Shown: piece by piece, positions 1-64,000 of the stretch
How positions within the stretch are numbered: the stretch's first letter is position 1
Layout of the letters: each line of letters opens with the position of its first letter
DNA from: Flexibacter flexilis DSM 6793
GTDB taxonomy: Bacteria > Bacteroidota > Bacteroidia > Cytophagales > Flexibacteraceae
Assembly (NCBI RefSeq): GCF_900112255.1
Contig: NZ_FOLE01000001.1
Span: 186,001-250,000 of the forward strand
Length of the DNA stretch: 64,000 nucleotides
Direction of reading: 5' to 3'
Translations under genes and position numbers: made by a program
The notes under the pieces: model-generated
Database searches by the model: none
What the model saw: the letters and a program-made list of their open reading frames with translations, nothing else
What the model was told of the DNA's origin: nothing

Positions 1-583
1 TTGTATTTTGTCTAATACGCCAATTTACTTGGCCAGCGTCTATCGCTTTGAATGCCGTGATCGTAGTAGTAGCTGCACGGAAAGCACGAGAGCTAAAAAT
101 AACGCTAGCAACTGTAGCCGTATCCACCACTTCGGCGGTGTCGGCAGAAGCCGAAAGTTGCAAGAAACGAACTTGCGCTTTGCCATCTACTGCCGCAGGA
201 AAAGATTCTGTAACAATAAGAGGAGCACTTACATCAGTGGCAAATACTGAATAGTATTTACCCTTCAAAAATGTTGCTTGCGTAGTAGTTGCTGTACGTT
301 TTCCCGTAGAATCAAAGCCGATGGTATGCAAACCTGTTTTTACAGAAGAATAAAGTGCCGTAGAACCCGAATTTGCCCCTAAAGCTAAATTTGTTTGGCC
401 AACAGCGGCATTATCGTACAAGAAATCAAGGCTTTGGTTATTTGCCCAAAAGTTAAAACCAGCCACGTTGGTAGTTGCCGTAGCTGTAGAAGGAACTGGC
501 GTAGGATACTCTGGGTCTTCGCAAGCAAATGAAAAAGCAGCCAAAGCAGCTATCAAAATTTTGTTAGTTATTTTCATTTTCAT
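1..583 (-). CDS. DUF4397-like surface lipoprotein, partial (3' end outside window)
   Basis: Reading leftward from ATG at 583 gives 194 codons without a stop before the window edge. The N-terminus is a lipoprotein signal peptide ending in SFAC with the lipidated Cys at residue 21, followed by acidic residues (CEDPE). In Bacteroidota, acids right after the Cys often mark export to the cell surface. The rest is Thr/Ser/Ala-rich with short beta-type repeats and matches in style the DUF4397 domain of bacterial surface proteins; this assignment is by memory of the family. It lies 81 bases downstream of the TonB-dependent receptor on the same strand, so it is probably its co-transcribed surface partner. 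Function and substrate are unknown. Confidence 0.7.
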   Translation of the reverse strand, partial: MKMKITNKILIAALAAFSFACEDPEYPTPVPSTATATTNVAGFNFWANNQSLDFLYDNAAVGQTNLALGANSGSTALYSSVKTGLHTIGFDSTGKRTATTTQATFLKGKYYSVFATDVSAPLIVTESFPAAVDGKAQVRFLQLSASADTAEVVDTATVASVIFSSRAFRAATTTITAFKAIDAGQVNWRIRQNT

Positions 584-602
584 TAAAATCTTTTGTGAAA
601 AG

Positions 603-627
603 GAGTGCTGCATTAGGCGCAGCACTC
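603..627 (-). terminator. Intercistronic hairpin
   Basis: Perfect 9-bp arms GAGTGCTGC and GCAGCACTC with a 7-base loop lie between the receptor stop and the lipoprotein start. On the minus strand a CCTTTTC tract follows. It may be a partial terminator or a 3'-end-stabilising hairpin that sets the receptor:lipoprotein expression ratio. Confidence 0.5.
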
Positions 628-664
628 TATGAGTTTAATATTTGATAATCAACTAATTTTAATC

Positions 665-3600
665 TTAGAAGATATAACGCACGCCCACTTGTGCTTGCCA
701 ACGTGAGTTAAGTTGGCTCACTTGCCATGCGCGAGTAGGTGAAGAAGCCGTACCGCTACCGAAGCTAAATTGTGGGCGGCCAGTAGCTGCATCCAAACCT
801 TTGTAGTTCAAAAGTTCATAGCTTTGGTTAGTTACGGTATAGTCTCTACCCCAATCTTTATTCAACATATTGCCTGCATTGATTACGTCCAAAGAAAGTT
901 GAAGCGTATGTTTGTTTTTAGCAGTATTGATAAAGAATTCTTGCATTACACGAAGGTCGAAACGATGTGTCCAAGGCGTACGAGCAGCATTGCGTTCTGC
1001 GTAGTTACCTTTGCGGTCTTTCAAATAATCATCACCATCAATAAAAGCATTCAATTCAGCCCATTGTTGGTCTAAAGAGCGTTTATCTGAAGCACTAGCA
1101 GGCACAAGCAAAATTTCATCGCGAGAGGCAGGCACATAAATCAAGTCGTTGGCTGTAGCACCGTCACCGTTAAGGTCGTTGGTATAAACATACGAGAATG
1201 GCTGACCCGATTGGCCGTTATAGAACAAAGAAACAGTTGTTGCAAAATGTTTCGCATATTCTTTGCGGTACGAGAAAGCACCCATCAAACGATGACGAAT
1301 ATCAAACTGCGAGTAAGCCAATGGCAATGTGTTCGGGCCTGCTACTTGTTGGTTAAATTCCCAAACAGAAGCTGCCGTAGAGCTACCACCCGAATATACA
1401 TCGCGAGATTGGCCATACGTATAAGCTGCCGTAGCGAAGAAACCATGTTCGAATTTCTTTTGCAATTGCGCAGTAAGGCTGTATTGGTAACCTTTGCTTG
1501 TGTTATCCAACAAAATTACGCTGTTGAAGTTGGTACTATTGATAAAACGTTGAGAAGGATATACAGGACGGCCATCACCTACAAGCAACGAGTCTCCGCC
1601 TTTTTTCGACTGCTCAAATGATTTCAAGTTAATATCTTTTGGCAATACGTCGTTAAGTGTTTTGGTAAACATCGCTTCCACTGTTGCTACTAAGCCCCAA
1701 GGCAACGCTCTGTCCACCGCCAAGTTGAAACGCAACAATTGCGGCATTTTGAAATTACGGCTCGTAACCGCGATGCTACCTTTAGAAGCTGCACCACTTT
1801 GATATTTAGCTTTAATAGAATCTGGAACAACTGCACCAAGAGCAGGAGCAGCCGTGCCACGCAAATCTACGCTACCAAAATCTACACCAGTACCACCATA
1901 TTGGTTAGAAATCCAAACATAAGGCACGCGACCAGAGAAAACACCAGCACCGCCGCGTACTTGCGTCATTTTATCACCTTTCACGTCCCAGTTAAAGCCT
2001 ACACGTGGAGAGAACAACACGCGCGTTTTAGGCAATTTATCGGTGCTAATACCATCATAATTAGCTGCGAAAGTCGAATCCACTTTCTTGTTGTAAGAAG
2101 GTTTGTCGAAGAACAAAGGCAAGTCAAAACGAATACCTGCTGTTACTTTCAAGTTATTCAACACACTATATTCGTCTTGTGCATACACGCCCAATTGCGC
2201 CGCACCAAATTTCGCAGAAGATTTGCCGTTGGCCAATGCGTAGTTTTGACGGTAACGGAACGTAGTGGCTGAGCTGCTACCCGCTACAAAATCCGCGTAG
2301 CTACCAAAATCATAACGACCATAACCATCATTTACGAAGAGGTTATCAAACGAGAAAAATTCGTTGTTTGTACCAAATGTAAACGAGTGTTTGCCTGCGT
2401 AATAGTTTACGTTGTCGGTGATTTCCAATACGTTTTGATCAAGTGAGTTGTACACCGAGCTGCGTTGCGAACCCGCAATCACGTTACCGCTACCCATATT
2501 GATAGTTACCGATGGGAACAAACCGCCCAATGTATTGCGCTTGTCGCGGATGGCCGAAGCACCGATAATCAAGTTATTAGAAACTTGGTTGCTGAAACGG
2601 CTTTTTACTTCAAATACTAAGCTGGTGTTTTTGCTCGTGAATTGGTAGCCATTATTAGAGAAACGGAACTCTGTTTGGCTACGCGTCATTTCGTCTTGCA
2701 ATGCGTCCACCATGTTGAGGCGCAAAGTAAGTTGGTGTTTGTCGTTTAAGTTATAGTCAAAACGAACAAAGAATTTATTGCTTTCTGTTTTCTTGCTCAC
2801 ATCGCCATACGAACCCGCATCATAACCGTATTTTGTTTTCAAAATATCATAGATAGAAGCTAATTGGTCTTGGTTCACGAAGTTTACAAGGTCAGAACCA
2901 GTTTCTCCAGCAGCACCCACTTTGAAAAGAAGCGGTTCGCTACGGCGAGTCATTTCAGCGTTTGCAAAATAGAATAATTTATTCGGGATAATCGCACCGC
3001 CTACACGGAAACCAGCCTGATAATCAGAGAATTTATCCAACTTAGTACGTTCGCCTTTGCTGTTTGGCTCAGGGCTAAGGCCTGCTGTATTTTGGTTACG
3101 ACCAAAGAAAAACGCCGAACCGCTCAACTGGTTTGTACCGCTACGTGTAACGGCATTGATACCACCACCACTGAAACGGCCTTGACGCACGTCGTAAGGA
3201 GAAATCACTACTTGAAACTCTTCGATAGCGTCCAAGCTGATAGGCGTAGTTCCTGCCTGACCACCTGGCGCACCAGTGCTACCCAAACCAAACAAGTCGT
3301 TGTTTGAAGCACCGTCTATCTGGATGTTGTTGAAACGGCTGTTACGACCTGCCAAGAAAGTAGAACCTGTTTGGCTGTTGGTCGCGGCCTGTGGCGTAAG
3401 ACGCACAAAATCTTGGAAGCTACGCGAAAGCGTTGGCAAAGCCGCGATTTGTTCTTTACTTACGTTCGTGGCCGTACCCGTACGATTTCCGTTAATAATT
3501 TCATCGGAGGTACCTCTAATTACTACTTCGCCCAAAGTTTTGGTTGCTTCTGGCAAAATAAATACCGCGTCAAATGTTTCTCCCAATTTCAAAAAAACAT

Positions 3601-3895
3601 TCTCTTCTTTTTGCTCTTCATAACCAATATAAGTAGCCGTAATGAGATAAGGACCACCTACGCGCACGTTAGGAATATTAAAATGACCGTCAACACGTGT
3701 TGCTGTCATGTACTTTGTACCTGTTGGTGTATGCACAGCCACTACCGTCGCACCAATTAGTGGTTCGCTCGACATGCCTGTTACTAAACCATTGATTGCA
3801 GCCGACGTTACACCTTGCCCAAAAGCAACGCTAACCGCCAACAATGAGCAGGTCAAGAAACTAAAAAAGATTTGAGGTAAAAATTTTAATTTCAT
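665..3895 (-). CDS. Oar-like TonB-dependent outer-membrane receptor
   Basis: A 1076-residue outer-membrane protein. It has a signal peptide (about 1-26), a carboxypeptidase-regulatory-like beta-sandwich (about 33-115, with the family pattern G..L.GA.V), a plug domain (about 135-260, containing IQIDGASNND and IEEFQVVISPYD) and a long beta-barrel ending in the aromatic VGVRYIF. This order is typical of Oar/OmpA-related TonB receptors, known in Myxococcus and widespread in Bacteroidota. Such receptors use proton-motive force through TonB/ExbBD to move ligands or secreted proteins across the outer membrane. No SusD homologue follows, so it is not a SusC/SusD glycan pair; the downstream partner is a DUF4397-like lipoprotein. 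The ligand cannot be told from sequence. Confidence 0.9.
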   Translation of the reverse strand: MKLKFLPQIFFSFLTCSLLAVSVAFGQGVTSAAINGLVTGMSSEPLIGATVVAVHTPTGTKYMTATRVDGHFNIPNVRVGGPYLITATYIGYEEQKEENVFLKLGETFDAVFILPEATKTLGEVVIRGTSDEIINGNRTGTATNVSKEQIAALPTLSRSFQDFVRLTPQAATNSQTGSTFLAGRNSRFNNIQIDGASNNDLFGLGSTGAPGGQAGTTPISLDAIEEFQVVISPYDVRQGRFSGGGINAVTRSGTNQLSGSAFFFGRNQNTAGLSPEPNSKGERTKLDKFSDYQAGFRVGGAIIPNKLFYFANAEMTRRSEPLLFKVGAAGETGSDLVNFVNQDQLASIYDILKTKYGYDAGSYGDVSKKTESNKFFVRFDYNLNDKHQLTLRLNMVDALQDEMTRSQTEFRFSNNGYQFTSKNTSLVFEVKSRFSNQVSNNLIIGASAIRDKRNTLGGLFPSVTINMGSGNVIAGSQRSSVYNSLDQNVLEITDNVNYYAGKHSFTFGTNNEFFSFDNLFVNDGYGRYDFGSYADFVAGSSSATTFRYRQNYALANGKSSAKFGAAQLGVYAQDEYSVLNNLKVTAGIRFDLPLFFDKPSYNKKVDSTFAANYDGISTDKLPKTRVLFSPRVGFNWDVKGDKMTQVRGGAGVFSGRVPYVWISNQYGGTGVDFGSVDLRGTAAPALGAVVPDSIKAKYQSGAASKGSIAVTSRNFKMPQLLRFNLAVDRALPWGLVATVEAMFTKTLNDVLPKDINLKSFEQSKKGGDSLLVGDGRPVYPSQRFINSTNFNSVILLDNTSKGYQYSLTAQLQKKFEHGFFATAAYTYGQSRDVYSGGSSTAASVWEFNQQVAGPNTLPLAYSQFDIRHRLMGAFSYRKEYAKHFATTVSLFYNGQSGQPFSYVYTNDLNGDGATANDLIYVPASRDEILLVPASASDKRSLDQQWAELNAFIDGDDYLKDRKGNYAERNAARTPWTHRFDLRVMQEFFINTAKNKHTLQLSLDVINAGNMLNKDWGRDYTVTNQSYELLNYKGLDAATGRPQFSFGSGTASSPTRAWQVSQLNSRWQAQVGVRYIF

Positions 3896-4238
3896 AAAAT
3901 GAAAATTAAAGGTTTGTGAAATAATTAAACTGCTGCAAGTTATAGCGGCTTCGTGAATGACTTGCTAATCCTATGTAAAGGAATTGTTAAGAATCTTAAT
4001 ACTTTTATATAACTGATTATCAAACACAAAACAAAGTTCAATTCCTATCCCAAAACACTATAATTCAATTTGCCTTTGCGGGAGCATTACACCCCATACC
4101 ATTTATAATTCCAGTCTCATGCAGTATTTTATATCTGAAAGAAAAAAATAAAGCCAGTTCTTACAAACTTTTATTTTTACCCTATATTTGCCCTCTGAAT
4201 TAGATTGTTTTTAGTTTCAATTAAATAAATATTGCTGC
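3896..4238. other. Divergent intergenic region, receptor / ftsX
   Basis: 343 bases between divergently transcribed genes, so it must hold both promoters. A clear -7 element for ftsX lies at 4183-4190. I did not find a TAnnTTTG element for the receptor on the minus strand. No RNA gene or small reading frame is convincing here. Confidence 0.6.
4183..4190 (+). promoter_or_regulatory. Bacteroidota -7 element for ftsX
   Basis: TATATTTG fits the phylum's -7 consensus TAnnTTTG and lies 48 bases before the ftsX GTG. No good TTTG is seen at the expected -33 distance, so only the -7 half is supported. Confidence 0.5.
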
Positions 4239-5132
4239 GTGGCTAATAATCGTTCCTACAAAAAGAAGACATTGGGTAGCTACCCGTATTTTACCGTAGT
4301 GTTGAGTATTGTTACGGCTCTGTTCGTAATCGGATTGTTTGGGCTGGTGCTGCTGCACGCCAATCGCCTATCCGAGCTTATCCGCGAAAACATTGAGGTA
4401 CGCGTTTATTTGCAACGAAATATTGCTGATACAGAACGACTTGCATTGCAAAACGCCTTAGCGGCCACCCCTTACGTGGACACTGAAAGCGGCAAATCCC
4501 AAATCAAATTCATTTCCAAAGAAAAAGCCGCCGAGAATTTCATTGCCGAAACGGGCGAGAATTTCATTAAACTTTTGGGTGAAAATCCCCTGCGCGATGC
4601 CTTCGTGTTGCGTATCCGTGCCGACTATTCCGACACGGAAAAAATGAAACAAATCAAACGCGAAATCGAAAAAATGAACGGCGTGTTTGAAGTAGAATAT
4701 GTCGAAAGCCTTGTCAATTCTGTCAATAACAATATCGCCAAAATCGGCTTGGTGTTACTGACGCTTTCTTTTGTGCTTATCCTGACAGTTATCTTGCTGA
4801 TTAACAACACCATCAAACTGGCCGTCTTCTCCCAACGTTTTCTTATTCGCAGTATGCAATTGGTGGGGGCTACGTCTTGGTTCATTCAACGTCCTTTTGT
4901 ATTTCGAGCCGCTTTTCAGGGTTTAATTAGCGGTGTTTTGGCAGCCTTGCTGCTTTCTTCGCTGCTGCAATACGCCAACAATCTCATTCCCGAACTCAAA
5001 CAATTACAAAACTCCACAGAAATAACAGGCTTATTTATTTCGTTGTTGGTGGTGGGCTGTGTGATTGGGGCTTTGAGTACGCTGGCTTCTGTGCGCCGTT
5101 TTGTGAGTCTTTCGCTGGACGAATTGTATTAA
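4239..5132 (+). CDS. ftsX: Cell-division ABC transporter permease FtsX
   Basis: A 297-residue inner-membrane protein with the FtsX layout: a short basic cytoplasmic N-terminus, TM1 (about 18-40), an extracytoplasmic domain (about 45-165, starting IEVRVYLQR), then three TM segments in the last 130 residues. FtsX partners the ATPase FtsE at the septum and in many bacteria activates peptidoglycan hydrolases. ftsE is not adjacent, which is common in Bacteroidota. The start is GTG (MANNRS); no closer ATG would keep the basic leader and TM1. It heads a plus-strand run with DUF3098 and uppP, linking division with cell-wall lipid recycling. Confidence 0.92.
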   Translation: MANNRSYKKKTLGSYPYFTVVLSIVTALFVIGLFGLVLLHANRLSELIRENIEVRVYLQRNIADTERLALQNALAATPYVDTESGKSQIKFISKEKAAENFIAETGENFIKLLGENPLRDAFVLRIRADYSDTEKMKQIKREIEKMNGVFEVEYVESLVNSVNNNIAKIGLVLLTLSFVLILTVILLINNTIKLAVFSQRFLIRSMQLVGATSWFIQRPFVFRAAFQGLISGVLAALLLSSLLQYANNLIPELKQLQNSTEITGLFISLLVVGCVIGALSTLASVRRFVSLSLDELY

Positions 5133-5171
5133 ATTTTACTTGTTTTAAAACTTTCCTCAATATAAAAAACG

Positions 5172-5399
5172 ATGAATTTATCAAAAAATAACAATTTAAT
5201 TTTTGGTCGTAAAAACTATTTGTTTATGATCGTAGGCATCGCCATTATTTTGGTTGGCTTCCTGATTATGACGTTAGACAAAACTGAATACGGCTTTGGT
5301 TTCATGGGCATTACGCTTGGTCCTTTGGTGGTAATGATTGGTTTCATTCTCGAAATTTTCGCGATTTTCTACAAAGAAAAAGAGCAAGAACAAGCATAA
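5172..5399 (+). CDS. DUF3098 small membrane protein
   Basis: A 75-residue protein with two hydrophobic segments: about 17-35 (FMIVGIAIILVGFLIM) and about 44-66 (FGFMGITLGPLVVMIGFILEIF). It ends in a charged tail KEKEQEQA. Its size, the two-helix hairpin and its place directly after ftsX fit the DUF3098 family, which in Bacteroidota regularly sits between ftsX and uppP. No function is known. The 39-base gap to ftsX suggests co-transcription, and the conserved position suggests a role in envelope growth (inference). Confidence 0.8.
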   Translation: MNLSKNNNLIFGRKNYLFMIVGIAIILVGFLIMTLDKTEYGFGFMGITLGPLVVMIGFILEIFAIFYKEKEQEQA

Positions 5400-5411
5400 T
5401 TCTTTTACACG

Positions 5412-5447
5412 ATGTCCGCAAGAATCCATTTCTTGTGGGCATTTTTG
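5412..5447 (+). terminator. Hairpin terminator after DUF3098 gene
   Basis: Arms ATGTCCGCAAGAA (5412-5424) and TTCTTGTGGGCAT (5430-5442) pair with two G-U wobbles around a 5-base loop. TTTTTGTTTTT follows. It may end or attenuate the ftsX-DUF3098 transcript before uppP. Confidence 0.65.
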
Positions 5448-5496
5448 TTTTTACACACTTAAGTCTTCAACCTTAAATTATACTATTTTTTAGTTT

Positions 5497-6285
5497 ATGT
5501 CAATTTTAGAGGCTATCATTTTAGCGATTATCGAAGGTATTACAGAATTTTTGCCGATTTCATCAACGGGTCACATGGTTATTGCCGCTTCGGCGATGGG
5601 CATCGGAGCAGACGCGTACACCAAAGTGTTTATGGTTTGCATTCAGCTTGGAGCGATCATGTCGGTAGTGGTGATGTATTTCAAACGTTTTTTCAAAAAT
5701 TTCGATTTCTATTTCAAGCTGTTAGCGGCATTTATTCCAACAGCAATTTTGGGGCTTTTACTCAAAAAACAAATTGATGCGCTACTGGAAAACGTAACGG
5801 TGGTGGCCGTAACGCTGTTGGTCGGTGGCGTTATTTTACTTTTTATAGATAAATGGTTTGCCAAAAATGAAGAAATGCCCGAAAACGAAATGACTTACAA
5901 AAAAGCCGCAATTATCGGGACGTTTCAGGCCATTTCCATGATTCCAGGGATGTCGCGCTCGGCGGTGAGTATCATAGGCGGCCTGACGCAGAAGCTCGAC
6001 CGCAAAACGGCAGCCGAATTTTCGTTTTTCTTGGCCGTGCCGACCATGTTCGGAGCAACCGTCAAAAGTATGTACGACGAACGCGAAATGCTGATGCAAG
6101 CCGATTTGTCGCTGTTGGCTATCGGCAACGTAGTGGCTTTTGTGGTGGCCATGATTGCCATCAAATTTTTTATTGGCGTACTGACCAAATACGGCTTCAA
6201 AGCCTTTGGTTATTACCGCATCGCGTTGGGTTTGGCCATTCTGATACTCATGGCTTTGGGTTACGATTTGCGCATCGCCGACTAA
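5497..6285 (+). CDS. uppP: Undecaprenyl-diphosphatase UppP (BacA)
   Basis: A 262-residue polytopic inner-membrane enzyme that dephosphorylates undecaprenyl diphosphate to the monophosphate. This regenerates the carrier lipid for peptidoglycan and surface glycans, and overexpression gives bacitracin tolerance. Both family signatures are intact: [14 protein letters not shown] (residues 13-26, with Glu13, Glu17 and the SSTGH loop) and PGMSRS (150-155). Length is normal. It follows ftsX and DUF3098; truB, which often comes next in relatives, is not here. A strong terminator follows. Confidence 0.96.
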
Positions 6286-6310
6286 ATCCCCAAAAATTTC
6301 TTTATCAAAT

Positions 6311-6347
6311 AAAAATAGCGTGGCTGTGATGGCTACGCTATTTTTAT
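6311..6347 (+). terminator. Rho-independent terminator after uppP
   Basis: Arms AAAAATAGCGT and ACGCTATTTTT enclose GGC/GC-paired bases and a short loop, ending in TTTTTATTT. It closes the ftsX-uppP block. Confidence 0.85.
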
Positions 6348-6568
6348 TTCATTTCAGCCGTAAAACATACGCCTTTCATCTCCGAACTCATTTGCACAAA
6401 ACAAAGTATATACTTCTGTAAACCAACAGATAATACATCAAAATTATACAAATTACAAAAAATAAAATCCTTGATAATAAGCCTAAAAGGAATAATTGGC
6501 ACAGTATTTGCTCAATAAAATTCAAATATTTACACAACTTTGTATTAACACTTAAACATTCCTTTTTT

Positions 6569-7900
6569 ATGAAATCAAACAAAAAACCCGCAATTCTGCT
6601 TTCTACCTTACTTTTGGCAAGTAGCTCCCTTTGGGCAAACAATAGCGGTGCTGACTCTTCGGCTACACCTTCCGCACCGCGCCGCGTTGCTATCACGGCT
6701 ACACCATTTTGGAACAATATCAATAAAAGCATCTTTGGTATAGCCTCGGTAGAGCTATTCGGTAAAAACTATCAAAAAAATGCTTTGTTTACGGAAAAAG
6801 CCACCGTATTGTCAGTTATATACCGACGCGGACAAACATTAGACGATTTGATGCAAAATAAAAAAGCAGCTGCCGCTTATGGCGTAAACATCGCTCGCAA
6901 ACACTTCGTGAATGCCTCCCCTTCTCGCGTTTTCCGTCCATATTTGGCTTATGGCTTAGGCTTAGACTATACCAAACTAAACGGCTCGCGCGAAAAAGAA
7001 ATAATTATCTATTCGGGATTTAATCATCGCACTGAAACAGTGTATTATCAGGTAAACCAAGAAATGTTGCGCCAACAAGTATTTGGACATATCGGAACAG
7101 AGTTGGTTTTCCGTAATGGTTTTATGCTGGATACTTATTTTGGTTGGGCTTATCAGAATGTTGCTTACCTGAACAACGTGGCCAAAAGTGAACGCATCAA
7201 TGGCCGCCCTCAAGATGTTGGTTACAAAGGCATCGTACCGACCGTTAACTTTAAATTAGGTTATATGATTGGAGAAAGAGCTCGTCCGAAAAGCGATTTT
7301 GCTTTTGACCAAGAAGACGAGACAACCCAAAAAACAAAACACCGCAAAGTAGCCGTAATGGTGAGTTTACCGCATTTGCTTACAAGTCAGTTGCGTGCGG
7401 ATATAGAAATTTTTAGCAAAAAAATTCGCCCTGAAGCTACTTTCGCTAGACAATCGTTCTGTATTTCTCCTCGTTATTACAATGATTATCAGTGGTTTAT
7501 TGGAACTATTGATAATAACAAGACTTACGGATACGGCCTTGACCTTGCCCACAAATTATATTTTAGAAATAAAGAAAATCCTAATTCTCAACTATATGTT
7601 GGCTATGGCGTAGGTGCTAATTACCTGAATTTGGAAGGTAAACTCACTGAGTTTTGGGGAGCAGATGAAAATATCCACAAGCAATTAATTCGTTATCAGG
7701 GCTATACAACGGCTGGCGTGCAACTTGCTTTGGGTCGTAACGTGGTGTTAGATTCGTATGTAGGTGTAGGCTACAAAGGCACTCACCAAATCAGCCAGTC
7801 AAATAACACAGAACTTACTTATGAGAATTTCACGAACCCTGTTTACAATGGCTTCTATCCTGTATTGGGTCTGAAAGCTGGCGTACAATTTGGACAATAA
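6569..7900 (+). CDS. Two-module outer-membrane-type protein (family unknown)
   Basis: 443 residues with a signal peptide (about 1-23, ending SLWAN). The mature part contains two copies of one roughly 190-residue module: about 39-230 and about 258-443. Shared landmarks are V/IEL/IF(S/G)K near the start, a run ending YRRG or RYYND, YGxGxxY in the middle, and D(T/S)YxGxGY then YPVLGLKxGVxFG at the end. Alternating hydrophobic/polar strands suggest a small outer-membrane beta-barrel or a periplasm-facing beta protein. The next two genes each encode one copy of the same module. I do not recognise a named family. No catalytic motif is visible. Confidence 0.72.
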   Translation: MKSNKKPAILLSTLLLASSSLWANNSGADSSATPSAPRRVAITATPFWNNINKSIFGIASVELFGKNYQKNALFTEKATVLSVIYRRGQTLDDLMQNKKAAAAYGVNIARKHFVNASPSRVFRPYLAYGLGLDYTKLNGSREKEIIIYSGFNHRTETVYYQVNQEMLRQQVFGHIGTELVFRNGFMLDTYFGWAYQNVAYLNNVAKSERINGRPQDVGYKGIVPTVNFKLGYMIGERARPKSDFAFDQEDETTQKTKHRKVAVMVSLPHLLTSQLRADIEIFSKKIRPEATFARQSFCISPRYYNDYQWFIGTIDNNKTYGYGLDLAHKLYFRNKENPNSQLYVGYGVGANYLNLEGKLTEFWGADENIHKQLIRYQGYTTAGVQLALGRNVVLDSYVGVGYKGTHQISQSNNTELTYENFTNPVYNGFYPVLGLKAGVQFGQ

Positions 7901-7983
7901 AACTTGCGTTAAGGTTCGAAATTAAATTTAATCCTTGCAGTTTGTAACTCTTTTTCAAAAAAATAAATATTTCTATTTTCATT

Positions 7984-8015
7984 GCTACTTCTATTTTCGG
8001 GAAGTAGCTTTTTTT
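7984..8015 (+). terminator. Rho-independent terminator
   Basis: Perfect 8-bp arms GCTACTTC and GAAGTAGC flank a 9-base loop and are followed by seven T. It ends the 6569-7900 transcript, so the paralogue at 8092 has its own promoter. Confidence 0.85.
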
Positions 8016-8040
8016 ATATAATTTTATGCTGGCAAAAGAA

Positions 8041-8048
8041 TATATTTG
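8041..8048 (+). promoter_or_regulatory. -7 element for the 8092 gene
   Basis: TATATTTG matches TAnnTTTG and lies 43 bases before the ATG at 8092 and just after the preceding terminator. No clear -33 TTTG. Confidence 0.5.
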
Positions 8049-8091
8049 CATCCATTTTTAGTAAATCTATTAACACCTAAAATTTACTTTT

Positions 8092-8784
8092 ATGAAATTA
8101 AACAAAACATTTATTGTTCTGCTAACAGCCATAGTTTTCAACAGTATTTCAGTTTGGGCTGGCAACAACCATAAAACCGATTCGGTGCAAGTTGTGCCGC
8201 GTAAATATGGCGTAATGGTCAATCTTCCGCATCTTTTAGCCGAGCAACTGCGCTTAGACGTTGAGATTTTCAGCAAAAAATATCGGCCAAATGCCTTATT
8301 TTCAACGCAATCTTTGATCGTTGCTCCGCGATATTACCATAATATCTATTGGGAAACAGGCGGTGTTCATAACAAATCTACTTTCGGATTAGGCGTAGAA
8401 CTACAACACAAATTGTATTTGGGCAACGACAACAATGAGTTACAGGACAACTTAACGCAATTTTACTTTGGCTACGGGGCAGGGCTAAACTATTTGCACA
8501 CAGAAGGCGATTTTACGACGACTGACATATTTGCTGAAGGCGTTCATATCAATCAAAAATATTTGCGCTACAATTCCTTTGCCACAATGGGCATGAATGT
8601 CAGCGTAAAACATTTTGTAATAGACAGTTACATAGGCTTTGGCTACAAATACACACATCGCCTCAACAATATTCAAGGCCAAAGACCACTTGATGAAAAT
8701 ATTTTAAGACCTGCCTATACAGGTCTTTATCCCGTGATGGGCTTCAAAATAGGCGTTCTACTTTTCAGCGAAAACAAACGCTAA
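8092..8784 (+). CDS. Single-module outer-membrane-type protein, paralogue 2
   Basis: 230 residues: signal peptide about 1-23 (ends SVWAG), then one copy of the module found twice in the preceding gene (about 35-222). It starts VMVNLPHLLAEQLRLD and ends YPVMGFKIGVLLF, with SYIGFGYKYTH before that. It is closest to the C-terminal module of the 6569 gene. The gene has its own terminator-promoter boundary upstream and is only 28 bases from the next paralogue, so the pair at 8092 and 8813 is probably one transcript. Likely an outer-membrane beta protein; role unknown. Confidence 0.7.
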   Translation: MKLNKTFIVLLTAIVFNSISVWAGNNHKTDSVQVVPRKYGVMVNLPHLLAEQLRLDVEIFSKKYRPNALFSTQSLIVAPRYYHNIYWETGGVHNKSTFGLGVELQHKLYLGNDNNELQDNLTQFYFGYGAGLNYLHTEGDFTTTDIFAEGVHINQKYLRYNSFATMGMNVSVKHFVIDSYIGFGYKYTHRLNNIQGQRPLDENILRPAYTGLYPVMGFKIGVLLFSENKR

Positions 8785-8812
8785 TCACTAAACACTTAAA
8801 TCTTTTACTTCC

Positions 8813-9613
8813 ATGAAATTTAATACCATTACATTGGCCATCCTTTGGGGCTTGGGCAGTACGTTTAGTGCATTGGGACAAACGGATTCGACGCGCTATT
8901 TCCGCACCTCCACAACGCCTAAAAATACACCAACGCCAGCTCCTGCGGTTGTGGCAAACACGACACCTGTAATACAACAAGATGTACCTGCCGCAAAATA
9001 TCCGCGCAAAATATCAGTAATGCTCAACCCTCAGCACGTATTTTACAGACAAGCACGCATTGACATAGAGCTATTTAGCCGCCGTGAAAGACCTAATGCC
9101 TTTATTTCGGAGCAATCGCTTACCATCGCACCACGATTTACAAGTACAGAGCGTTGGGGCGTGTGGGGGCCACACGACGACTATGCCAAAGTAAGAGCTA
9201 TCGGCGCAGACGTTTATCACAAACTTTATTTGGGTGAAAAAATGATGGGTGATATCCAAGACACTAAATTTTATGTGGCTTATGGCGCAGGATTCAACCG
9301 CAGCACCATGCAACACATGGTAGATTATAGCTCTCCCGATTTTGTGTATAATCTAGACGATACCATTTCCAAACAGTCTGTGGTACAATACAATTTCTTC
9401 GCGATGGCAGGTATGCAAATACGTGCTGCCAAACATTTCATTTTTGATTTTTATGGCGGTCTGGGCGGCAAACAAGCCGTATATTTGTCGTCTGTGCCTA
9501 TGGTTTCGCGCTCTGATGCTTACCGTTCACCAAACTATTCTGGCGCGTATGCTTTATTAGGATTACGATTAGGCTTCCAGACAAGCGGCAGACCTCGTAA
9601 ACCTACCATCTAA
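8813..9613 (+). CDS. Single-module outer-membrane-type protein, paralogue 3
   Basis: 266 residues with a signal peptide (about 1-22, ends SALGQ). A Thr/Pro/Ala-rich linker (about 30-60) that the other paralogues lack comes next, then one module copy (about 64-258). This copy carries VMLNPQHVFYRQARID, IELFSRRERPNAF, YGAGFN and ALLGLRLGFQ. It is the most diverged of the four copies. The last 11 bases overlap the 3' end of ung on the other strand, with no terminator visible between the convergent genes. The linker might place the module away from the membrane or cell wall (inference). Family not recognised. Confidence 0.7.
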   Translation: MKFNTITLAILWGLGSTFSALGQTDSTRYFRTSTTPKNTPTPAPAVVANTTPVIQQDVPAAKYPRKISVMLNPQHVFYRQARIDIELFSRRERPNAFISEQSLTIAPRFTSTERWGVWGPHDDYAKVRAIGADVYHKLYLGEKMMGDIQDTKFYVAYGAGFNRSTMQHMVDYSSPDFVYNLDDTISKQSVVQYNFFAMAGMQIRAAKHFIFDFYGGLGGKQAVYLSSVPMVSRSDAYRSPNYSGAYALLGLRLGFQTSGRPRKPTI

Positions 9614-10265
9614 TCGGCGTTTTGCCGTGTGCCTGCAAATACTCATTGGTGCGCGAAAAATGATGATTACCATAAAAACCACGTTCCGCCGAGAGCGGCG
9701 AAGGGTGTACTGATTTCAAAATTAAATGCTTGGTGGGGTCTATGACTCCACCTTTTTTTTGCGCAGGCGAACCCCACAAAATAAACACAAGGTTTTCGCG
9801 CTGCTCCGACAAAGCATAAATCACAGCATCCGTAAATTTCTCCCAACCTTTGTTCTGATGCGAACCCGCCGTGTTGGCGCGTACCGTCAGCACCGAGTTG
9901 AGCAACAAAACGCCTTGCTCTGCCCAACGTTCCAAGTTGCCTGAGGCGGGTGCAGCCTGCCCCAAATCGTTATTAATTTCTTTAAAAATATTGACCAAAG
10001 ACGGTGGTTTGCGCACACCATCATTCACCGAAAAACTCAAGCCGTTGGCCTGACCTTCACCATGATACGGGTCTTGCCCCAAAATCACCACTTTCGCATT
10101 TTCAAAACTGCATTTGTCAAAAGCATTAAAAATAAGTTTGCCCGCAGGGTAAACCGTTTGGGTACGATATTCTTCTTTCACGAAAGAGGCGAGTTGCTCA
10201 AAATACGGCTTTTCAAATTCGGGTTGTAATACGTTTTTCCAAGATTCAGCAATTTGAACATTCAT
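9603..10265 (-). CDS. ung: Uracil-DNA glycosylase, family 1
   Basis: 220 residues, normal for family-1 UNG. It removes uracil arising from cytosine deamination or dUMP misincorporation, starting base-excision repair. The water-activating motif GQDPYH is at residues 63-68 (Asp65 catalytic) and the minor-groove loop HPSPLSA at 187-193 (His187 catalytic). The aromatic clamp GLSFSV and the Asn in LLNSVLTVR are also present. The gene is transcribed toward the outer-membrane paralogue cluster and overlaps it by 11 bases tail to tail. The upstream DUF3137 gene is separated by a terminator, so ung is probably monocistronic. Confidence 0.97.
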   Translation of the reverse strand: MNVQIAESWKNVLQPEFEKPYFEQLASFVKEEYRTQTVYPAGKLIFNAFDKCSFENAKVVILGQDPYHGEGQANGLSFSVNDGVRKPPSLVNIFKEINNDLGQAAPASGNLERWAEQGVLLLNSVLTVRANTAGSHQNKGWEKFTDAVIYALSEQRENLVFILWGSPAQKKGGVIDPTKHLILKSVHPSPLSAERGFYGNHHFSRTNEYLQAHGKTPIRW

Positions 10266-10332
10266 GGCGCGGCAATGTTTTGGTATCTAAAATTGGGCTG
10301 CAAGGTCTGCGATTTGGCTGGATTATCCAAAC

Positions 10333-10364
10333 AAAAAGGCCATTGCAAACGCAATGGCCTTTTA
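10333..10364 (-). terminator. Terminator of the DUF3137 gene
   Basis: Arms AAAAAGGCCATTGC and GCAATGGCCTTTT flank a 4-base loop. Read on the minus strand, the hairpin is followed by a T run, placing the 3' end of the DUF3137 transcript before ung. Confidence 0.85.
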
Positions 10365-10387
10365 TAAAACTTTATGTTACAGATACT

Positions 10388-11332
10388 TTACTGATTAATG
10401 ACTTCAAATTCTTTGTGCGCAGCGAAATGTTCGATAACGCTAATCGGGAAATATAAATCGTTGAAATGCACCCGAATGGAGTCAAAGTTCAAGCTGGTAG
10501 TCATTACGTTTGGTTCAAACAAATCTTTGTCGTGGGCGATGGCCACATACATTTTGTTGTAAACAAACGAAATATATACGTCGTTGTGAAGCTGATTTTT
10601 GAAAGCTACTATTTTGCTCACAAACTCTTCATTAAACATTTGTTGCGCCTCTACCAATTGTTTGTCGGACAAAACACGTACCTGAAAATACGAGTTAAAT
10701 TGTTCGTTGTTCAACTTTAGCACCTGTCCAACGACATCGCCTTTGGCTTTATTCGGCTCTATTACCACGTCAGCAGGAAACGGCTTGGGTGACTCGGCAA
10801 CAAAAAAGATACCTCTAAACTGGTATTTTGCTCCGAATTTCGCTCGATCATCTTTGCTCTTAAATTTGGCTTTCAGCTCCGAAAACTCAATTTTTACATT
10901 GTCCACCGTTCCCGAAACATGGTCGTCGCCGTCCATGAAAATCGGTGTTTTTTGGAAAAAGCCACTATTAAAATATTCTCGCTGGGAGATAAAATGCTTT
11001 TTGTCGTAGTGTAACGTCGGGTTGATGAAGTGAATTAGTTTGTTGATTACGTGCAACTTAAACTCTTCATAATAACTCGTATTTTTGATAAGCGACTCAA
11101 ACATCATATAAAATCCGACAGCGGCCAATGCAAACACTGGGATAAAATATAGAATATAAATCGGCTCGGCGTGCGTTACGATAAAATACGCTGCCGATGG
11201 AAAAAATACACCCAAAGCCGCGACCAACAAGCCCATTTTTACCAAAATGGATTTGCGGCTCTTTTCTATATTATGCAATTCGGGAACCAGTTCCTTATCA
11301 TAGAAACTTTTGAGATTATGCAGCTTGTTCAT
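10388..11332 (-). CDS. DUF3137 domain membrane protein
   Basis: 314 residues. A charged N-terminal helix is followed by two adjacent TM segments (about 33-53 and 58-78, IYILYFIPVFALAAVGFYMM) and then a long soluble domain. This soluble domain contains FFQKTPIFMDGDDHVSGTVDNV and RGIFFVAE, where I recognise the DUF3137 pattern (galanin-like in some databases). The topology suggests an inner-membrane protein with a cytoplasmic C-terminal domain. No enzyme motif is visible and the function is unknown. It stands alone between a terminator and a roughly 290-base AT-rich gap. Confidence 0.75.
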   Translation of the reverse strand: MNKLHNLKSFYDKELVPELHNIEKSRKSILVKMGLLVAALGVFFPSAAYFIVTHAEPIYILYFIPVFALAAVGFYMMFESLIKNTSYYEEFKLHVINKLIHFINPTLHYDKKHFISQREYFNSGFFQKTPIFMDGDDHVSGTVDNVKIEFSELKAKFKSKDDRAKFGAKYQFRGIFFVAESPKPFPADVVIEPNKAKGDVVGQVLKLNNEQFNSYFQVRVLSDKQLVEAQQMFNEEFVSKIVAFKNQLHNDVYISFVYNKMYVAIAHDKDLFEPNVMTTSLNFDSIRVHFNDLYFPISVIEHFAAHKEFEVINQ

Positions 11333-11626
11333 ATAGATAAAATTATATAAGTGGAAAATAAATTTTTATTATTTTACTGTATTGTTTCATACAAATTTAG
11401 AAATCTTAACAACAATTCCAAATCTTTCTTCTATCTTATATCCAATTTATTGTAACATTCTACGGCCTTTATCAAGGGTTTTTGGCCGTTCGTGTAATTT
11501 GTCTGATGTATTTTATAAAAAAGTATCCAAGTTTGCGTAAATAGAATGTATAACAAGCTTTTATTTTAACAAAATAGCAATTCATATTTAAGCATTATTT
11601 TATTATAATCTGTAAAAAATTAAGCA

Positions 11627-12865
11627 ATGAATATTACAGAAAATATCAAAGAAGGCCTCCGAGCCATACGTTCCAACACCCTACGCACTATCCTGACGGC
11701 TCTAATCATTGCCATTGGCATTACGGCATTGGTCGGCATCCTGACGGCTATCGACGGCATACAAGCCTCCGTAGATAGTAATTTGGCCGATTTGGGGGCA
11801 AATTCTTTTGAAATCAATAAAAAAGGGCAAGGCGGCGGCAGACGCAGACAAGGCGGCAAAGCAGAAAAAGTTTATCCCGAAATTACTTACAAAGAAGCTC
11901 TTGCTTACAAAGATTTATTTCAGAAAGCTTCACAAATTAGCGTTTCGACGGACGTTTCCTTCAATGCCGAAGTAAAACACGGATCTATTTCCACTAATCC
12001 CAACTCTCAAGTAACAGGCATTGACGAAAATTATTTGCAAAGCAAAGGTTTTAACCTTTCCAAAGGACGCGGATTTTCGACTACCGAACTCAAATACGGC
12101 GTACCTGTGGCCATTATTGGCCAAGAGCTAGGCGACAAACTTTTTCCGAAAATATCACCTATCAATAATTTTGTGCAGGTGCTTGGCGCGCGCTACATGG
12201 TGGTGGGCATCATCGAATCCAGTGGCGGCGGATTGGGCGGCAATGGCTCAAACAGAAGTGTACTTATTCCGCTGGAAAACGCCAACCAACTCGGAGCAGG
12301 CCAGACACTTACCTACAACATCACGACCATCTCCAAAGGCGGCGACATAGACAACGTAATGGGCGAAGCCACTGGCGTAATGCGTTTGGTGCGCCACGAC
12401 AAAACAGGCCAACCCAACTCTTTTGAAATCTCCAAAAGCGAGTCGCTGGCCTCAGCCATGGACAGCATCACGGGAAGCCTACGCGGTGCGGGCTTCGGCA
12501 TCGGATTCATTACGTTATTGGGCGCGGCTATCGGCCTAATGAATATTATGTTGGTGTCCGTAACAGAACGCACCAAAGAAATTGGCGTTCGTAAAGCCTT
12601 GGGCGCAACGCCTGCCCGCATTCGCCAACAGTTTTTGGTGGAAGCCGTCGTAATTTGCTTGTTGGGCGGCTTGGGCGGCATCGTACTGGGCATTTTGATA
12701 GGCAATGCGGTTTCTTCGCTTACGGGAGCTTCGGGCTTTATTGTGCCTTGGCTCTGGATTATGGTCGGGCTGGTGGTTTGCGTAGCCGTTGGCATTTTGT
12801 CGGGTTATTATCCTGCCTACAAAGCCTCCAAAATGGATCCGATTGAGTCTTTGCGATTTGAATAA
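11627..12865 (+). CDS. MacB/FtsX-type ABC transporter permease
   Basis: 412 residues with the MacB permease layout: TM1 (about 21-42, TILTALIIAIGITALVGILT), a large periplasmic domain (about 45-285), then three TM segments carrying the FtsX-fold signature ERTKEIGVRKALGAT. The first residues (ENIKEGLRAIRSNTLRT) match the amphipathic entry helix of this family. Such permeases pair with a separate ATPase and, often, an adaptor to export lipoproteins, peptides or drugs, or to transduce mechanical force. Neither ATPase nor adaptor gene is adjacent. Gly-rich stretches (GQGGGRRRQGG and SSGGGLGGNGSN) lie in the periplasmic domain. Confidence 0.9.
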   Translation: MNITENIKEGLRAIRSNTLRTILTALIIAIGITALVGILTAIDGIQASVDSNLADLGANSFEINKKGQGGGRRRQGGKAEKVYPEITYKEALAYKDLFQKASQISVSTDVSFNAEVKHGSISTNPNSQVTGIDENYLQSKGFNLSKGRGFSTTELKYGVPVAIIGQELGDKLFPKISPINNFVQVLGARYMVVGIIESSGGGLGGNGSNRSVLIPLENANQLGAGQTLTYNITTISKGGDIDNVMGEATGVMRLVRHDKTGQPNSFEISKSESLASAMDSITGSLRGAGFGIGFITLLGAAIGLMNIMLVSVTERTKEIGVRKALGATPARIRQQFLVEAVVICLLGGLGGIVLGILIGNAVSSLTGASGFIVPWLWIMVGLVVCVAVGILSGYYPAYKASKMDPIESLRFE

Positions 12866-12886
12866 ACAAACACTTTTTATAGTACA

Positions 12887-12934
12887 AAATGAGCAATATC
12901 AGGCCTGAAGCATTGGTATTGCTCATTTTCTTTT
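12887..12934 (+). terminator. Terminator after the permease gene
   Basis: Arms AAAATGAGCAATA (12887-12899) and TATTGCTCATTTT (12917-12929) form a perfect 13-bp stem, then CTTTT. Confidence 0.85.
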
Positions 12935-12965
12935 ATACACAAAAAAGCAGCATTGCTTACAAGGC

Positions 12966-12997
12966 TTTGGCGTTTTGAGACGGAAAAAGTATATTTG
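12966..12997 (+). promoter_or_regulatory. Promoter of the lipoprotein-protease-barrel operon
   Basis: TTTG (12966-12969), a 20-base spacer and TATATTTG (12990-12997) make a good -33/-7 Bacteroidota promoter. It lies 19 bases before the ATG at 13017. Transcription would therefore start after the TTG at 12975, which favours the ATG as the true start. Confidence 0.65.
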
Positions 12998-13016
12998 GCA
13001 AAATCTGATTTTGACA

Positions 13017-13712
13017 ATGTCTTTCTACAAATATATTCTTGGTTTGGTACTTATAGGATTGGCCGCTTGTAGTACGCGCGAAGTCGAGCCATTGGCCACG
13101 TATGCAGGGTTTGATTATTTTCCACTCCAAAAAGGCAACTACATTGTTTATGACGTGGATTCAACCACTTGGACAATTACTGCACAGAAATACAGTGTTC
13201 ATTACCAAATAAAAGAATTGGTAGGCGACTCATTTCCAGACCTTACAGGCAATACAGCCTTCAAAATCATGCGCTACAAACGTTACAATACGGCGCAAAC
13301 GTGGGCTTTCGATTCGGTCTGGACGGCCACACGCACCAGCCGCCAAGCCATTCGCAACGAAAACAATATTCCTTTTGTAAGGCTCATCTTCCCGCTACAA
13401 GTCGGCAATACTTGGAACGGCAACCAACTAAACGTTTACCAAAATCCGAATGCTCCTTACTATCGCCTCGACAGTGTAGGCATCAGCAAGCAATTAAAAG
13501 GGCTTAGTTTTGAAAAATGCCTGAAAGTAACACAGGCCAACGAAACTAATTTTTTGGGTAAAAATGTTGAGGTAGAATACTACGCCCAAAACATCGGCTT
13601 AGTGAGTAAAGCTGTTACCCAAATCGAATATTTAGACCAAAGTCTTTACGGAGATTCTGTAAAAATCGGAGGTATTTATACGCAAACCGCTATTGAATAT
13701 GGAAAAGAATAA
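13017..13712 (+). CDS. Putative outer-membrane lipoprotein
   Basis: 231 residues from ATG 13017: a lipoprotein signal peptide (MSFYKYILGLVLIGLAACS) with the lipobox Cys at about residue 18. The body is beta-rich with repeated YxVxYxI-type strands and regular Trp/Tyr. A longer reading from TTG 12975 would put 14 charged residues before the signal peptide and start upstream of the likely transcription start, so it is rejected. The 3' end overlaps the protease start by 14 bases, indicating translational coupling. I do not recognise the family. Context suggests a surface or periplasmic partner of the secreted protease. Confidence 0.75.
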   Translation: MSFYKYILGLVLIGLAACSTREVEPLATYAGFDYFPLQKGNYIVYDVDSTTWTITAQKYSVHYQIKELVGDSFPDLTGNTAFKIMRYKRYNTAQTWAFDSVWTATRTSRQAIRNENNIPFVRLIFPLQVGNTWNGNQLNVYQNPNAPYYRLDSVGISKQLKGLSFEKCLKVTQANETNFLGKNVEVEYYAQNIGLVSKAVTQIEYLDQSLYGDSVKIGGIYTQTAIEYGKE

Positions 13713-15342
13713 AAAAATAACACTACTATTCCTTGCACTTATGGCCAATGTAGCTGCTACGCTGGCCGCGCCGCGCAAATTTTTTGTTTATTTTACCGAT
13801 AAAAACAATTCGCCTTACAGCATTTTGCAGCCTCAAAACTTTTTGTCAGAGAGAGCCATCGCACGACGCACCAACCAAAACATTGCCATTACAACCCGCG
13901 ATTTGCCCGTAAACAGCAGCTATGTAAGTCAAGTGCAAGCCACTGGCGCAACCGTGCTTTATACGTCTCGGTGGTTCAATGCGGCCATTGTCGAAACGGA
14001 CAGCAGCGTATTGAATACCATTTTACAATTACCATTTGTAGCTAAATCTGAGCGGCTTACGCTGCGTCATTCGGGTAAAAATCTTTTTCCTGAAAGAAAC
14101 CTTACGGCCATCAAAACTGAAAATTATGGCCTATCACAAAACCAAATCCAGATGCTTGGTGCAGACACAATGCACGCGCTGGGTTATCGCGGGGAAGGAA
14201 TGCAAGTGGCTATTTTGGACGCAGGCTTTTTGGGTATAAATCAACACGAATCCTTCACACATTTGTTTACGAATCAGCAAATTTTGGGGACTTACGATTT
14301 TGTGGCTCGCGACTCGTCCGTTTACGAAGACCATTGGCACGGCGCGGGTGTGCTGTCGTGTATGGCCTCGTATGCGCCCAGCAAAGTAATTGGCACGGCC
14401 TTTAAAGCAAAATATTATTTGTTTCGCACCGAAAATGCCGCCACTGAATACGAAATTGAGTGCGCTAACTGGGCGATTGCCGCCGAAAAAGCCGACAGTT
14501 TGGGCGTAGATGTTATCAATAGTTCGTTGGGTTACACCAGCTTTGACGATGCCAGTATGAACTTGACTTACAACGACTTGGACGGAAACAAAACCATTAT
14601 CACACGGGCAGCAGACTACGCCGCAGCTACTGGTATGCTGGTGGTGAGCAGCGCAGGCAACGAAGGCAACAACACGGCTTGGGGCGGCTTTTTGTCTGTT
14701 CCCGCCGACGGCGATTCTATCCTGACAGTTGGGGCAGTAAATAGTGCAGGAAATTATGTTTCGTTTAGCTCCAGAGGCCCAACGGCAGACGGTCGTATTA
14801 AACCCGACGTAGTGGCACAAGGTTCGGCGGTGGCATTGGTCGCAGCAGGCACCACCAACCAATACACCACTTCCAGCGGCACTTCTTTTTCTTCGCCGCT
14901 GATGGCTGGTTTGGCCACTTCTTTTTGGCAAGCAAACCCAACGCTTAACAACTACCAAGTAATTGAGGCATTGCGCAATTCGGGAACAAATCACCTAACA
15001 CCCAACAACCAAATAGGTTACGGGATTCCGAGTTTTGTGCGTGCTCACCAGCTTTTGAGCAATACGCCTCCCAAGCTCGACAACCAAAATAGCCTTGTGA
15101 TAGCTCCTACCCTCGTGGGCAACCAGCCGCTTATGCTATACGTTGGTACAAAGCATTTGGGCAGCGAAGCAAACATTACGCTGTTGGAAGATACAGGCAA
15201 AATTATTGACAAAATGCACATTGCTGCCGCCGATTTCAAAAACACATTAGCCCTCAAAACACAAAATTTGAGCAAAGGTATTTTTATGGTTCGGGTAGAA
15301 ATGGGTTCGACGGTTCAGGTATTCCGATTACTCAAACAATAA
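13699..15342 (+). CDS. Secreted S8 (subtilisin-like) serine protease, T9SS cargo candidate
   Basis: 547 residues from ATG 13699, with signal peptide about 1-23 (ends TLAA). A pro-region runs about 25-140. The catalytic domain holds Asp174 (AILDAGF), His214 (DHWHGAGV), the oxyanion Asn321 (SSAGNEGN) and Ser396 (GTSFSSPLMAG), so the triad is complete. The last roughly 80 residues form a beta-domain ending GIFMVRVEMGS...VFRLLKQ. This resembles the T9SS type A sorting domain that directs proteins through the gliding-associated secretion system. The gene overlaps the lipoprotein upstream by 14 bases and lies 6 bases from the small barrel gene downstream. Substrate unknown; nutrition or surface processing are both possible. 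Confidence 0.92.
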   Translation: MEKNKKITLLFLALMANVAATLAAPRKFFVYFTDKNNSPYSILQPQNFLSERAIARRTNQNIAITTRDLPVNSSYVSQVQATGATVLYTSRWFNAAIVETDSSVLNTILQLPFVAKSERLTLRHSGKNLFPERNLTAIKTENYGLSQNQIQMLGADTMHALGYRGEGMQVAILDAGFLGINQHESFTHLFTNQQILGTYDFVARDSSVYEDHWHGAGVLSCMASYAPSKVIGTAFKAKYYLFRTENAATEYEIECANWAIAAEKADSLGVDVINSSLGYTSFDDASMNLTYNDLDGNKTIITRAADYAAATGMLVVSSAGNEGNNTAWGGFLSVPADGDSILTVGAVNSAGNYVSFSSRGPTADGRIKPDVVAQGSAVALVAAGTTNQYTTSSGTSFSSPLMAGLATSFWQANPTLNNYQVIEALRNSGTNHLTPNNQIGYGIPSFVRAHQLLSNTPPKLDNQNSLVIAPTLVGNQPLMLYVGTKHLGSEANITLLEDTGKIIDKMHIAAADFKNTLALKTQNLSKGIFMVRVEMGSTVQVFRLLKQ

Positions 15343-15348
15343 ACTGCT

Positions 15349-16062
15349 ATGAGTATTAAGATATTGATAATCAAAAAAATATTCTTGGCAATAGGCATTT
15401 TGCTCGCCAGCACGGCCTCCGCACAAGACACCGTACAAACACAAATACCTTTGCCGAAAGCCATGCCGAAGCGTTGGTTTTGTGCGGGACTAAGTGCCAA
15501 TGCTTATCGTGGAGACCTCTCCAACCGTTATGCGGCTTGGACACCTGCCTTTACGGCGGCTCTCCAACTCAATCGCGCCAAAAGGCTAAACGGGAGTTTT
15601 CAACTGTCCGTCGGGTCGGTGCAAGGGCAGCAATTGGGCTATACCTACTCCGATAGCCAAAATCCCACGAGTACCCCTAATAACTATTTTAAAACTTCGT
15701 TTTTTGCACTGGGCTACCAATTGCAATACAACCTTATCAAGCACCGCAGATTTTGTTGGTATGTGGCACAAGGCTTTGAATTTATGCGTTTTACACCGCG
15801 AGACAACCAAGACAAGGCACTGGCCGACCAAAAAAGTACACGCGCCAAAGACGAAACTTATGGCAGCTCAACCACTGCCCTACCGACTAGTATGGGCATA
15901 ACTTATTTTTTTGAAAATGGCCTTGGTTTGGGCATAAAAACGGGGTGGCGCAATCCCAGCACGGATTATATAGACAACATTTCCAAGCTGAGTAAATCGA
16001 GCCAAAAAGACAATATTGCATTTTTTACTTGGCAAATATTTTTGCCTTTTTCCAGCCACTAA
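15349..16062 (+). CDS. Small outer-membrane beta-barrel-type protein
   Basis: 237 residues, signal peptide about 1-25 (ends TASAQ). The mature part has alternating amphipathic strands with paired aromatics. Landmarks are LSANAYRGDLS (a motif reminiscent of the DUF6089 barrel family), FALGYQLQYNL, and a C-terminal strand AFFTWQIFLPF ending close to an aromatic residue, as barrels do. It starts six bases after the protease stop, so it belongs to the same operon. A role as outer-membrane anchor or export partner for the protease is inference; family placement is weak. Confidence 0.7.
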   Translation: MSIKILIIKKIFLAIGILLASTASAQDTVQTQIPLPKAMPKRWFCAGLSANAYRGDLSNRYAAWTPAFTAALQLNRAKRLNGSFQLSVGSVQGQQLGYTYSDSQNPTSTPNNYFKTSFFALGYQLQYNLIKHRRFCWYVAQGFEFMRFTPRDNQDKALADQKSTRAKDETYGSSTTALPTSMGITYFFENGLGLGIKTGWRNPSTDYIDNISKLSKSSQKDNIAFFTWQIFLPFSSH

Positions 16063-16203
16063 TTCAGTTATCAAAAAAGTTTTAACCTAAAACTTTCGCC
16101 TATTCGCGCGACATATAGCACAACCTATAACATTCCAACCTTGCCGCCCGCCCAACGCGTGCAAGCATGGGGCGTTTGCACCAATTACCACACCGAAACA
16201 ACA

Positions 16204-18093
16204 ATGAAATCTTATATCTGTTACTGTTTTTACTTTTTAAGTATCCTTTTTCTGCCTGACAGAACTTTTGCACAAAATGCAGTAAATCTGCCACTTACTA
16301 ACGAAAAACAACATTATTTCACACACAAAGAAATAGAGGTTTTGGAGGATAGCTCACAGGGAGAAAAACTAACATTGGCGCAAGTGCAACAACTTTCCGC
16401 ACAGTTCCGCCCCACTGATACGCAAAGCCCCAAAAGCATTAATCCTAATGTCTATTATTGGTACAAAATCAAGATTCACCATCCCGCGCATATGCTTTCC
16501 GAAACGTGGCTACTGGAGTTTTTCGACCAAACCATTGACCACATCGAAGCCTACGTACCACTGGTAAACGGCAATTACAACCATATAGTAATGGGTGATA
16601 ACCAGCCTTTTAGCCAAAGACTTTACCAACACAAAAACTTTGAAATACGTCTTTCTGACCAGTTGCGCGGCGACCAGATTTATTATTTTCGCATCAAATC
16701 GCATCAGGTGGCCGATGTAATTATTGCGCTACGCTCCTTTAGTTGGTTTGTCAATTATGCCTTAGACGAATATTTCGTTTTCGGCATTTTCTATGGCATG
16801 ATTTCCGTGTTCAGCCTCTACAATTTCATTATGTTTATGGTAATGCGCCAACGCCAATACCTGTACTATGTTTTGTATATTTTGAGTGTTGGATTGTATC
16901 AAATGTGCACCGACGGCATTGCCTACCAATTTCTTTGGCCTAATGCCATGAACTGGAATCAATACGCTTACGGTATTCCGCTCTACGGCGTGAGTATTTT
17001 CGCGCTACTGTTCACACTGGAACTGCTGCACGTACGCGCCAAATCCAAGAATATTTACCTTTTTATTTGGGGAATTATCGCGCTGAGAACCGTTTTTTTT
17101 GTGTTGTGCTTGTTCAATCCGCTTTGGTTTGGATTCAAATTCATTGAATTTATTCCGCTATTGGCCAGCTTCGGGACGGGTTTGTATTTGCTTTGGCAAG
17201 GTTATTCGCCTGCTACTTTTTTCGTAGGCGGCTATTCATTTTTGCTTTTCGGCTTCATTATCAAACTTTTAATCGCGATTTATCCTGACAGATTGCCATT
17301 TGGTGCGGTCACGCATTACAGCCTAAGTTTTTGTTTTGTGGCCGAAATGGTGCTGCTTTCATTTGCCATCGGCGACAAGGTGAGCATTCTCAAACGCAAA
17401 AAAGAAAAAGCCCAACAGCGGATCATTAAGCAACTGACCATCAACGAAAAACTCAAAGACCAACTCAACAACGAACTGGAGCAACAAGTAAAAGCACGAA
17501 CCAAAGAGCTTTGGGAAAAAACAGAAATCATTGAAAATCAAAATCTTGCGCTTCTGGATGCCAACAAGCAACTGCAAGAGCAAGCCGAAGAAATCGCACG
17601 CATTAACGAGCTACTCCAGCAAGACAACAAAGCCTTGCTTTCGGACGTACAAAACGAAAAGCAAGCACGTGTACTTTCAAAAATTCCTGATTTCGAGGAA
17701 TTTAGCCGTATTTACCCCGACAACGAAACTTGTTTTCAGTTTTTGGAACAGCTCAAATGGAAAAACGGTTATCGCTGTCTAAAATGCGGACATGGACATC
17801 ATTTTCAAGGGCACGCGCCGCACAGCAGGCGTTGCGCCAAATGCGATTACGAAGAGTCCGTAACCATTAGTACCATTTTCCAAAACGCCCGTATTCCGCT
17901 AAACAAAGCCTTTTACATTACGTTTTTGGTGTACTCGACAAAAGGCCAAATTTCATCGCACAAGCTCTCGGAGCTGATTGGCATACGCCAAAGTACGTGT
18001 TGGTCGTATAGCTCGCGTATCAAGAAAATAATGCAGGAATCGGGCAAAAAACGCCACAACGACGAAGGTTGGGTATCGCTGATTTTTGAGTAA
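16204..18093 (+). CDS. 7TMR-DISM membrane sensor fused to IS1595-type transposase zinc-ribbon/HTH domain
   Basis: 629 residues from ATG 16204. In order: signal peptide (about 1-23); 7TMR-DISMED2-like extracytoplasmic domain (about 30-170, with VYYWYKIKI and WLLEFFDQTIDHIEAYVP); 7TMR-DISM seven-helix membrane domain (about 180-385); coiled coil (about 390-500); then a C-terminal domain (about 505-629). That domain has Cys525-x2-Cys528 and Cys544-x2-Cys547, ESVTISTIFQNARIPL, and a helix-turn-helix-like KLSELIGIRQSTCWSY. This matches the N-terminal DNA-binding part of IS1595/ISXO2 transposases; the DDE catalytic part is absent. DISM sensors normally carry kinase, cyclase or LytTR outputs. A membrane-bound, ligand-controlled DNA-binding regulator is inferred. 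A TTG start 63 bases earlier would mask the signal peptide. It appears monocistronic. Confidence 0.85.
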   Translation: MKSYICYCFYFLSILFLPDRTFAQNAVNLPLTNEKQHYFTHKEIEVLEDSSQGEKLTLAQVQQLSAQFRPTDTQSPKSINPNVYYWYKIKIHHPAHMLSETWLLEFFDQTIDHIEAYVPLVNGNYNHIVMGDNQPFSQRLYQHKNFEIRLSDQLRGDQIYYFRIKSHQVADVIIALRSFSWFVNYALDEYFVFGIFYGMISVFSLYNFIMFMVMRQRQYLYYVLYILSVGLYQMCTDGIAYQFLWPNAMNWNQYAYGIPLYGVSIFALLFTLELLHVRAKSKNIYLFIWGIIALRTVFFVLCLFNPLWFGFKFIEFIPLLASFGTGLYLLWQGYSPATFFVGGYSFLLFGFIIKLLIAIYPDRLPFGAVTHYSLSFCFVAEMVLLSFAIGDKVSILKRKKEKAQQRIIKQLTINEKLKDQLNNELEQQVKARTKELWEKTEIIENQNLALLDANKQLQEQAEEIARINELLQQDNKALLSDVQNEKQARVLSKIPDFEEFSRIYPDNETCFQFLEQLKWKNGYRCLKCGHGHHFQGHAPHSRRCAKCDYEESVTISTIFQNARIPLNKAFYITFLVYSTKGQISSHKLSELIGIRQSTCWSYSSRIKKIMQESGKKRHNDEGWVSLIFE

Positions 18094-18129
18094 AAACTAT
18101 AATTCAAAGCATCGTTTTTCACCATAAAC

Positions 18130-18170
18130 AAACGGGAGGCGCAGAAACAATGTTTCTGCGCCTCCCGTTT
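18130..18170. terminator. Bidirectional terminator between convergent genes
   Basis: A perfect 20-bp inverted repeat (18130-18149 and 18151-18170) with a single central base, A/T at both ends. It serves the sensor gene on plus and the adenosyltransferase gene on minus. Confidence 0.9.
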
Positions 18171-18187
18171 ATGATGCCAAATTTTAA

Positions 18188-18736
18188 TTACATTCTTGGT
18201 TTCCAAGTAACTTCTTCTGCGCCAAGCTCATGCGCCATGGCACGCGAAAGCACAAACAAATAATCTGACAAACGATTCAGGTAAATAGCCACCAATTCGG
18301 CTACAAAATCGTGTGTGGAAAGCTCTACGATGAGGCGTTCGGCACGGCGGCAAACCGTACGCGCAATGTGCGCAAACGAAACGGATTGATGACCACCTGG
18401 CAACACAAAAGCCCTTAGTGGCTCAAGCGTTTCGTTCATGGCATCAATTTCTTTTTCCAAAAGCTCTACGTCCGAAGCCAACAAATCTGGTACTTTTAGG
18501 TTGGATTTGTTGGGGTCGGCGGCCAGCGATGAGCCAATCGTAAACAATCTGTCCTGAATTTCTTTGAGTAAATCCTTGCGCTGCACATTTACGGGTTGGT
18601 CGCGCAACAAGCCAATGTAGGCGTTAAGCTCGTCCACCGTGCCGTAAGCATTAATGCGGCTGTCGGATTTGGGCACACGCGTCCCCCCTATCAAGGAAGT
18701 TTTGCCCGCGTCGCCTGTTTTTGTGTATATTTTCAT
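18188..18736 (-). CDS. PduO-type cob(I)alamin adenosyltransferase
   Basis: 182 residues. Transfers the adenosyl group of ATP to cob(I)alamin, making coenzyme B12. The N-terminal ATP-binding loop KIYTKTGDAGKTSLIGG (2-18) is typical of the PduO class. R-x-AER and LNRLSDYLFVLSR, near the C-terminus, supply the conserved Arg/Asn/Asp that bind ATP and corrin. Length is normal. No other cobalamin gene is nearby, which fits B12 salvage rather than synthesis. The next minus-strand gene upstream (DCC protein) is 28 bases away, so the two may be co-transcribed. No B12 riboswitch was seen. Confidence 0.93.
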   Translation of the reverse strand: MKIYTKTGDAGKTSLIGGTRVPKSDSRINAYGTVDELNAYIGLLRDQPVNVQRKDLLKEIQDRLFTIGSSLAADPNKSNLKVPDLLASDVELLEKEIDAMNETLEPLRAFVLPGGHQSVSFAHIARTVCRRAERLIVELSTHDFVAELVAIYLNRLSDYLFVLSRAMAHELGAEEVTWKPRM

Positions 18737-18764
18737 AAAAAAGATAGTTGGTAAATAGATTTCT

Positions 18765-19184
18765 TTATTTCAAAAACCTTGCCCGCAGTTCGGGGGTTGG
18801 CATACGGCAACTTTCCTGACGACCAAACCAACGGTATCTGTTACGCGCCAGTATATCGTAAAAAACGTCCCGAACAAACGAAGGTATTATCCAAAATCCA
18901 AAAAACAATGGCCAAAGCCCACTCAAGCCGCGTGCGATTTGCAAAGCCGCCGACGACTTTTGATAAATTTTACCGTTTTTAACCAAAACGATACTGTCAA
19001 AATCTTCGGTGCGAAGGCCAAAATCTTGTAAAATCTGCTGGCCAACAGGCTCTTGCAAAGCCGTAAAAACAAAGTGTTGCGCGGGGTCGTGGTCGATGAT
19101 AAAATTGACCGAACTATTACAAAAATTACAAACCCCATCGAACAACACCACACTTTTACCTTCAGGAATAGAGGCCGTTTTCAT
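18765..19184 (-). CDS. DCC-family thiol-disulfide oxidoreductase-like protein (DUF393)
   Basis: 139 residues. The diagnostic DGVCNFC motif is at 16-22 (Cys19, Cys22), followed by a thioredoxin-like pattern and IPSFVRDVFYDILARNRYRWFG near the C-terminus, as in the DCC family. The CxxC pair suggests thiol-disulfide exchange, though activity has rarely been shown for this family. It lies between nrdB and the adenosyltransferase gene on the same strand. A link to ribonucleotide reductase re-reduction is tempting but only positional. Confidence 0.88.
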   Translation of the reverse strand: MKTASIPEGKSVVLFDGVCNFCNSSVNFIIDHDPAQHFVFTALQEPVGQQILQDFGLRTEDFDSIVLVKNGKIYQKSSAALQIARGLSGLWPLFFGFWIIPSFVRDVFYDILARNRYRWFGRQESCRMPTPELRARFLK

Positions 19185-19229
19185 CGTCTATGTTTTTGAT
19201 TGCAAAATATATTGTATAAGTATAACAAA

Positions 19230-19260
19230 AAACCTTAGCAAAAAAGTTTTACTAAGGTTT
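19230..19260 (-). terminator. Terminator of nrdB
   Basis: Perfect 9-bp arms AAACCTTAG and CTAAGGTTT, loop 13. On the minus strand a TTTTTTG run follows, placing the end of the nrdB transcript before the DCC gene. Confidence 0.75.
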
Positions 19261-19289
19261 AATTTTCTTTTTATTTTAAAGTAAAAATA

Positions 19290-20261
19290 TTAAAAATCCT
19301 CGTCTAAAGAGAATTTCTGCGCATCGCGGTTCTCTGCTGTTACGCCTGCTTTTTGGTAATCCGACACGCGTTTTTCAAAGAAATTGGTTTTGCCTTGTAG
19401 CGAAATCATTTCCATAAAATCAAACGGATTAGTTGCGTTGTAAACTTTGTCGTAGCCCAAGGACATGAGTAAACGGTCTGCCACAAACTCAATGTACTGC
19501 GACATGAGTTTGGCGTTCATACCAATCAAAGCCACAGGCAACGCATCCGTAATAAATTCCTGTTCGATGGCCACCGCGTCCATGATAATTTCTTTCACAC
19601 GCTGTTCAGACAGCTTGTTGTTCAGGTATTTGGCATAAAGCAAACAAGCAAAATCGCAATGCAAACCTTCGTCGCGCGAAATAAGCTCGTTCGAGAAACT
19701 CAAACCCGGCATCAAACCGCGTTTTTTGAGCCAGAAAATAGAACAGAAACTTCCCGAAAAGAAAATCCCTTCCACTGCCGCGAAAGCCACCAAACGTTCC
19801 GCGAAACTCTCACTTTCTATCCAACGCAACGCCCATTGCGCTTTTTTGCCCACGCATGGCACGGTTTCGATGGCGTTGAACAAATGGTCTTTTTCGCGTT
19901 GGTCTTTAATGTACGTGTCGATAAGCAACGAGTACGTTTCCGAATGGATATTTTCCATCATAATCTGGAAACCATAAAAACAACGCGCCTCAGGCACTTG
20001 CACTTCGTTGGTAAAGTTCACTGCCAAATTCTCGTTTACGATGCCATCGCTAGCGGCGAAAAAGGCCAATACGTGCGAAACGAAATGTTTTTCGCCTGGG
20101 TTCAAATTCTCCCAATGTATGAGGTCTTGCGCCAAATCAATTTCTTCTGCCGTCCAAAAACTGGCTTCCGCTTTCTTGTACATTTCCCAAATATCGTTGT
20201 ATTTGATTGGAAATAATACAAAACGGCTTTTATTTTCTTCTAATAATGGTTCGGGTAGCAT
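19290..20261 (-). CDS. nrdB: Class Ia ribonucleotide reductase small subunit
   Basis: 323 residues. Generates the tyrosyl radical used by NrdA to reduce ribonucleotides. By alignment to the E. coli R2 pattern the di-iron ligands are Asp72 (SDGI), Glu103 and His106 (ENIHSETY), Glu164 ([10 protein letters not shown]), Glu198 and His201 (RDEGLHCDF). The radical Tyr is Tyr110. All are present, and the C-terminus ends acidic and aromatic (FSLDEDF) as needed to dock NrdA. No nrdA gene is adjacent on either side, whereas the two usually form an operon. The start is ATG at 20261. I found no convincing NrdR box or -7 element upstream. Confidence 0.96.
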
Positions 20262-20500
20262 TGCTGCAAATGTTTTTATTTGTGAATGGAAAATATTATC
20301 TACAAAAGACTTCTAATGAGGCCTTTTGAATACATAAAGGTGCATGATGTGTCGGTTGATTGCTGATTTGAGAAGGCTAAATTAGGCCTAAAAATTCAAT
20401 AGTCAAATGCCACAGGGTACAAATAAGTTTGATTATTTTTTCAAAAAACACCAACTAACAACCTTAATCACTGACAGGCAAACCAATAGCTCTCCAAAAA

Positions 20501-21013
20501 TTATCGCCTTGCTTTTTTGCCCAAATACAACTGCCAATCGTCGCTGATTTTGCCCGAAAAATCACGCAGGAACATAATAAACGAAGGCTTGAATGGTTCT
20601 TGTCGCAGTGGCATTCTGGCTTCGTCGGGGGTGAGGTCGCCTTTGCGCGAATTGCAAGATTTGCAAGCAGTTATGAGATTGTCCCAAGTGGATTTTCCGC
20701 CGCGAGAGCGTGGCAAAACATGGTCGATGGTCAAATCTTTTCCCGAACCGCAATACTGGCACTGCAACCCGTCTCGCCTAAAAATATTCTGTCGGGTAAG
20801 TGTTACGCCGCCTCTGTAAGGCATTTGTACATAATGAAATAGGCGAATAATAGAGGGCATCTGATAGTTGCGGGAAACGGTACGAATCGCCTCCGCATTT
20901 ACTTCGGTTATCATTTCGGCTTTGTTCAGATACACGAGCAAAAAGGCTTTGGGGACGCTACACACGCTCAAAGCACTAAAATCCTGATTCAATACCAACA
21001 CTTTCCTGTTCAT
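20501..21013 (-). CDS. HNH endonuclease-domain protein
   Basis: 170 residues from ATG 21013 (MNRKVLVLNQDFSAL, the usual N-terminus of this small family). The HNH zinc finger is complete: Cys85/Cys88 (CQYC), DHVLPRSRGG with the catalytic His98, Asn111 in WDNLITAC, and Cys117/Cys120 (CKSC). The family is chromosomal and common in Bacteroidota and other phyla, and is not tied to introns or phages. Its cellular role is unclear (DNA repair or restriction are guesses). A longer reading to 21115 adds 34 residues of poor quality and is rejected. Confidence 0.85.
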   Translation of the reverse strand: MNRKVLVLNQDFSALSVCSVPKAFLLVYLNKAEMITEVNAEAIRTVSRNYQMPSIIRLFHYVQMPYRGGVTLTRQNIFRRDGLQCQYCGSGKDLTIDHVLPRSRGGKSTWDNLITACKSCNSRKGDLTPDEARMPLRQEPFKPSFIMFLRDFSGKISDDWQLYLGKKARR

Positions 21014-21189
21014 CGCTGCACTACGGGGGTATATGTATGAAAATCGTTGTTTCTTGTATTGAAAGGCTTGCCTTTGCCAGAGGCCAGCGGTTGGGGCGGC
21101 AAAACCGCCCTTCACAAATATACAACGGTTTCGGACTATTACAAGTTCTAAAACACTGATTATTTATTGGTTAGACCCGCCCCAAAACA

Positions 21190-21226
21190 AAAAGTACAGC
21201 CTCTTTTTGACAGAAGCTGTACTTTT
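21190..21226. terminator. Second hairpin downstream of the PepSY-like gene
   Basis: Arms AAAAGTACAGC and GCTGTACTTTT, 11 bp, with A/T ends on both sides. It may back up the first terminator on the minus strand or act on plus-strand transcripts. Confidence 0.65.
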
Positions 21227-21260
21227 GTATTTTTTATTTTTCAAGAAATGGTAGAAACGT

Positions 21261-21297
21261 AAAAGCCTGACAATCAAATATAATCGTCAGGCTTTTT
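21261..21297 (-). terminator. Terminator of the PepSY-like gene
   Basis: Arms AAAAGCCTGAC and GTCAGGCTTTTT, 11 bp, located 20 bases after the stop of the 21317-21766 gene. Confidence 0.75.
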
Positions 21298-21316
21298 ATT
21301 TTTTAAAAACAACGAA

Positions 21317-21766
21317 CTAATCCGCTATTTTAGCTATTATATTTCCGTCTGCATCAAACGAAACTTTCCATTCTTCCGACTTTTTTTCTACCTCAACCAC
21401 ATAAGTAACCTTTTCATTTTCAGTCATTTTTTGGGCTTCCTCTGTCTTAAAATTTGCAAAATTTTTACTCAATGAAGCCTGTACTTTAGCAGGTAAATCA
21501 GTTTTATTAATTTCCTCTTTATGCTTCACTAATTTACCGGTTTGGTCGTACCAAGCATCATGGTCAGTGCCAAACATTCCTATTTCAAATTCTACTTTGA
21601 ACAACTGCCCGTCTTGCTCCCATTCTATACCTGAAGCCTTCGGGAAATTCTGCTGAAAATTATTGACAATTACAGAAGGAACTTTGCTTTGGGGAATATC
21701 TTTTGCCCAAGCAGCATTTGCGGCTAATCCTAACAGCAAAACACTTATTTTTAATTTATTTTTCAT
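21317..21766 (-). CDS. PepSY-like (DUF2874) periplasmic protein
   Basis: 149 residues from ATG 21766: signal peptide (about 1-21, ends AAWAK). Two PepSY-like/BLIP-like repeats follow: about 25-75 (VPSVIVNNFQQNFPKASGIEW then FKVEFEI) and about 85-149 (LPAKVQASLSKNF then YVVEVEKKSEEWKVSFDADG). Such periplasmic proteins commonly sit beside two-component systems in Bacteroidota and are thought to bind or buffer a ligand or peptide. Here a direct-repeat operator (21814-21831) lies just before its start, so it is likely a target of the adjacent regulator. The upstream reading to 21811 would hide the signal peptide. Confidence 0.82.
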   Translation of the reverse strand: MKNKLKISVLLLGLAANAAWAKDIPQSKVPSVIVNNFQQNFPKASGIEWEQDGQLFKVEFEIGMFGTDHDAWYDQTGKLVKHKEEINKTDLPAKVQASLSKNFANFKTEEAQKMTENEKVTYVVEVEKKSEEWKVSFDADGNIIAKIAD

Positions 21767-21813
21767 ATAAATATTGATTTTAAATAATGATGAAGCAAAA
21801 TAAAGATTCAATC

Positions 21814-21831
21814 TGGGAAAGATTTGGGAAT
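21814..21831 (-). promoter_or_regulatory. Candidate response-regulator operator, copy 1
   Basis: Plus-strand TGGGAAAGATTTGGGAAT: two TGGGAA units with starts 11 bases apart, the spacing expected for an OmpR-type dimer binding one helix face. It lies 48 bases before the PepSY-like gene. The same 18-mer recurs exactly at 24683. Confidence 0.65.
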
Positions 21832-21838
21832 TGTGAGA

Positions 21839-22639
21839 TTATAATTCATAAATAATTCTAAAAAATGAACTAAATCCTTCTTCATGATGAGCAATAGGAA
21901 GCCCAGTAACCAAACCAATTGCCAAATTATTATTAATCTTTATTTTTACTTGTGGCCGAAGTGTTAAATACATTTTTTGCTCGCGTATTTCCTTATTTAT
22001 TTCCATGCCAATAAAATGTTTGGTCTTGGGAATGGTGTAAATAAATGAAGTATTTATTTGCCAATAAATTGTATTATGATTCGCGTCTAATTCGTGGTTG
22101 ATGGTCGGGTATCCATAAAAAATAGTATGAAAATTATTTCCCCATCGTTTGGCTGCCACGAAAAAAGGATTATACGAAAGCGCAGTTACAAAATTATTTT
22201 TTCCATAATTTTTGAAAGCTGTTGTTTCTAATACTTGCGTATAACCGACGGCTAAAGTAGTGCGATATTTTGGCGAAACCCAAAAAGAATATTGTGCTGA
22301 AAGGCGGATTCCATCTAATTTATTATCTGGAATATTTTCGTTACCTGCCGTACGTCTAAAAAAAGAAAAATCAGTTTCTATTTCCAAACCTAAACGATTG
22401 ATAGGCGCAAATTCATATTCTGCCAGCAAAATATGTTGGCTATAATTTTGATTATTACTAAAGTCGGCGGCAAGATTAAATTCTTTTTCACCTTTTCTTG
22501 CGCCGAGGTCGCGAACCAAATCGAAATATAATGGTTCGGCATGCGAAACTTTTTCGGATTTGCTACTGGTTTGCGCCACAGCATTGGCCGCCAACAACAG
22601 CAATCCCATTGCCAGAATATTTGTTTTTATCGTGTTCAT
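21839..22639 (-). CDS. Outer-membrane protein with HAEPLY..L.RDLGARKGEKE signature
   Basis: 266 residues from ATG 22639: signal peptide (about 1-23, ends AVAQ). A strongly conserved entry HAEPLYFDLVRDLGARKGE comes next, then a beta-barrel-like body with alternating strands and Asn/Tyr turns, ending FFRIIYEL. I recall this motif from Bacteroidota outer-membrane proteins encoded beside PepSY-like genes and two-component systems; homologues are sometimes mislabelled as a purine enzyme. Function unknown; a sensor-linked porin-like role is inference. Its own operator copy (22662-22679) lies 22 bases before the start. Confidence 0.75.
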   Translation of the reverse strand: MNTIKTNILAMGLLLLAANAVAQTSSKSEKVSHAEPLYFDLVRDLGARKGEKEFNLAADFSNNQNYSQHILLAEYEFAPINRLGLEIETDFSFFRRTAGNENIPDNKLDGIRLSAQYSFWVSPKYRTTLAVGYTQVLETTAFKNYGKNNFVTALSYNPFFVAAKRWGNNFHTIFYGYPTINHELDANHNTIYWQINTSFIYTIPKTKHFIGMEINKEIREQKMYLTLRPQVKIKINNNLAIGLVTGLPIAHHEEGFSSFFRIIYEL

Positions 22640-22661
22640 ACCACAAACCAACCACACGATA

Positions 22662-22679
22662 TGGGAAATTTTTGGGAAT
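22662..22679 (-). promoter_or_regulatory. Candidate response-regulator operator, copy 2
   Basis: Plus-strand TGGGAAATTTTTGGGAAT. Same two TGGGAA units with 11-base period; only two spacer bases differ from the other two copies. It sits between the kinase stop and the outer-membrane gene start, implying an internal promoter. Confidence 0.65.
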
Positions 22680-22695
22680 ACCAAAAAATAAAAAC

Positions 22696-23982
22696 TTAAT
22701 GACTTGCAAATGAAATTTTGAAACGGTGTAATTGATTATCAAAACTATAACTAATTTCAAAACCATACAAATCGCAAATAGCTTTCACAATGGCCAAGCC
22801 GAGTCCTGTACCTGCGGCTTCGTTTTCGGTTTTGTAGAATCGGGTAAACAATCGCGTCGGGTCAAGCGAATGCCCAAGACCTGAATTGCTAATACACAAT
22901 GTGTTATCGAAAATTTGTACCCGAACTGTTCCGTGTTGGATATTATGAAAAATCGCATTTCGGAGCAGATTAGCAACAATAATATTGGCCAAAGAAACAT
23001 CCATATTTACCTGAAATTTGGAATTTTCTTGTACACTAATCGTTACATTTTTAAATTCTGAAATTTCTTCCAAATCAGATTTATTTTGCCAAACTATTTC
23101 AGCAATATCAATCTTTTCATTGTCAAAAAATTGTTTATTTTCTATTTTTGTTAAGAGCAATAACGATTTATTAAGGCGCACAAGTCTTTGAATAATATTC
23201 ATTACTTCTGCTATACTTTCGGCCTGTGAATTTTCCAAATTACCTTTTTCGATGAATAGCTCCAGTTTGTTGGTAGCAATGGCCAAAGGTGTTTGCAATT
23301 CATGCGAAGCATTCCCAATAAATTCTTTTTGTTGTTGATATGTTTCTATGCTGTGTTTAAGCAAAGTATTTACGGCATTTTCCAAATCCAAAAATTCCTT
23401 GGTATTGGTCTGAATAGTTGGTAAATATTGGCTTTTTCCTAATCTATAATTTTTTAATTGATTAAGTAAAGAATAGAACGGTTTCCATATATTTTTCAAC
23501 AAAAAATTATTAATAATAATGATACTGGTTATCAAAATTAAATACAACCAAATCGTTTCTTTAAATAGCTCTTTAATTAAATCGTCTTCTTCTACCATCG
23601 AATTAATAATTCTTAATTCGTAGTATTTATCGCCGCGCATAAATACGGTAGTCAGCATCCGAATTGGTTCTAATTCCAACACCTCATCATCAGCATCTTG
23701 CATGTATATTAGCGTATCTGCATATCGGTCAGTAGCCCGAACAGCCAAAGTGGGAGCAATACCACGCACAGAAAAAAAACTTTCATCAAAATTATTTTTG
23801 GATAGAATCGTAGTATCTGTTTGCGCTTTATAAATAATTTGTCTTTTATAATTTTCGAGACCTTCGTCCACGCTTTCTTTTATTTCACTAAGCATATTGA
23901 AATAAAAAATAACAGCCCATAAACTAATAATAATGAGTAATGCAGCCGACAAAAAAACAATTGATTTATTGAGCAGTTTCAT
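22696..23982 (-). CDS. Sensor histidine kinase
   Basis: 428 residues: TM1 (about 8-28), a periplasmic sensor loop (about 30-142), TM2 (about 143-163), a linker, then HisKA with the phospho-acceptor His227 (FIGNASHELQTPLA). The HATPase domain has the N box (VANLLRNAIFHN) and G boxes (SNSGLGHS and GTGLGLAIVK). It follows the response-regulator gene with a 17-base overlap, so the two form a coupled two-component system. The sensor loop is not a named domain, and its stimulus is unknown. Neighbouring PepSY-like and outer-membrane proteins suggest an envelope or metal/peptide signal. The kinase and outer-membrane genes are visibly AT-richer than nuo. Confidence 0.94.
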   Translation of the reverse strand: MKLLNKSIVFLSAALLIIISLWAVIFYFNMLSEIKESVDEGLENYKRQIIYKAQTDTTILSKNNFDESFFSVRGIAPTLAVRATDRYADTLIYMQDADDEVLELEPIRMLTTVFMRGDKYYELRIINSMVEEDDLIKELFKETIWLYLILITSIIIINNFLLKNIWKPFYSLLNQLKNYRLGKSQYLPTIQTNTKEFLDLENAVNTLLKHSIETYQQQKEFIGNASHELQTPLAIATNKLELFIEKGNLENSQAESIAEVMNIIQRLVRLNKSLLLLTKIENKQFFDNEKIDIAEIVWQNKSDLEEISEFKNVTISVQENSKFQVNMDVSLANIIVANLLRNAIFHNIQHGTVRVQIFDNTLCISNSGLGHSLDPTRLFTRFYKTENEAAGTGLGLAIVKAICDLYGFEISYSFDNQLHRFKISFASH

Positions 23983-24658
23983 CTTTTTCTATGAGCTTAT
24001 AACCGATTCCATAAACCGCTTCTATTTCGATATTTGCGCCAGATAATTGCAATTTTTTTCGGATATTTTTGATTTGATAATAAATAAAATCAAAATTGTC
24101 TGCTTGGTCTATATTATCGCCCCAAACGTGTTCGGCTAAGGCTGTTTTGGTTACCAACCTGTTTTTATTAAGCAAAAAATAATTGAGCATATCAAATTCC
24201 TTTCGGTTGAGGGCTACACTTTCGTTATTGACCCAAAAAAGGCGTTCTTTCAAATCAAGTACCACATTAGCCAACTCAACGGTATGGCGGCCTTGCAGCG
24301 TCTTGCGGCGCAAAACGGCCTTCACCCTTGCGTTTAGTTCGGCGATATGAAACGGCTTGGTCAGGTAGTCATCCGCGCCCAATTCGAGGCCTTTGAGCTT
24401 GTCGTCGAGCGAATCTTTGGCCGAAATGATAATCACATTGTCGGATTTTCCCAGGTCTTTGAGTTGCTGGAGCAGCGTAAGGCCGTTGCCGTCGGGCAAC
24501 ATGATGTCCAACAAAATACAATCATAATCGTAAACGGCTATTTTTTCGCTGGCTATCAGACAATTACTGGCCGTTTCGATAACAAAATGCTCTTTGCTGA
24601 GCGAATCGGCCAGCGTTTCCAGTAACTTTTGTTCGTCCTCCACTATCAGAATTTTCAT
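23966..24658 (-). CDS. OmpR-family response regulator
   Basis: 230 residues from ATG 24658. Receiver domain (about 1-115) with the acidic pocket Glu7/Asp8, phospho-acceptor Asp51 (LLDIMLPDG) and Lys in TKPF. It is followed by a winged-helix DNA-binding domain (about 125-225, with LNRKEFDMLNYFLLN and the recognition region IKNIRKKL). It partners the kinase encoded with a 17-base overlap. A copy of the 11-bp-period direct repeat stands 24 bases before its own start, so autoregulation is likely. The start was set at MKILIVED, the normal family N-terminus. Confidence 0.96.
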   Translation of the reverse strand: MKILIVEDEQKLLETLADSLSKEHFVIETASNCLIASEKIAVYDYDCILLDIMLPDGNGLTLLQQLKDLGKSDNVIIISAKDSLDDKLKGLELGADDYLTKPFHIAELNARVKAVLRRKTLQGRHTVELANVVLDLKERLFWVNNESVALNRKEFDMLNYFLLNKNRLVTKTALAEHVWGDNIDQADNFDFIYYQIKNIRKKLQLSGANIEIEAVYGIGYKLIEKDETAQ

Positions 24659-24682
24659 AGGCGTAAAGATAATCATCGAATT

Positions 24683-24700
24683 TGGGAAAGATTTGGGAAT
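24683..24700. promoter_or_regulatory. Candidate response-regulator operator, copy 3
   Basis: Exact repeat of copy 1, TGGGAAAGATTTGGGAAT. It lies in the 156-base divergent region between the regulator gene (minus) and the patatin gene (plus), so it could control either or both. Confidence 0.65.
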
Positions 24701-24814
24701 GGTGTTTTTATGCTGATTATCTCGCCCTTACACTTTATCGCTCATTTGTATTTTTTGGGTATTTGGTTTAAAATTGCAACCATACATTTAGCTACTCAAA
24801 ACATTGATAAACAA

Positions 24815-27058
24815 ATGAAAACCAAATACTTGATTTCCGCTATTCTTATCTTTTTGGCTTTGCCAATACTGGCGCAAAAACGTCCTAAAATCGGGATTGC
24901 ACTAAGTGGCGGCGGGGCGAAAGGATTGGCACATATTGGCCTGCTCAAAGCCATCGACTCGGCAGGTATTCGGGTGGATTATGTGGCGGGAACGAGTATG
25001 GGCGCGATTGTGGGCGGAATGTATGCGGCAGGTTATAGCGGTGCCGAAATTGAAAAATACGTTCGGCAAGTGAATTGGAACAGAATTTTGACCAACAAAC
25101 CCGAATTTAGGCAACTGATTTTGCCCCAAAAACAAGAAAATGACAAGTTTCTGGACATTCCGCTGGTGAAAGGAAAATTATATTTCGGGAAAGGAATGTT
25201 AGAATCCAATGAGCTTTGGCTTACGCTCAGCCATTATTTTTTTCCTTACCTCACGCTCAGCGATTTTGATTCGTTGCCTCGCAAATTTCGATGTGTGGCC
25301 ACCAATCTGGACAATGGCAGTGCTGTTGTGCTCAAAAATGGCAGTTTGGTAAAAGCCATTCGGGCGAGTATGGCTATTCCCTCGGTTTTTACGCCTGTCA
25401 AAATCGGGGAACATACGCTAATAGATGGCGGCCTTTCTCGCAATTTCCCCGTGTCCGAAGTGCGCGAAATGGGAGCTAATATCGTGATTGGCAGCTCCGT
25501 AACCAGTCCGCAGCTGGCCAGCGATGCCATCGACAATCCGTTTCAGATGATTTCCCAAATTGCATTTTATGGCGACAAGCGCGACTACGAAATACAAGTT
25601 CGTGCCTCTGATATTTTTGTAGATTACCCGATTGGACATTATTCGGCTGCAAGTTTTGGGTCTTCGGACGAAATTATCCGCATGGGCATTCGGCGCGGCG
25701 AAGAAATGTATCCTGTTTTCAAACGCCTAAAAGATTCCCTCGACCGCAGTTACGGCGCAGACGATACCGTAAAAATTTGCGCAAGAAAACAAGATAAAAT
25801 ATTGGTTTCCAGCTTTACATCCGAAGGACTCGACCCCGTAGAAGCGGCGTATTTTATGAAACGTCTTAATTTTCAGGAAAACCAAGAATACACGCCCGAA
25901 TCACTGTCTGAGCATATCAGAACCGTATTTTCGACGGGGATTTTTCGGAAAATAAATTATGAACTAAGCAATAACCCCGACGGCAGTACGAACGTTTGTT
26001 TGGATTTTGAGCGCGAGCCGCCAACCATTATCAAAACAGGATTGAATTATAACACAGAAACAGGCATTGCGCTAAAAGTGGGACTCATGCGTTACGGATT
26101 GTTAGGGCCTTTTTCTGCTTCGTTTGCGGGCATTTCGTTGGGCGAAAACCCTCAAATGGCTTTGCGAAATGTTTATTTTTTCGACCGCGACCGCCGCTTG
26201 TACGTGGAGTCGTCCATTACGGGCGAACGAACCGAAATGTCTGTCTATAACAATAATTTGTCGAAAACAGGTTTGTACAATCAAAAGCACCTAAAAGCTG
26301 AAGTTAATTTATATAAAATTCTCAGCAGTAATTTGTTAGTGGGAATTGGGACGCGTTACGAATACCTCAAATATATTCCTATAATCCAAACACCACAAGA
26401 GGCAGAAGGCAAAATTAATTTTGTTAATTCCTACGCTGAACTCAAATACAACACGCTTGATGCAGCCTACAACCCGAATGCAGGAAGCATCGTGCAGGCG
26501 GAAGCTGGTGTAAATTTCAATCAAAACCCACAGTTTCGGTACAACGACGGCAACACGATTCTAACCGAAAAATCGCCTGCATTTAGTACCAAGCCTTATG
26601 TTACGTTTCGATACTATTCGGCGCATTATGTGCCCGTGTACAGCCACACGATTTTCCTAAAAGTCAATTCGGGGATTCATTTGGGGAATAAATTGCCGAT
26701 GCTTAATTACTTTGCGGTGGGCGGCAATAATTTTGTGGCACGAAATCAGGTTATTTTTTCAGGTTTTCGCCTCAATTCCTTGTCGAGTGCGAGTGTGGTA
26801 GCAGCACAAATGGGCTATAAATACAAAATCGCGCCGAGTTGGTTTGTATCAGCGGGAGCAAGTTGGCTTTGGCACGATTTTGTAAATAATAACCTCGACA
26901 TTCCCAGCCAAAAAAATGGAACAGCCATCGGCTTAGACCTCACGGTGGGATTTCGGTCGGTGATTGGGCCTATCGAAACGAGTTTCATCTACAACTCCAT
27001 CAACGACAGGATAATCGCCTCTTTTAATGTGGGTTATTCTTTTAATTTTTCAAAATAA
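24815..27058 (+). CDS. Patatin-like phospholipase with POTRA and outer-membrane barrel
   Basis: 747 residues from ATG 24815, signal peptide about 1-20 (ends ILAQ). Patatin domain about 25-320: oxyanion loop GGGAKG (32-37), nucleophile GTSMG (Ser61) and catalytic Asp204 in DGG, all intact. A POTRA-like segment follows (about 331-400, SFTSEGLDPVEAAYF), then a surface-antigen (Omp85-type) barrel to the end. The order resembles type Vd autotransporters such as PlpD/FplA, in which the barrel holds or exports the lipase. Substrates are probably phospholipids. It is divergent from the response-regulator gene across a shared operator copy. Confidence 0.93.
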   Translation: MKTKYLISAILIFLALPILAQKRPKIGIALSGGGAKGLAHIGLLKAIDSAGIRVDYVAGTSMGAIVGGMYAAGYSGAEIEKYVRQVNWNRILTNKPEFRQLILPQKQENDKFLDIPLVKGKLYFGKGMLESNELWLTLSHYFFPYLTLSDFDSLPRKFRCVATNLDNGSAVVLKNGSLVKAIRASMAIPSVFTPVKIGEHTLIDGGLSRNFPVSEVREMGANIVIGSSVTSPQLASDAIDNPFQMISQIAFYGDKRDYEIQVRASDIFVDYPIGHYSAASFGSSDEIIRMGIRRGEEMYPVFKRLKDSLDRSYGADDTVKICARKQDKILVSSFTSEGLDPVEAAYFMKRLNFQENQEYTPESLSEHIRTVFSTGIFRKINYELSNNPDGSTNVCLDFEREPPTIIKTGLNYNTETGIALKVGLMRYGLLGPFSASFAGISLGENPQMALRNVYFFDRDRRLYVESSITGERTEMSVYNNNLSKTGLYNQKHLKAEVNLYKILSSNLLVGIGTRYEYLKYIPIIQTPQEAEGKINFVNSYAELKYNTLDAAYNPNAGSIVQAEAGVNFNQNPQFRYNDGNTILTEKSPAFSTKPYVTFRYYSAHYVPVYSHTIFLKVNSGIHLGNKLPMLNYFAVGGNNFVARNQVIFSGFRLNSLSSASVVAAQMGYKYKIAPSWFVSAGASWLWHDFVNNNLDIPSQKNGTAIGLDLTVGFRSVIGPIETSFIYNSINDRIIASFNVGYSFNFSK

Positions 27059-27074
27059 AAGTCGCCGTTAATTA

Positions 27075-27680
27075 TCATTTATCCAGCTTTTTATTATTGC
27101 TCAGCTCCAAATATTTTACGGAAGCAATAGGCGAAATTTTAATAGATTTTTGGCCTTGAGTTAGATAAAAATAATACAAACTATTACTGGAAATCATCGA
27201 AATATTTTCACTTTCTCCAGAGTTAAATGTGATTTTATAATCAAAAGTTAGTGTATTATCTTTAATTTTATTGGCAATTTTATTTCCTCCACCAATACCA
27301 ATTCCCATAAAAAAAGCAAAAATAACAATGGCAATGTATTTTAATAAAGTATTGGCTATTTTACTGTTTATTTCTTCGGCTGTAATCGTGTTATTTTCCG
27401 CAATTCCTATCAATTTTCTTACCCAAACTTTATCATGTCGTTTTGTTACTTTATTGATTATCAAATAAATAATTAAAATAACGATTAATAATCCTACAAA
27501 AACAATTGGATGTGATGCCAAATCCGCAACAGGGCTGATGAGTATGTCCATCACGGACGAATATTTTAAAATATTAATGCCTAATTGATAAAAAAATATG
27601 CTTTCTTTAAAAAGCCCCATTACGACCAAATACAAATAACCAAAAGGCAAATATTTTTGTAATTCTTCAGACATTTTCAT
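27075..27680 (-). CDS. Uncharacterised membrane protein
   Basis: 201 residues from ATG 27680 (an ATG two codons later is also possible; the ATG at 27692 lies close to the upstream terminator). It has three or four hydrophobic segments: about 12-32, about 55-78 (PIVFVGLLIVILIIYLII) and about 112-135 (YIAIVIFAFFMGIGIGGG). A soluble tail with YKITFNSGESENISMISS follows. No domain is recognised. The gene is AT-rich and tail-to-tail with the patatin gene, 16 bases apart. Function unknown. Confidence 0.6.
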   Translation of the reverse strand: MKMSEELQKYLPFGYLYLVVMGLFKESIFFYQLGINILKYSSVMDILISPVADLASHPIVFVGLLIVILIIYLIINKVTKRHDKVWVRKLIGIAENNTITAEEINSKIANTLLKYIAIVIFAFFMGIGIGGGNKIANKIKDNTLTFDYKITFNSGESENISMISSNSLYYFYLTQGQKSIKISPIASVKYLELSNNKKLDK

Positions 27681-27698
27681 ACAAAAAAGCATTAAAAC

Positions 27699-27735
27699 AA
27701 ATGCACCTACACAAAATTGATGCGCAGGTGCATTT
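27699..27735 (-). terminator. Terminator after dusB
   Basis: Perfect 10-bp arms AAATGCACCT and AGGTGCATTT. On the minus strand the hairpin is followed by the U-rich TTTGTTTTAATG, matching the 3' end of dusB. Confidence 0.75.
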
Positions 27736-27763
27736 TTATCAATAATTTATTTTTTAAAAATGA

Positions 27764-28768
27764 TTAGGCAGGCCATTGTACATCCGCAAAAGTATCGGCG
27801 ATTTCGTCGAGTGTCGCCAAGATTTCGGCGGCATTTTCGGACTGCACAAGGCGCGTGCGATACGGCTTAAAATCAGGTACATTTTTAAAATAATTGCTGT
27901 AATGACGGCGCATTTCCAAAATGCCCAACACATCGCCTTTCCATTCCACCGAACGCGTCAGATGTTTGCGGCACACGGCCACACGAGCGGCCATATCTGG
28001 CGCGGGCAAATGCTCCCCTGTTGCAAAAAAATGTTTGATTTCGTTAAAAATCCAAGGATAGCCAATCGCCGCGCGGCCAATCATGATGCCGTCCACGCCG
28101 TAGCGGTTGCGATATTCCAACGCCTTTTCAGGAGAATCTATGTCACCATTCCCAAAAATCGGCATATTGATCGAAGGCATTTCTTTTACTTTAGCAATCA
28201 ATTCCCAGTTAGCCGAACCCTTGTACATTTGGGCGCGCGTGCGCCCATGAATCGTAAGAGCCTGCACACCAACATCTTGCAAACGTTGTGCTGCTTCCAT
28301 AATATTAATAGTGCTATCGTCCCAACCCAAACGCGTTTTGACGGTTACGGGTTTTTTGCAAATCTTCACGATTTCTTCCGTGATTTTCTGCATTTTCTCC
28401 AAGTCTTTGAGCAAGCCCGCGCCTGCGCCTTTGCAAGCCACATTTTTCACGGGACAACCGTAATTGATGTCCACCAATTCGGGGCCTGCCTCGTCGGCGA
28501 TGCGAGCCGCCTCGCGCATTACATCCACTTTATCCCCAAAAATCTGAATCCCGATGGGGCGTTCGTACGGAAAAATATCGAGTTTCTGGAGACTTTTAGC
28601 CGCATCGCGGATAAGCCCTTCGGCAGAAATAAACTCCGTGTACATCAAGTCTGCGCCATTGTCTTTGCACACCGCACGAAACGGCGGATCGCTTACATCT
28701 TCCATCGGGGCGAGCAACAACGGGAACTCCCCTAATTCTATATTGCCAATTTTTACCATGTTCTTCAT
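27764..28768 (-). CDS. dusB: tRNA-dihydrouridine synthase (DusB type)
   Basis: 334 residues from ATG 28768. A flavin enzyme that reduces uridine to dihydrouridine in the tRNA D-loop. Signatures: LLAPMEDVSDPPFR (FMN-binding start), INYGCPVKNVACKGAGAGLL with the catalytic Cys, VKTRLGW, IHGRTRAQMYKGSANW, and GNGDIDSPEKAL followed by GIMIGRAAIGYPW. A helical C-terminal RNA-binding domain follows from about residue 245. Length and motifs fit DusB. A TTG five codons earlier is less likely. It is monocistronic between a terminator and a 100-base gap. Confidence 0.93.
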   Translation of the reverse strand: MKNMVKIGNIELGEFPLLLAPMEDVSDPPFRAVCKDNGADLMYTEFISAEGLIRDAAKSLQKLDIFPYERPIGIQIFGDKVDVMREAARIADEAGPELVDINYGCPVKNVACKGAGAGLLKDLEKMQKITEEIVKICKKPVTVKTRLGWDDSTINIMEAAQRLQDVGVQALTIHGRTRAQMYKGSANWELIAKVKEMPSINMPIFGNGDIDSPEKALEYRNRYGVDGIMIGRAAIGYPWIFNEIKHFFATGEHLPAPDMAARVAVCRKHLTRSVEWKGDVLGILEMRRHYSNYFKNVPDFKPYRTRLVQSENAAEILATLDEIADTFADVQWPA

Positions 28769-28832
28769 TGCAGATTTGCGCAAAATTACACAAAATCCGC
28801 GTTTTCTATGTCAGTATTTCGCCATCAACAAC

Positions 28833-28860
28833 AAAGCCGCTCCCAAAATGGTGCGGCTTT
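28833..28860 (-). terminator. Terminator of the sigma/anti-sigma/barrel operon
   Basis: Arms AAAGCCGC and GCGGCTTT with a 12-base loop, 32 bases after the stop at 28893. The U tract on the minus strand is short. Confidence 0.6.
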
Positions 28861-28892
28861 GCAGAATTTAACTAAAGTGTATATGCAGTGAA

Positions 28893-29888
28893 TTAGAAAG
28901 TAATTCCGAAACTAATAGGGTTCAGCTTGTCGGCTTTGCCGCTTTCAAACAAATTGTTGAGGTGGTAGTTTACGAAAAAGTCCACTTCTTTAATGCCCAC
29001 CGTAGCACGCAAACCGTATTGCCAGTTGTTCAAATAAAAGTTGCTGTGGTCGCGGTCACGTTTTGTGTCACCTTCAAAGGAATATTTAATTTTGCTGTAG
29101 CTGTCCAAGCGATAGCCCACAAAACCACCTGCCCCAACTCTGAAATTCTTTTTCTTAATCTCGAAAGTTACAGGAACATTCAGGAAGCAAGTAGTTAGTT
29201 TACTTTTCTTGAAATTAATTGGATTGTTATCGGCATCTAATTTTTGGACAAAATCCACACTGCCGCTTCCTTTTTTGATCACATAATCATCTTGAAACAT
29301 ATAATTATTCCAAGCAACTTCCATTCCATAATTCAAACGAAGTGGGCTTTCTTTTCCGCCAATACGCGTACGATAACCCCAACGCAATGAGATATAGCGC
29401 GAACCTAACGGATTAAGATCATAACGTTTGTCGCTGGTTTTTTGGCTAAAAGTATTAAAACCTAAGTCAATATCAAACGTACTGCGCGTGCGACTTCTAT
29501 GCGATTTCACATGAATAGTTGTATCCTTATTTACATCTCTTACGTTCACAGATATATTACCGTTATAGGATTTAATGTGAATGCGGGACACCTTTTCTTG
29601 TCCAAGCATAATCGTAAAGCTTGTGTCTTTCAAGGCTTTAGAGCCGTCTGTTTTTTGCTCATAAAGATTTTGGTTTTGATTCAGGGTAGAATCTACACGA
29701 CGAACCAACGCGTTAAGGTCGTATTTGGTCAGGCTGGAGATATTGCCAGACTTGTCAGTTACCAACAACATTTTGTCTTTGTCGTTCACTTTCACGACGA
29801 TCGTATCGCCAGTAGGTCGGGCATTAGAAGCCACAGCAGCCGAAAGGCTCAATACAGATAAAAGGGCGGAAGCAAATAGATTTTTCAT
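28893..29888 (-). CDS. Outer-membrane beta-barrel protein in ECF operon
   Basis: 331 residues, signal peptide about 1-20 (ends AVAS). The N-terminal half (25-130) is a soluble beta region with KVNDKDKMLLVTDKSG and SYNGNISVNVRDVN. The C-terminal half is a barrel-like domain with amphipathic strands (FRVGAGGFVGYRLD, YGLRATVGIKEVDFFVNYHL), ending in ISFGITF with the terminal Phe typical of outer-membrane barrels (PorT-like fold). It is third in the ECF sigma / anti-sigma operon, so it is either the sensed envelope component or the target of that system (inference). Confidence 0.75.
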   Translation of the reverse strand: MKNLFASALLSVLSLSAAVASNARPTGDTIVVKVNDKDKMLLVTDKSGNISSLTKYDLNALVRRVDSTLNQNQNLYEQKTDGSKALKDTSFTIMLGQEKVSRIHIKSYNGNISVNVRDVNKDTTIHVKSHRSRTRSTFDIDLGFNTFSQKTSDKRYDLNPLGSRYISLRWGYRTRIGGKESPLRLNYGMEVAWNNYMFQDDYVIKKGSGSVDFVQKLDADNNPINFKKSKLTTCFLNVPVTFEIKKKNFRVGAGGFVGYRLDSYSKIKYSFEGDTKRDRDHSNFYLNNWQYGLRATVGIKEVDFFVNYHLNNLFESGKADKLNPISFGITF

Positions 29889-29953
29889 TTTGATTGATGT
29901 TTTAATTTTTTTGAGATTTTATACAAAAGCCTGTCGGCCAATATTTTTTATAA

Positions 29954-30712
29954 TTATTTCTGGATAAGAGCTACCAAACGTTGGCGTTGTTCGTCTATTT
30001 TTTCGCCTAAAGCCTCTTGCTCCTCCCCTAATTTGATACCTCGTACTTTTTGCCACAAGCGTCCCAAACGTGTTTGAGGTTTTTCGGCAGAAGCAATTTG
30101 TACTTTTTCTGGCCGAAGCTCTACCACAATCTCCCCGTCTGTGGGTAGTGGTGCTACTTGAGGCGTTTTTAATTCAGCTACCAAATTCTCTGTTTTTGAA
30201 TTTGTTGCTACCGAATCCCAGTTGTTGGCTGTATCAGGTGAGGCCACCGCCAACATTTTTTCAGTTGGGTTTTGAATTGGCTGCGGAGGGCTGTTTTTTG
30301 TATTTTTTCTTTCGGCCAAATGCTCTGGCACTTGCGGAACTAATTGCTGTTTCAGGCGCATCGGCTGTACTTTGGCTGGCTTGCGTGGCGTTGGTGTAGT
30401 TTCGTTTTCTTTCACCGATTCAATCGCATTTCCTTGATTTTCAGGCAAATTCACGACCACCGTATCTTTTGCTATCGACGAAAGCGCGGCCATGTTGGCA
30501 TTACCTACCTCATTTTGTTGGGAAGCAAACCACCAAATCCCGATGGCTAACGTCCCGACGGCGGCGGCAGAAGAAGCAGTGCGCCACCAAATCGCAGCTT
30601 TACGCTTGTCATTTTCGGCCAAATGATCTTCGAGCCTGTCCCAGAGTGCGGAAGGCGGCACGGCCTCATGCGATTGGAGTTTGTCTTTGAAAATTTTATC
30701 TATCTCTTTCAT
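29954..30712 (-). CDS. Anti-sigma-factor-like membrane protein
   Basis: 252 residues from ATG 30712. A cytoplasmic N-terminal segment (1-40, FKDKLQSHEAVPPSALWDRLEDHL) has the length and helix pattern of a small sigma-binding domain in Bacteroidota anti-sigma factors. One TM helix (about 46-63, SSAAAVGTLAIGIWWFA) is followed by a long Pro/Thr/Glu-rich periplasmic region (about 70-215) and an amphipathic C-terminal helix. It lies 20 bases after the ECF sigma gene and before the barrel gene, which is the strongest reason for the assignment. The upstream TTG start is rejected. The sensing mechanism is unknown. Confidence 0.7.
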   Translation of the reverse strand: MKEIDKIFKDKLQSHEAVPPSALWDRLEDHLAENDKRKAAIWWRTASSAAAVGTLAIGIWWFASQQNEVGNANMAALSSIAKDTVVVNLPENQGNAIESVKENETTPTPRKPAKVQPMRLKQQLVPQVPEHLAERKNTKNSPPQPIQNPTEKMLAVASPDTANNWDSVATNSKTENLVAELKTPQVAPLPTDGEIVVELRPEKVQIASAEKPQTRLGRLWQKVRGIKLGEEQEALGEKIDEQRQRLVALIQK

Positions 30713-30732
30713 AATCAAAAGATTATTGGTTT

Positions 30733-31314
30733 TTATCGTGTTTTGTAATTTTGTTCGAGCATTGTTAATTTTTGTTGTAACAAAACTCTTGCGCGACTCA
30801 ATTGCGATTTGGAGGTACTCTCCGTAATGCCGAGCATTTCGGCAATTTCTTTGTGGCTGTAGCCTTCCACCGCATAAAGGTTAAAAACCGTTCGAAACCC
30901 CGTAGGCAAATCTTGTACGAGTGCCAGCAACTCTTCGGCCTGAAAAGCCTCGTTTGGTGTGGCGTGTTCGGTGAGCGTTTCGGCCTCTAACTCACCCGTT
31001 TGCAGTTGCATATTTTTATGTTTCCGCAAATAACCTAAGGCTTCGTTTACCATGATGCGCCGAATCCAACCTTCAAAACTGCCTTTCGATTCGTAGCGGC
31101 TGATATGCTCAAACACTCTCATAAAACCTGTCATCAGCAAATCTTCGGCTTCAAAATTAGTATTGACGTAGCGCAAGCAAACGGCATACATTCGGCGCGA
31201 ATATCGCTCATACACAATCCTTTGCGCCACGCGGTCGGCTTTTTGGCAACCCAGCACCAAGTCTTCGTCGGTCCATTCTTTGGGTTTGCGTGATATGCTA
31301 AAGGATAGTTTCAT
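30733..31314 (-). CDS. ECF-type RNA polymerase sigma factor
   Basis: 193 residues. Sigma region 2 (about 20-95): AQRIVYERYSRRMYAVCLRYV, DLLMTGFMRVFEHI and FEGWIRRIMVNEAL. Sigma region 4 (about 125-180): FNLYAVEGYSHKEIAEML followed by SKSQLSRARVLLQQKL, a clear helix-turn-helix. It is first in the minus-strand operon with anti-sigma and barrel genes, so it probably answers to an outer-membrane or periplasmic signal. Many ECF factors activate their own operon. I could not define such a promoter upstream of 31314. Confidence 0.94.
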   Translation of the reverse strand: MKLSFSISRKPKEWTDEDLVLGCQKADRVAQRIVYERYSRRMYAVCLRYVNTNFEAEDLLMTGFMRVFEHISRYESKGSFEGWIRRIMVNEALGYLRKHKNMQLQTGELEAETLTEHATPNEAFQAEELLALVQDLPTGFRTVFNLYAVEGYSHKEIAEMLGITESTSKSQLSRARVLLQQKLTMLEQNYKTR

Positions 31315-31455
31315 GTGTAAAGGGTGTTTCTATAATTGCTTTGTTTTGCGTTTCTGTCTGTAAGATGCCAAAAGCGGGGGGCAAGGTTGCATGGGCTACT
31401 AAAAAAAATTAAGATTTTTTTGAAAACAAAACCAACTAATTGATTTACAGTGTTT

Positions 31456-31463
31456 TATTTTTG
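31456..31463 (+). promoter_or_regulatory. Possible -7 element for the 31575 gene
   Basis: TATTTTTG fits TAnnTTTG, but lies in an AT-rich stretch 111 bases before the ATG and lacks a -33 TTTG at normal spacing, so it may be chance. Confidence 0.3.
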
Positions 31464-31574
31464 CGAAATATTTAAAAAAATAAATTTCATTGGCTTTCAA
31501 ATCATAGCACTTGAGTATGGCGTGTTTTTTGCGGAGGCTTTGTCTTTACATTTTCATTTAAAAACAATCTTTCC

Positions 31575-32240
31575 ATGAAAAAAACATTATGTGCGCTGGG
31601 GCTGCTATTGGCAAGCTCTTGCTTAGCTACTGCCCAAACCGAAAAAGGAACAAAAGCCATCGGCGGCGGTTTCAATATTTCTACGAATAATTTTAAAGAC
31701 AATAACAACTCCAACAGAAAATCAAAAGGCTTTGACTTGTCTATTTTACCTACTGCCGAATATTTTATAGCCAATAATTTATCCATTAAAGCACAATTAG
31801 GCGTTGGGTATAGCAAATACACGAACGAATACATGTCTTATTCGGCATATTCCACCAAAAACAAATCGAATAATTTATCTGCTGGGGCTTATGTCCGAAA
31901 ATATATTCCTGTTATAGACAAAAAATTATTTGTCTTTGTGGATGCTGGTTTGAATTATGGGTACACCAAAAAGAATACCCAATACAATGACTCATATTTT
32001 GGCTCATACGAAACCGATGTAAAAATAAATCAGTATTCGGTGGGTGCATATTCGGGCATAGCCTATTTCATCTCTCCTAAATTCGGAATAGAAAGTTCTT
32101 TGCTGAAATTAGAATACTCACATAGCAATGATAAAACCACCAATACCAATACTCCCACGCCCGAAAATACTACTACCAGTACTTTGGGTTTAGGCTTGGT
32201 TTCGGGGCTGAACTTAACGCTCAAATACTACTTTAAGTAA
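31575..32240 (+). CDS. Outer-membrane beta-barrel protein
   Basis: 221 residues, signal peptide about 1-21 (MKKTLCALGLLLASSCLATAQ). The mature protein is a small eight-strand-type barrel of the OmpW/OprF-like group in Bacteroidota. It shows strands such as LSIKAQLGVGYSKY, LSAGAYVRKYIPV, LFVFVDAGLNYGYTK, YSVGAYSGIAYFISPKFGIE and a terminal LNLTLKYYFK. Ser/Asn/Lys-rich external loops separate them. It is divergent from the ECF sigma operon and is followed by a strong terminator. Specific role unknown. Confidence 0.82.
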   Translation: MKKTLCALGLLLASSCLATAQTEKGTKAIGGGFNISTNNFKDNNNSNRKSKGFDLSILPTAEYFIANNLSIKAQLGVGYSKYTNEYMSYSAYSTKNKSNNLSAGAYVRKYIPVIDKKLFVFVDAGLNYGYTKKNTQYNDSYFGSYETDVKINQYSVGAYSGIAYFISPKFGIESSLLKLEYSHSNDKTTNTNTPTPENTTTSTLGLGLVSGLNLTLKYYFK

Positions 32241-32252
32241 GATATTTTTTCC

Positions 32253-32292
32253 AAAAAGGCTGATAGACGACAAGGAATCTATCAGCCTTTTT
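32253..32292 (+). terminator. Terminator after the barrel gene
   Basis: Perfect 15-bp arms from AAAAAGGCTGATAGA to TCTATCAGCCTTTTT, loop 10. Confidence 0.9.
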
Positions 32293-32433
32293 AGGCTACT
32301 ATACAAAAGTATAGCAATTGATTGTAAGCATTTTAAATCAAAAATTCTTTTGAGAAGAGAATAATAAAGAACCTTCGCAGATGCGACTTTGTTAGGGAAA
32401 TCAAACGATTATAACAATAACCTCAACAGACGT

Positions 32434-33069
32434 ATGTCATTATTAGAAAATTTGAAATGGCGTTATGCCACCAAAAAATTTGATGCTACTAAAAAAGTAT
32501 CGGAAGACGATGTAAATAAAATCGTAGAAGCGGCACGCCTCGCGCCTACTTCGTCGGGCTTGCAACAGTTCCGCGTAATTGTTGTTACAAACCAAGAATT
32601 AAAAGAAAAAATCGTTCCTATCGCTTGGGGACAACAAATCGTAGCCGACTGCTCGCACTTGTTGGTATTCGCAGCATGGGACAAATACACCGCCGAACGC
32701 ATCGACGACGTGTTTAATGCCACAGTAGCCGAACGCCAAATTCCGTATGAGCAAGTAGCTGCTTACGTGGAGCGTTTGAAATCTATTTACTTGAACCAAA
32801 GCGCAGAAGAAAACTTCGTACATACGGCTCGTCAGGCGTATATCGGTTTTGGCTTGTCTATCGCACAAGCGGCTGAGTTAAAAGTAGATGCAACGCCAAT
32901 GGAAGGATTTACTTCTACAGACCTTGACGCGCTTTTGGGCTTGGAAGCGAAAGGCTTGAAAAGTGTAACGATGTTGCCACTTGGTTACCGCGATGCGGCT
33001 AACGACTGGCTCGTAAACTTGAAAAAAGTACGTGTTTCTACCAACGATTTTGTGATTGAATATCGCTAA
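32434..33069 (+). CDS. Nitroreductase-family NAD(P)H oxidoreductase (NfsB-like)
   Basis: 211 residues from ATG 32434. FMN-dependent two-electron reduction of nitro compounds, quinones or flavins. Signatures: the FMN-binding WRYATKKFD start, ARLAPTSSGLQQFRVIVV (typical nitroreductase loop), a central helical dimer region, and LGLEAKGLKSVTMLPLGYRDAANDW close to the C-terminus. These match the NfsB/NAD(P)H-dependent oxidoreductase subgroup. The 5' extension to 32389 is not family-like. It is monocistronic between two strong terminators. Confidence 0.93.
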   Translation: MSLLENLKWRYATKKFDATKKVSEDDVNKIVEAARLAPTSSGLQQFRVIVVTNQELKEKIVPIAWGQQIVADCSHLLVFAAWDKYTAERIDDVFNATVAERQIPYEQVAAYVERLKSIYLNQSAEENFVHTARQAYIGFGLSIAQAAELKVDATPMEGFTSTDLDALLGLEAKGLKSVTMLPLGYRDAANDWLVNLKKVRVSTNDFVIEYR

Positions 33070-33098
33070 TCTGCCTCGCTAATTTTGGGAGAAAAAAC

Positions 33099-33140
33099 AA
33101 AAAGTCCTCAACTTTCAATGAAGATAGTTGAGGACTTTTT
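33099..33140. terminator. Bidirectional terminator, nitroreductase / efflux operon
   Basis: Perfect 15-bp arms AAAAAGTCCTCAACT and AGTTGAGGACTTTTT lie between convergent genes, with T tracts on both strands. Confidence 0.9.
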
Positions 33141-33170
33141 GTTTTAACTTATTTTGGTACTAATAACGCA

Positions 33171-34589
33171 TTATTCTACGCCTCCGCCCAAAGCACGGTA
33201 CAGTTCCGTAATGGCAATGAGTTTGTCGCGTTTGATGTTCACGGCTTCCAATTCATTTTGAAGAGCATTGTTTTGCGCTACAATTACTTCCAAATAAGTA
33301 GCCATGCCACCTTTATAAAGCAACAGCGCATCGGTTGCGGCCTTGTCGAGGCTTTGGCTTTTTTGCGCCACTAAAGCCAAGCGTTCGTCGGAATATTTGA
33401 CTTGCGCGAGTGCGTTAGACACCTCTCCTACTGCCGTCATCATGGTTTGTTTGAATTGTACGGCAGATTTTTCTTGCTCAAGTTTCGCCACTTCATACGA
33501 AGTTTTGAGGTTACGATGTTGAAACAAAGGCTTGGTAAGATTTGCGCCAACCGTTTTAATAATTGACCCAGGAATATCAAACCAAGTATTGAGCTTGTAA
33601 GAGTTCAGACCAATGGAAGGCGTAAGGCTAAGCGTCGGGTACATGGCGGCTTTGGCCAAACCCGTGCGCGTGTTGGCAATCATCACCGCCAATTCGGCGG
33701 CTTTCACGTCGGGGCGGCGGCTCAACAGCGTTGCAGGAACACCCGAAGCCAAAGCAGGCGTTTGGGTGGCCGCGTCGGACAAACTGCCCGCGCGTGTAAT
33801 GCTGTCGGGGTAGCCCCCGCACAAAATACTAAGTGCATTTTCCTGAATCGCAATATTTTGCAAAGCCAACGGCACTAACAATTCGGCGGTTTTCTTTTGG
33901 GCTTCGGCTTGCTGCACGGCCAAAGACGTAACTTGCGAAGCGGCAAATTGCAAACGCACCATTTCCAGCGTTTTATTGCTCAACTCAATGTTTTGTTTGG
34001 CTACTTTGAGTTGTTCGTCCAAGGCCATCAGGCCATAATAGGCTTGCGCCACTTGCACCACAATACGCGTTTTGAGCACCGAAAGATTTTCTTTTTGTGC
34101 AAAATAACTGGCTTGTGCTACGGCTTTTTGCTTTTTGACTTTGCCCCAAATATCAGCTTCCCACGAAAGGCGCAGCGTTGCGCTATAATCGTCGAGATAG
34201 TCCGAACCAGCAAATTGTTTACTCAACGAACCGTTCAGGGAGTTTTCGGAGAAATATGTCCGCGTTGCACCCACCGACAAATCCAGCGTAGGCAACAAAC
34301 CTAATTTGGCTTGTTTGTAGGAAAGTTCTAATTGCTGCATGTTGAGCAAAGCCACGCTCACTTCTGAGTTTTTGGCCAATGCCTTTTCGATAAGACTCAC
34401 CAGTTGTGGGTCTTTGTAGAAAGTTCGCCAAGGCAAAAGCACCGTATCCGATGCCAGTTGCCCTGCCGCATTGCGGAACTGCTGGGGCGTTTCCGTGTTC
34501 GGGCGGCTGTATTTTGGCCCCACCGAACAAGCAAAAGACAAAAGCCCCATTCCTGCGAAAAGAAAAATATTATTTTTAGAAAATTTCAT
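33171..34589 (-). CDS. Outer-membrane efflux factor (OprM/TolC type, lipoprotein)
   Basis: 472 residues. Lipoprotein signal peptide with lipobox Cys at about residue 21 (LLSFAC), followed by VGPKYSRP, the standard NodT/OprM start. Two OEP repeats follow, about 55-250 and 260-465, with long helices and LLSRRPDVKAAE at the repeat junction, a family hallmark. It forms the trimeric outer-membrane channel of an RND pump. The gene is third in the operon, 9 bases after the pump gene. Confidence 0.96.
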   Translation of the reverse strand: MKFSKNNIFLFAGMGLLSFACSVGPKYSRPNTETPQQFRNAAGQLASDTVLLPWRTFYKDPQLVSLIEKALAKNSEVSVALLNMQQLELSYKQAKLGLLPTLDLSVGATRTYFSENSLNGSLSKQFAGSDYLDDYSATLRLSWEADIWGKVKKQKAVAQASYFAQKENLSVLKTRIVVQVAQAYYGLMALDEQLKVAKQNIELSNKTLEMVRLQFAASQVTSLAVQQAEAQKKTAELLVPLALQNIAIQENALSILCGGYPDSITRAGSLSDAATQTPALASGVPATLLSRRPDVKAAELAVMIANTRTGLAKAAMYPTLSLTPSIGLNSYKLNTWFDIPGSIIKTVGANLTKPLFQHRNLKTSYEVAKLEQEKSAVQFKQTMMTAVGEVSNALAQVKYSDERLALVAQKSQSLDKAATDALLLYKGGMATYLEVIVAQNNALQNELEAVNIKRDKLIAITELYRALGGGVE

Positions 34590-34598
34590 TCTGTTGAT

Positions 34599-37500
34599 TT
34601 AGTTAAGCGTTGGGGGCGTTTGTGGTTCGCCCGAAACTTTTTCTTGCAAAAACTGGAACAGCATATAGAGCAACGGAATCACAAAAATACCGAGCACTAC
34701 CCCCGAAAGCATGCCGAAAGCCGCACCAATACTAATGGATTTGTTGCCGACCGCCGAGCCGCCCGTGGCCATCATGAGCGGAATCATGCCCACGATAAAG
34801 GCCAACGATGTCATGACGATAGGACGCAAACGCGCTTTTGCGCCGTCTAAGGCTGCTTCTTTGATAGAAAGCCCCGCTTTGCGGCGTTGTACGGCAAATT
34901 CCACAATCAAAATCGCGTTTTTGGCCAACAAACCCACCAACATAATCAAGCCGACTTGTACGTAAATGTTGTTGTCCAAACCCGCCGACTGAATGCCCCA
35001 AAATGCTCCCACAAAACCCGTCGGGATAGAAAGCAATACGGCCAAAGGCAACAAATAACTTTCGTATTGGGCGGCCAGCAAGAAGTACACGAACAACATA
35101 CACAAAGCCAAAATAACAGTGGTTTGGTTGCCTGCGGATTTTTCTTCCAAACTAAGCCCCGTCCATTCGTAACCGTAGTCGGAAGGCAGATTATTGAGGA
35201 CGTTTTTCTCCAAATTGTCCATAATCGCGCCGCTACTGAACCCTGGCAAAGCCACGACGCTAATATTCACGGCATTGAACAAGTTGTAACGCGTAACCGA
35301 TTCGGGGCCATACACTCTATGCAACGAAACCATTGATTTGACAGGAACCATCATGTTTTGGTCATTGCGCACAAATATTTCGTTGAAGGCCTCTTCGTCG
35401 GTACGGAAAACGCCGTCGGCTTTCACGGCCACACGGTAGAATTTACCAAATCGCGTAAAGTTAAGTGTCTGGTCTCCTGCAAAATACGTTTGTACCGCAC
35501 GCAACATCGCGCTTACACTCACGCCCATTTGTTTGGCTTTGTCCTCGTCCACTTCCAACTCAAATTGCGGATAGTCGGCTCTAAACATCGTGTAGGCATA
35601 CATAACACCCGGTTGTTGCATAATTTGCCCCATCACACGGTCGGCCATTTGCTTGAGTTCGGCGGGCGTTTTACCGCTTTTGTCTTGCAACACGATTTCC
35701 GCGCCACCCGAAATGCTATAACCTTCCACTGGCGGCATACGCAAAGCCATAATCGAACCTTCTTTGATGGTGGCTAATTTACCCGAAATAATCCCCAAAA
35801 TCTGGTCGATGTCTTTGACTGCGCCGCGTTCTTTAGGGCTTTTTAGTTTGATAAAACCCACACCATACGCAGGGCTTGCGCTATTGGTCAAGATGTTAAA
35901 ACCTGTGATGTTGGCGCAAGTCTGGATTGCTTCCACGTCTTTAAGCAAAGTATCTATTTTTCTTGCAACCGCGTTAGTTCTATCCAAAGCTGTACCTGGA
36001 GGCATACTCAAACTATATACAATCAAGTTGTCGTCTTCCATTGGCACAAAACTTTTTGGCGTGCGCATCATCAACCAACCCGCAACGCCCATAATGGCCA
36101 CCACCAACGCAAAGCCCAACCATTTTTTGTTAGCCAAAAAGCGAACGCCATTGATGTACTTGTCCGTCAGGCTATTAAAACCTGTATTGAAAGCCATAAA
36201 AAAGCGTTTTTTGAAACCCACGTTATGCGGTTTGTCGTGCGCGTCGTGGCCTGCGTGGTTATTTTTCAATAACAAAGCACACAAAGCAGGCGTAAGCGTA
36301 AGGGCATTCAAGGCCGAAATAATGATGGCAATGGCCAGCGTGTAAGCAAATTGTTTGTAGAACAAGCCCGAAGAACCCGTCATAAAACCAATTGGGATAA
36401 ATACCGCCGACATCACCAACGTAATGGAAATAACAGCTCCCGTAATTTCGCTCATGGCACTGTGCGTAGCTTCGCGGCCCGACATATCCGAACCTTCCAT
36501 TTTACTGTGCACAGCTTCCACCACCACAATGGCATCATCCACCACAATCCCGATAGCCAACACCAACGCAAACAGCGTCAGGATGTTAATCGTAAAGCCG
36601 AAAACCAACAAGAAAAAGAACGTGCCAATAATGGCCACAGGAACGGCAACGGCGGGAATAATCGTTGAGCGAAAATCTTGCAAAAACAAGAACACCACGA
36701 TAAACACCAACAAGAAAGCCTCCACCAACGTAGATTTTACTTGGCCGATGGCCTCGTCCAAACGTTCTTTGGTACTCACCAAGTTTTCGTATTTAATACC
36801 CGGAGGGAACGACTTCGCCGCACGCAACAATTGTTCGTTTACCCCGATTTCAATATCGTTGGCGTTAGAACCTGTGGTTTGGAAAATGGCTACCGTAACA
36901 GCGTTGTGGCCGTTGGCCGTCGTGTTACCGCTATAATTGATAGAACCAAATTCAATACGTGCTACGTCTTTGAGGCGAATCAGGTTTGCGCCGTCGGCTT
37001 TCACCACGATATTTTCGTATTGCTCAGGCTTATTTTTCTTGCCTTTGTAACGAATCACGTATTCGAGTGCCGCGTGCGATTCTTGCCCCAACTTACCCGG
37101 TGCGGCTTCAAGGCTTTGGTCTGAAATAGCTTGCATTACGTCTTGAGGGACAAGCGAATAACTGGCCATTTTCTCAGGGTTAAGCCAAACACGCATCGAA
37201 TAATCCTTTGAACCAAACACAAGGGCTTGGCCTACGCCTTGCACGCGTTTGATTTGCGGAATCAGGTTGATGTTTACATAATTTTGTAAGAAAAGCTCAT
37301 CGTATTTGTTGTTGTCTTCTGCGTACACATCAAACACCACAATCATACTATTTTGTTGTTTGGACGTGGTAAGCCCCATACTGATTACCTCTTGCGGCAA
37401 AATACTGGTAGCTTGTTGCACGCGGTTCTGAACGTTTACGGCGGCTTGGTCTGGGTTTACCCCTTGTTTGAAAATAACCGAAATCGAAAAACTACCGTCG

Positions 37501-37751
37501 TTGCTGGCTGTAGATTTGATATATTGCATATCCTCTACCCCATTGATTTGCTCTTCGAGTGGCGTTACTACCGAACGAATAACGGCCTCACTGTTGCCAC
37601 CTGGGTAGCTGCCCGCAACCATGACGGTCGGCGGCGAAATATCAGGAAAGCGAGTGACGGGCAAACGCAACAATCCGATGACGCCCAGAATGACCAACAC
37701 GATAGAAATCACAGTGGCCATTACGGGTCTGTCTATAATACCTTTTAACAT
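34599..37751 (-). CDS. RND multidrug efflux pump, AcrB/HAE1 family
   Basis: 1050 residues, the normal AcrB length. An N-terminal TM helix (about 10-28, VMATVISIVLVILGVIGL) precedes PVTRFPDISPPTV and SYPGGNSEAV, as in AcrB. Two large periplasmic porter/docking domains alternate with two six-helix bundles. The proton-relay Asp pair lies in the TM4 region (ALVLAIGIVVDDAIVVVE). The second bundle has VGLLAKNAILIVEFA. All this is HAE1-type, exporting hydrophobic/amphiphilic compounds at the expense of proton influx. It sits between its adaptor gene (27 bases upstream) and its outer-membrane factor. Confidence 0.97.
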   Translation of the reverse strand: MLKGIIDRPVMATVISIVLVILGVIGLLRLPVTRFPDISPPTVMVAGSYPGGNSEAVIRSVVTPLEEQINGVEDMQYIKSTASNDGSFSISVIFKQGVNPDQAAVNVQNRVQQATSILPQEVISMGLTTSKQQNSMIVVFDVYAEDNNKYDELFLQNYVNINLIPQIKRVQGVGQALVFGSKDYSMRVWLNPEKMASYSLVPQDVMQAISDQSLEAAPGKLGQESHAALEYVIRYKGKKNKPEQYENIVVKADGANLIRLKDVARIEFGSINYSGNTTANGHNAVTVAIFQTTGSNANDIEIGVNEQLLRAAKSFPPGIKYENLVSTKERLDEAIGQVKSTLVEAFLLVFIVVFLFLQDFRSTIIPAVAVPVAIIGTFFFLLVFGFTINILTLFALVLAIGIVVDDAIVVVEAVHSKMEGSDMSGREATHSAMSEITGAVISITLVMSAVFIPIGFMTGSSGLFYKQFAYTLAIAIIISALNALTLTPALCALLLKNNHAGHDAHDKPHNVGFKKRFFMAFNTGFNSLTDKYINGVRFLANKKWLGFALVVAIMGVAGWLMMRTPKSFVPMEDDNLIVYSLSMPPGTALDRTNAVARKIDTLLKDVEAIQTCANITGFNILTNSASPAYGVGFIKLKSPKERGAVKDIDQILGIISGKLATIKEGSIMALRMPPVEGYSISGGAEIVLQDKSGKTPAELKQMADRVMGQIMQQPGVMYAYTMFRADYPQFELEVDEDKAKQMGVSVSAMLRAVQTYFAGDQTLNFTRFGKFYRVAVKADGVFRTDEEAFNEIFVRNDQNMMVPVKSMVSLHRVYGPESVTRYNLFNAVNISVVALPGFSSGAIMDNLEKNVLNNLPSDYGYEWTGLSLEEKSAGNQTTVILALCMLFVYFLLAAQYESYLLPLAVLLSIPTGFVGAFWGIQSAGLDNNIYVQVGLIMLVGLLAKNAILIVEFAVQRRKAGLSIKEAALDGAKARLRPIVMTSLAFIVGMIPLMMATGGSAVGNKSISIGAAFGMLSGVVLGIFVIPLLYMLFQFLQEKVSGEPQTPPTLN

Positions 37752-37778
37752 ACCGAAAAATTCTTTTGATGATTTATT

Positions 37779-38909
37779 TTATTGATTTACAGGTTTTTGA
37801 CGCGTAATTTTTGGCACAACCTTCATGCCTTCGTTGAGGGCATCTATACTATTAAGGGCGATTTTTTCGCCTGCTTTCAGGCCGCCACTTACCACATAAT
37901 CATTGGCTGCCGAGCCGCTAATTTCAAGCGGACGCATCGAAACCTTGTTGCTGTCGCCGAGTACAAACACAAAATGTCTGTCCTGAATGTCTTTGACACT
38001 GGCCATCGGCACAGCAAGCGAATTGTCCAAGCTCTTGCTCAAAACCACACGCGCCGAACCTCCCGAACGCAACAATTTATCAGGATTCGGGAACACAGCT
38101 TTGAAGGCAATGCTACCCGTTTGGCGGTCAATGTTACCGCTGGCCGTCTCTAACTGGCCATCGTGTTTGTATTGGCTTCCGTCGGCCAGTACAAGTTGCA
38201 CATTACCAGCTTTTTTCTCTTTCATAAAAGAAATATAGTCAGCTTCGCTCATGGAGAAATACACGAAAACATTGCTAATGTCGGAAAGTGTTGTTAGCGG
38301 TGTCATATCCGCGGGCGTAACCAAATTGCCGATACGGTTCGGGATTCGGCCAATATAGCCGCTTACTGGTGCTTTGATTAGCGCAAAACCCGCATTGATG
38401 CGCGAGGAGTTAAGTCCCGCTTTGGCTTGTGCCACTTGCGCGGTAGCTGCTTCGTAGTTGGCTTGTGCGGTTTTGAGTTGCACTTCCGAAACGACTTTGC
38501 CTTCTACCAATGGTTTGATTTTTTCAAGCTCGATTTGCGCCGATTCTTGCGCGGCCAAAGCAGCTTTCAAAGAAGCCTGACTGTTAGAGACTTGTGCATC
38601 ATATACATCGCTTTTAATACGGAACAACGATGCGCCTTTTTGCACAAAATCACCTTCTTTTACATAAATCTGGTCTAAATATCCCGTTACCTGCGCTTTG
38701 ATGGCCACATTTACGCTGCCTTCTATTTGGCCTGGGTATTTTTTCTGAATAACAGAAGTAGTCGGAACAACTTCAAGGAAATCGGCATTAACTGCTTGAG
38801 CAGGAGGCATTTGCTGCGGAGCAGATCCACACGCACCTAACATAGCGGACACAGCCAAAAACACGAATCCATTTAATAGGGTTTTCGTTTGCAAGTTAAA
38901 ATTTGTCAT
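37779..38909 (-). CDS. RND efflux periplasmic adaptor (membrane fusion protein)
   Basis: 376 residues from ATG 38909. Lipoprotein signal peptide with lipobox LGAC, then the MFP order. The order is beta-barrel strand, lipoyl half-motif (VAIKAQVTGYLDQIYVKEGDFV), alpha-hairpin (about 95-165, Ala/Gln-rich), second lipoyl half (IKAPVSGYIGRIPNRIGNLV), beta-barrel and membrane-proximal domain. AcrA/MexA-like. It is first in the efflux operon. No TetR, MarR or AraC repressor gene adjoins; a candidate operator lies in the leader (38947-38981). Confidence 0.95.
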   Translation of the reverse strand: MTNFNLQTKTLLNGFVFLAVSAMLGACGSAPQQMPPAQAVNADFLEVVPTTSVIQKKYPGQIEGSVNVAIKAQVTGYLDQIYVKEGDFVQKGASLFRIKSDVYDAQVSNSQASLKAALAAQESAQIELEKIKPLVEGKVVSEVQLKTAQANYEAATAQVAQAKAGLNSSRINAGFALIKAPVSGYIGRIPNRIGNLVTPADMTPLTTLSDISNVFVYFSMSEADYISFMKEKKAGNVQLVLADGSQYKHDGQLETASGNIDRQTGSIAFKAVFPNPDKLLRSGGSARVVLSKSLDNSLAVPMASVKDIQDRHFVFVLGDSNKVSMRPLEISGSAANDYVVSGGLKAGEKIALNSIDALNEGMKVVPKITRQKPVNQ

Positions 38910-38946
38910 TTTTTTTAGAAAAATCATTTAGTATAAAAGCAAAAAA

Positions 38947-38981
38947 GCTGTTTTTAACTCAAATTAAGATATAAAAACAGC
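38947..38981 (-). promoter_or_regulatory. Inverted repeat in the efflux operon leader
   Basis: GCTGTTTTTA (38947-38956) and TAAAAACAGC (38972-38981) are perfect 10-bp arms, 15 bases apart and 37-72 bases before the adaptor ATG. Candidate repressor operator or mRNA leader hairpin. Confidence 0.45.
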
Positions 38982-39292
38982 AACTTATAATATATCATTC
39001 ACACGTTTGTCAGCAAAACGTATTCAATAATATATCCAAAAAGTAAGTGTATGGTAGTAGTGTTATTCCGATGCAATTCCAACTTTTTTCGACGTTAAAA
39101 AGTTTCTATACGCATTAAAAATAAGCTAACTATTTTTAAAAGTAATTTATAATTCTTTAATAAAGAAGGCATTATATTAAAGAAAGCATCAGTAATTTTA
39201 TTGATTTACTTTAAAACAATACGTTAAAAAAGCTTCGCTAATATTTGATTTATATATGTTATAAAGACGCTGAAAAGAGACTGATTGACTAG

Positions 39293-39333
39293 GGGGTATT
39301 TGCCCGTATTAAGTTCAAGGGAGCAAATACCCC
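39293..39333. terminator. Hairpin downstream of the GyrI-like gene
   Basis: Perfect 11-bp arms GGGGTATTTGC and GCAAATACCCC, loop 19. It lies where the minus-strand GyrI-like transcript should end, but the better T tract (CTTTTTATTT) follows it on the plus strand. Confidence 0.5.
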
Positions 39334-39347
39334 AATTAGCTTTTTAT

Positions 39348-39791
39348 TTAAACAGCTATAAAAATTTCCACTTCCGAGTTTTCTCCATTTTGGGATTTAG
39401 CCCCGTATACTTCAAAATCATAAGTATATTTTCGTCCTAAAACACTGTCTTTTCCCCAAATCTCAATCCAAGTATTAACGACAGCTTGCGGCATTGCACC
39501 TTTAGCCACAAACACTTGAAATTTTTCCGCTGGAAAATGACGACCAACCAACCCTTCTGGCACATGGTCAAGGCTCGAAACCTTCATGCCCAAAACGGTC
39601 GTATATGCTCCCCTATAATCGCTTTCATAGTCCGTATAAATAGACAAAATTTCGTCTGAAACCTTGTTAGGGATTTGCGCCATGATATTTTGGCTAAAAA
39701 ATGTTTCCCAAAGTTTGCCCAAATCCTGCGCCGCTTGTTGGTTGGCGTTGGTTGTGCGCACCGCAATCCCTATTACATTAAATCCGTTCAT
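39348..39791 (-). CDS. GyrI-like / AraC effector-binding domain protein
   Basis: 147 residues consisting of one GyrI-like small-molecule-binding domain, the fold used by the C-terminal part of BmrR/Rob-type regulators and by SbmC. The pattern shows two SHS2-type halves: NVIGIAVRTTNANQQAAQDLGKLWETFF, then SIYTDYESDYRGAYTTVLGMKV, then FPAEKFQVFVAKG and VNTWIEIW with a final YDFEVYG. No DNA-binding domain is attached, so it probably binds or buffers a ligand, or acts through a partner. Its place between an RND operon and an MFS transporter is suggestive but unproven. Confidence 0.85.
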   Translation of the reverse strand: MNGFNVIGIAVRTTNANQQAAQDLGKLWETFFSQNIMAQIPNKVSDEILSIYTDYESDYRGAYTTVLGMKVSSLDHVPEGLVGRHFPAEKFQVFVAKGAMPQAVVNTWIEIWGKDSVLGRKYTYDFEVYGAKSQNGENSEVEIFIAV

Positions 39792-39820
39792 TATATATTT
39801 TTGGTTAATTGATAATCAAA

Positions 39821-41119
39821 TCAGCTTTGCGCAGCCCTAAAGCGTTTTGGGATTTTCAACAAGAATATCAAACCCAACACAAAAAACACCGTCAGAGCAA
39901 TGATGCTATTGCGCATACTGCCAGTTACTTGTGCGATAAGGCCATACGACAGCGTTCCCAACACGATTGAGCCTTTTTCTACGATATCATAAAAACTAAA
40001 ATAAGAGGCTGTGTCGTGCGTGTCGGCGGGCAAAAGTTTCGAGTACGTCGAGCGCGACAGTGCTTGAATCCCGCCCATTACCAAACCAACCAACGCCGCC
40101 AACAGATAAAATTCATTTTCAGTATGTACGAAGTACGCCCCTATACAAATCCCTATCCAAATGACCACGCCCACAATCAGCGCACGCGCGTTCCCATACC
40201 GACCCGACAGCCACGAAAACCCAGAAGCCCCCGCAATGGCCACTAATTGTAATATCAAAATTGTACCTATCAGCGAACCAGCAGGCAATTTCAGTTCCTT
40301 GTCCCCGAAAATCGTAGCCACGTACATCACCGTTTGAACACCCATATTGTAGAAGAAAAACGCCAACAAAAAACGTTTGAGCAACGGCAAGCCGCTTACT
40401 TCGCCCCACACTTTCTTTAGTTCCCGAAACCCATTGAGTAGCCAACTTTTGTCCCCGCTACGCGCCTCACGGCTCTTGTGCGGCAAGTGATAAAACGTGT
40501 ATTGTGCAAACACAAACCACCACACACCCGTACACAAAAACGAAATGCGCGAAGCCATGCCACTCGAAATGTTGCCAAACCATTCGGGTTTCAGAATCGG
40601 CAAAATATTGAGCACTAACAAAATAACACTTCCGATATAGCCCAACGAAAACCCCCGCGCACTCAATGCGTCGTAGCGGTCTTCCGTGGCGATGTCGGGC
40701 AAGTACGAATTATAAAAAACGATACTGCCGCTATATCCGACCGTCGCCAACACAAAAGCCAACACCGACCAGTTGAGCGTGTCTGCCGTGAAAAAATACA
40801 GCAACGCGCAAGAGACCGAACCCAAATAACAGAAGAATTGCATAAAGGCTTTTTTGCGTCCGCTATAATCGGCAATCGCCGTCAGGAACGGACTGGCCAA
40901 CGCAGCCAACAAAAACGAAGCCGAAATCGCAAACGAAAACAAGGCACTGGCATTCACTTCCAAGCCCCAGAAATTCACGTTGTTGGAGCCGTCGGCCTGC
41001 GTCGTTACAGCCCCATAATACACGGGAAAAATCGTAGAAGTAATCACCAGCGAGTACACCGAGTTAGCCCAGTCGTACATACACCACGCATTCGTAATGG
41101 TTGGGTTATTTTTTTGCAT
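39821..41119 (-). CDS. MFS transporter, UMF1 (Atg22-like) family
   Basis: 432 residues from ATG 41119, 12 predicted TM segments. The N-terminus AWCMYDWANSVYSLVITSTIFPVYY is the hallmark of the UMF1/Atg22-like MFS group. Family loops such as DYSGRKKAFMQFF (TM2-3) and GGIQALSRSTYSKLLP (TM10-11 side) are also present. In yeast Atg22 effluxes amino acids from the vacuole; bacterial substrates are not known. The 30-residue upstream extension is rejected. It lies 29 bases before the GyrI-like gene and may be co-transcribed with it. Confidence 0.9.
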   Translation of the reverse strand: MQKNNPTITNAWCMYDWANSVYSLVITSTIFPVYYGAVTTQADGSNNVNFWGLEVNASALFSFAISASFLLAALASPFLTAIADYSGRKKAFMQFFCYLGSVSCALLYFFTADTLNWSVLAFVLATVGYSGSIVFYNSYLPDIATEDRYDALSARGFSLGYIGSVILLVLNILPILKPEWFGNISSGMASRISFLCTGVWWFVFAQYTFYHLPHKSREARSGDKSWLLNGFRELKKVWGEVSGLPLLKRFLLAFFFYNMGVQTVMYVATIFGDKELKLPAGSLIGTILILQLVAIAGASGFSWLSGRYGNARALIVGVVIWIGICIGAYFVHTENEFYLLAALVGLVMGGIQALSRSTYSKLLPADTHDTASYFSFYDIVEKGSIVLGTLSYGLIAQVTGSMRNSIIALTVFFVLGLIFLLKIPKRFRAAQS

Positions 41120-41188
41120 AAATGGTTTAATAGATATTTTCGAATCAATAGTATGATTAAATTTTAAAAGTTTTTGCTTTTGGGTGGC

Positions 41189-41196
41189 CAAACATA
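41189..41196 (-). promoter_or_regulatory. -7 element for the MFS gene
   Basis: On the minus strand TATGTTTG fits TAnnTTTG, 69 bases before the ATG at 41119. It lies downstream of the longer upstream start, which supports the shorter gene. No -33 TTTG at normal spacing. Confidence 0.4.
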
Positions 41197-41334
41197 AATT
41201 AAAATACAAATCTATTATAAAAAATTATCTGTTAAAGATTAAACAGGCAAAGAAAAAACAAATAATCTTGGTAATAAGGTTTATCTTAATTGTAATAGTG
41301 TGAAAATATTTTACTTTAATTTTTGTCAATCATT

Positions 41335-42429
41335 TTAGTAAAAAGCACAATCTCCATCCCCATCTTGAAAAGATAAATCATTAATAGAGTCGAAGTTTTT
41401 AGAAATAAGATACGGTTTTTTTATTTCTTTATGAAATAAAAATGGTGTCTTCATTTGATTAAATACGGAAACTAATTCTTTATTAAAAATAGTTATCATA
41501 TTTAATTTTAAATCTATCATTTTATTAATCAAAAATTTGCATGCTATTTCGTTGTAATTTTCTTCAAAAAAAGCGTAAGGAACCGTTAAGTTATTTCCTC
41601 TAACGCAAGTCATCATAATTCCTATCATATTATTTTTAGAATCATAAAACTTTATTATTTGATAAAAAAAACAAGTATCAAGGGAAGAAAAATAATAACG
41701 AGAGCTATTAAAGTCTGTATTTGCTCCTTCAATAATCCATGGATTTTTTATAATCCAATTAATATCTTCAACGCCTCTTTGTGTCCAATGTTTAATTTTA
41801 TATGAATCAATAAAATTAGAGGAACTACTATCAATTTCATGCAAATACTCATACCTAATATTATCTAATTTGTATTTTACAAAAAACAACAATCTTATGC
41901 CGTTAAAAAAATTGAGTGTTCCGTCAATAGCTTTTAATAAAATGGTTGCTTTTTTAAAATAATCACTCTTTGGTGGTAGTATTTCTGTTAAATTAAATCG
42001 CAAATATCCTCTATATCCATTTTTATAAATGGTGGGTTTAAATATTTTAGTTTTTTGATAAACAGGCTCCAACCAGGGTACAATATTGGTAATAAAAACA
42101 TTCATTTTGCAGGCTCTTATTGACCTTAGAAACAAATTAGCTGCCACATTTTTAGATTTATATTCATCATCAACCCAGAAGCAAGAAAACCAATATATCT
42201 TTTCTTGTTTTCCTTGAACATGAACATAATCAGGTAGCATCCCCATATAACCAACTACTTTATTGCCATCAAACTGAACAATAAGAAGTATATCATCGTC
42301 AGATGCTCTGGGATTATTGATTTGAGATATAGCTCTATGCCTACTTATCGGAAGATTGGATAGATTTAGAAATATTTCTGAATTAATAAATTCAAAAAGG
42401 GCTTTCTTATTATATGATTTTACTTCCAT
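41335..42429 (-). CDS. GNAT-like acyltransferase of a surface-glycan type cassette
   Basis: 364 residues. The N-terminal half has a GNAT-like core: LLIVQFDGNKVVGYMGMLPDYV, WFSCFWVDDEYKSKNVAANLFLRSI with a degenerate acetyl-CoA loop. The second half again looks like a weaker acyltransferase fold (MIGIMMTCVRGNNLTVPYAFFEE). It therefore resembles double-GNAT or FemAB-like enzymes that acylate sugars or amino sugars. The gene is strikingly AT-rich and lies two bases after the deacetylase gene. This suggests one transcript acting on the same polysaccharide. Substrate unknown; family placement moderate. Confidence 0.6.
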   Translation of the reverse strand: MEVKSYNKKALFEFINSEIFLNLSNLPISRHRAISQINNPRASDDDILLIVQFDGNKVVGYMGMLPDYVHVQGKQEKIYWFSCFWVDDEYKSKNVAANLFLRSIRACKMNVFITNIVPWLEPVYQKTKIFKPTIYKNGYRGYLRFNLTEILPPKSDYFKKATILLKAIDGTLNFFNGIRLLFFVKYKLDNIRYEYLHEIDSSSSNFIDSYKIKHWTQRGVEDINWIIKNPWIIEGANTDFNSSRYYFSSLDTCFFYQIIKFYDSKNNMIGIMMTCVRGNNLTVPYAFFEENYNEIACKFLINKMIDLKLNMITIFNKELVSVFNQMKTPFLFHKEIKKPYLISKNFDSINDLSFQDGDGDCAFY

Positions 42430-42431
42430 AA

Positions 42432-43457
42432 TTATCTTTTTAAAACATTCTTATTGACCAACATTTTTAAAATATAATACCAATATTCTCCATAAACAAT
42501 TTGCTTTGCAGAAAATTGTTCTATTTCTATGGGGATTCTTTGAATATTCAAATTACAAATGTCTTTTTTTAAGCCTGAGCAACCAAATGTAATATCTGCT
42601 ATTGAGTGTGAAGTGTCAAATATAGTATCAAAAAAATCCTTTTTTACGCCTACATCAGAAAATGGAAATGAAAATAATCTCTGCTGAATATTAAATGACT
42701 CAGATATATCATTTACACTTATTTTTGTTTGCCTGATTTGTTCTGCTTGATCTAATTGAGAATATAAAGGATGGTCGATACTATGTGCACCAAATTCAAA
42801 TCCTTTATTTCTTAACTCTTGAATTTGATTACTCGACAAATAAGGTTTTTGAGTGTTCAAATAGTCGCTAAAATCAAGTGCTAAGATATTGGCACAATCA
42901 TCCAATAACGAACGTTTTGCATAATCTATGGATAGAATTGCTTGCGTGTTATCTCTAATTAAAATAGAATTATCGACAAATATTTTTCTAATTTCTTTTT
43001 CTTGAGTAAGACTTAATGGTTTATTGATGATTTTATCTATTAATAAACTTGCTTTGTACCTAAAAAATAAGTCTTTATTATCTATAAATGCAGAATTTAA
43101 AAAACATATTGCAGGAACTCCTTTTCTCTGAAGAATTGGAGCTATAACATCATAAAACTGACTTAAACCGTCGTCAAATGTTAATAAAAAAATATTTTTC
43201 TTAGGAAATTTACCACTTTTAGCAAGCTTAAAAAAAACATCCAATTCAACAGGATTATAATTTTTGAGAAAAAAATCTAAATCTTTTTCAAATGCTTTTG
43301 TACTCCTAACAGGATATAAATGTTTAATATGAGCAACATTATCATCGGAGATTAAATGATAAAAAGGGAATATTGCTTTTTGGCCAGTTACGCTTGCTAA
43401 TAAACGAATCGGTATTGCTGTAGCGATAAAAGAGATCTTGTAGATTGTAGATTTCAT
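42432..43457 (-). CDS. Polysaccharide deacetylase (NodB-like)
   Basis: 341 residues. NodB fold motif 1 TFDDG (93-97) and motif 2 H-x3-H (His225, His229 in FGAHSIDHP) are intact. These supply the metal ligands for de-N-acetylation of GlcNAc-type glycans. An unusually long insert of about 90 residues separates VPAICFLNS from the His motif. The N-terminus is basic with a hydrophobic stretch (about 8-22), so it may be membrane-associated. A sample of this AT-rich pair (42421-42480) has 11 G/C in 60 bases, against 27 in 60 in nuoD, which suggests acquisition. It is co-transcribed with the GNAT-like gene. Confidence 0.88.
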   Translation of the reverse strand: MKSTIYKISFIATAIPIRLLASVTGQKAIFPFYHLISDDNVAHIKHLYPVRSTKAFEKDLDFFLKNYNPVELDVFFKLAKSGKFPKKNIFLLTFDDGLSQFYDVIAPILQRKGVPAICFLNSAFIDNKDLFFRYKASLLIDKIINKPLSLTQEKEIRKIFVDNSILIRDNTQAILSIDYAKRSLLDDCANILALDFSDYLNTQKPYLSSNQIQELRNKGFEFGAHSIDHPLYSQLDQAEQIRQTKISVNDISESFNIQQRLFSFPFSDVGVKKDFFDTIFDTSHSIADITFGCSGLKKDICNLNIQRIPIEIEQFSAKQIVYGEYWYYILKMLVNKNVLKR

Positions 43458-43837
43458 GTAGGCAAAGTACTAAAAAATAAATGTATTGGTACTATTTTAG
43501 AAAGAATTTTTAAGCGTTTCTATTATGTTTACACATATAATCTGCTTAATAATTATGGATAGTCAAGTGAAACAGTAGCGATATTTTAATTTTATTGTCT
43601 CACAACTTATAGGAAATTACTACGTGCATTTCTTCAAGCAATACTAATTTTTATTTTCGTATTATCTATCAGATTTCCAGTATTTTATACATTTAATATC
43701 ATCCTCAAAAACAACTTTGTCCAACAATGCACCTTTTACCTTCCCGCATTTATTTTTTCTTTAAAATATGTGTAAACTAAAAAGCCGATGAAGTTCACAA
43801 CAAACTTCATCGGCTTTACTATTCGAATAAAATTGTA
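43458..43837. other. AT-rich intergenic region
   Basis: 380 bases upstream of the deacetylase gene and downstream of folD. It holds the folD terminator at 43781-43817. I see no small gene, RNA or mobile-element ends. Confidence 0.55.
43781..43817 (-). terminator. Terminator of folD
   Basis: Perfect 15-bp arms AAAGCCGATGAAGTT and AACTTCATCGGCTTT, loop 7, 20 bases after the folD stop. Confidence 0.85.
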
Positions 43838-44725
43838 TTACTTTTTAGGGAAATAAGCTCCTTTAGCGGCTTGCAAGGTATTGTAAAGCAGGCCTGCGAT
43901 GGTCATAAGTCCCACGCCACCAGGTACGGGCGTAATAAAACTTGTTTTAGGCGCGACCTCTCCGAAAGCTACATCGCCTTTGATGGCAAAGCCCGACTTT
44001 TTGGAAGCATCAGCCACGCGCGTAATACCTACATCAATGACGATAGCCCCTTCTTTGACCATATCTTCTTTCACAAACTCAGGAATCCCCAGTGCAGCGA
44101 TAAGAATGTCGGCGCGGCGCGTGTGTTCGGCTAAGTTTTGGGTTTTGCTGTGGCAAAGTGTAACAGTGCAGTTGCCTACTTTGGCGTTGCGTGCCATCAG
44201 AATACTCATCGGCGAGCCTACAATCGCACTACGCCCCAACACAACGCAATGTTTGCCCTCTGTGGCAATGCCGTAGTGTTCCAACATCAACAGAATGCCC
44301 AAAGGTGTCGCGGAAATGTACGCAGGAAGATTCTTGTTCATGCGCCCTACGTTGATGGGATGAAAACCGTCCACGTCTTTGGCTGGCGAAATCGTCTCGG
44401 TTACCTTATCTACCGAAATATGCTTAGGTAGTGGCATTTGCACGATTAGCCCGTCGATGTCGGCATCTTGATTTATTTCTTCTATTTTGGCTAAAAGCTC
44501 GGCTTCTGATACCTCAGCATCGAAGCGAATCAGCGAAGAACCAAACCCGATTTGCTGGCAGTGTTTCACTTTGCTGGCAACGTAGGTTTCGCTTGCGCCG
44601 TCTGTTCCTACCAATATAGCGGCCAAGTGTGGAACTTTGTGGCCTTGTGCTTTGCGTTGGGCTACTTCGGCGGCGATGTTGTCGAGAATCGCCTTGGAGG
44701 TAATTTTACCGTCTAACAGTGTCAT
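43838..44725 (-). CDS. folD: Bifunctional methylene-THF dehydrogenase / methenyl-THF cyclohydrolase
   Basis: 295 residues from ATG 44725 ([13 protein letters not shown], the family start). Interconverts 5,10-methylene-THF and 10-formyl-THF for purine and formyl-methionine supply, using NADP. Signatures: [14 protein letters not shown] with the catalytic Lys, [26 protein letters not shown], the Rossmann [14 protein letters not shown], and [13 protein letters not shown]. An upstream GTG-started reading adds 21 residues and is rejected. It is monocistronic. Confidence 0.97.
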
Positions 44726-45084
44726 AAAACAGAAGAATGTGTACAAGTATAAATTTCTTGGCCGCGAAATTATCAAAATCCGCTGCACTTACACGGCTCT
44801 GCGCCAGAAAAATATATCCGAACTTAGTTTTACCCCCATTACTCAACAAAAATACGCTTGCCATCTTATTTCTTTACCTATCCAAGTGCTTTACAGTGCA
44901 GAGGAGAGGGTTAGTAATTTGCCTTAAAACAACATTAGAATATGCAACTTTCTAGAAAATCTTCATTACTTCTGCAACTGATGGCATCAAAAAAGCCCTG
45001 ATATACCCGCATTTTTGAAATATGACAATAAAAAAGAGACTGATTTTGTGATCAATCAATCCCTCTTTATAGGAAAAATAAACG
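44726..45084. other. Intergenic region folD / M28 peptidase
   Basis: 359 bases. Holds the folD promoter region and the M28 3' hairpin. No folate-type riboswitch structure or other RNA could be recognised on the minus strand. Confidence 0.5.
45033..45068 (-). terminator. Imperfect hairpin after the M28 peptidase gene
   Basis: AAAGAG..TGATT pairs with AATCA..CTCTTT across mismatched inner bases. A T tract follows on the minus strand (TTTTTATTG). Confidence 0.4.
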
Positions 45085-46725
45085 TTAAAACTTACCGCTG
45101 TCTTCTTCTTTTACGGGTTTTACATCCAATGAAATACGGTTAGGTTGGTTGGCAATTTGCCAAGCTGTATAAAAAACCAAGCGTGAAATTTTTTCCATTT
45201 TCCCGAATAAAATCTTGCTGATTTCATCGGTTTCTTTGTGATAATCTTCATGTACACCATTGAAATAAAATATCACAGGCACATTATTTTTCGCAAAATT
45301 ATAATGATCCGAACGGTAATAATAACGATTCGGGTCTTTTTCGTCGTTGTAAGTATAATCCAGCGTTAAATTTGTATAAGTTTTATTGGCGTTTTCGCTT
45401 AATTGATGCAACTCTTTAGACAATTTGTCTGAGCCAATCAAATAAATATAATTTTCGTTGGTTTTGTGTGCGTCATCAAGTCGGCCAATCATGTCAATGT
45501 TGAGGTTTGCCACTGTATTTTTGAGCGGAAACACAGGATTTTGGGTATAATAATCTGAGCCAAGCAAGCCTTTTTCTTCGCCTGTTACGGTCATAAACAA
45601 AATGCTGCGGCGCGGGCTTTTACCCTCTTTTTTGGCTTTGACAAAGGCTTCTGCGATTTCCATTACGGCCACCGTGCCAGAGCCGTCGTCATCTGCTCCA
45701 TTAAACACTTTATTACCTTCCTTGCCAATGTGGTCGTAGTGGGCAGTTACTACCAGAAGTTCATCTTTTTTGTCCGTTCCTTCCAGATAACCCAACACAT
45801 TTTCCGTCCCGACAGGCTCAATAATGCGTTGTGCTTTAAAGGATACTTCGTTGATAGCCACCGCGATACCTTCTATTTTTTTGCGTCCGCGCTTCACGGG
45901 ATCAAGGCTCACAGTTTCCGAAATTTTGGAAAGTTTGGCCTCTGTCGTGCCAAGCATTTCGGCGGCCATTGCAGGCGAAATAAAGAAAACACCTTCCTCT
46001 TCGAGCGGTTTGCCTTGTAGCGATAATGTTGGCGTTTCGATAGAATGCTTGTACTGAATCATCATTTTCAAAAACTCCTCGTTGGTGTGTTTGGGAACGA
46101 TAAAACAAGTACGTGCGCCGCGTTCGCGGGCAGCTGCTACTTTTTTGCGCCAATTATTTGCCCATTCGGAGGGCTCGCGCTTGCCCGTTACCGAAGATGT
46201 GCCGTCGGCGGCGGCGGGTTCGCCTCCCCAAATCACAACAGCGTGGTTGGTGGGCGAAATGGCCAGATAATCCGAGTAGTTTTCCGAGTCAATGCCATAG
46301 CCCACAAACATGACTTCTTCGGTTTTGGTGTCAGGAATATTGAAATTGCCCATCGGGAAAAAATCCTGCAACATTTCCTTTTTCTTGCCTTTTATCCAAA
46401 TGGCACAATCGCCCCAACTGCGGCGTTCGAGGTTAAATTTTTGGTAAAAACTCTTGCCGTTGGGAGTATTTACGGGAGCTGCAAGCCCCATGGCTGCGAA
46501 TTGTTTGGAAATATAATCGGCGGCTAACTTTTGGCCTTTTTCGCCAGTTTCGCGCCCTTCGAGGCTATCAGAAGCAATGATTGTCAGGTGCTTGGTCAAA
46601 TCAGCAACCGTAATCGTATTGGCGTATTTGGTGGCAACTGCATCAGGTGTTTGTTGCGCAAAAACATTTGTCCAACCAACAGAAGCCAAGGCAAAGGCGC
46701 AAAGGTTGATATATTTTTTATTCAT
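45085..46725 (-). CDS. M28-family zinc metallopeptidase with PA insert
   Basis: 546 residues, signal peptide about 1-23 (ends VFAQ). Domain order: lid helix region (LTIIASDSLEGRETGEKG), PA-like insert (about 120-280), then the M28 catalytic core. The core has AHYDHIG (His and following Asp), NGADDDGSGT (bridging Asp), TGEEKGLLG (general base Glu and ligand Glu), NIDMIGR (Asp) and SDHYNF (His), so all ligands of the di-zinc site are visible. Aminopeptidase or glutaminyl-cyclase-like roles are both known in this family; it is probably a periplasmic or secreted aminopeptidase. The C-terminal extension is too short for a T9SS domain. Confidence 0.93.
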   Translation of the reverse strand: MNKKYINLCAFALASVGWTNVFAQQTPDAVATKYANTITVADLTKHLTIIASDSLEGRETGEKGQKLAADYISKQFAAMGLAAPVNTPNGKSFYQKFNLERRSWGDCAIWIKGKKKEMLQDFFPMGNFNIPDTKTEEVMFVGYGIDSENYSDYLAISPTNHAVVIWGGEPAAADGTSSVTGKREPSEWANNWRKKVAAARERGARTCFIVPKHTNEEFLKMMIQYKHSIETPTLSLQGKPLEEEGVFFISPAMAAEMLGTTEAKLSKISETVSLDPVKRGRKKIEGIAVAINEVSFKAQRIIEPVGTENVLGYLEGTDKKDELLVVTAHYDHIGKEGNKVFNGADDDGSGTVAVMEIAEAFVKAKKEGKSPRRSILFMTVTGEEKGLLGSDYYTQNPVFPLKNTVANLNIDMIGRLDDAHKTNENYIYLIGSDKLSKELHQLSENANKTYTNLTLDYTYNDEKDPNRYYYRSDHYNFAKNNVPVIFYFNGVHEDYHKETDEISKILFGKMEKISRLVFYTAWQIANQPNRISLDVKPVKEEDSGKF

Positions 46726-46745
46726 ATTCTTGAAACTACTTTAGC

Positions 46746-46753
46746 CAAAGTTA
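46746..46753 (-). promoter_or_regulatory. -7 element for the M28 gene
   Basis: Minus-strand TAACTTTG matches TAnnTTTG, 20 bases before the ATG at 46725. No -33 TTTG at the usual distance. Confidence 0.45.
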
Positions 46754-46784
46754 CGAGAATTTGAACAAAAGATACGCTAAAAAA

Positions 46785-47168
46785 CTAAGATTTGGAACGA
46801 TTCAGATGCGTTTCTACAATTTCTAATACTTCGCTTTTCTGAAATGGCTTAGGCAAATAATCATCGCCACCCGCTTCGGCTGTGAGATGCTGCGCTTCAT
46901 TACGGCTTAGCGCAGACATAAATACGATTGGCGTATCTTTAATTTCTTCGTGTTGGCGTAGGGTTTTGCAAACATCATAGCCACTGATTTCAGGCAAATT
47001 AATGTCCAATAAAATGAGGTCTGGCTTACGCCTCAGCGCCACTTTTACGCCCTTTGCGCCATCTTGCGCCATCAGAAAATTATATCCTTTATCCCCAAGG
47101 AAGTCCATCAACACACGCATATTGGTTGTGTTATCCTCAACTATCAGTATGTTCACTTCCTCCTTCAT
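46785..47168 (-). CDS. Stand-alone response-regulator receiver protein
   Basis: 127 residues, one receiver domain: acidic pocket Glu11/Asp12, phospho-acceptor Asp55 (ILLDINLPE), the switch Ser in FMSALS and Lys in LPKPF. No output domain, so it probably works by protein contact or as a phospho-relay step. It is closely related to the receiver of the preceding gene (both have INILIVEDN, a DFLG..YNFL stretch and RRKPDLILLDINLP), indicating tandem duplication. Its start overlaps that gene's end by 32 bases. It is the last gene of the YfiR / hybrid kinase operon. Confidence 0.92.
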   Translation of the reverse strand: MKEEVNILIVEDNTTNMRVLMDFLGDKGYNFLMAQDGAKGVKVALRRKPDLILLDINLPEISGYDVCKTLRQHEEIKDTPIVFMSALSRNEAQHLTAEAGGDDYLPKPFQKSEVLEIVETHLNRSKS

Positions 47169-48012
47169 AAGCGATTTTGCTTGTAATGTTGTTGTGTGAG
47201 CGTTTGATCATGGTAGATTCCAAAATAAGCTCAATGGGTTTGAGAAGCAATAACAATAAAAATTTAAAAGAAAGCAACAAGTAAAAATTGGACTGAGCAA
47301 AATTCTGGAAAATATTTTCCAAGATTTCCTCTACCAAAAAGATAGAGAAAGACACGACCAAAACGATCGTAGTAGCCCTTTTACCAGCTCGTGTGCGCAA
47401 CAATTGATCAATAGTTTGTTGTAACTCTTTGTTTTTATGTTCGATAAGCGACTGCGAAGCCTGCAAACTGCGTAAAGCACCGCTCAACTCTTCTGTTCGT
47501 TCTTCTACAAGAGCCTCCAAATTGGTGTTAAGATGGTGTAATTCATTACTTTTTACACTCAATTCTTCATTGGAAACGGCCAAATCTTCGTAATTGCGAC
47601 GGAGTTGTTTGTTGAGTTGATATAACTTAATTTGAGAATCTACACGGACAATAACTTCTTCTTTTTGAAATGGCTTCACGATATAATCCGTGCCACCCAC
47701 TTTAAAGCCATTGACTTTATTTTCAATTTGGTTCAGGGCGGAAATAAAGATAATGGGAATATCTTGTGTTTCGGGGTCAGCTTTCAGGATCTTACAAATC
47801 TCAAAACCATTCATTCCTGGCAAATTGATGTCGAGCAAAATGAGGTCTGGCTTACGCCTACGCGCAATACTGATGGCTCGATTACCTTCTTGGGCAATCA
47901 AGAAATTGTAGTTGTTTCCTCCCAAAAAATCGGTTAATACCTGCAAATTCAGGGAGTTATCTTCTACAATTAGTATATTGATAGGTTCGTCTTGTTCGTT
48001 TGTTGTTGTCAT
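47137..48012 (-). CDS. Receiver domain tethered by coiled coil to two membrane helices
   Basis: 291 residues: receiver (about 10-127, phospho-acceptor Asp61, Lys in VKPF), a coiled coil (about 130-207, with heptads in LEALVEERTEELSGALRSL), two hydrophobic helices (about 213-228, TTIVLVVSFSIFLVEE, and about 243-264, YLLLSFKFLLLLLLKPIE), and a short hydrophilic tail. There is no kinase, cyclase or DNA-binding output. Coiled coil between receiver and membrane usually leads to an enzymatic domain; here it leads to the membrane. It starts in a TAATG overlap with the hybrid-kinase stop, so translation is coupled. A membrane-localised phospho-target of the kinase is inferred. Confidence 0.88.
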   Translation of the reverse strand: MTTTNEQDEPINILIVEDNSLNLQVLTDFLGGNNYNFLIAQEGNRAISIARRRKPDLILLDINLPGMNGFEICKILKADPETQDIPIIFISALNQIENKVNGFKVGGTDYIVKPFQKEEVIVRVDSQIKLYQLNKQLRRNYEDLAVSNEELSVKSNELHHLNTNLEALVEERTEELSGALRSLQASQSLIEHKNKELQQTIDQLLRTRAGKRATTIVLVVSFSIFLVEEILENIFQNFAQSNFYLLLSFKFLLLLLLKPIELILESTMIKRSHNNITSKIAYEGGSEHTDS

Positions 48013-50264
48013 TATCCCAAAGTGGCTAATCGCCCAATAATATCATCAATTTTATCAAAATTAAATTCTTTGGCTTCTCTGCTAACATAAGCCTTAAATT
48101 TACTTACAATTTCATTGTCAGCGAAGGGTAAAGTATCAATTAGTTTTTCTAATTTTTGATAGTCTCCATCTTCCACCAGTTCCGTTAATTTCTCAATAGT
48201 ATTTTTGTTTAGGAGTGTATGCAATTGTTCGATTTGCTCTGTATCAAAAGCAAAATAATCGCGTTTAGAATGTTCTGGTTCGCTAATATCTGAATATTGT
48301 AATTCTAATCCTATTTGATGGGCAATAGTTTCGACCAAAGTTTCGGCTTTGTACGGCTTGGACATAAACTCATCAAAGCCTATATCAAAAAATTCTTGGC
48401 GACGATTATTAAAAACACTAGCAGTTAATGCAATGATTTTCATGCGTTTACCCCATTCTTTTGCCTTGATAATTTGCGTAGATTGCTCTCCACCCATTAC
48501 GTCCATTTTTATATCCATCAAAATAACATCAGGCATAAATTGTTCTGCTTTTTCGATGGCGATAAGTCCGTTAGTGGCCGTTTCTATTTGAAAATGATAG
48601 AGTGTCAGGAGCTTTTCGGCTATGTCCAAATTAACAGGATTGCCGTCCACTACCAATACTTTGACTGGCTGCGGACGGTTATAACCCACAATTTTCTTGT
48701 TAGCAGACGAGTTTGCTCTTTCCGCCTTTTCAATGACTTCTACATCTATGGCAAAAGTAAAAATGCTGCCTCTATTCAACTCGCTTTCTATTTTTAAGAA
48801 ACCGCCCATCATTTCTACATAGTTTTTGGTAATGGCAAGTCCCAAACCTGTGCCGCCTTCCGTGTTGAGTTGGTCATAATGTTGCTTAAATGGCTGGACA
48901 ATTTCCTCAATTTTATCCGAAGGAATGCCGCGCCCTGTATCTTGTACCGAGAAGCGAACTTGTCCGCTGGGATCAAGGCTAACACGTAGGCTGACTTTGC
49001 CAGTTTGCGTGAATTTTACGGCGTTGCCCATCAGGTTTATGATACACTGACGCAGCTTGCCCGCATCAGCACGCAAATATTGAGGAACATTTGCATCTAC
49101 ATTTACCTCTAAAGTAAGTCGTTTTTTCTCGCATTTTAGGCTGAATAAATTATAAATACCTTCCAAGAAATGGTTGATTTCAAATTCTTCGGGGTGCAAT
49201 TCCATTTTACCCACCTCAATTTTGGTAATATCCAAAATATCGTTGATAAGCGTGAGCAAGTGCATTCCGCTTCGATTGATAATGCTAATTTTTTCACGAT
49301 GTTTTTCGGGAATATCTTGCTGCTCTGCCAACAGTTGTGCATAACCCAATACGCCATTGAGTGGCGTGCGTAGTTCGTGGCTCATGTTGGCCAAAAACTG
49401 TGATTTGATACGGTTGGCATTTTCGGCCATTTCTTTGGCCTTGATGGCTTCTTCTTTGGCTTTGATGGCCTCGTCTTGTGCCTGAATCGCTTCTTTGCTG
49501 GCGTGTGTAAGCTCATCATTGAGCGCGCGAATAGCGTGATCGCGTGCGCCGATTTGCTCCAACATTCCATTAAATCGGTCGTAGAGGCGGCCTGTTTCGT
49601 CGTCGCCTAACTTCCTCACACGAATAGAATAATCCCTTTCTTTGGAAATACGGTCGGCAACATCAGCCAAATCCACGATGGGTTTGGAAATGAGGCCTTG
49701 CAAAAAGAATGAAAAAATTCCAACCAATACAAACATCGACAAAATGAGTATCCCCATCAGAATAAACAGATATTCAATTTGTTGCGTGAGTTCTATGGTC
49801 GTACAACGCACCACGATAGAGCCTTGCGGCTGGTCTATTTTGGTTTTGTAGATCGGCTTGGTAATAATTAGGTATTGGCCATCGTAAAAAGTGCCAGCTT
49901 TTCGCTTTAGCTCCGCAACTGGCGGAATACTGGTAGAATCTTTATGATATTCAGCAAATAAATTGCCGCTGGCATCAAGCACTACTGCATCCTTTAATTC
50001 TTCAAAAGAATCAAAGCTGTGCAAATAGCCATATGCCATATCAGTATCCTCAAATTCGAGAGCAGCGGCAATGTTTTTACTCACAATGTCTATGGCAACT
50101 TCATTACGTTTGATGAGGTTTTCGCGCATCAAATGTATTTCACGAGGAACAACTATTGCAAAACTTAAAATAATGACTATCAGAAATATAAGCTGTGTAG
50201 AACCAATAATTTTGTTTCTGATAGATAAATTCTGAATAAATCCCTTTAGCGAAAATTTTGACAT
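48012..50264 (-). CDS. Hybrid sensor histidine kinase with YfiN-like periplasmic domain
   Basis: 750 residues: TM1 (about 20-39), a periplasmic domain (about 45-160) of the CHASE8/YfiN type (NIAAALEFEDTDMAYGYLHSF and DGQYLIITKPIY), TM2 (about 167-188) and HAMP (about 190-245). A heptad coil with repeated EAIKAK follows (about 250-285). The rest is HisKA with His296 (NMSHELRTPLN), HATPase (N box and GTGLGLAITK), and receiver (about 535-650, Asp584 in LMDIKMD) with a helical tail. In Pseudomonas YfiN the equivalent periplasmic domain is held off by YfiR. The yfiR-like gene directly upstream suggests the same control, with kinase rather than cyclase output (inference). Confidence 0.93.
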   Translation of the reverse strand: MSKFSLKGFIQNLSIRNKIIGSTQLIFLIVIILSFAIVVPREIHLMRENLIKRNEVAIDIVSKNIAAALEFEDTDMAYGYLHSFDSFEELKDAVVLDASGNLFAEYHKDSTSIPPVAELKRKAGTFYDGQYLIITKPIYKTKIDQPQGSIVVRCTTIELTQQIEYLFILMGILILSMFVLVGIFSFFLQGLISKPIVDLADVADRISKERDYSIRVRKLGDDETGRLYDRFNGMLEQIGARDHAIRALNDELTHASKEAIQAQDEAIKAKEEAIKAKEMAENANRIKSQFLANMSHELRTPLNGVLGYAQLLAEQQDIPEKHREKISIINRSGMHLLTLINDILDITKIEVGKMELHPEEFEINHFLEGIYNLFSLKCEKKRLTLEVNVDANVPQYLRADAGKLRQCIINLMGNAVKFTQTGKVSLRVSLDPSGQVRFSVQDTGRGIPSDKIEEIVQPFKQHYDQLNTEGGTGLGLAITKNYVEMMGGFLKIESELNRGSIFTFAIDVEVIEKAERANSSANKKIVGYNRPQPVKVLVVDGNPVNLDIAEKLLTLYHFQIETATNGLIAIEKAEQFMPDVILMDIKMDVMGGEQSTQIIKAKEWGKRMKIIALTASVFNNRRQEFFDIGFDEFMSKPYKAETLVETIAHQIGLELQYSDISEPEHSKRDYFAFDTEQIEQLHTLLNKNTIEKLTELVEDGDYQKLEKLIDTLPFADNEIVSKFKAYVSREAKEFNFDKIDDIIGRLATLG

Positions 50265-50285
50265 AGACGAAAGTTTATTAGTTGT

Positions 50286-50807
50286 TTACTCAATGATTCG
50301 GAGAGCGACTTCATAAATAGGAGCACTCAAACTTACGTTAGATTCTCGAATAGATTTTCGATTAATTTCAAACTTGACCTTAGAGCCAACCATGACCAAA
50401 TAAAACATAGAGCCTTGCTGAAACACACTTTCTTTATCGCAAAAAGTAAGAATCTCGTTTTTATGAGCTAATTCAATAATATTCTGTACAGAGCTTGTCG
50501 TTTGCTCACAAACAAAGATGGCATTGCATTGCAACACCTGAGATTGATTATCTATTTTACGCAATTCTACATTTTTGCCAGCTATTTGATAATTTGTCGG
50601 AATGCTAATTTGTGCACCTTCAGGTAAACGCCCCACAATACCAATAACAAATATGTCATTATTCAGAGCAGGCCATTTGGCATAACTGCATATTTTGCAT
50701 AAAATCGCTCCCTTTACCGCATACTCCGTTTTTGGGGTTTGCATGGCGGTTGTCAATAACAGGGTAATAATCCCCCCAATATACAATTTATAGATAGTTT
50801 TGAGCAT
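50286..50807 (-). CDS. YfiR-like periplasmic regulator (DUF4154)
   Basis: 173 residues from ATG 50807. An N-terminal hydrophobic segment (about 7-22, YIGGIITLLLTTAMQ) acts as signal peptide or anchor. The YfiR core follows: YAVKGAILCKICSYAKWP, FVIGIVGRLPEGAQI, VLQCNAIFVCEQ, EILTFCDKESVFQQGSMFYLVMVGSKVKFEINRKSI. Several Cys could form the disulfides known to stabilise YfiR. It lies 21 bases before the hybrid-kinase gene and probably gates it in the periplasm. Earlier starts (to 50861) have no signal-like N-terminus. Confidence 0.88.
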   Translation of the reverse strand: MLKTIYKLYIGGIITLLLTTAMQTPKTEYAVKGAILCKICSYAKWPALNNDIFVIGIVGRLPEGAQISIPTNYQIAGKNVELRKIDNQSQVLQCNAIFVCEQTTSSVQNIIELAHKNEILTFCDKESVFQQGSMFYLVMVGSKVKFEINRKSIRESNVSLSAPIYEVALRIIE

Positions 50808-50978
50808 AAAATTAGAAGTGATTGTATAGCCTAATATTCTATCATTTTTTGAAATTGCCAAAGAAGGGTATTTTTGTTTTAAAATATTCTACGCATTATT
50901 TAAAACTGTTCTTGTTTTATAAATACAATTATAATACACTATAACTAAATAAAATTAAACAAATCTTTATAAAATTAT

Positions 50979-51007
50979 TTTTTGTATTTTATTTTTTTAT
51001 ACAAAAA
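50979..51007. promoter_or_regulatory. AT-rich inverted repeat upstream of the yfiR operon
   Basis: TTTTTGTAT (50979-50987) and ATACAAAAA (50999-51007), 11 bases apart. Possible operator, but the AT bias makes chance pairing plausible. Confidence 0.25.
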
Positions 51008-51092
51008 TACATTTTTTCATTGTAATATTTTCTATTCAAAAACAATGTTTTGTTAATTATATCTTATTTTATTGTTGAATATTCTAAAAAAG

Positions 51093-51126
51093 AAAGGACA
51101 GCATTCTATAACGAAGGCTGTCCTTT
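51093..51126 (-). terminator. Terminator after the tRNA-binding-domain gene
   Basis: Perfect 10-bp arms AAAGGACAGC and GCTGTCCTTT, loop 14, with U-rich flanks on the minus strand (CTTTCTTTTTTAG). Confidence 0.75.
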
Positions 51127-51133
51127 TATATAA

Positions 51134-51481
51134 CTAACTTATTTTTAAGCCATTTACCACAAATTTGTCGGGCGTGAGCAAGGTCGTTCCATCGTTATCT
51201 CCTACGGCTGCTAACACCAGACATTCACTCCAAAAATTAGCAATTTGCTTGGTCGGGAAGTTAATAACGGCCACAATTTGCTTACCTATTAGATCTTCGG
51301 GTGTGTAACGTTGCGTAATTTGAGCTGAAGATTTGCGTATGCCAATGTCTTGCCCAAAGTCAATTTCGAGTTTGTAGGCGGGACGTTTGGCTTTCTCAAA
51401 AACTTCTGCCTTCAGGATAGTGCCTACGCGCATTTCTACTTTCTCAAAATCTGCCCATGTTAGTGTATTTTCGTTCGCCAT
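51134..51481 (-). CDS. CsaA-like tRNA-binding-domain protein
   Basis: 115 residues forming a single OB-fold tRNA-binding domain, as in CsaA and the C-terminus of MetRS: VEMRVGTILKAEVF, RPAYKLEIDFG, SSAQITQRYTPEDLIGKQIVAVINFP and VLAAVGDNDGTTLLTPD. CsaA is a secretion-associated chaperone in Bacillus; structure-specific tRNA binding is the general family trait. It starts in a TAATG overlap with the lytic transglycosylase stop, so translation is coupled although the functions look unrelated. Confidence 0.9.
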   Translation of the reverse strand: MANENTLTWADFEKVEMRVGTILKAEVFEKAKRPAYKLEIDFGQDIGIRKSSAQITQRYTPEDLIGKQIVAVINFPTKQIANFWSECLVLAAVGDNDGTTLLTPDKFVVNGLKIS

Positions 51482-52788
51482 TATTCCATCACAATTTTCA
51501 AAACCTGCCCTTTACGAATATGGTTTTCTTTTGAAATATTGTTTGCTTTCATAATGCTGGCGGCCTTTACGTTGTATTTGGCGGCTATTTCCGAAAGACT
51601 TTCACCATTACGAACCGTATGCAGCACTTCTTTTGGATCGCTGCTGTTTTCTTGTGGCTCGGTGGCAGGGCTACTTTCTTTTTGGTCGTTTGCGGGCACG
51701 GCAAAACCATTTTCATCTAAAGCCATTGAATCCGCGGGGCTTTCCATCATGGCCGTATCGCCCATCAAACTATCAGGAAAAACAATGTTCGTCTCTAATG
51801 TTTCGTTCAATGCGGGATTGGTCGGAATCAAAATAACATAGCTTTTGCCGTCTTTTACCGTCAATCTATTTTTGCGCAACCAAGGGTTATATTGCTTCAA
51901 AATTTTATAGCTAATTCCTTGAGCAATAGCAAAATCCGTAAGACTTGGAATCGTTTTGTTTACACGTACTTCGCGCGTTGGTTCTATTTTGTAGAGGTGG
52001 CGCGGGTTGATGATAAAGCCGTATTTTTCGGGGTCTTCCATCACGATTTTTAGTGCTAATACCCGAAATACATAACGTGCCGTTTCCTGATTGATGAGTA
52101 CGCTATAATACGACTTCATTTTTTGTTCGCGCATCACCCGCGACAGGCCGCCCATGCCTACGTTGTAGGAAGCCAAAGTACTTGTCCAGTTGGTAAGCGA
52201 ACGTTTGGCGCGTTTGAAATATTGGCAAGCCGCGTGCGTGGCCTTAATCGGGTGGTAGCGTTCATCGACTTCTTCGTTTACTTCCAACCCAAATTCGCGA
52301 GCCGAAGCGGGCATGAGCTGCCAGAAACCAGCCGCCCCGCGCGGAGAGCTGACGTTTTCGAACATACTCTCAACAGCCATCACGTATTTAAAATCTTCGG
52401 GAACTTCGTATTGCTGCAAGATCGGTTCTACTTGCGGAAACCAACGGTTCGCACGTTTGATAAGCAAAATCGTGTTGGATTGCCAGTAGGCATTCATGTG
52501 AAATTCTTTGTCGAATCGCTCATAAATATCTATGTCGCGGAGCGGAACAGATTCGCCTGCAAAATTCAAATCTTCGGGAATTTCTAAAGAATAAACTTGA
52601 TAGCGAGAACTTTGTAACGGACTGAATTGCGGCGTATTGGGCAAGCGGCTATATAAGTGATAGCCAATCAGTAAGGCGATGAGACTTAAAAAAAAATACG
52701 TTTGATAGCGTTGCAGCCAAAGGCCAATATTGCTCCAAAATCGTTTGTTTTTTTCTGAAAAAGAATCTGTATCGAATAATGATGCCAT
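51481..52788 (-). CDS. MltD-like lytic transglycosylase with LysM
   Basis: 435 residues from ATG 52788. One TM/anchor helix (about 30-46) is followed by an SLT domain (about 110-260) with the catalytic Glu140 (MAVESMF), then SPRGAAGFWQLMP, the GLT-type loop and CQYFKRAKRSL. A degenerate LysM-like stretch (about 275-330) and a clear C-terminal LysM (about 387-435, VRNGESLSEIAAKYNV) complete it. It cleaves peptidoglycan glycan strands to 1,6-anhydro ends, and the LysM binds the wall. An acidic Ser/Pro-rich linker (about 345-385) separates the domains. The ATG follows a weak upstream TTG by two codons. Confidence 0.94.
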   Translation of the reverse strand: MASLFDTDSFSEKNKRFWSNIGLWLQRYQTYFFLSLIALLIGYHLYSRLPNTPQFSPLQSSRYQVYSLEIPEDLNFAGESVPLRDIDIYERFDKEFHMNAYWQSNTILLIKRANRWFPQVEPILQQYEVPEDFKYVMAVESMFENVSSPRGAAGFWQLMPASAREFGLEVNEEVDERYHPIKATHAACQYFKRAKRSLTNWTSTLASYNVGMGGLSRVMREQKMKSYYSVLINQETARYVFRVLALKIVMEDPEKYGFIINPRHLYKIEPTREVRVNKTIPSLTDFAIAQGISYKILKQYNPWLRKNRLTVKDGKSYVILIPTNPALNETLETNIVFPDSLMGDTAMMESPADSMALDENGFAVPANDQKESSPATEPQENSSDPKEVLHTVRNGESLSEIAAKYNVKAASIMKANNISKENHIRKGQVLKIVME

Positions 52789-52828
52789 AAGCAAAAATAG
52801 CTCAGATTGAGAGACCTAATAAATAAAA

Positions 52829-52854
52829 TGGCTCGCCCTAAAGGGGCAGAGCCA
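52829..52854 (-). terminator. Terminator after the LOG-family gene
   Basis: TGGCTC and GAGCCA arms with inner CCC/GGG pairing. The minus strand continues TTTTATTTATT. Confidence 0.6.
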
Positions 52855-52922
52855 ATAAAAACACAATAAGTTATTGGTTTGCAAATATAGCTGCTCTAGA
52901 GGACTTCTCGAACAAAAAAGTC

Positions 52923-53648
52923 TTAAAAGTTTGGTTTGAGCATATATTTTGAATAAAAATCGTCGATCACCTTTACGGCTTCCGTCGGGGTATCCACGAT
53001 ATTAATCAGGTTCAAATCTTCTGCATTGATGTTATGTTCTTGGTTGAGCATTACGTCTTCAATCCACTTGAAAAGACCTTCCCAGTAGCTACGACCTACT
53101 AATACAATCGGGAAACGTGCGATTTTTTTCGTTTGAATAAGCGTAATCGCCTCAAACAATTCGTCGAGTGTACCCATACCGCCTGGCATGACGATAAAGC
53201 CTTGCGCGTATTTCATAAACATTACTTTTCTTACGAAGAAATAATCAAAATTGAGCATTTTGTCGCGGTCAATGTATTGATTATTAAATTGTTCGAAAGG
53301 AAGCACAATATTCAGACCTACGGACTTGCCGCCTTGTTGGTATGCACCTTTATTACCTGCTTCCATGATACCTGGGCCACCGCCAGTAATTACGCCGTAA
53401 CCATGTCTTACGAGTTTGGCTGCAATTTCTTCAGCCATTTTATAATATGGGTTGTCGGCTTTGGTGCGAGCAGAGCCAAATATCGACACGCAAGGGCCTA
53501 TTTCTGCTAATTTTTCAAATGCACTCACAAACTCAGACATTACCTTAAAAATCGTCCAAGAGTCGTTTGTTTTTATCTCGTTCCAATCGCGTGTTTGAAA
53601 CGCTTTGCGTATTTTTTGTTCGTCTTCGTTCAAATTGATTTCTGTCAT
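52923..53648 (-). CDS. LOG-family (TIGR00730) Rossmann-fold protein
   Basis: 241 residues with both family motifs: GGGPGIMEAGNKGAY and PGGMGTLDE, which form the nucleotide-monophosphate phosphoribohydrolase site. ISIFGSART at the start of the Rossmann fold appears as CVSIFGSARTKADNPYY. LOG proteins release free cytokinin-type bases in plants and some bacteria; in most bacteria they are thought to be nucleotide 5'-monophosphate nucleosidases. The N-terminal extension of about 45 residues is usual for this subgroup. It is probably monocistronic. Confidence 0.93.
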   Translation of the reverse strand: MTEINLNEDEQKIRKAFQTRDWNEIKTNDSWTIFKVMSEFVSAFEKLAEIGPCVSIFGSARTKADNPYYKMAEEIAAKLVRHGYGVITGGGPGIMEAGNKGAYQQGGKSVGLNIVLPFEQFNNQYIDRDKMLNFDYFFVRKVMFMKYAQGFIVMPGGMGTLDELFEAITLIQTKKIARFPIVLVGRSYWEGLFKWIEDVMLNQEHNINAEDLNLINIVDTPTEAVKVIDDFYSKYMLKPNF

Positions 53649-53800
53649 TGGTGTTTTTTATTTACTGAAAAAAACTGGATTATTGATGCTTTTCACGGCC
53701 TTCAATCAATTGATTTTTTTAGGCAAAAGCCCGCAATATTCGTTTTTTATTCTCAAAAAAGCAAATATGTAAACGTGATTCAGCGAATTAAAAATAAAAA

Positions 53801-53829
53801 ACCTCTTACACATGTGTAGTGTAAGAGGT
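53801..53829. terminator. Terminator after fabH
   Basis: Perfect 11-bp arms ACCTCTTACAC and GTGTAAGAGGT, loop 7, 27 bases after the fabH stop. The minus-strand continuation is TTTTTTATTTTT. Confidence 0.85.
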
Positions 53830-53855
53830 CGGCAATGATTTTGAAAATCAATTTT

Positions 53856-54863
53856 TTACCAGCGGATAAGAGCTGATGCCCACGTAAAGCCGCTACCGAA
53901 AGCCGCCAAACAAATCAGGTCGTTTTCTTTGATGCGCCCTTCCGCCCAAGCCTCGCTCATGGCAATTGGGATAGAAGCGGCGGTCGTGTTGCCGTATTTG
54001 TGAATATTGCTCACTACTTTGTTTTCGGGGAGTTTGAGCGTATCGCGTAAATAATTGGTAATGCGTGCGTTAGCTTGGTGTGGCACAAGCAAATCAATGT
54101 CGTCTGCGGTGTAATTGTTGGTGCTGAGAGCTTCCTGTACGGCTTCGTTCAGACGCGTAACCGCATGTTTGAACACGGCATTTCCATTCATATAAGGCTC
54201 TGCTTCCGACAAATCGGTGAGTTGCTGTACGTCAGGATAACGGCGGTTTGGCATGCTGCTGCTCGGTGCTTTTACGATAAGCTCTTCGGCAAAACGCCCA
54301 TCGGCGTGTAGATGCGTGGACAAAATGCCTTTGCCTTCCTCCTCAGTAGCTTGCAGAATAACAGCTCCTGCCCCATCGCCAAAAATAACGGCCATCCCTC
54401 TGCCCTCATCGCTGATATTGAGAATAGATGACTGGATTTCTGAGCCAACTACCAAAATGGTTTTGTACATTCCTGTACGAATAAATTGGTCGGCAATTGA
54501 GAGGGCATACACAAACCCCGAACATTGGTTGCGAATATCTAACGCGGGTATGCCTTCCAGTTCCAGCTCGCGGCCAAGCAAAACGCCAGAGCCAGGGAAA
54601 TAATAATCGGGGGTAATGGTAGCAAATACAATAAAATCAATGTCTTTGGCTTGGAGGCCCGCTCTTTCGAGGGCTAATTTGGTGGCACGTGTGCCCATGT
54701 TGGCTACCGTATCTTCTCCCAAAGTGAAGAAACGGCGTTCTTTAATTCCCGTTCGCTCGGTAATCCACTCATCGGACGTAGCCATCTTCGTGGAAAGATA
54801 TTCATTAGTAATAACATTCTCGGGGACGTAATGACCAATCCCTACAATTTTACTTTTTTTCAT
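53856..54863 (-). CDS. fabH: 3-oxoacyl-ACP synthase III (KAS III)
   Basis: 335 residues. Condenses acyl-CoA with malonyl-ACP to start fatty-acid synthesis. Triad: Cys114 (RNQCSGFVYAL), His262 (LVPHQANARI) and Asn292 (KYGNTTAASIP), all present. FGDGAGAVIL and the C-terminal GSGFTWASALIRW are typical. It stands alone, without plsX or acpP beside it; such extra KAS III copies are common in Bacteroidota and may use branched or special primers (inference). It is divergent from the nuo operon. Confidence 0.95.
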   Translation of the reverse strand: MKKSKIVGIGHYVPENVITNEYLSTKMATSDEWITERTGIKERRFFTLGEDTVANMGTRATKLALERAGLQAKDIDFIVFATITPDYYFPGSGVLLGRELELEGIPALDIRNQCSGFVYALSIADQFIRTGMYKTILVVGSEIQSSILNISDEGRGMAVIFGDGAGAVILQATEEEGKGILSTHLHADGRFAEELIVKAPSSSMPNRRYPDVQQLTDLSEAEPYMNGNAVFKHAVTRLNEAVQEALSTNNYTADDIDLLVPHQANARITNYLRDTLKLPENKVVSNIHKYGNTTAASIPIAMSEAWAEGRIKENDLICLAAFGSGFTWASALIRW

Positions 54864-55409
54864 TCTTTAATGATAATTGGATTGTTTGGTGTTGCTTTTT
54901 GTTGCTTTTGTAGTTTTTTGGTGGTGTTTGCCCATAAAACTTACAATGACAATTGTTATGCTTTGTGTGGCAACCCAACACGACAAAGTGCAAATTTTCG
55001 AACAAACTTATAAAAAAAATAAAAAAATGTTCAGACCGCCGCTGTATTGTACGAAATCGAAGCAAAGATGTTTTGAAAAAAAATTGAACATTTTTGATAG
55101 ATAAGCGCAATAGCATTACCTGTAACATTATTGTTTATGGTTTTTCATAGAATCAAGACTTTTAAAATAGACTTTATAAAAATTAAGAAACACTCCATTA
55201 TTTTTTTTGAATTGCGCTGATAAGGCCTGTTTGGGGTGTATTTTGTTTTGTTCAAAACCATGATTTTTTGCATACGTTTGCGTAAAGAGTTTGCAATGTT
55301 TATTGCGAAACTTTCAAACAAAATATCACTACAACTGTTTATATATCACAAAATACCGTTATAATTGCGGCTTCAAATCTTCTGAATTTTGTCCTCAAAT
55401 TCTGTTAAT
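54864..55409. other. Divergent intergenic region fabH / nuo operon
   Basis: 546 bases with both promoters. The best nuo promoter candidate is at 55247-55280. No RNA gene or reading frame is convincing. The left half (54870-55100) has occasional coding-like stretches on both strands, but none has a start, signal or family feature. Confidence 0.5.
55247..55280 (+). promoter_or_regulatory. Candidate nuo operon promoter
   Basis: TTTG (55247-55250), 22-base spacer, TACGTTTG (55273-55280): matches TTTG / TAnnTTTG with slightly long spacing. It would give a leader of about 120 bases before nuoA. Confidence 0.5.
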
Positions 55410-55799
55410 ATGAAAGAATCTTATTTACCTTCTGACTATCTGCCTATTATTGTTCAGTTTGTGGCAGCTTTAGGCTTTGTGGTTACTTCCATTATTGCTA
55501 CGCACTTGCTCGGCCCTAAGCGTAACAGCCAAGTAAAAGACGAATCTTGGGAATGCGGTATTGAAGCACATGGTGATGCGCGTACACCTATCTCTATTAA
55601 GTACTTTTTGATAGCTATTCTTTTTGTACTTTTTGACGTGGAGATTATCTTCATGTATCCTTGGGCAGTCAATTTCAAAGAGTTTGTAAAAGAAAGCCAA
55701 GGCGGTTTTGCTATTTTCGGAGAAATGCTCCTGTTCATGGGTACGCTTTTAGCAGGCTTTTATTACATTATCAAAAAAGGCGTATTGAAGTGGGAATAG
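55410..55799 (+). CDS. nuoA: NADH-quinone oxidoreductase subunit A
   Basis: 129 residues from ATG 55410, three TM helices (about 9-31, 63-83, 95-115). Membrane-arm subunit of complex I next to NuoH. Signatures: the first loop KDESWECGIEAHGDARTPISIKYF (with the conserved Glu-Cys-Gly) and LFDVEIIFMYPWA in TM2. A TTG reading from 55389 adds seven residues and is less likely. It is first in the nuo operon, with a 123-base gap to nuoB. Confidence 0.96.
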   Translation: MKESYLPSDYLPIIVQFVAALGFVVTSIIATHLLGPKRNSQVKDESWECGIEAHGDARTPISIKYFLIAILFVLFDVEIIFMYPWAVNFKEFVKESQGGFAIFGEMLLFMGTLLAGFYYIIKKGVLKWE

Positions 55800-55922
55800 G
55801 TAATTTATATTCCTTCTAAATAATAAATACACGAGTTTTGACTTTTACTCAAGATTCACCAGAAAAAGTCGTAGTAAATACACAAAAATCGAAGTCGCTT
55901 CCCGACTCAAACATATAAGATT

Positions 55923-56459
55923 ATGGTAAAAATGGAAGATGCCCCTCAGGGTGTAGAAGGAGCTGGGTTCTTTGCTACATCTTTAGACCAAGTGGTAGGT
56001 ATGGCGCGTAAAAATTCACTATGGCCATTACCTTTTGCTACTTCTTGTTGTGGTATTGAGTTTATGGCCACGATGGCTGCCACTTACGACATTGCGCGTT
56101 TTGGTTCGGAAAGACCAAGTTTCTCGCCTCGCCAAGCCGATTTGTTGATGGTAATGGGCACAATCGCCAAGAAAATGGCACCAGTTGTGCGTCAAGTGTA
56201 CGAACAAATGGCCGAACCTCGTTGGGTGATTGCCGTAGGTGCTTGCGCTTCAAGCGGTGGTATTTTTGATACTTACAGCGTGTTGCAAGGTATTGACCGC
56301 GTAGTGCCTGTGGACGTATATGTGCCAGGTTGTCCGCCTCGTCCCGAACAAATCATCGAAGGGCTACTCAAAATACAGGAGTTGGCTGCTACCGAGTCGG
56401 TTCGTCGTCGTAACGCTCCCGAATACCAACAGTTGTTGGCTTCTTACAATATTAAATAA
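55923..56459 (+). CDS. nuoB: NADH-quinone oxidoreductase subunit B
   Basis: 178 residues. It carries iron-sulfur cluster N2, the last electron carrier before quinone. Ligands Cys42 and Cys43 (SCCGIE), Cys108 (GACASSGG) and Cys137 (PGCPPRPE) are present. It forms the quinone site together with NuoD, encoded two genes on. Confidence 0.97.
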
Positions 56460-56537
56460 TAAGTAAAAAAGAAGGCAAACCAGCAATGGCTTGTCTCTTG
56501 CTTTTTTATATCAACATCTGAAATCAATATAGCGCAA

Positions 56538-57038
56538 ATGCTTACCAATCAAGCTGTAATCGAAGATATTAAGCAAAAGTTCGGCGATGCTATTGCCGAT
56601 GTGCACGAACCCTATGAGCTACTGACTTTCACTACCACGCGTGAAAACATCGTGGCTTTGTTGGAATATCTGCGCGACCACCAAGAATTCCAGTATATAT
56701 TTCTGACCACCATGTGCGGCGTGCATTTCCCCGACCGCAAAGGTGAGGAGTTGAGTGTCGTGTATCAATTGCACAGCCTTGTGCATAATCACCGCTTGCG
56801 TATCAAAATATTCTTCCCTATCGAAGATGCCGTTGTGCCAACTATTACAGGTCTATGGCCTGCGGCCAACTGGATGGAACGCGAAGCATACGACTTCTTC
56901 GGAATTGTATTTTCGGGACACCCTAATCTTATCCGTGTGCTCAACATGGAAGATATGGATTATTTCCCACTTCGTAAGGAGTATCCCGTAGAAGACCCAA
57001 TGCGCCGCGACAAAGAAGACGCAATGTTTGGACGATAA
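56538..57038 (+). CDS. nuoC: NADH-quinone oxidoreductase subunit C
   Basis: 166 residues, peripheral 30-kDa-type subunit that braces NuoD and NuoB. Signature GLWPAANWMEREAYDFFGIVFSGHP with the following LRKEYPVEDP is complete. It is separate from nuoD here (not a CD fusion as in E. coli). Confidence 0.96.
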   Translation: MLTNQAVIEDIKQKFGDAIADVHEPYELLTFTTTRENIVALLEYLRDHQEFQYIFLTTMCGVHFPDRKGEELSVVYQLHSLVHNHRLRIKIFFPIEDAVVPTITGLWPAANWMEREAYDFFGIVFSGHPNLIRVLNMEDMDYFPLRKEYPVEDPMRRDKEDAMFGR

Positions 57039-57073
57039 TTGAGGCCGATTTATCAAACTCAAAACAGAAAGTT

Positions 57074-58297
57074 ATGTCTGAAATCAAATTGAATAACAAC
57101 CCTGCCAATGAAGCTGAGGTTGTCTCTTATATAAACGAACTTACAACCCTAAACTTAGGGCCAACGCACCCCGCTACGCACGGTATTTTCCAGAATATCT
57201 TGCAAATGGACGGCGAAAAAATCGTTTCGGCTGTGCCGACTATCGGTTACATTCACCGTGCGTTCGAAAAATTGGCAGAACGTCGTAACCTCTACCAAAT
57301 CACGACCCTAACCGACCGCATGAACTACTGTTCGTCGCCTATCAACAACTTAGGCTGGCACATGACCGTAGAAAAGCTGTTGGGTGTGGACGTGCCTAAG
57401 CGTGCGCAATATATCCGCGTAATCATGATGGAGTTGGCGCGTATCGCCGACCACCTGATTTGTAACAGTATCTTGGGTGTGGACTCTGGTGCGTTTACGG
57501 GCTTCTTGTACGTTTTCCAAGAAAGAGAAAAAATCTATGATATTTATGAGGAGGTTTGCGGTGCACGTCTTACGACCAATATGGGACGCATCGGCGGCAT
57601 GGAACGCGACCTTTCTCCAGTAGCCATTCAAAAAATTAAGGATTTTATCAAAGGATTTAAGCCTGTAATGCAGGAGTTTGAATCGTTGATGAATCGTAAC
57701 CGCATTTTCGTGGACCGCATCAAAGACGTAGGCGGTATTTCGCCAGAACGTGCCTTGCAATATGGCTTTACGGGGCCAAACTTGCGTGCCGCTGGCGTGG
57801 ACTACGACGTGCGCGTCATGAATCCTTATTCTTCGTACCAAGATTTTGAATTTGATATTCCTGTCGGTACAAAAGGCGATACTTACGACCGCTATTTGGT
57901 TCGTAACGAAGAAATTTGGCAAAGTGTACGCATCATTGAGCAAGCCCTTAACAACTTGCCAGCAGGCGACTATCACGCCAACGCTTCGCACTATTATTTG
58001 CCGCCCAAAGAAGAAGTTTATCGCAACATGGAAGCTCTTATCTATCACTTCAAGATAGTAATGGGCGAAATAGATGCACCAGTAGGAGAGGTTTACCACT
58101 CCGTAGAAGGTGGCAACGGTGAGTTAGGTTTCTATCTTATCAGCGACGGTGGCCGCACGCCATACCGTTTACATTTCCGTCGTCCGTGCTTTATATACTA
58201 TCAGGCTTACCCTGAAATGATTAAAGACACGATGCTTTCGGACGCTATCCTTATCCTCAGTAGCTTAAACGTGATAGCGGGAGAGTTAGATGCCTAA
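57074..58297 (+). CDS. nuoD: NADH-quinone oxidoreductase subunit D
   Basis: 407 residues, 49-kDa-type subunit forming most of the quinone-binding pocket. Conserved blocks: LNLGPTHPATHGIFQ (with the quinone-site His), GYIHRAFEKLAERRNLYQ, TDRMNYCSS, a central Arg/Asp-rich region, and GELGFYLISDGGRTPYRLH near the C-terminus. It lacks the [NiFe]-hydrogenase Cys ligands, as expected. It follows nuoC by 35 bases. Confidence 0.97.
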   Translation: MSEIKLNNNPANEAEVVSYINELTTLNLGPTHPATHGIFQNILQMDGEKIVSAVPTIGYIHRAFEKLAERRNLYQITTLTDRMNYCSSPINNLGWHMTVEKLLGVDVPKRAQYIRVIMMELARIADHLICNSILGVDSGAFTGFLYVFQEREKIYDIYEEVCGARLTTNMGRIGGMERDLSPVAIQKIKDFIKGFKPVMQEFESLMNRNRIFVDRIKDVGGISPERALQYGFTGPNLRAAGVDYDVRVMNPYSSYQDFEFDIPVGTKGDTYDRYLVRNEEIWQSVRIIEQALNNLPAGDYHANASHYYLPPKEEVYRNMEALIYHFKIVMGEIDAPVGEVYHSVEGGNGELGFYLISDGGRTPYRLHFRRPCFIYYQAYPEMIKDTMLSDAILILSSLNVIAGELDA

Positions 58298-58342
58298 TTC
58301 TCTGGGTTTCAAATTTTTATAAGAAGTAAACACGAAAAGAAA

Positions 58343-58867
58343 ATGGTTGAAACAACGCATAACGAAAACGTGCAGTTTCCTGCCGAAGCCCTCAAAAGGG
58401 TGCAAGAGATTATTAGTCATTACCCAGAAGGAAAGCAAAAATCTGCCCTTTTGCCCGTATTGCACTTGGCACAAACTGAATGGGGCTGGTGTAGCGTTCC
58501 CGTAATGGATTATGTGGCTTCTTTGTTGAGCATTGAGCCTGTAGAAGTATATGAGGTTGCCTCTTTCTACACGATGTTTCACTTAGAGCCAGTCGGAAAA
58601 TATGTGTTAGAAGTTTGTCGCACAGGCCCTTGCGCTTTGCGTGGCGCGGATGAGTTGGTAGAACATTTGGAAAATAAATTGGGCGTGAAAGTAGGCGAAA
58701 CAACAGCAGACAAACGCTTTACCATCAAAACCGTAGAATGTTTGGCCGCTTGTGGTGGCGCGCCTTGCTTGCAAGTAAAACTCAAAACCTTCAACGGTGA
58801 TTATAAATATTACGAAGACCTCAACCCGCAAAAGGTTGATGAGCTTATCGAAAAAGAGTGGGTGTAA
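58343..58867 (+). CDS. nuoE: NADH-quinone oxidoreductase subunit E
   Basis: 174 residues, thioredoxin-fold 24-kDa-type subunit binding the [2Fe-2S] cluster N1a through Cys92, Cys97 (CRTGPC), Cys133 and Cys137 (CLAACGGAP). Helical N-terminal domain (about 10-80) with ALLPVLHLAQTEWGW. It forms the NADH-oxidising module with NuoF and NuoG. Confidence 0.97.
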   Translation: MVETTHNENVQFPAEALKRVQEIISHYPEGKQKSALLPVLHLAQTEWGWCSVPVMDYVASLLSIEPVEVYEVASFYTMFHLEPVGKYVLEVCRTGPCALRGADELVEHLENKLGVKVGETTADKRFTIKTVECLAACGGAPCLQVKLKTFNGDYKYYEDLNPQKVDELIEKEWV

Positions 58868-58953
58868 TTGCCTCGCTATTCCTAACGCTCAAAATTCATT
58901 CGTAGTTTTATAAAAGATAAACTCATTGTTGAAGCAAAAATACTCGTAACATC

Positions 58954-60294
58954 ATGGGATTAAAGATATTAACCGAACATATTAACACGCAAGGTATCGA
59001 AACTTTCGAGGTGTATCGCCAAAAAGGTGGCTACCGTGCCGTGGAAAAAGCCCTTAAAACTATGTCGCCAGACGATGTGGTGGAGGAAGTAAAAAAATCG
59101 GGCTTGCGTGGTCGTGGGGGAGCAGGTTTCCCGACGGGCATGAAGTGGAGTTTTATTGATAAAAAATCGGGCAAACCTCGCTATTTGGTTTGCAACGGCG
59201 ACGAAAGTGAGCCAGGTACTTTCAAAGACCGCTACTTGATGTCGCACAGCCCGCATACATTGGTAGAAGGCATGATTGTGTCCAGCTATGCGTTGGGTAC
59301 AAACACTTCGTACATTTATTTGCGCGGCGAAATGCTGTATGTAGTAACGATTCTCGAAAAAGCCATTGCAGAGGCTTACGCCAAAGGCTTTTTGGGTAAA
59401 AATATTTTGGGAAGTGGCTACGACTTAGACATTTATGTTCAGTCGGGTGGTGGTGCTTACATTTGCGGCGAGGAAACGGCTTTGCTCGAATCGCTCGAAG
59501 GCAAACGCGGCAACCCACGCAACAAACCGCCTTTCCCAGCGATTGCAGGTCTTTATGGTTGCCCGACCGTAGTAAACAACGTAGAATCTATCGCGGCTGT
59601 TTCGTGGATTGTGAACAACGGAGGCGAGGAATACGCAAAAATTGGTATTGGTCGCAGTACAGGTACAAAATTGATTTCGGCCTCTGGCCACATCAACAAA
59701 CCAGGTGTTTATGAAATCGAATTGGGCGTACCAGTCGAGGAATTTATTTACTCTGACGAATATTGCGGCGGCATCTGGAAAGGCAAAAAAATGAAAGCGG
59801 TTGTAGCTGGCGGTTCGTCAGTACCGATTTTGCCAACAGAACTTATTCTTAAAACTGTCAATGGCGAAAATCGCTTGATGACCTACGAATCCCTTTCGGA
59901 TGGTGGTTTTGCGACAGGTACAATGCTTGGTTCGGGTGGTTTTATCGTCATGGACGAAGACACTTGCATCGTGCGTAACACTTGGAATTTTGCGCGTTTC
60001 TATCATCACGAATCTTGCGGACAATGTAGCCCATGCCGCGAGGGTACGGGTTGGATGGAAAAAGTGTTGCACCGCATCGAATACGGACACGGCACATCGG
60101 CGGATATTGATTTGCTGGTGAGCGTAGCCAAAAAGATAGAAGGTAATACGATTTGTCCGCTTGGAGATGCGGCAGCGTGGCCAGTGGCTGCGGCTATTCG
60201 CCATTTCCGCGACGAGTTTGAGTGGCACGTGAAAAATCCTTCGCAAGCACACATTTCAGGCCCTATTTATCGCCGTGAAGCGGTAACCGCCTAA
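58954..60294 (+). CDS. nuoF: NADH-quinone oxidoreductase subunit F
   Basis: 446 residues, 51-kDa-type subunit carrying FMN, the NADH site and cluster N3. FMN/NADH loops GRGGAGFPTGMKWSF and GAYICGEETALLESLEG; cluster N3 ligands Cys355, Cys358 and Cys361 (ESCGQCSPCREGTGW) plus the Cys in NTICPLGD. The order E-F-G is standard. Confidence 0.97.
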   Translation: MGLKILTEHINTQGIETFEVYRQKGGYRAVEKALKTMSPDDVVEEVKKSGLRGRGGAGFPTGMKWSFIDKKSGKPRYLVCNGDESEPGTFKDRYLMSHSPHTLVEGMIVSSYALGTNTSYIYLRGEMLYVVTILEKAIAEAYAKGFLGKNILGSGYDLDIYVQSGGGAYICGEETALLESLEGKRGNPRNKPPFPAIAGLYGCPTVVNNVESIAAVSWIVNNGGEEYAKIGIGRSTGTKLISASGHINKPGVYEIELGVPVEEFIYSDEYCGGIWKGKKMKAVVAGGSSVPILPTELILKTVNGENRLMTYESLSDGGFATGTMLGSGGFIVMDEDTCIVRNTWNFARFYHHESCGQCSPCREGTGWMEKVLHRIEYGHGTSADIDLLVSVAKKIEGNTICPLGDAAAWPVAAAIRHFRDEFEWHVKNPSQAHISGPIYRREAVTA

Positions 60295-60337
60295 TTATCA
60301 GTCAATAAAAAGAACTTCCAACCTTGGTTTTGATACT

Positions 60338-61366
60338 ATGGAGTTAATAAAAATTACTTTTGATGGAATAGAAGTAGAAGTAGAACCAGGTACTACCATA
60401 CTTCAGGCAGCACGCAAAATCGGTGGCGACGTAGTGCCGCCTGCGATGTGCTATTATTCATCGCTCAAAGGTAGCGGTGGCAAATGCCGTGCTTGTTTGG
60501 TGAAAGTTACGCAAGGTTCGGCCAAAGACCCGCGTCCGATGCCAAAATTAGTGGCTTCGTGTATTACGGGCGTGCAAGATGGCATGGTGGTAGAAAACAC
60601 ACTTAGTCAGGACGTTTTGGACACGCGCAAAGCGGTAGTAGAATTTTTGTTGTTGAATCACCCGCTCGACTGCCCAGTTTGCGACCAAGCAGGCGAATGC
60701 GATTTACAAAATTTTGCTTTCGAACATGGTGCTTCTGCGACGCGTTATCAGGAAGAACGCCGCACTTTCGATAAAATAGATATTGGCCCTTACGTGCAGT
60801 TGCACATGACGCGTTGTATTTTGTGTTACCGCTGCGTATTTACAGCCGACCAACTTACTTCAAAACGCGTTCACGGCGTAATGAAACGCGGTGATGCTGC
60901 CGAAATCAGCACTTATATTAGCAAATCTGTTGAAGGCGAATACTACGGCAACATCATTGACGTATGCCCAGTGGGTGCGCTTACCGACAAAACTTTCCGT
61001 TTCAAAAACCGTGTTTGGTTCACTAAACCAGTGGACGCACACCGCGACTGCGACAAATGCAGTGGTAAAGTGGTACTTTGGTACAGAGGCGATGAGGTGT
61101 TGCGCGTAACGGCTCGCCGTAATGCTTACAACGAAGTAGAACGCGAATCTTTCATCTGTAACACTTGCCGTTTTGAGAAGAAAAATACCAGCGATTGGGT
61201 AATTGAGCAACCTCGCGCTATTTCCAGAACGTCGGTTATTTCTCAAAATCACTACTTAGGCAATTTGCAAAAGCCTGATTTCCAACTCAAAGTAGCGGAA
61301 AGAGATTACAAGGCAATTGACGATACGCATCCTAAATTGGTAGAATATAAAGTAAACAAAGAGTAA
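60338..61366 (+). CDS. nuoG: NADH-quinone oxidoreductase subunit G, short form
   Basis: 342 residues, against roughly 900 in E. coli. Ligands visible: [2Fe-2S] N1b Cys38, Cys50, Cys53, Cys75; N5 His108, Cys112, Cys115, Cys121; N4 Cys160, Cys163, Cys166, Cys210. It then begins the molybdopterin-type [4Fe-4S] region (Cys238, Cys241, Cys274, Cys277 with CRFEKK) and stops. All clusters of the main electron path are kept while the large C-terminal domain is missing. I recall a short NuoG as usual in Bacteroidota, so this is probably not a truncation. Confidence 0.93.
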   Translation: MELIKITFDGIEVEVEPGTTILQAARKIGGDVVPPAMCYYSSLKGSGGKCRACLVKVTQGSAKDPRPMPKLVASCITGVQDGMVVENTLSQDVLDTRKAVVEFLLLNHPLDCPVCDQAGECDLQNFAFEHGASATRYQEERRTFDKIDIGPYVQLHMTRCILCYRCVFTADQLTSKRVHGVMKRGDAAEISTYISKSVEGEYYGNIIDVCPVGALTDKTFRFKNRVWFTKPVDAHRDCDKCSGKVVLWYRGDEVLRVTARRNAYNEVERESFICNTCRFEKKNTSDWVIEQPRAISRTSVISQNHYLGNLQKPDFQLKVAERDYKAIDDTHPKLVEYKVNKE

Positions 61367-61429
61367 AGGCTTGCATAAAGTCTTTATTCTTTATTTTGTA
61401 AAGCATATAAAATTTAAAAGAAAGTATCA

Positions 61430-62491
61430 ATGGAAAATACTGTACTGTTGGTTAAAGCCATTATCATACTCCTGATTTTTGGAATTACCTTATTGATAGC
61501 TACATATTCTACCTATGCGGAACGTAAAATCGCAGGTTTTTTGCAAGACCGCTTGGGGCCAAACCGTGCGGGGCCATTTGGTTTGTTTCAACCGTTGGCC
61601 GATGCGGTAAAAATGTTCTTCAAAGAAGAATTTATTCCTGCTCGTTCTAACAAATGGCTGTTTATTGCAGGGCCTTGCTTGGCCATCACGACGGCTTTGA
61701 TGTCGAGTGCGGTTATTCCGTTCGGCAACACGTTAGAAGTTGAAGGTCAGGAGATTAGAGTGCAAGGTGTAGAAGCAAACATCGGTATCTTGTATATTTT
61801 TGGTGTGGTTTCGTTGGGCGTTTATGGTGTAATGATTGGTGGCTGGGCTTCTAACAACAAATTCTCGTTGTTGGGTGCGATTCGTGCTGCATCTCAAAAC
61901 ATTAGCTACGAATTAGCAATGGGTATGTCTATCGTGGCAATCCTGATGAGTTCGGGTTCGCTTAACTTGTTCGACATCGTAAAACAACAAGGTGAGCCGC
62001 TTTTGGGTATTTCTGGTTTCTCTTGGAATATTTTTTACCAACCTTTGGGCTTTATCATTTTCTTGATTTGTGCTTTTGCTGAGACCAACCGCACGCCTTT
62101 CGATTTGCCAGAGTGCGAAGCCGAGTTGATTGGCGGTTATCACACCGAATATAGCAGTATGAAATTGGGCTTTTATTTGTTTGCCGAATACATCAACATT
62201 TTTGTGGCTTCTGCCGTAATGTCTGCGATGTATTTTGGTGGCTACCATTTCCCATTCATCGACAAATTAGGTTTGCCTCACAACGTTTTGACTATCGTCG
62301 GAACACTCGTGTTTTTCGGTAAAATAGTAGCTTTCATCTTCTTCTTTATGTGGGTTCGTTGGACGCTTCCACGCTTCCGTTACGACCAACTCATGAATTT
62401 GGGCTGGAAATCGCTTATTCCTTTGTCAATTCTTAATATTATCCTGACAGGTGCGGCGATTATGATTAAGCAATACTTTTTCAATAACTAA
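61430..62491 (+). CDS. nuoH: NADH-quinone oxidoreductase subunit H
   Basis: 353 residues, eight or so TM helices; the membrane subunit that forms the quinone tunnel with NuoB and NuoD. Conserved AERKIAGFLQDRLGPNRAGP and FFKEEFIPARSNK near the start and FAETNRTPFDLPECEAELIGGYHTEYSSMKLG in the middle, with the acidic residues of the E-channel. Confidence 0.97.
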   Translation: MENTVLLVKAIIILLIFGITLLIATYSTYAERKIAGFLQDRLGPNRAGPFGLFQPLADAVKMFFKEEFIPARSNKWLFIAGPCLAITTALMSSAVIPFGNTLEVEGQEIRVQGVEANIGILYIFGVVSLGVYGVMIGGWASNNKFSLLGAIRAASQNISYELAMGMSIVAILMSSGSLNLFDIVKQQGEPLLGISGFSWNIFYQPLGFIIFLICAFAETNRTPFDLPECEAELIGGYHTEYSSMKLGFYLFAEYINIFVASAVMSAMYFGGYHFPFIDKLGLPHNVLTIVGTLVFFGKIVAFIFFFMWVRWTLPRFRYDQLMNLGWKSLIPLSILNIILTGAAIMIKQYFFNN

Positions 62492-62538
62492 AAAGTATTT
62501 GATTATCAGTTATTTGATAACTTAAAAAAGTATGTGCC

Positions 62539-63123
62539 ATGCAAAAACTATCCAATAGAGCTAAAAAGATAGAACAAAAGCCCCTGACGCTTTCTGAGCG
62601 TATGTATTTGCCTGCTATTGCGCAAGGCTTGGGCATTACCATTAAGCACTTTTTCAGAAAGAAACCAACCATACAATATCCTGAGCAGCAACGCCCGATG
62701 AGTTCGGTGTACAGAGGTTTGCACGTGCTCAAACGCGACGAACAAGGCCGCGAAAGATGTACGGCTTGTGGTTTGTGTGCGCTTTCTTGTCCTGCGGAGG
62801 CCATCTCGATGGTGTCGGCAGAACGCAAAAAAGGAGAGGAGAATTTGTATCGTGAAGAAAAATACGCAGCGGTTTACGAAATCAATATGTTGCGTTGTAT
62901 TTTCTGCGGTTTGTGCGAAGAGGCTTGCCCGAAAGCAGCTATTTTCTTGCAAAGCGACAAACTTGCTCCTGCATTCTTTGAGCGCGAAGATGTGATTTTC
63001 GGCAAAGACCGCTTGGTTGAGTCGCTTGACCGCAAGCGTGCGCCTAAGTCCGTGAAATCAGGACTTACTGATTCTGACCGTTATGTGAACAATGATTTGG
63101 TTCGTGTTCCCAAAAAACGCTAA
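62539..63123 (+). CDS. nuoI: NADH-quinone oxidoreductase subunit I
   Basis: 194 residues, ferredoxin-like subunit with clusters N6a and N6b. Ligands Cys74, Cys77, Cys80, Cys84 (CTACGLCALSCP) and Cys120, Cys123, Cys126, Cys130 (CIFCGLCEEACP) are intact. Amphipathic N-terminus (about 10-50) lies on the membrane. A 102-base gap follows before nuoJ. Confidence 0.97.
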   Translation: MQKLSNRAKKIEQKPLTLSERMYLPAIAQGLGITIKHFFRKKPTIQYPEQQRPMSSVYRGLHVLKRDEQGRERCTACGLCALSCPAEAISMVSAERKKGEENLYREEKYAAVYEINMLRCIFCGLCEEACPKAAIFLQSDKLAPAFFEREDVIFGKDRLVESLDRKRAPKSVKSGLTDSDRYVNNDLVRVPKKR

Positions 63124-63225
63124 GCATCGGTTGCTCTTTTCTTAAAAATTGTAAAAAACTTTGTGAAAAAACTTTAAAATTTTCACTTTACTAATAAATT
63201 TACAGCTTTTTATCGCTCATCTTTT

Positions 63226-63741
63226 ATGGCAGATAAACTCTTTTATTTTCTTACATTCTTGGCCTTACTCAGTGCGCTGATGGTGGTGTTTTCGCGCAAC
63301 CCAGTGCATAGCGTTTTGTACCTGATACTTACGTTTTTCTCCCTTTCTGGCCACTACGTTTTGCTCAACGCCCAGTTTATTGCTGCCGTGAACATTATTG
63401 TGTACGCAGGTGCTATCATGGTACTTTTCTTGTTCGTGATTATGTTCCTGAACATGAAAAGTGAGCATGAAGTCCACAAAAGTAATTTGTTCAAAGTGGC
63501 TGCGTCCATTGCGGGCGGTATGCTGTTGGTCGTGATTGTGGCCGTTCTGAAAGATGCCAACTTGCACAGCGTAGATGAAACCACTTTCGACTCGCAAGTA
63601 GGTTTGGTCAAAAGTTTAGGTAAAGCCCTTTTCACACGTTTCTTAGTTCCTTTCGAATTGGCTTCGATTCTGTTGTTGGTTGCGATGGCTGGTGCTGTAA
63701 TGCTCGGCAAACGCGAAGCGGGAGAACGTAACACATTCTAA
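63226..63741 (+). CDS. nuoJ: NADH-quinone oxidoreductase subunit J
   Basis: 171 residues, five TM helices. Conserved NPVHSVLYLILTFFSLSGHYVLLNAQFIAAVNIIVYAGAIMVLFLF block, including the TM3 pi-bulge region that couples quinone reduction to proton pumping. The C-terminus FELASILLLVAMAGAVMLGKRE is also standard. Confidence 0.96.
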   Translation: MADKLFYFLTFLALLSALMVVFSRNPVHSVLYLILTFFSLSGHYVLLNAQFIAAVNIIVYAGAIMVLFLFVIMFLNMKSEHEVHKSNLFKVAASIAGGMLLVVIVAVLKDANLHSVDETTFDSQVGLVKSLGKALFTRFLVPFELASILLLVAMAGAVMLGKREAGERNTF

Positions 63742-63786
63742 TCAATTACAGATACTTAAGTTTATTGTACAATAAATACGATACCA

Positions 63787-64000
63787 ATGCACGAAATACC
63801 TGAGGTCATTAAGACCATTCCGCTAAACTACTATGTGTTTTTTGCTTCCGCTCTGTTTGTGATAGGCATAGTAGGTGTACTCACGCGCCGCAACGCTCTG
63901 ATTATTTTCATGTCCGTAGAGCTTATGCTCAACTCCGTGAATTTGTTGCTAACGGCCTTTTCGGCTTATCGCTCCGACCCGAACGGTCAAGTGTTTGTGT
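63787..64000 (+). CDS. nuoK: NADH-quinone oxidoreductase subunit K, partial (3' end outside window)
   Basis: 71 codons from ATG 63787 before the window edge. After a 13-residue lead come TM1 (about 16-34, [18 protein letters not shown]) and TM2 starting [20 protein letters not shown]. The latter holds the conserved Glu of the E-channel in SVELMLN. It lies 45 bases after nuoJ; nuoL-N presumably follow outside the window. Confidence 0.95.

Follow-up and report, generated by a model that had tools for sequence, protein, structure and literature searches.

A gene of Flexibacter flexilis DSM 6793 that joins a membrane receptor to part of a transposase raises the question of what such a protein may do in the cell, and on which DNA it might act. 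The gene, with all its features on the forward strand, lies at positions 16204–18093 of a 64,000-nucleotide stretch of contig NZ_FOLE01000001.1, the whole of which is referred to here as the window. An earlier note, made from the sequence alone, had described one uninterrupted gene for a seven-helix 7TMR-DISM sensor that ends in the zinc ribbon and helix-turn-helix (HTH) of an IS1595-type transposase and lacks the DDE nuclease, and this description stands in all its parts. A single unbroken frame of 629 codons plus stop encodes a protein of 629 aa composed of DISMED2 domain, seven-helix membrane domain, long helix and IS1595-type zinc ribbon/HTH; its start was set at the ATG at 16204, ahead of a signal-peptide-like stretch, whereas the mechanically called reading frame opens earlier, at a TTG. 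The signal-peptide-like N-terminus (residues 1–23, 16204–16272) was recognised by eye and contains a helix at residues 2–15 in the structural model. It is followed by a 7TMR-DISMED2 periplasmic sensor domain (residues 42–176, 16327–16731; Pfam PF07696, 84.4 bits against a cut-off of 22, E 9e-24) and a 7TMR-DISM_7TM membrane domain (residues 189–392, 16768–17379; PF07695, 135.3 bits against a curated cut-off of 29, E 3.4e-39). The zinc ribbon (residues 505–549, 17716–17850) scores above the cut-off of Zn_ribbon_IS1595 (PF12760, 28.3 against 25.4 bits, E 1.8e-6), a family with one occurrence in this genome, and would bind zinc through the predicted ligands C525, C528, C544 and C547. Residues 562–616 (17887–18051) correspond to the HTH region of IS1595 transposases, as indicated by a partial match to NCBIfam NF033547 (E 7e-6; 26.1 bits, under the full-length cut-off of 75). 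No match to a DDE nuclease was found by Pfam at E 1, and the protein stops where the first DDE strand would begin.

A structure prediction, which the earlier note had suggested, gave a full-length AlphaFold model with a pLDDT of 84.5 from 43 aligned fusions as input. In this model, the last membrane helix is prolonged into a long helix in the cytoplasm (residues 368–492, 17305–17679), with one helix extending over residues 368–461 and low confidence at residues 460–487; this region is a probable coiled coil, through which the protein may form dimers. The C-terminal domain is confidently modelled within the full-length protein, and when modelled alone reaches a pLDDT of 90.5, with helices in the HTH region. 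Compared with the structures in PDB, the full model agreed best with the RetS sensor domain 3jyb (TM 0.71 by target). A fold search with the DNA-binding domain alone returned no solved structure at E 0.001, and the domain profile gave a single match among PDB sequences, at E 0.15.

The earlier note had cautioned that the fusion might be an isolated artefact with a broken frame, which is ruled out by the recurrence of the architecture in several Bacteroidota lineages, including species of several genera. Nearly all of the 57 loci recovered in a related-locus search have the same layout, at about 640 aa, the exceptions being L058 and L076 (cut by contig ends) and L083 (short). With further searches of relatives and removal of duplicates, a listing of relatives, also proposed in that note, came to 79 non-redundant fusions with ORFs no shorter than 450 aa, among them the window's own and L016, itself cut by a contig end. 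Among the loci examined, the DISM part accompanies the DNA-binding domain wherever the ORF reaches 450 aa, and no ORF that has the domain and lacks DISM reaches 350 aa. All 43 aligned fusions have cysteines 525, 528, 544 and 547 and also agree in parts of the HTH. Two fusion genes lie in tandem in L034 (4489–8409) and in L052 (3197–7113). Short ORFs of 151–203 aa with zinc ribbon/HTH and no DISM part were seen in L160 (1197–1649, genome G214), L159, L164, L166 and L167, and the IS1595 zinc ribbon is matched in part by frames in genomes G113, G117, G131 and G232, with lengths of 823–841 aa and, in G232, 640 aa.

The derivation of the C-terminal domain is apparent from the proteins to which it is closest. 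A profile of this domain built from relatives (25 rows) matches transposase-sized ORFs of 300–345 aa, with E values down to 4e-46. At 1e-5, it matches at least 56 of 395 genomes of the phylum, at least 11 of which have a frame of 620–718 aa (the window's own and other fusions) and the rest shorter, mostly transposase-sized frames, both counts being lower bounds because scoring took only the best candidates per genome. In a tree of 79 rows and 136 columns, with the fusions thinned to 37, the subgroup that contains the fusions (support 100/100) also includes 13 rows of transposase size and 3 short ones; branch order is rough since the alignment is short. Within this subgroup, a clade supported at 86/92 comprises the 37 fusion rows together with L130 (a stand-alone short ORF), L058 (a contig-edge fragment) and L083 (an ORF of 295 aa). 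Because these three rows fall among the fusions, four changes are needed for the fusion state as labelled; as the clade nevertheless holds all fusions, a single origin appears likely, though not firmly established. Separately, genome G216 contains at least 10 diverged IS1595-type ORFs of 306–339 aa (L148–L157). The five of them that were aligned have lost two of the aspartates that are catalytic in such transposases, and a 25-bp inverted repeat was found at the ends of L150, with nothing convincing at the ends of most copies. Perhaps these ORFs represent a second domesticated family, close to the domain of the fusion.

Clues to the function of the fusions come from their gene neighbourhoods. 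A SusC gene is located within 6 kb of 50 of the 67 fusions found in stretches of at least 11 kb, compared with 0 of 21 DISM proteins lacking the IS1595 domain (Fisher 3e-10, a value that overstates the case because many of the loci are from related species, chiefly Pedobacter, and the counts are not independent). Outside the named species, the proportion is 11 of 19 fusions against 0 of the 21 controls. The gene cluster found immediately downstream in most loci encodes a TonB-dependent SusC-type receptor and the second cluster SusD, each neighbour cluster having been identified by one representative. Other recurring neighbours are glycoside hydrolases of families GH30, GH3, GH5 and GH2, polysaccharide lyases of chondroitinase-B and alginate-lyase types, and a weak GH88-like gene whose score is below the cut-off. 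In Pedobacter, an Ada/AraC-type gene and a gene for a TPR histidine kinase also recur near the fusion, in 7 loci each. The Sphingobacterium loci L069, L075 and L078–L080, for which the stretch covered ends short of the SusC promoter, have SusC and SusD upstream of the fusion and GH2 downstream. In nine fusion loci (L178–L183, L185–L187), from genomes several of which carry many copies, SusC is absent from the 6 kb on either side of the fusion, as far as the stretch extends. No SusC adjoins the window gene. Its neighbours encode a subtilase, a cobalamin adenosyltransferase, a DCC1-like protein and two proteins (245 and 237 aa) that match no Pfam family.

A candidate operator emerged on reading the DNA between fusion and SusC, where AAGCGTATCA was seen to be repeated. 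A pair was defined as two direct AAGCGTATCA sites 74–96 bp apart, with at most 2 mismatches each and at most 3 in total, and with G at −7 of at least one of the two sites. In the window protein, the recognition-helix signature is GIRQSTCW (residues 593–600, 17980–18003), and the occurrence of pairs was compared between loci according to this helix. Loci of IRQSTCW fusions have 46 pairs in 41 of 57 loci (686 kb), a few of which count twice via overlapping pairings; pairs were found in 1 of 18 loci with other helices (298 kb), in 1 of 20 control loci (370 kb), and not at all in three Markov-resampled sets. For some of the 16 IRQSTCW loci that have no pair, the reason is that the stretch covered does not include the SusC promoter. 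Counted by promoter, with the count confined to SusC frames whose first Met is preceded by 350 bp or more, a pair precedes 36 of 49 SusC frames near IRQSTCW fusions and 0 of 9 near fusions with other helices; without L069, L079 and L080, where the stretch begins inside the SusC frame and which are therefore no true promoter tests, the former figure is 36 of 46. Where SusC is at most 1 kb from the fusion, the contrast is 35 of 38 against 0 of 6 (Fisher 1e-5, subject to the same non-independence). These counts were mostly made in the loci in which the motif was discovered, but seven loci were held out, from 7 of 9 genomes (the two remaining genomes were G304, which the set included before, and G512, whose frame is transposase-sized). 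A pair was found in 6 of these 7, before SusC in L254–L257 and before other genes in L253 and L258, and none in L259. The IRQSTCW class of recognition helix tracks with the AAGCGTATCA pair, to which, judging from this association, it may bind.

The spacing of the pairs ranges overall from 76 to 93 bp, and they lie mostly before SusC; of 48 tabulated operators, 23 have a spacing of 79 bp and 22 one of 88–93 bp, with 76, 78 and 82 bp seen once each. Around the site nearer the gene, the consensus is ttGnGanTnAAGCGTATcA, after which comes another conserved block, TaatTaTcAgttatTTA. Of 61 matches to TAnnTTTD, a −7-like element, on the downstream side of this site, 38 fall at offsets 80–82 or 92–93 bp, counted from where the site starts; 36 of 48 operators have the element at one of these distances. 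The pair faces the gene that follows it. This is usually SusC, a divergent one in L050; in L046 and L052 the pair faces GH5-cluster genes, in L071, L076, L077 and L082 the cluster for a PKD protein, and in L085 the weak GH88-like gene. Among 147 genomes of the family of G304, the exact pair has 10 matches, 1 of them beside a fusion, with 8 fusions present there. A search for operators of other helix classes gave no shared tandem motif, only LacI-like palindromes and other conserved blocks. A fusion with an MRQNTCW helix in L184 has one AAGCGTATCA site, inverted, before SusC (10334–10646). The ends of the nearest plasmid-borne insertion sequence, a distant relative present in four copies in Persicobacter, read GAGGTCGGTAGGTAA and on, unlike the operator.

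The genome of the window has two SusD-type genes, and one of them belongs to a SusC-SusD-GH3-GH30 operon (L238, contig C1, at about 728.5–736.9 kb) located about 525 kb from the window gene. Upstream of this SusC lies a pair with a spacing of 93 and 3 mismatches in total, which just reaches the threshold, while the other SusC of the genome (L239) has no pair. The pattern GCGTATN{19,27}TATCAGT has a single match in the 4.25-Mb genome, at C1:737033–737068, just upstream of the same SusC, and the pattern AAGCGTATN{23}TATCAGT occurs in 2 of 395 genomes, once at the L238 site and once in G235. Exact AAGCGTATCA sites number 26 in this genome, against 3 for a reversed control, but all 26 are within stop-to-stop frames of at least 100 codons (25 in frames over 100), so that single sites say little. 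A pattern with GCGTATYA twice has two matches in the genome, neither with an exact AAGCGTATCA, and misses the L238 pair because the L238 sites depart from it. With a composite site before the SusC of L238 and none before that of L239, the regulator seems to act at a distance of about 525 kb, and the unlinked L238 operon is the predicted target of the window protein. Genes for GH3 and GH30 also occur in fusion loci of other genomes, and we take the combination of GH30 and GH3 to suggest beta-glucans as substrates. As L050, L046, L052 and L238 illustrate, the site goes with the target gene and not with the fusion.

The explanation that we favour, and consider quite probable on these sequence comparisons, is that the fusion is a membrane-anchored one-component activator of SusC/SusD operons for glycan utilisation, with a domesticated IS1595 DNA-binding domain. 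The same sites might instead serve to repress SusC/SusD until a ligand is present, and sequence alone does not tell activation from repression; yet the −7-like element is found 80–93 bp downstream of the sites, its two distances from them differing by about one turn of the helix, and such promoter spacing is usual for activators, which makes repression unlikely. Some promoters also contain a palindrome of the CAAACGTTTG or CAATCGATT type between fusion and SusC (L043, L051, L053, L171–L173, L175–L177), which we take to be LacI/PurR-like. Being present upstream of SusC near both helix classes, for IRQSTCW fusions in 13 of 49 regions and for fusions with other helices in 5 of 9, it probably marks the action of another regulator. 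It is very improbable that the fusion binds this palindrome rather than the tandem sites, since the palindrome is missing from 36 of the 49 regions and does not separate the helix classes, as the tandem pair does.

Such a further regulator at the promoters is also what would be expected if the IS1595 end were a protein-protein module without DNA binding and the AAGCGTATCA pair were bound by a regulator travelling with the fusion, for which the Ada/AraC-type gene and the TPR histidine kinase of the Pedobacter loci would be candidates. However, one or the other occurs in 14 of the 39 pair-bearing loci tabulated for neighbours and neither in 25, within the limited stretches covered; moreover, the pair tracks with the helix class of the fusion itself, and the 43 aligned fusions show no variation in the zinc ligands or in parts of the HTH. 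We regard this alternative as improbable, slightly more so than repression. A chance insertion of an IS fragment in a sensor gene, leaving a functionless relic, would agree with the true IS1595 ancestry of the C-terminal part, but is hardly conceivable given an architecture repeated in 79 non-redundant ORFs, metal ligands that are the same in all 43 aligned fusions, and the grouping of the fusions in the tree.

For the activator, the following course of events can be proposed. The periplasmic DISMED2 domain would sense an extracellular molecule, probably an oligosaccharide; from there, by way of the seven membrane helices and the uninterrupted long helix of the structural model, the signal would reach the cytoplasmic DNA-binding domain. 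This domain, whose homology with IS1595-type transposases is evident, would derive from their end-binding part and grip the two direct AAGCGTATCA repeats, associated with SusC at spacings of 76–93 bp, and the bound fusion would help RNA polymerase to start at the −7-like element, mostly 80–82 or 92–93 bp away. The comparison across genomes suggests that the fusion turns on genes for the uptake of sugar polymers directly, via two DNA sites. The earlier proposal of a membrane-bound, DNA-binding regulator is supported by the profiles, the tree, the neighbourhood and the candidate operator, with DNA binding and control by a ligand as inferences. More tentatively, and with somewhat less than even confidence, the fusions may form a class of regulators of glycan utilisation spread over several families of Bacteroidota, in which the end-binding domain of a transposase on a seven-helix receptor would bind two sites like paired element ends; as such binding would be akin to the pairing of two ends by a transposase, the SusC operon would be tied to the membrane while it is switched on.

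With 7TMR-DISM/DISMED2 receptors of the RetS/LadS type, the window protein shares the periplasmic DISMED2 and the seven-helix domain, but their output is a kinase, cyclase or phosphatase in place of a zinc ribbon/HTH. With IS1595/ISXO2 transposases (PF12760, NF033547), it has the zinc ribbon and HTH in common, but it is without the DDE nuclease and fused to a receptor. Known regulators of polysaccharide utilization loci (PUL) in Bacteroidota include hybrid two-component systems (HTCS), SusR, and ECF/anti-sigma pairs. Like them, the fusion family places a sensor-regulator gene beside SusC/SusD and glycoside hydrolases; unlike them, the fusion is a single polypeptide whose DNA-binding part would stay membrane-bound. 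No match to a histidine kinase, receiver or sigma factor was found in the window protein by Pfam at E 1, and thus not the kinase and receiver in one protein that characterize an HTCS. Sensor, membrane helices and predicted DNA-binding domain in one chain correspond to the layout of a membrane-bound one-component system, which the earlier note had suggested would be of a new kind. This view can be kept only in part, since a published account (PMC8092284) describes, in proteobacteria, 7TMR-DISM proteins that end in a ChiS-family DNA-binding domain, a cryptic HTH variant, and a DISM receptor with a DNA-binding end therefore has a precedent. The shared features are the DISM sensor and a C-terminal DNA-binding domain in one chain, and the present family differs in its IS1595 zinc ribbon, its SusC/SusD context and its occurrence in Bacteroidota. 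No paper on the DISM-IS1595 architecture or its link to SusC/SusD was found in a literature search that most subscription papers lay outside; within the literature searched, the use of an IS1595 domain as DISM output and its tie to SusC/SusD operons appear to be new.

Bacteroidota digest much of the polysaccharide of guts, soils and seas, and to our knowledge the switching-on of individual SusC/SusD operons is understood for only a few types of regulator. The family described here would add another type, with a concrete candidate operator, and would be a clear case of the DNA-binding domain of a bacterial transposase turned into the output of a receptor. The proposal is directly testable through the spacing of the two sites, the pairing of helix class and operator, and the unlinked target in the genome of the window.
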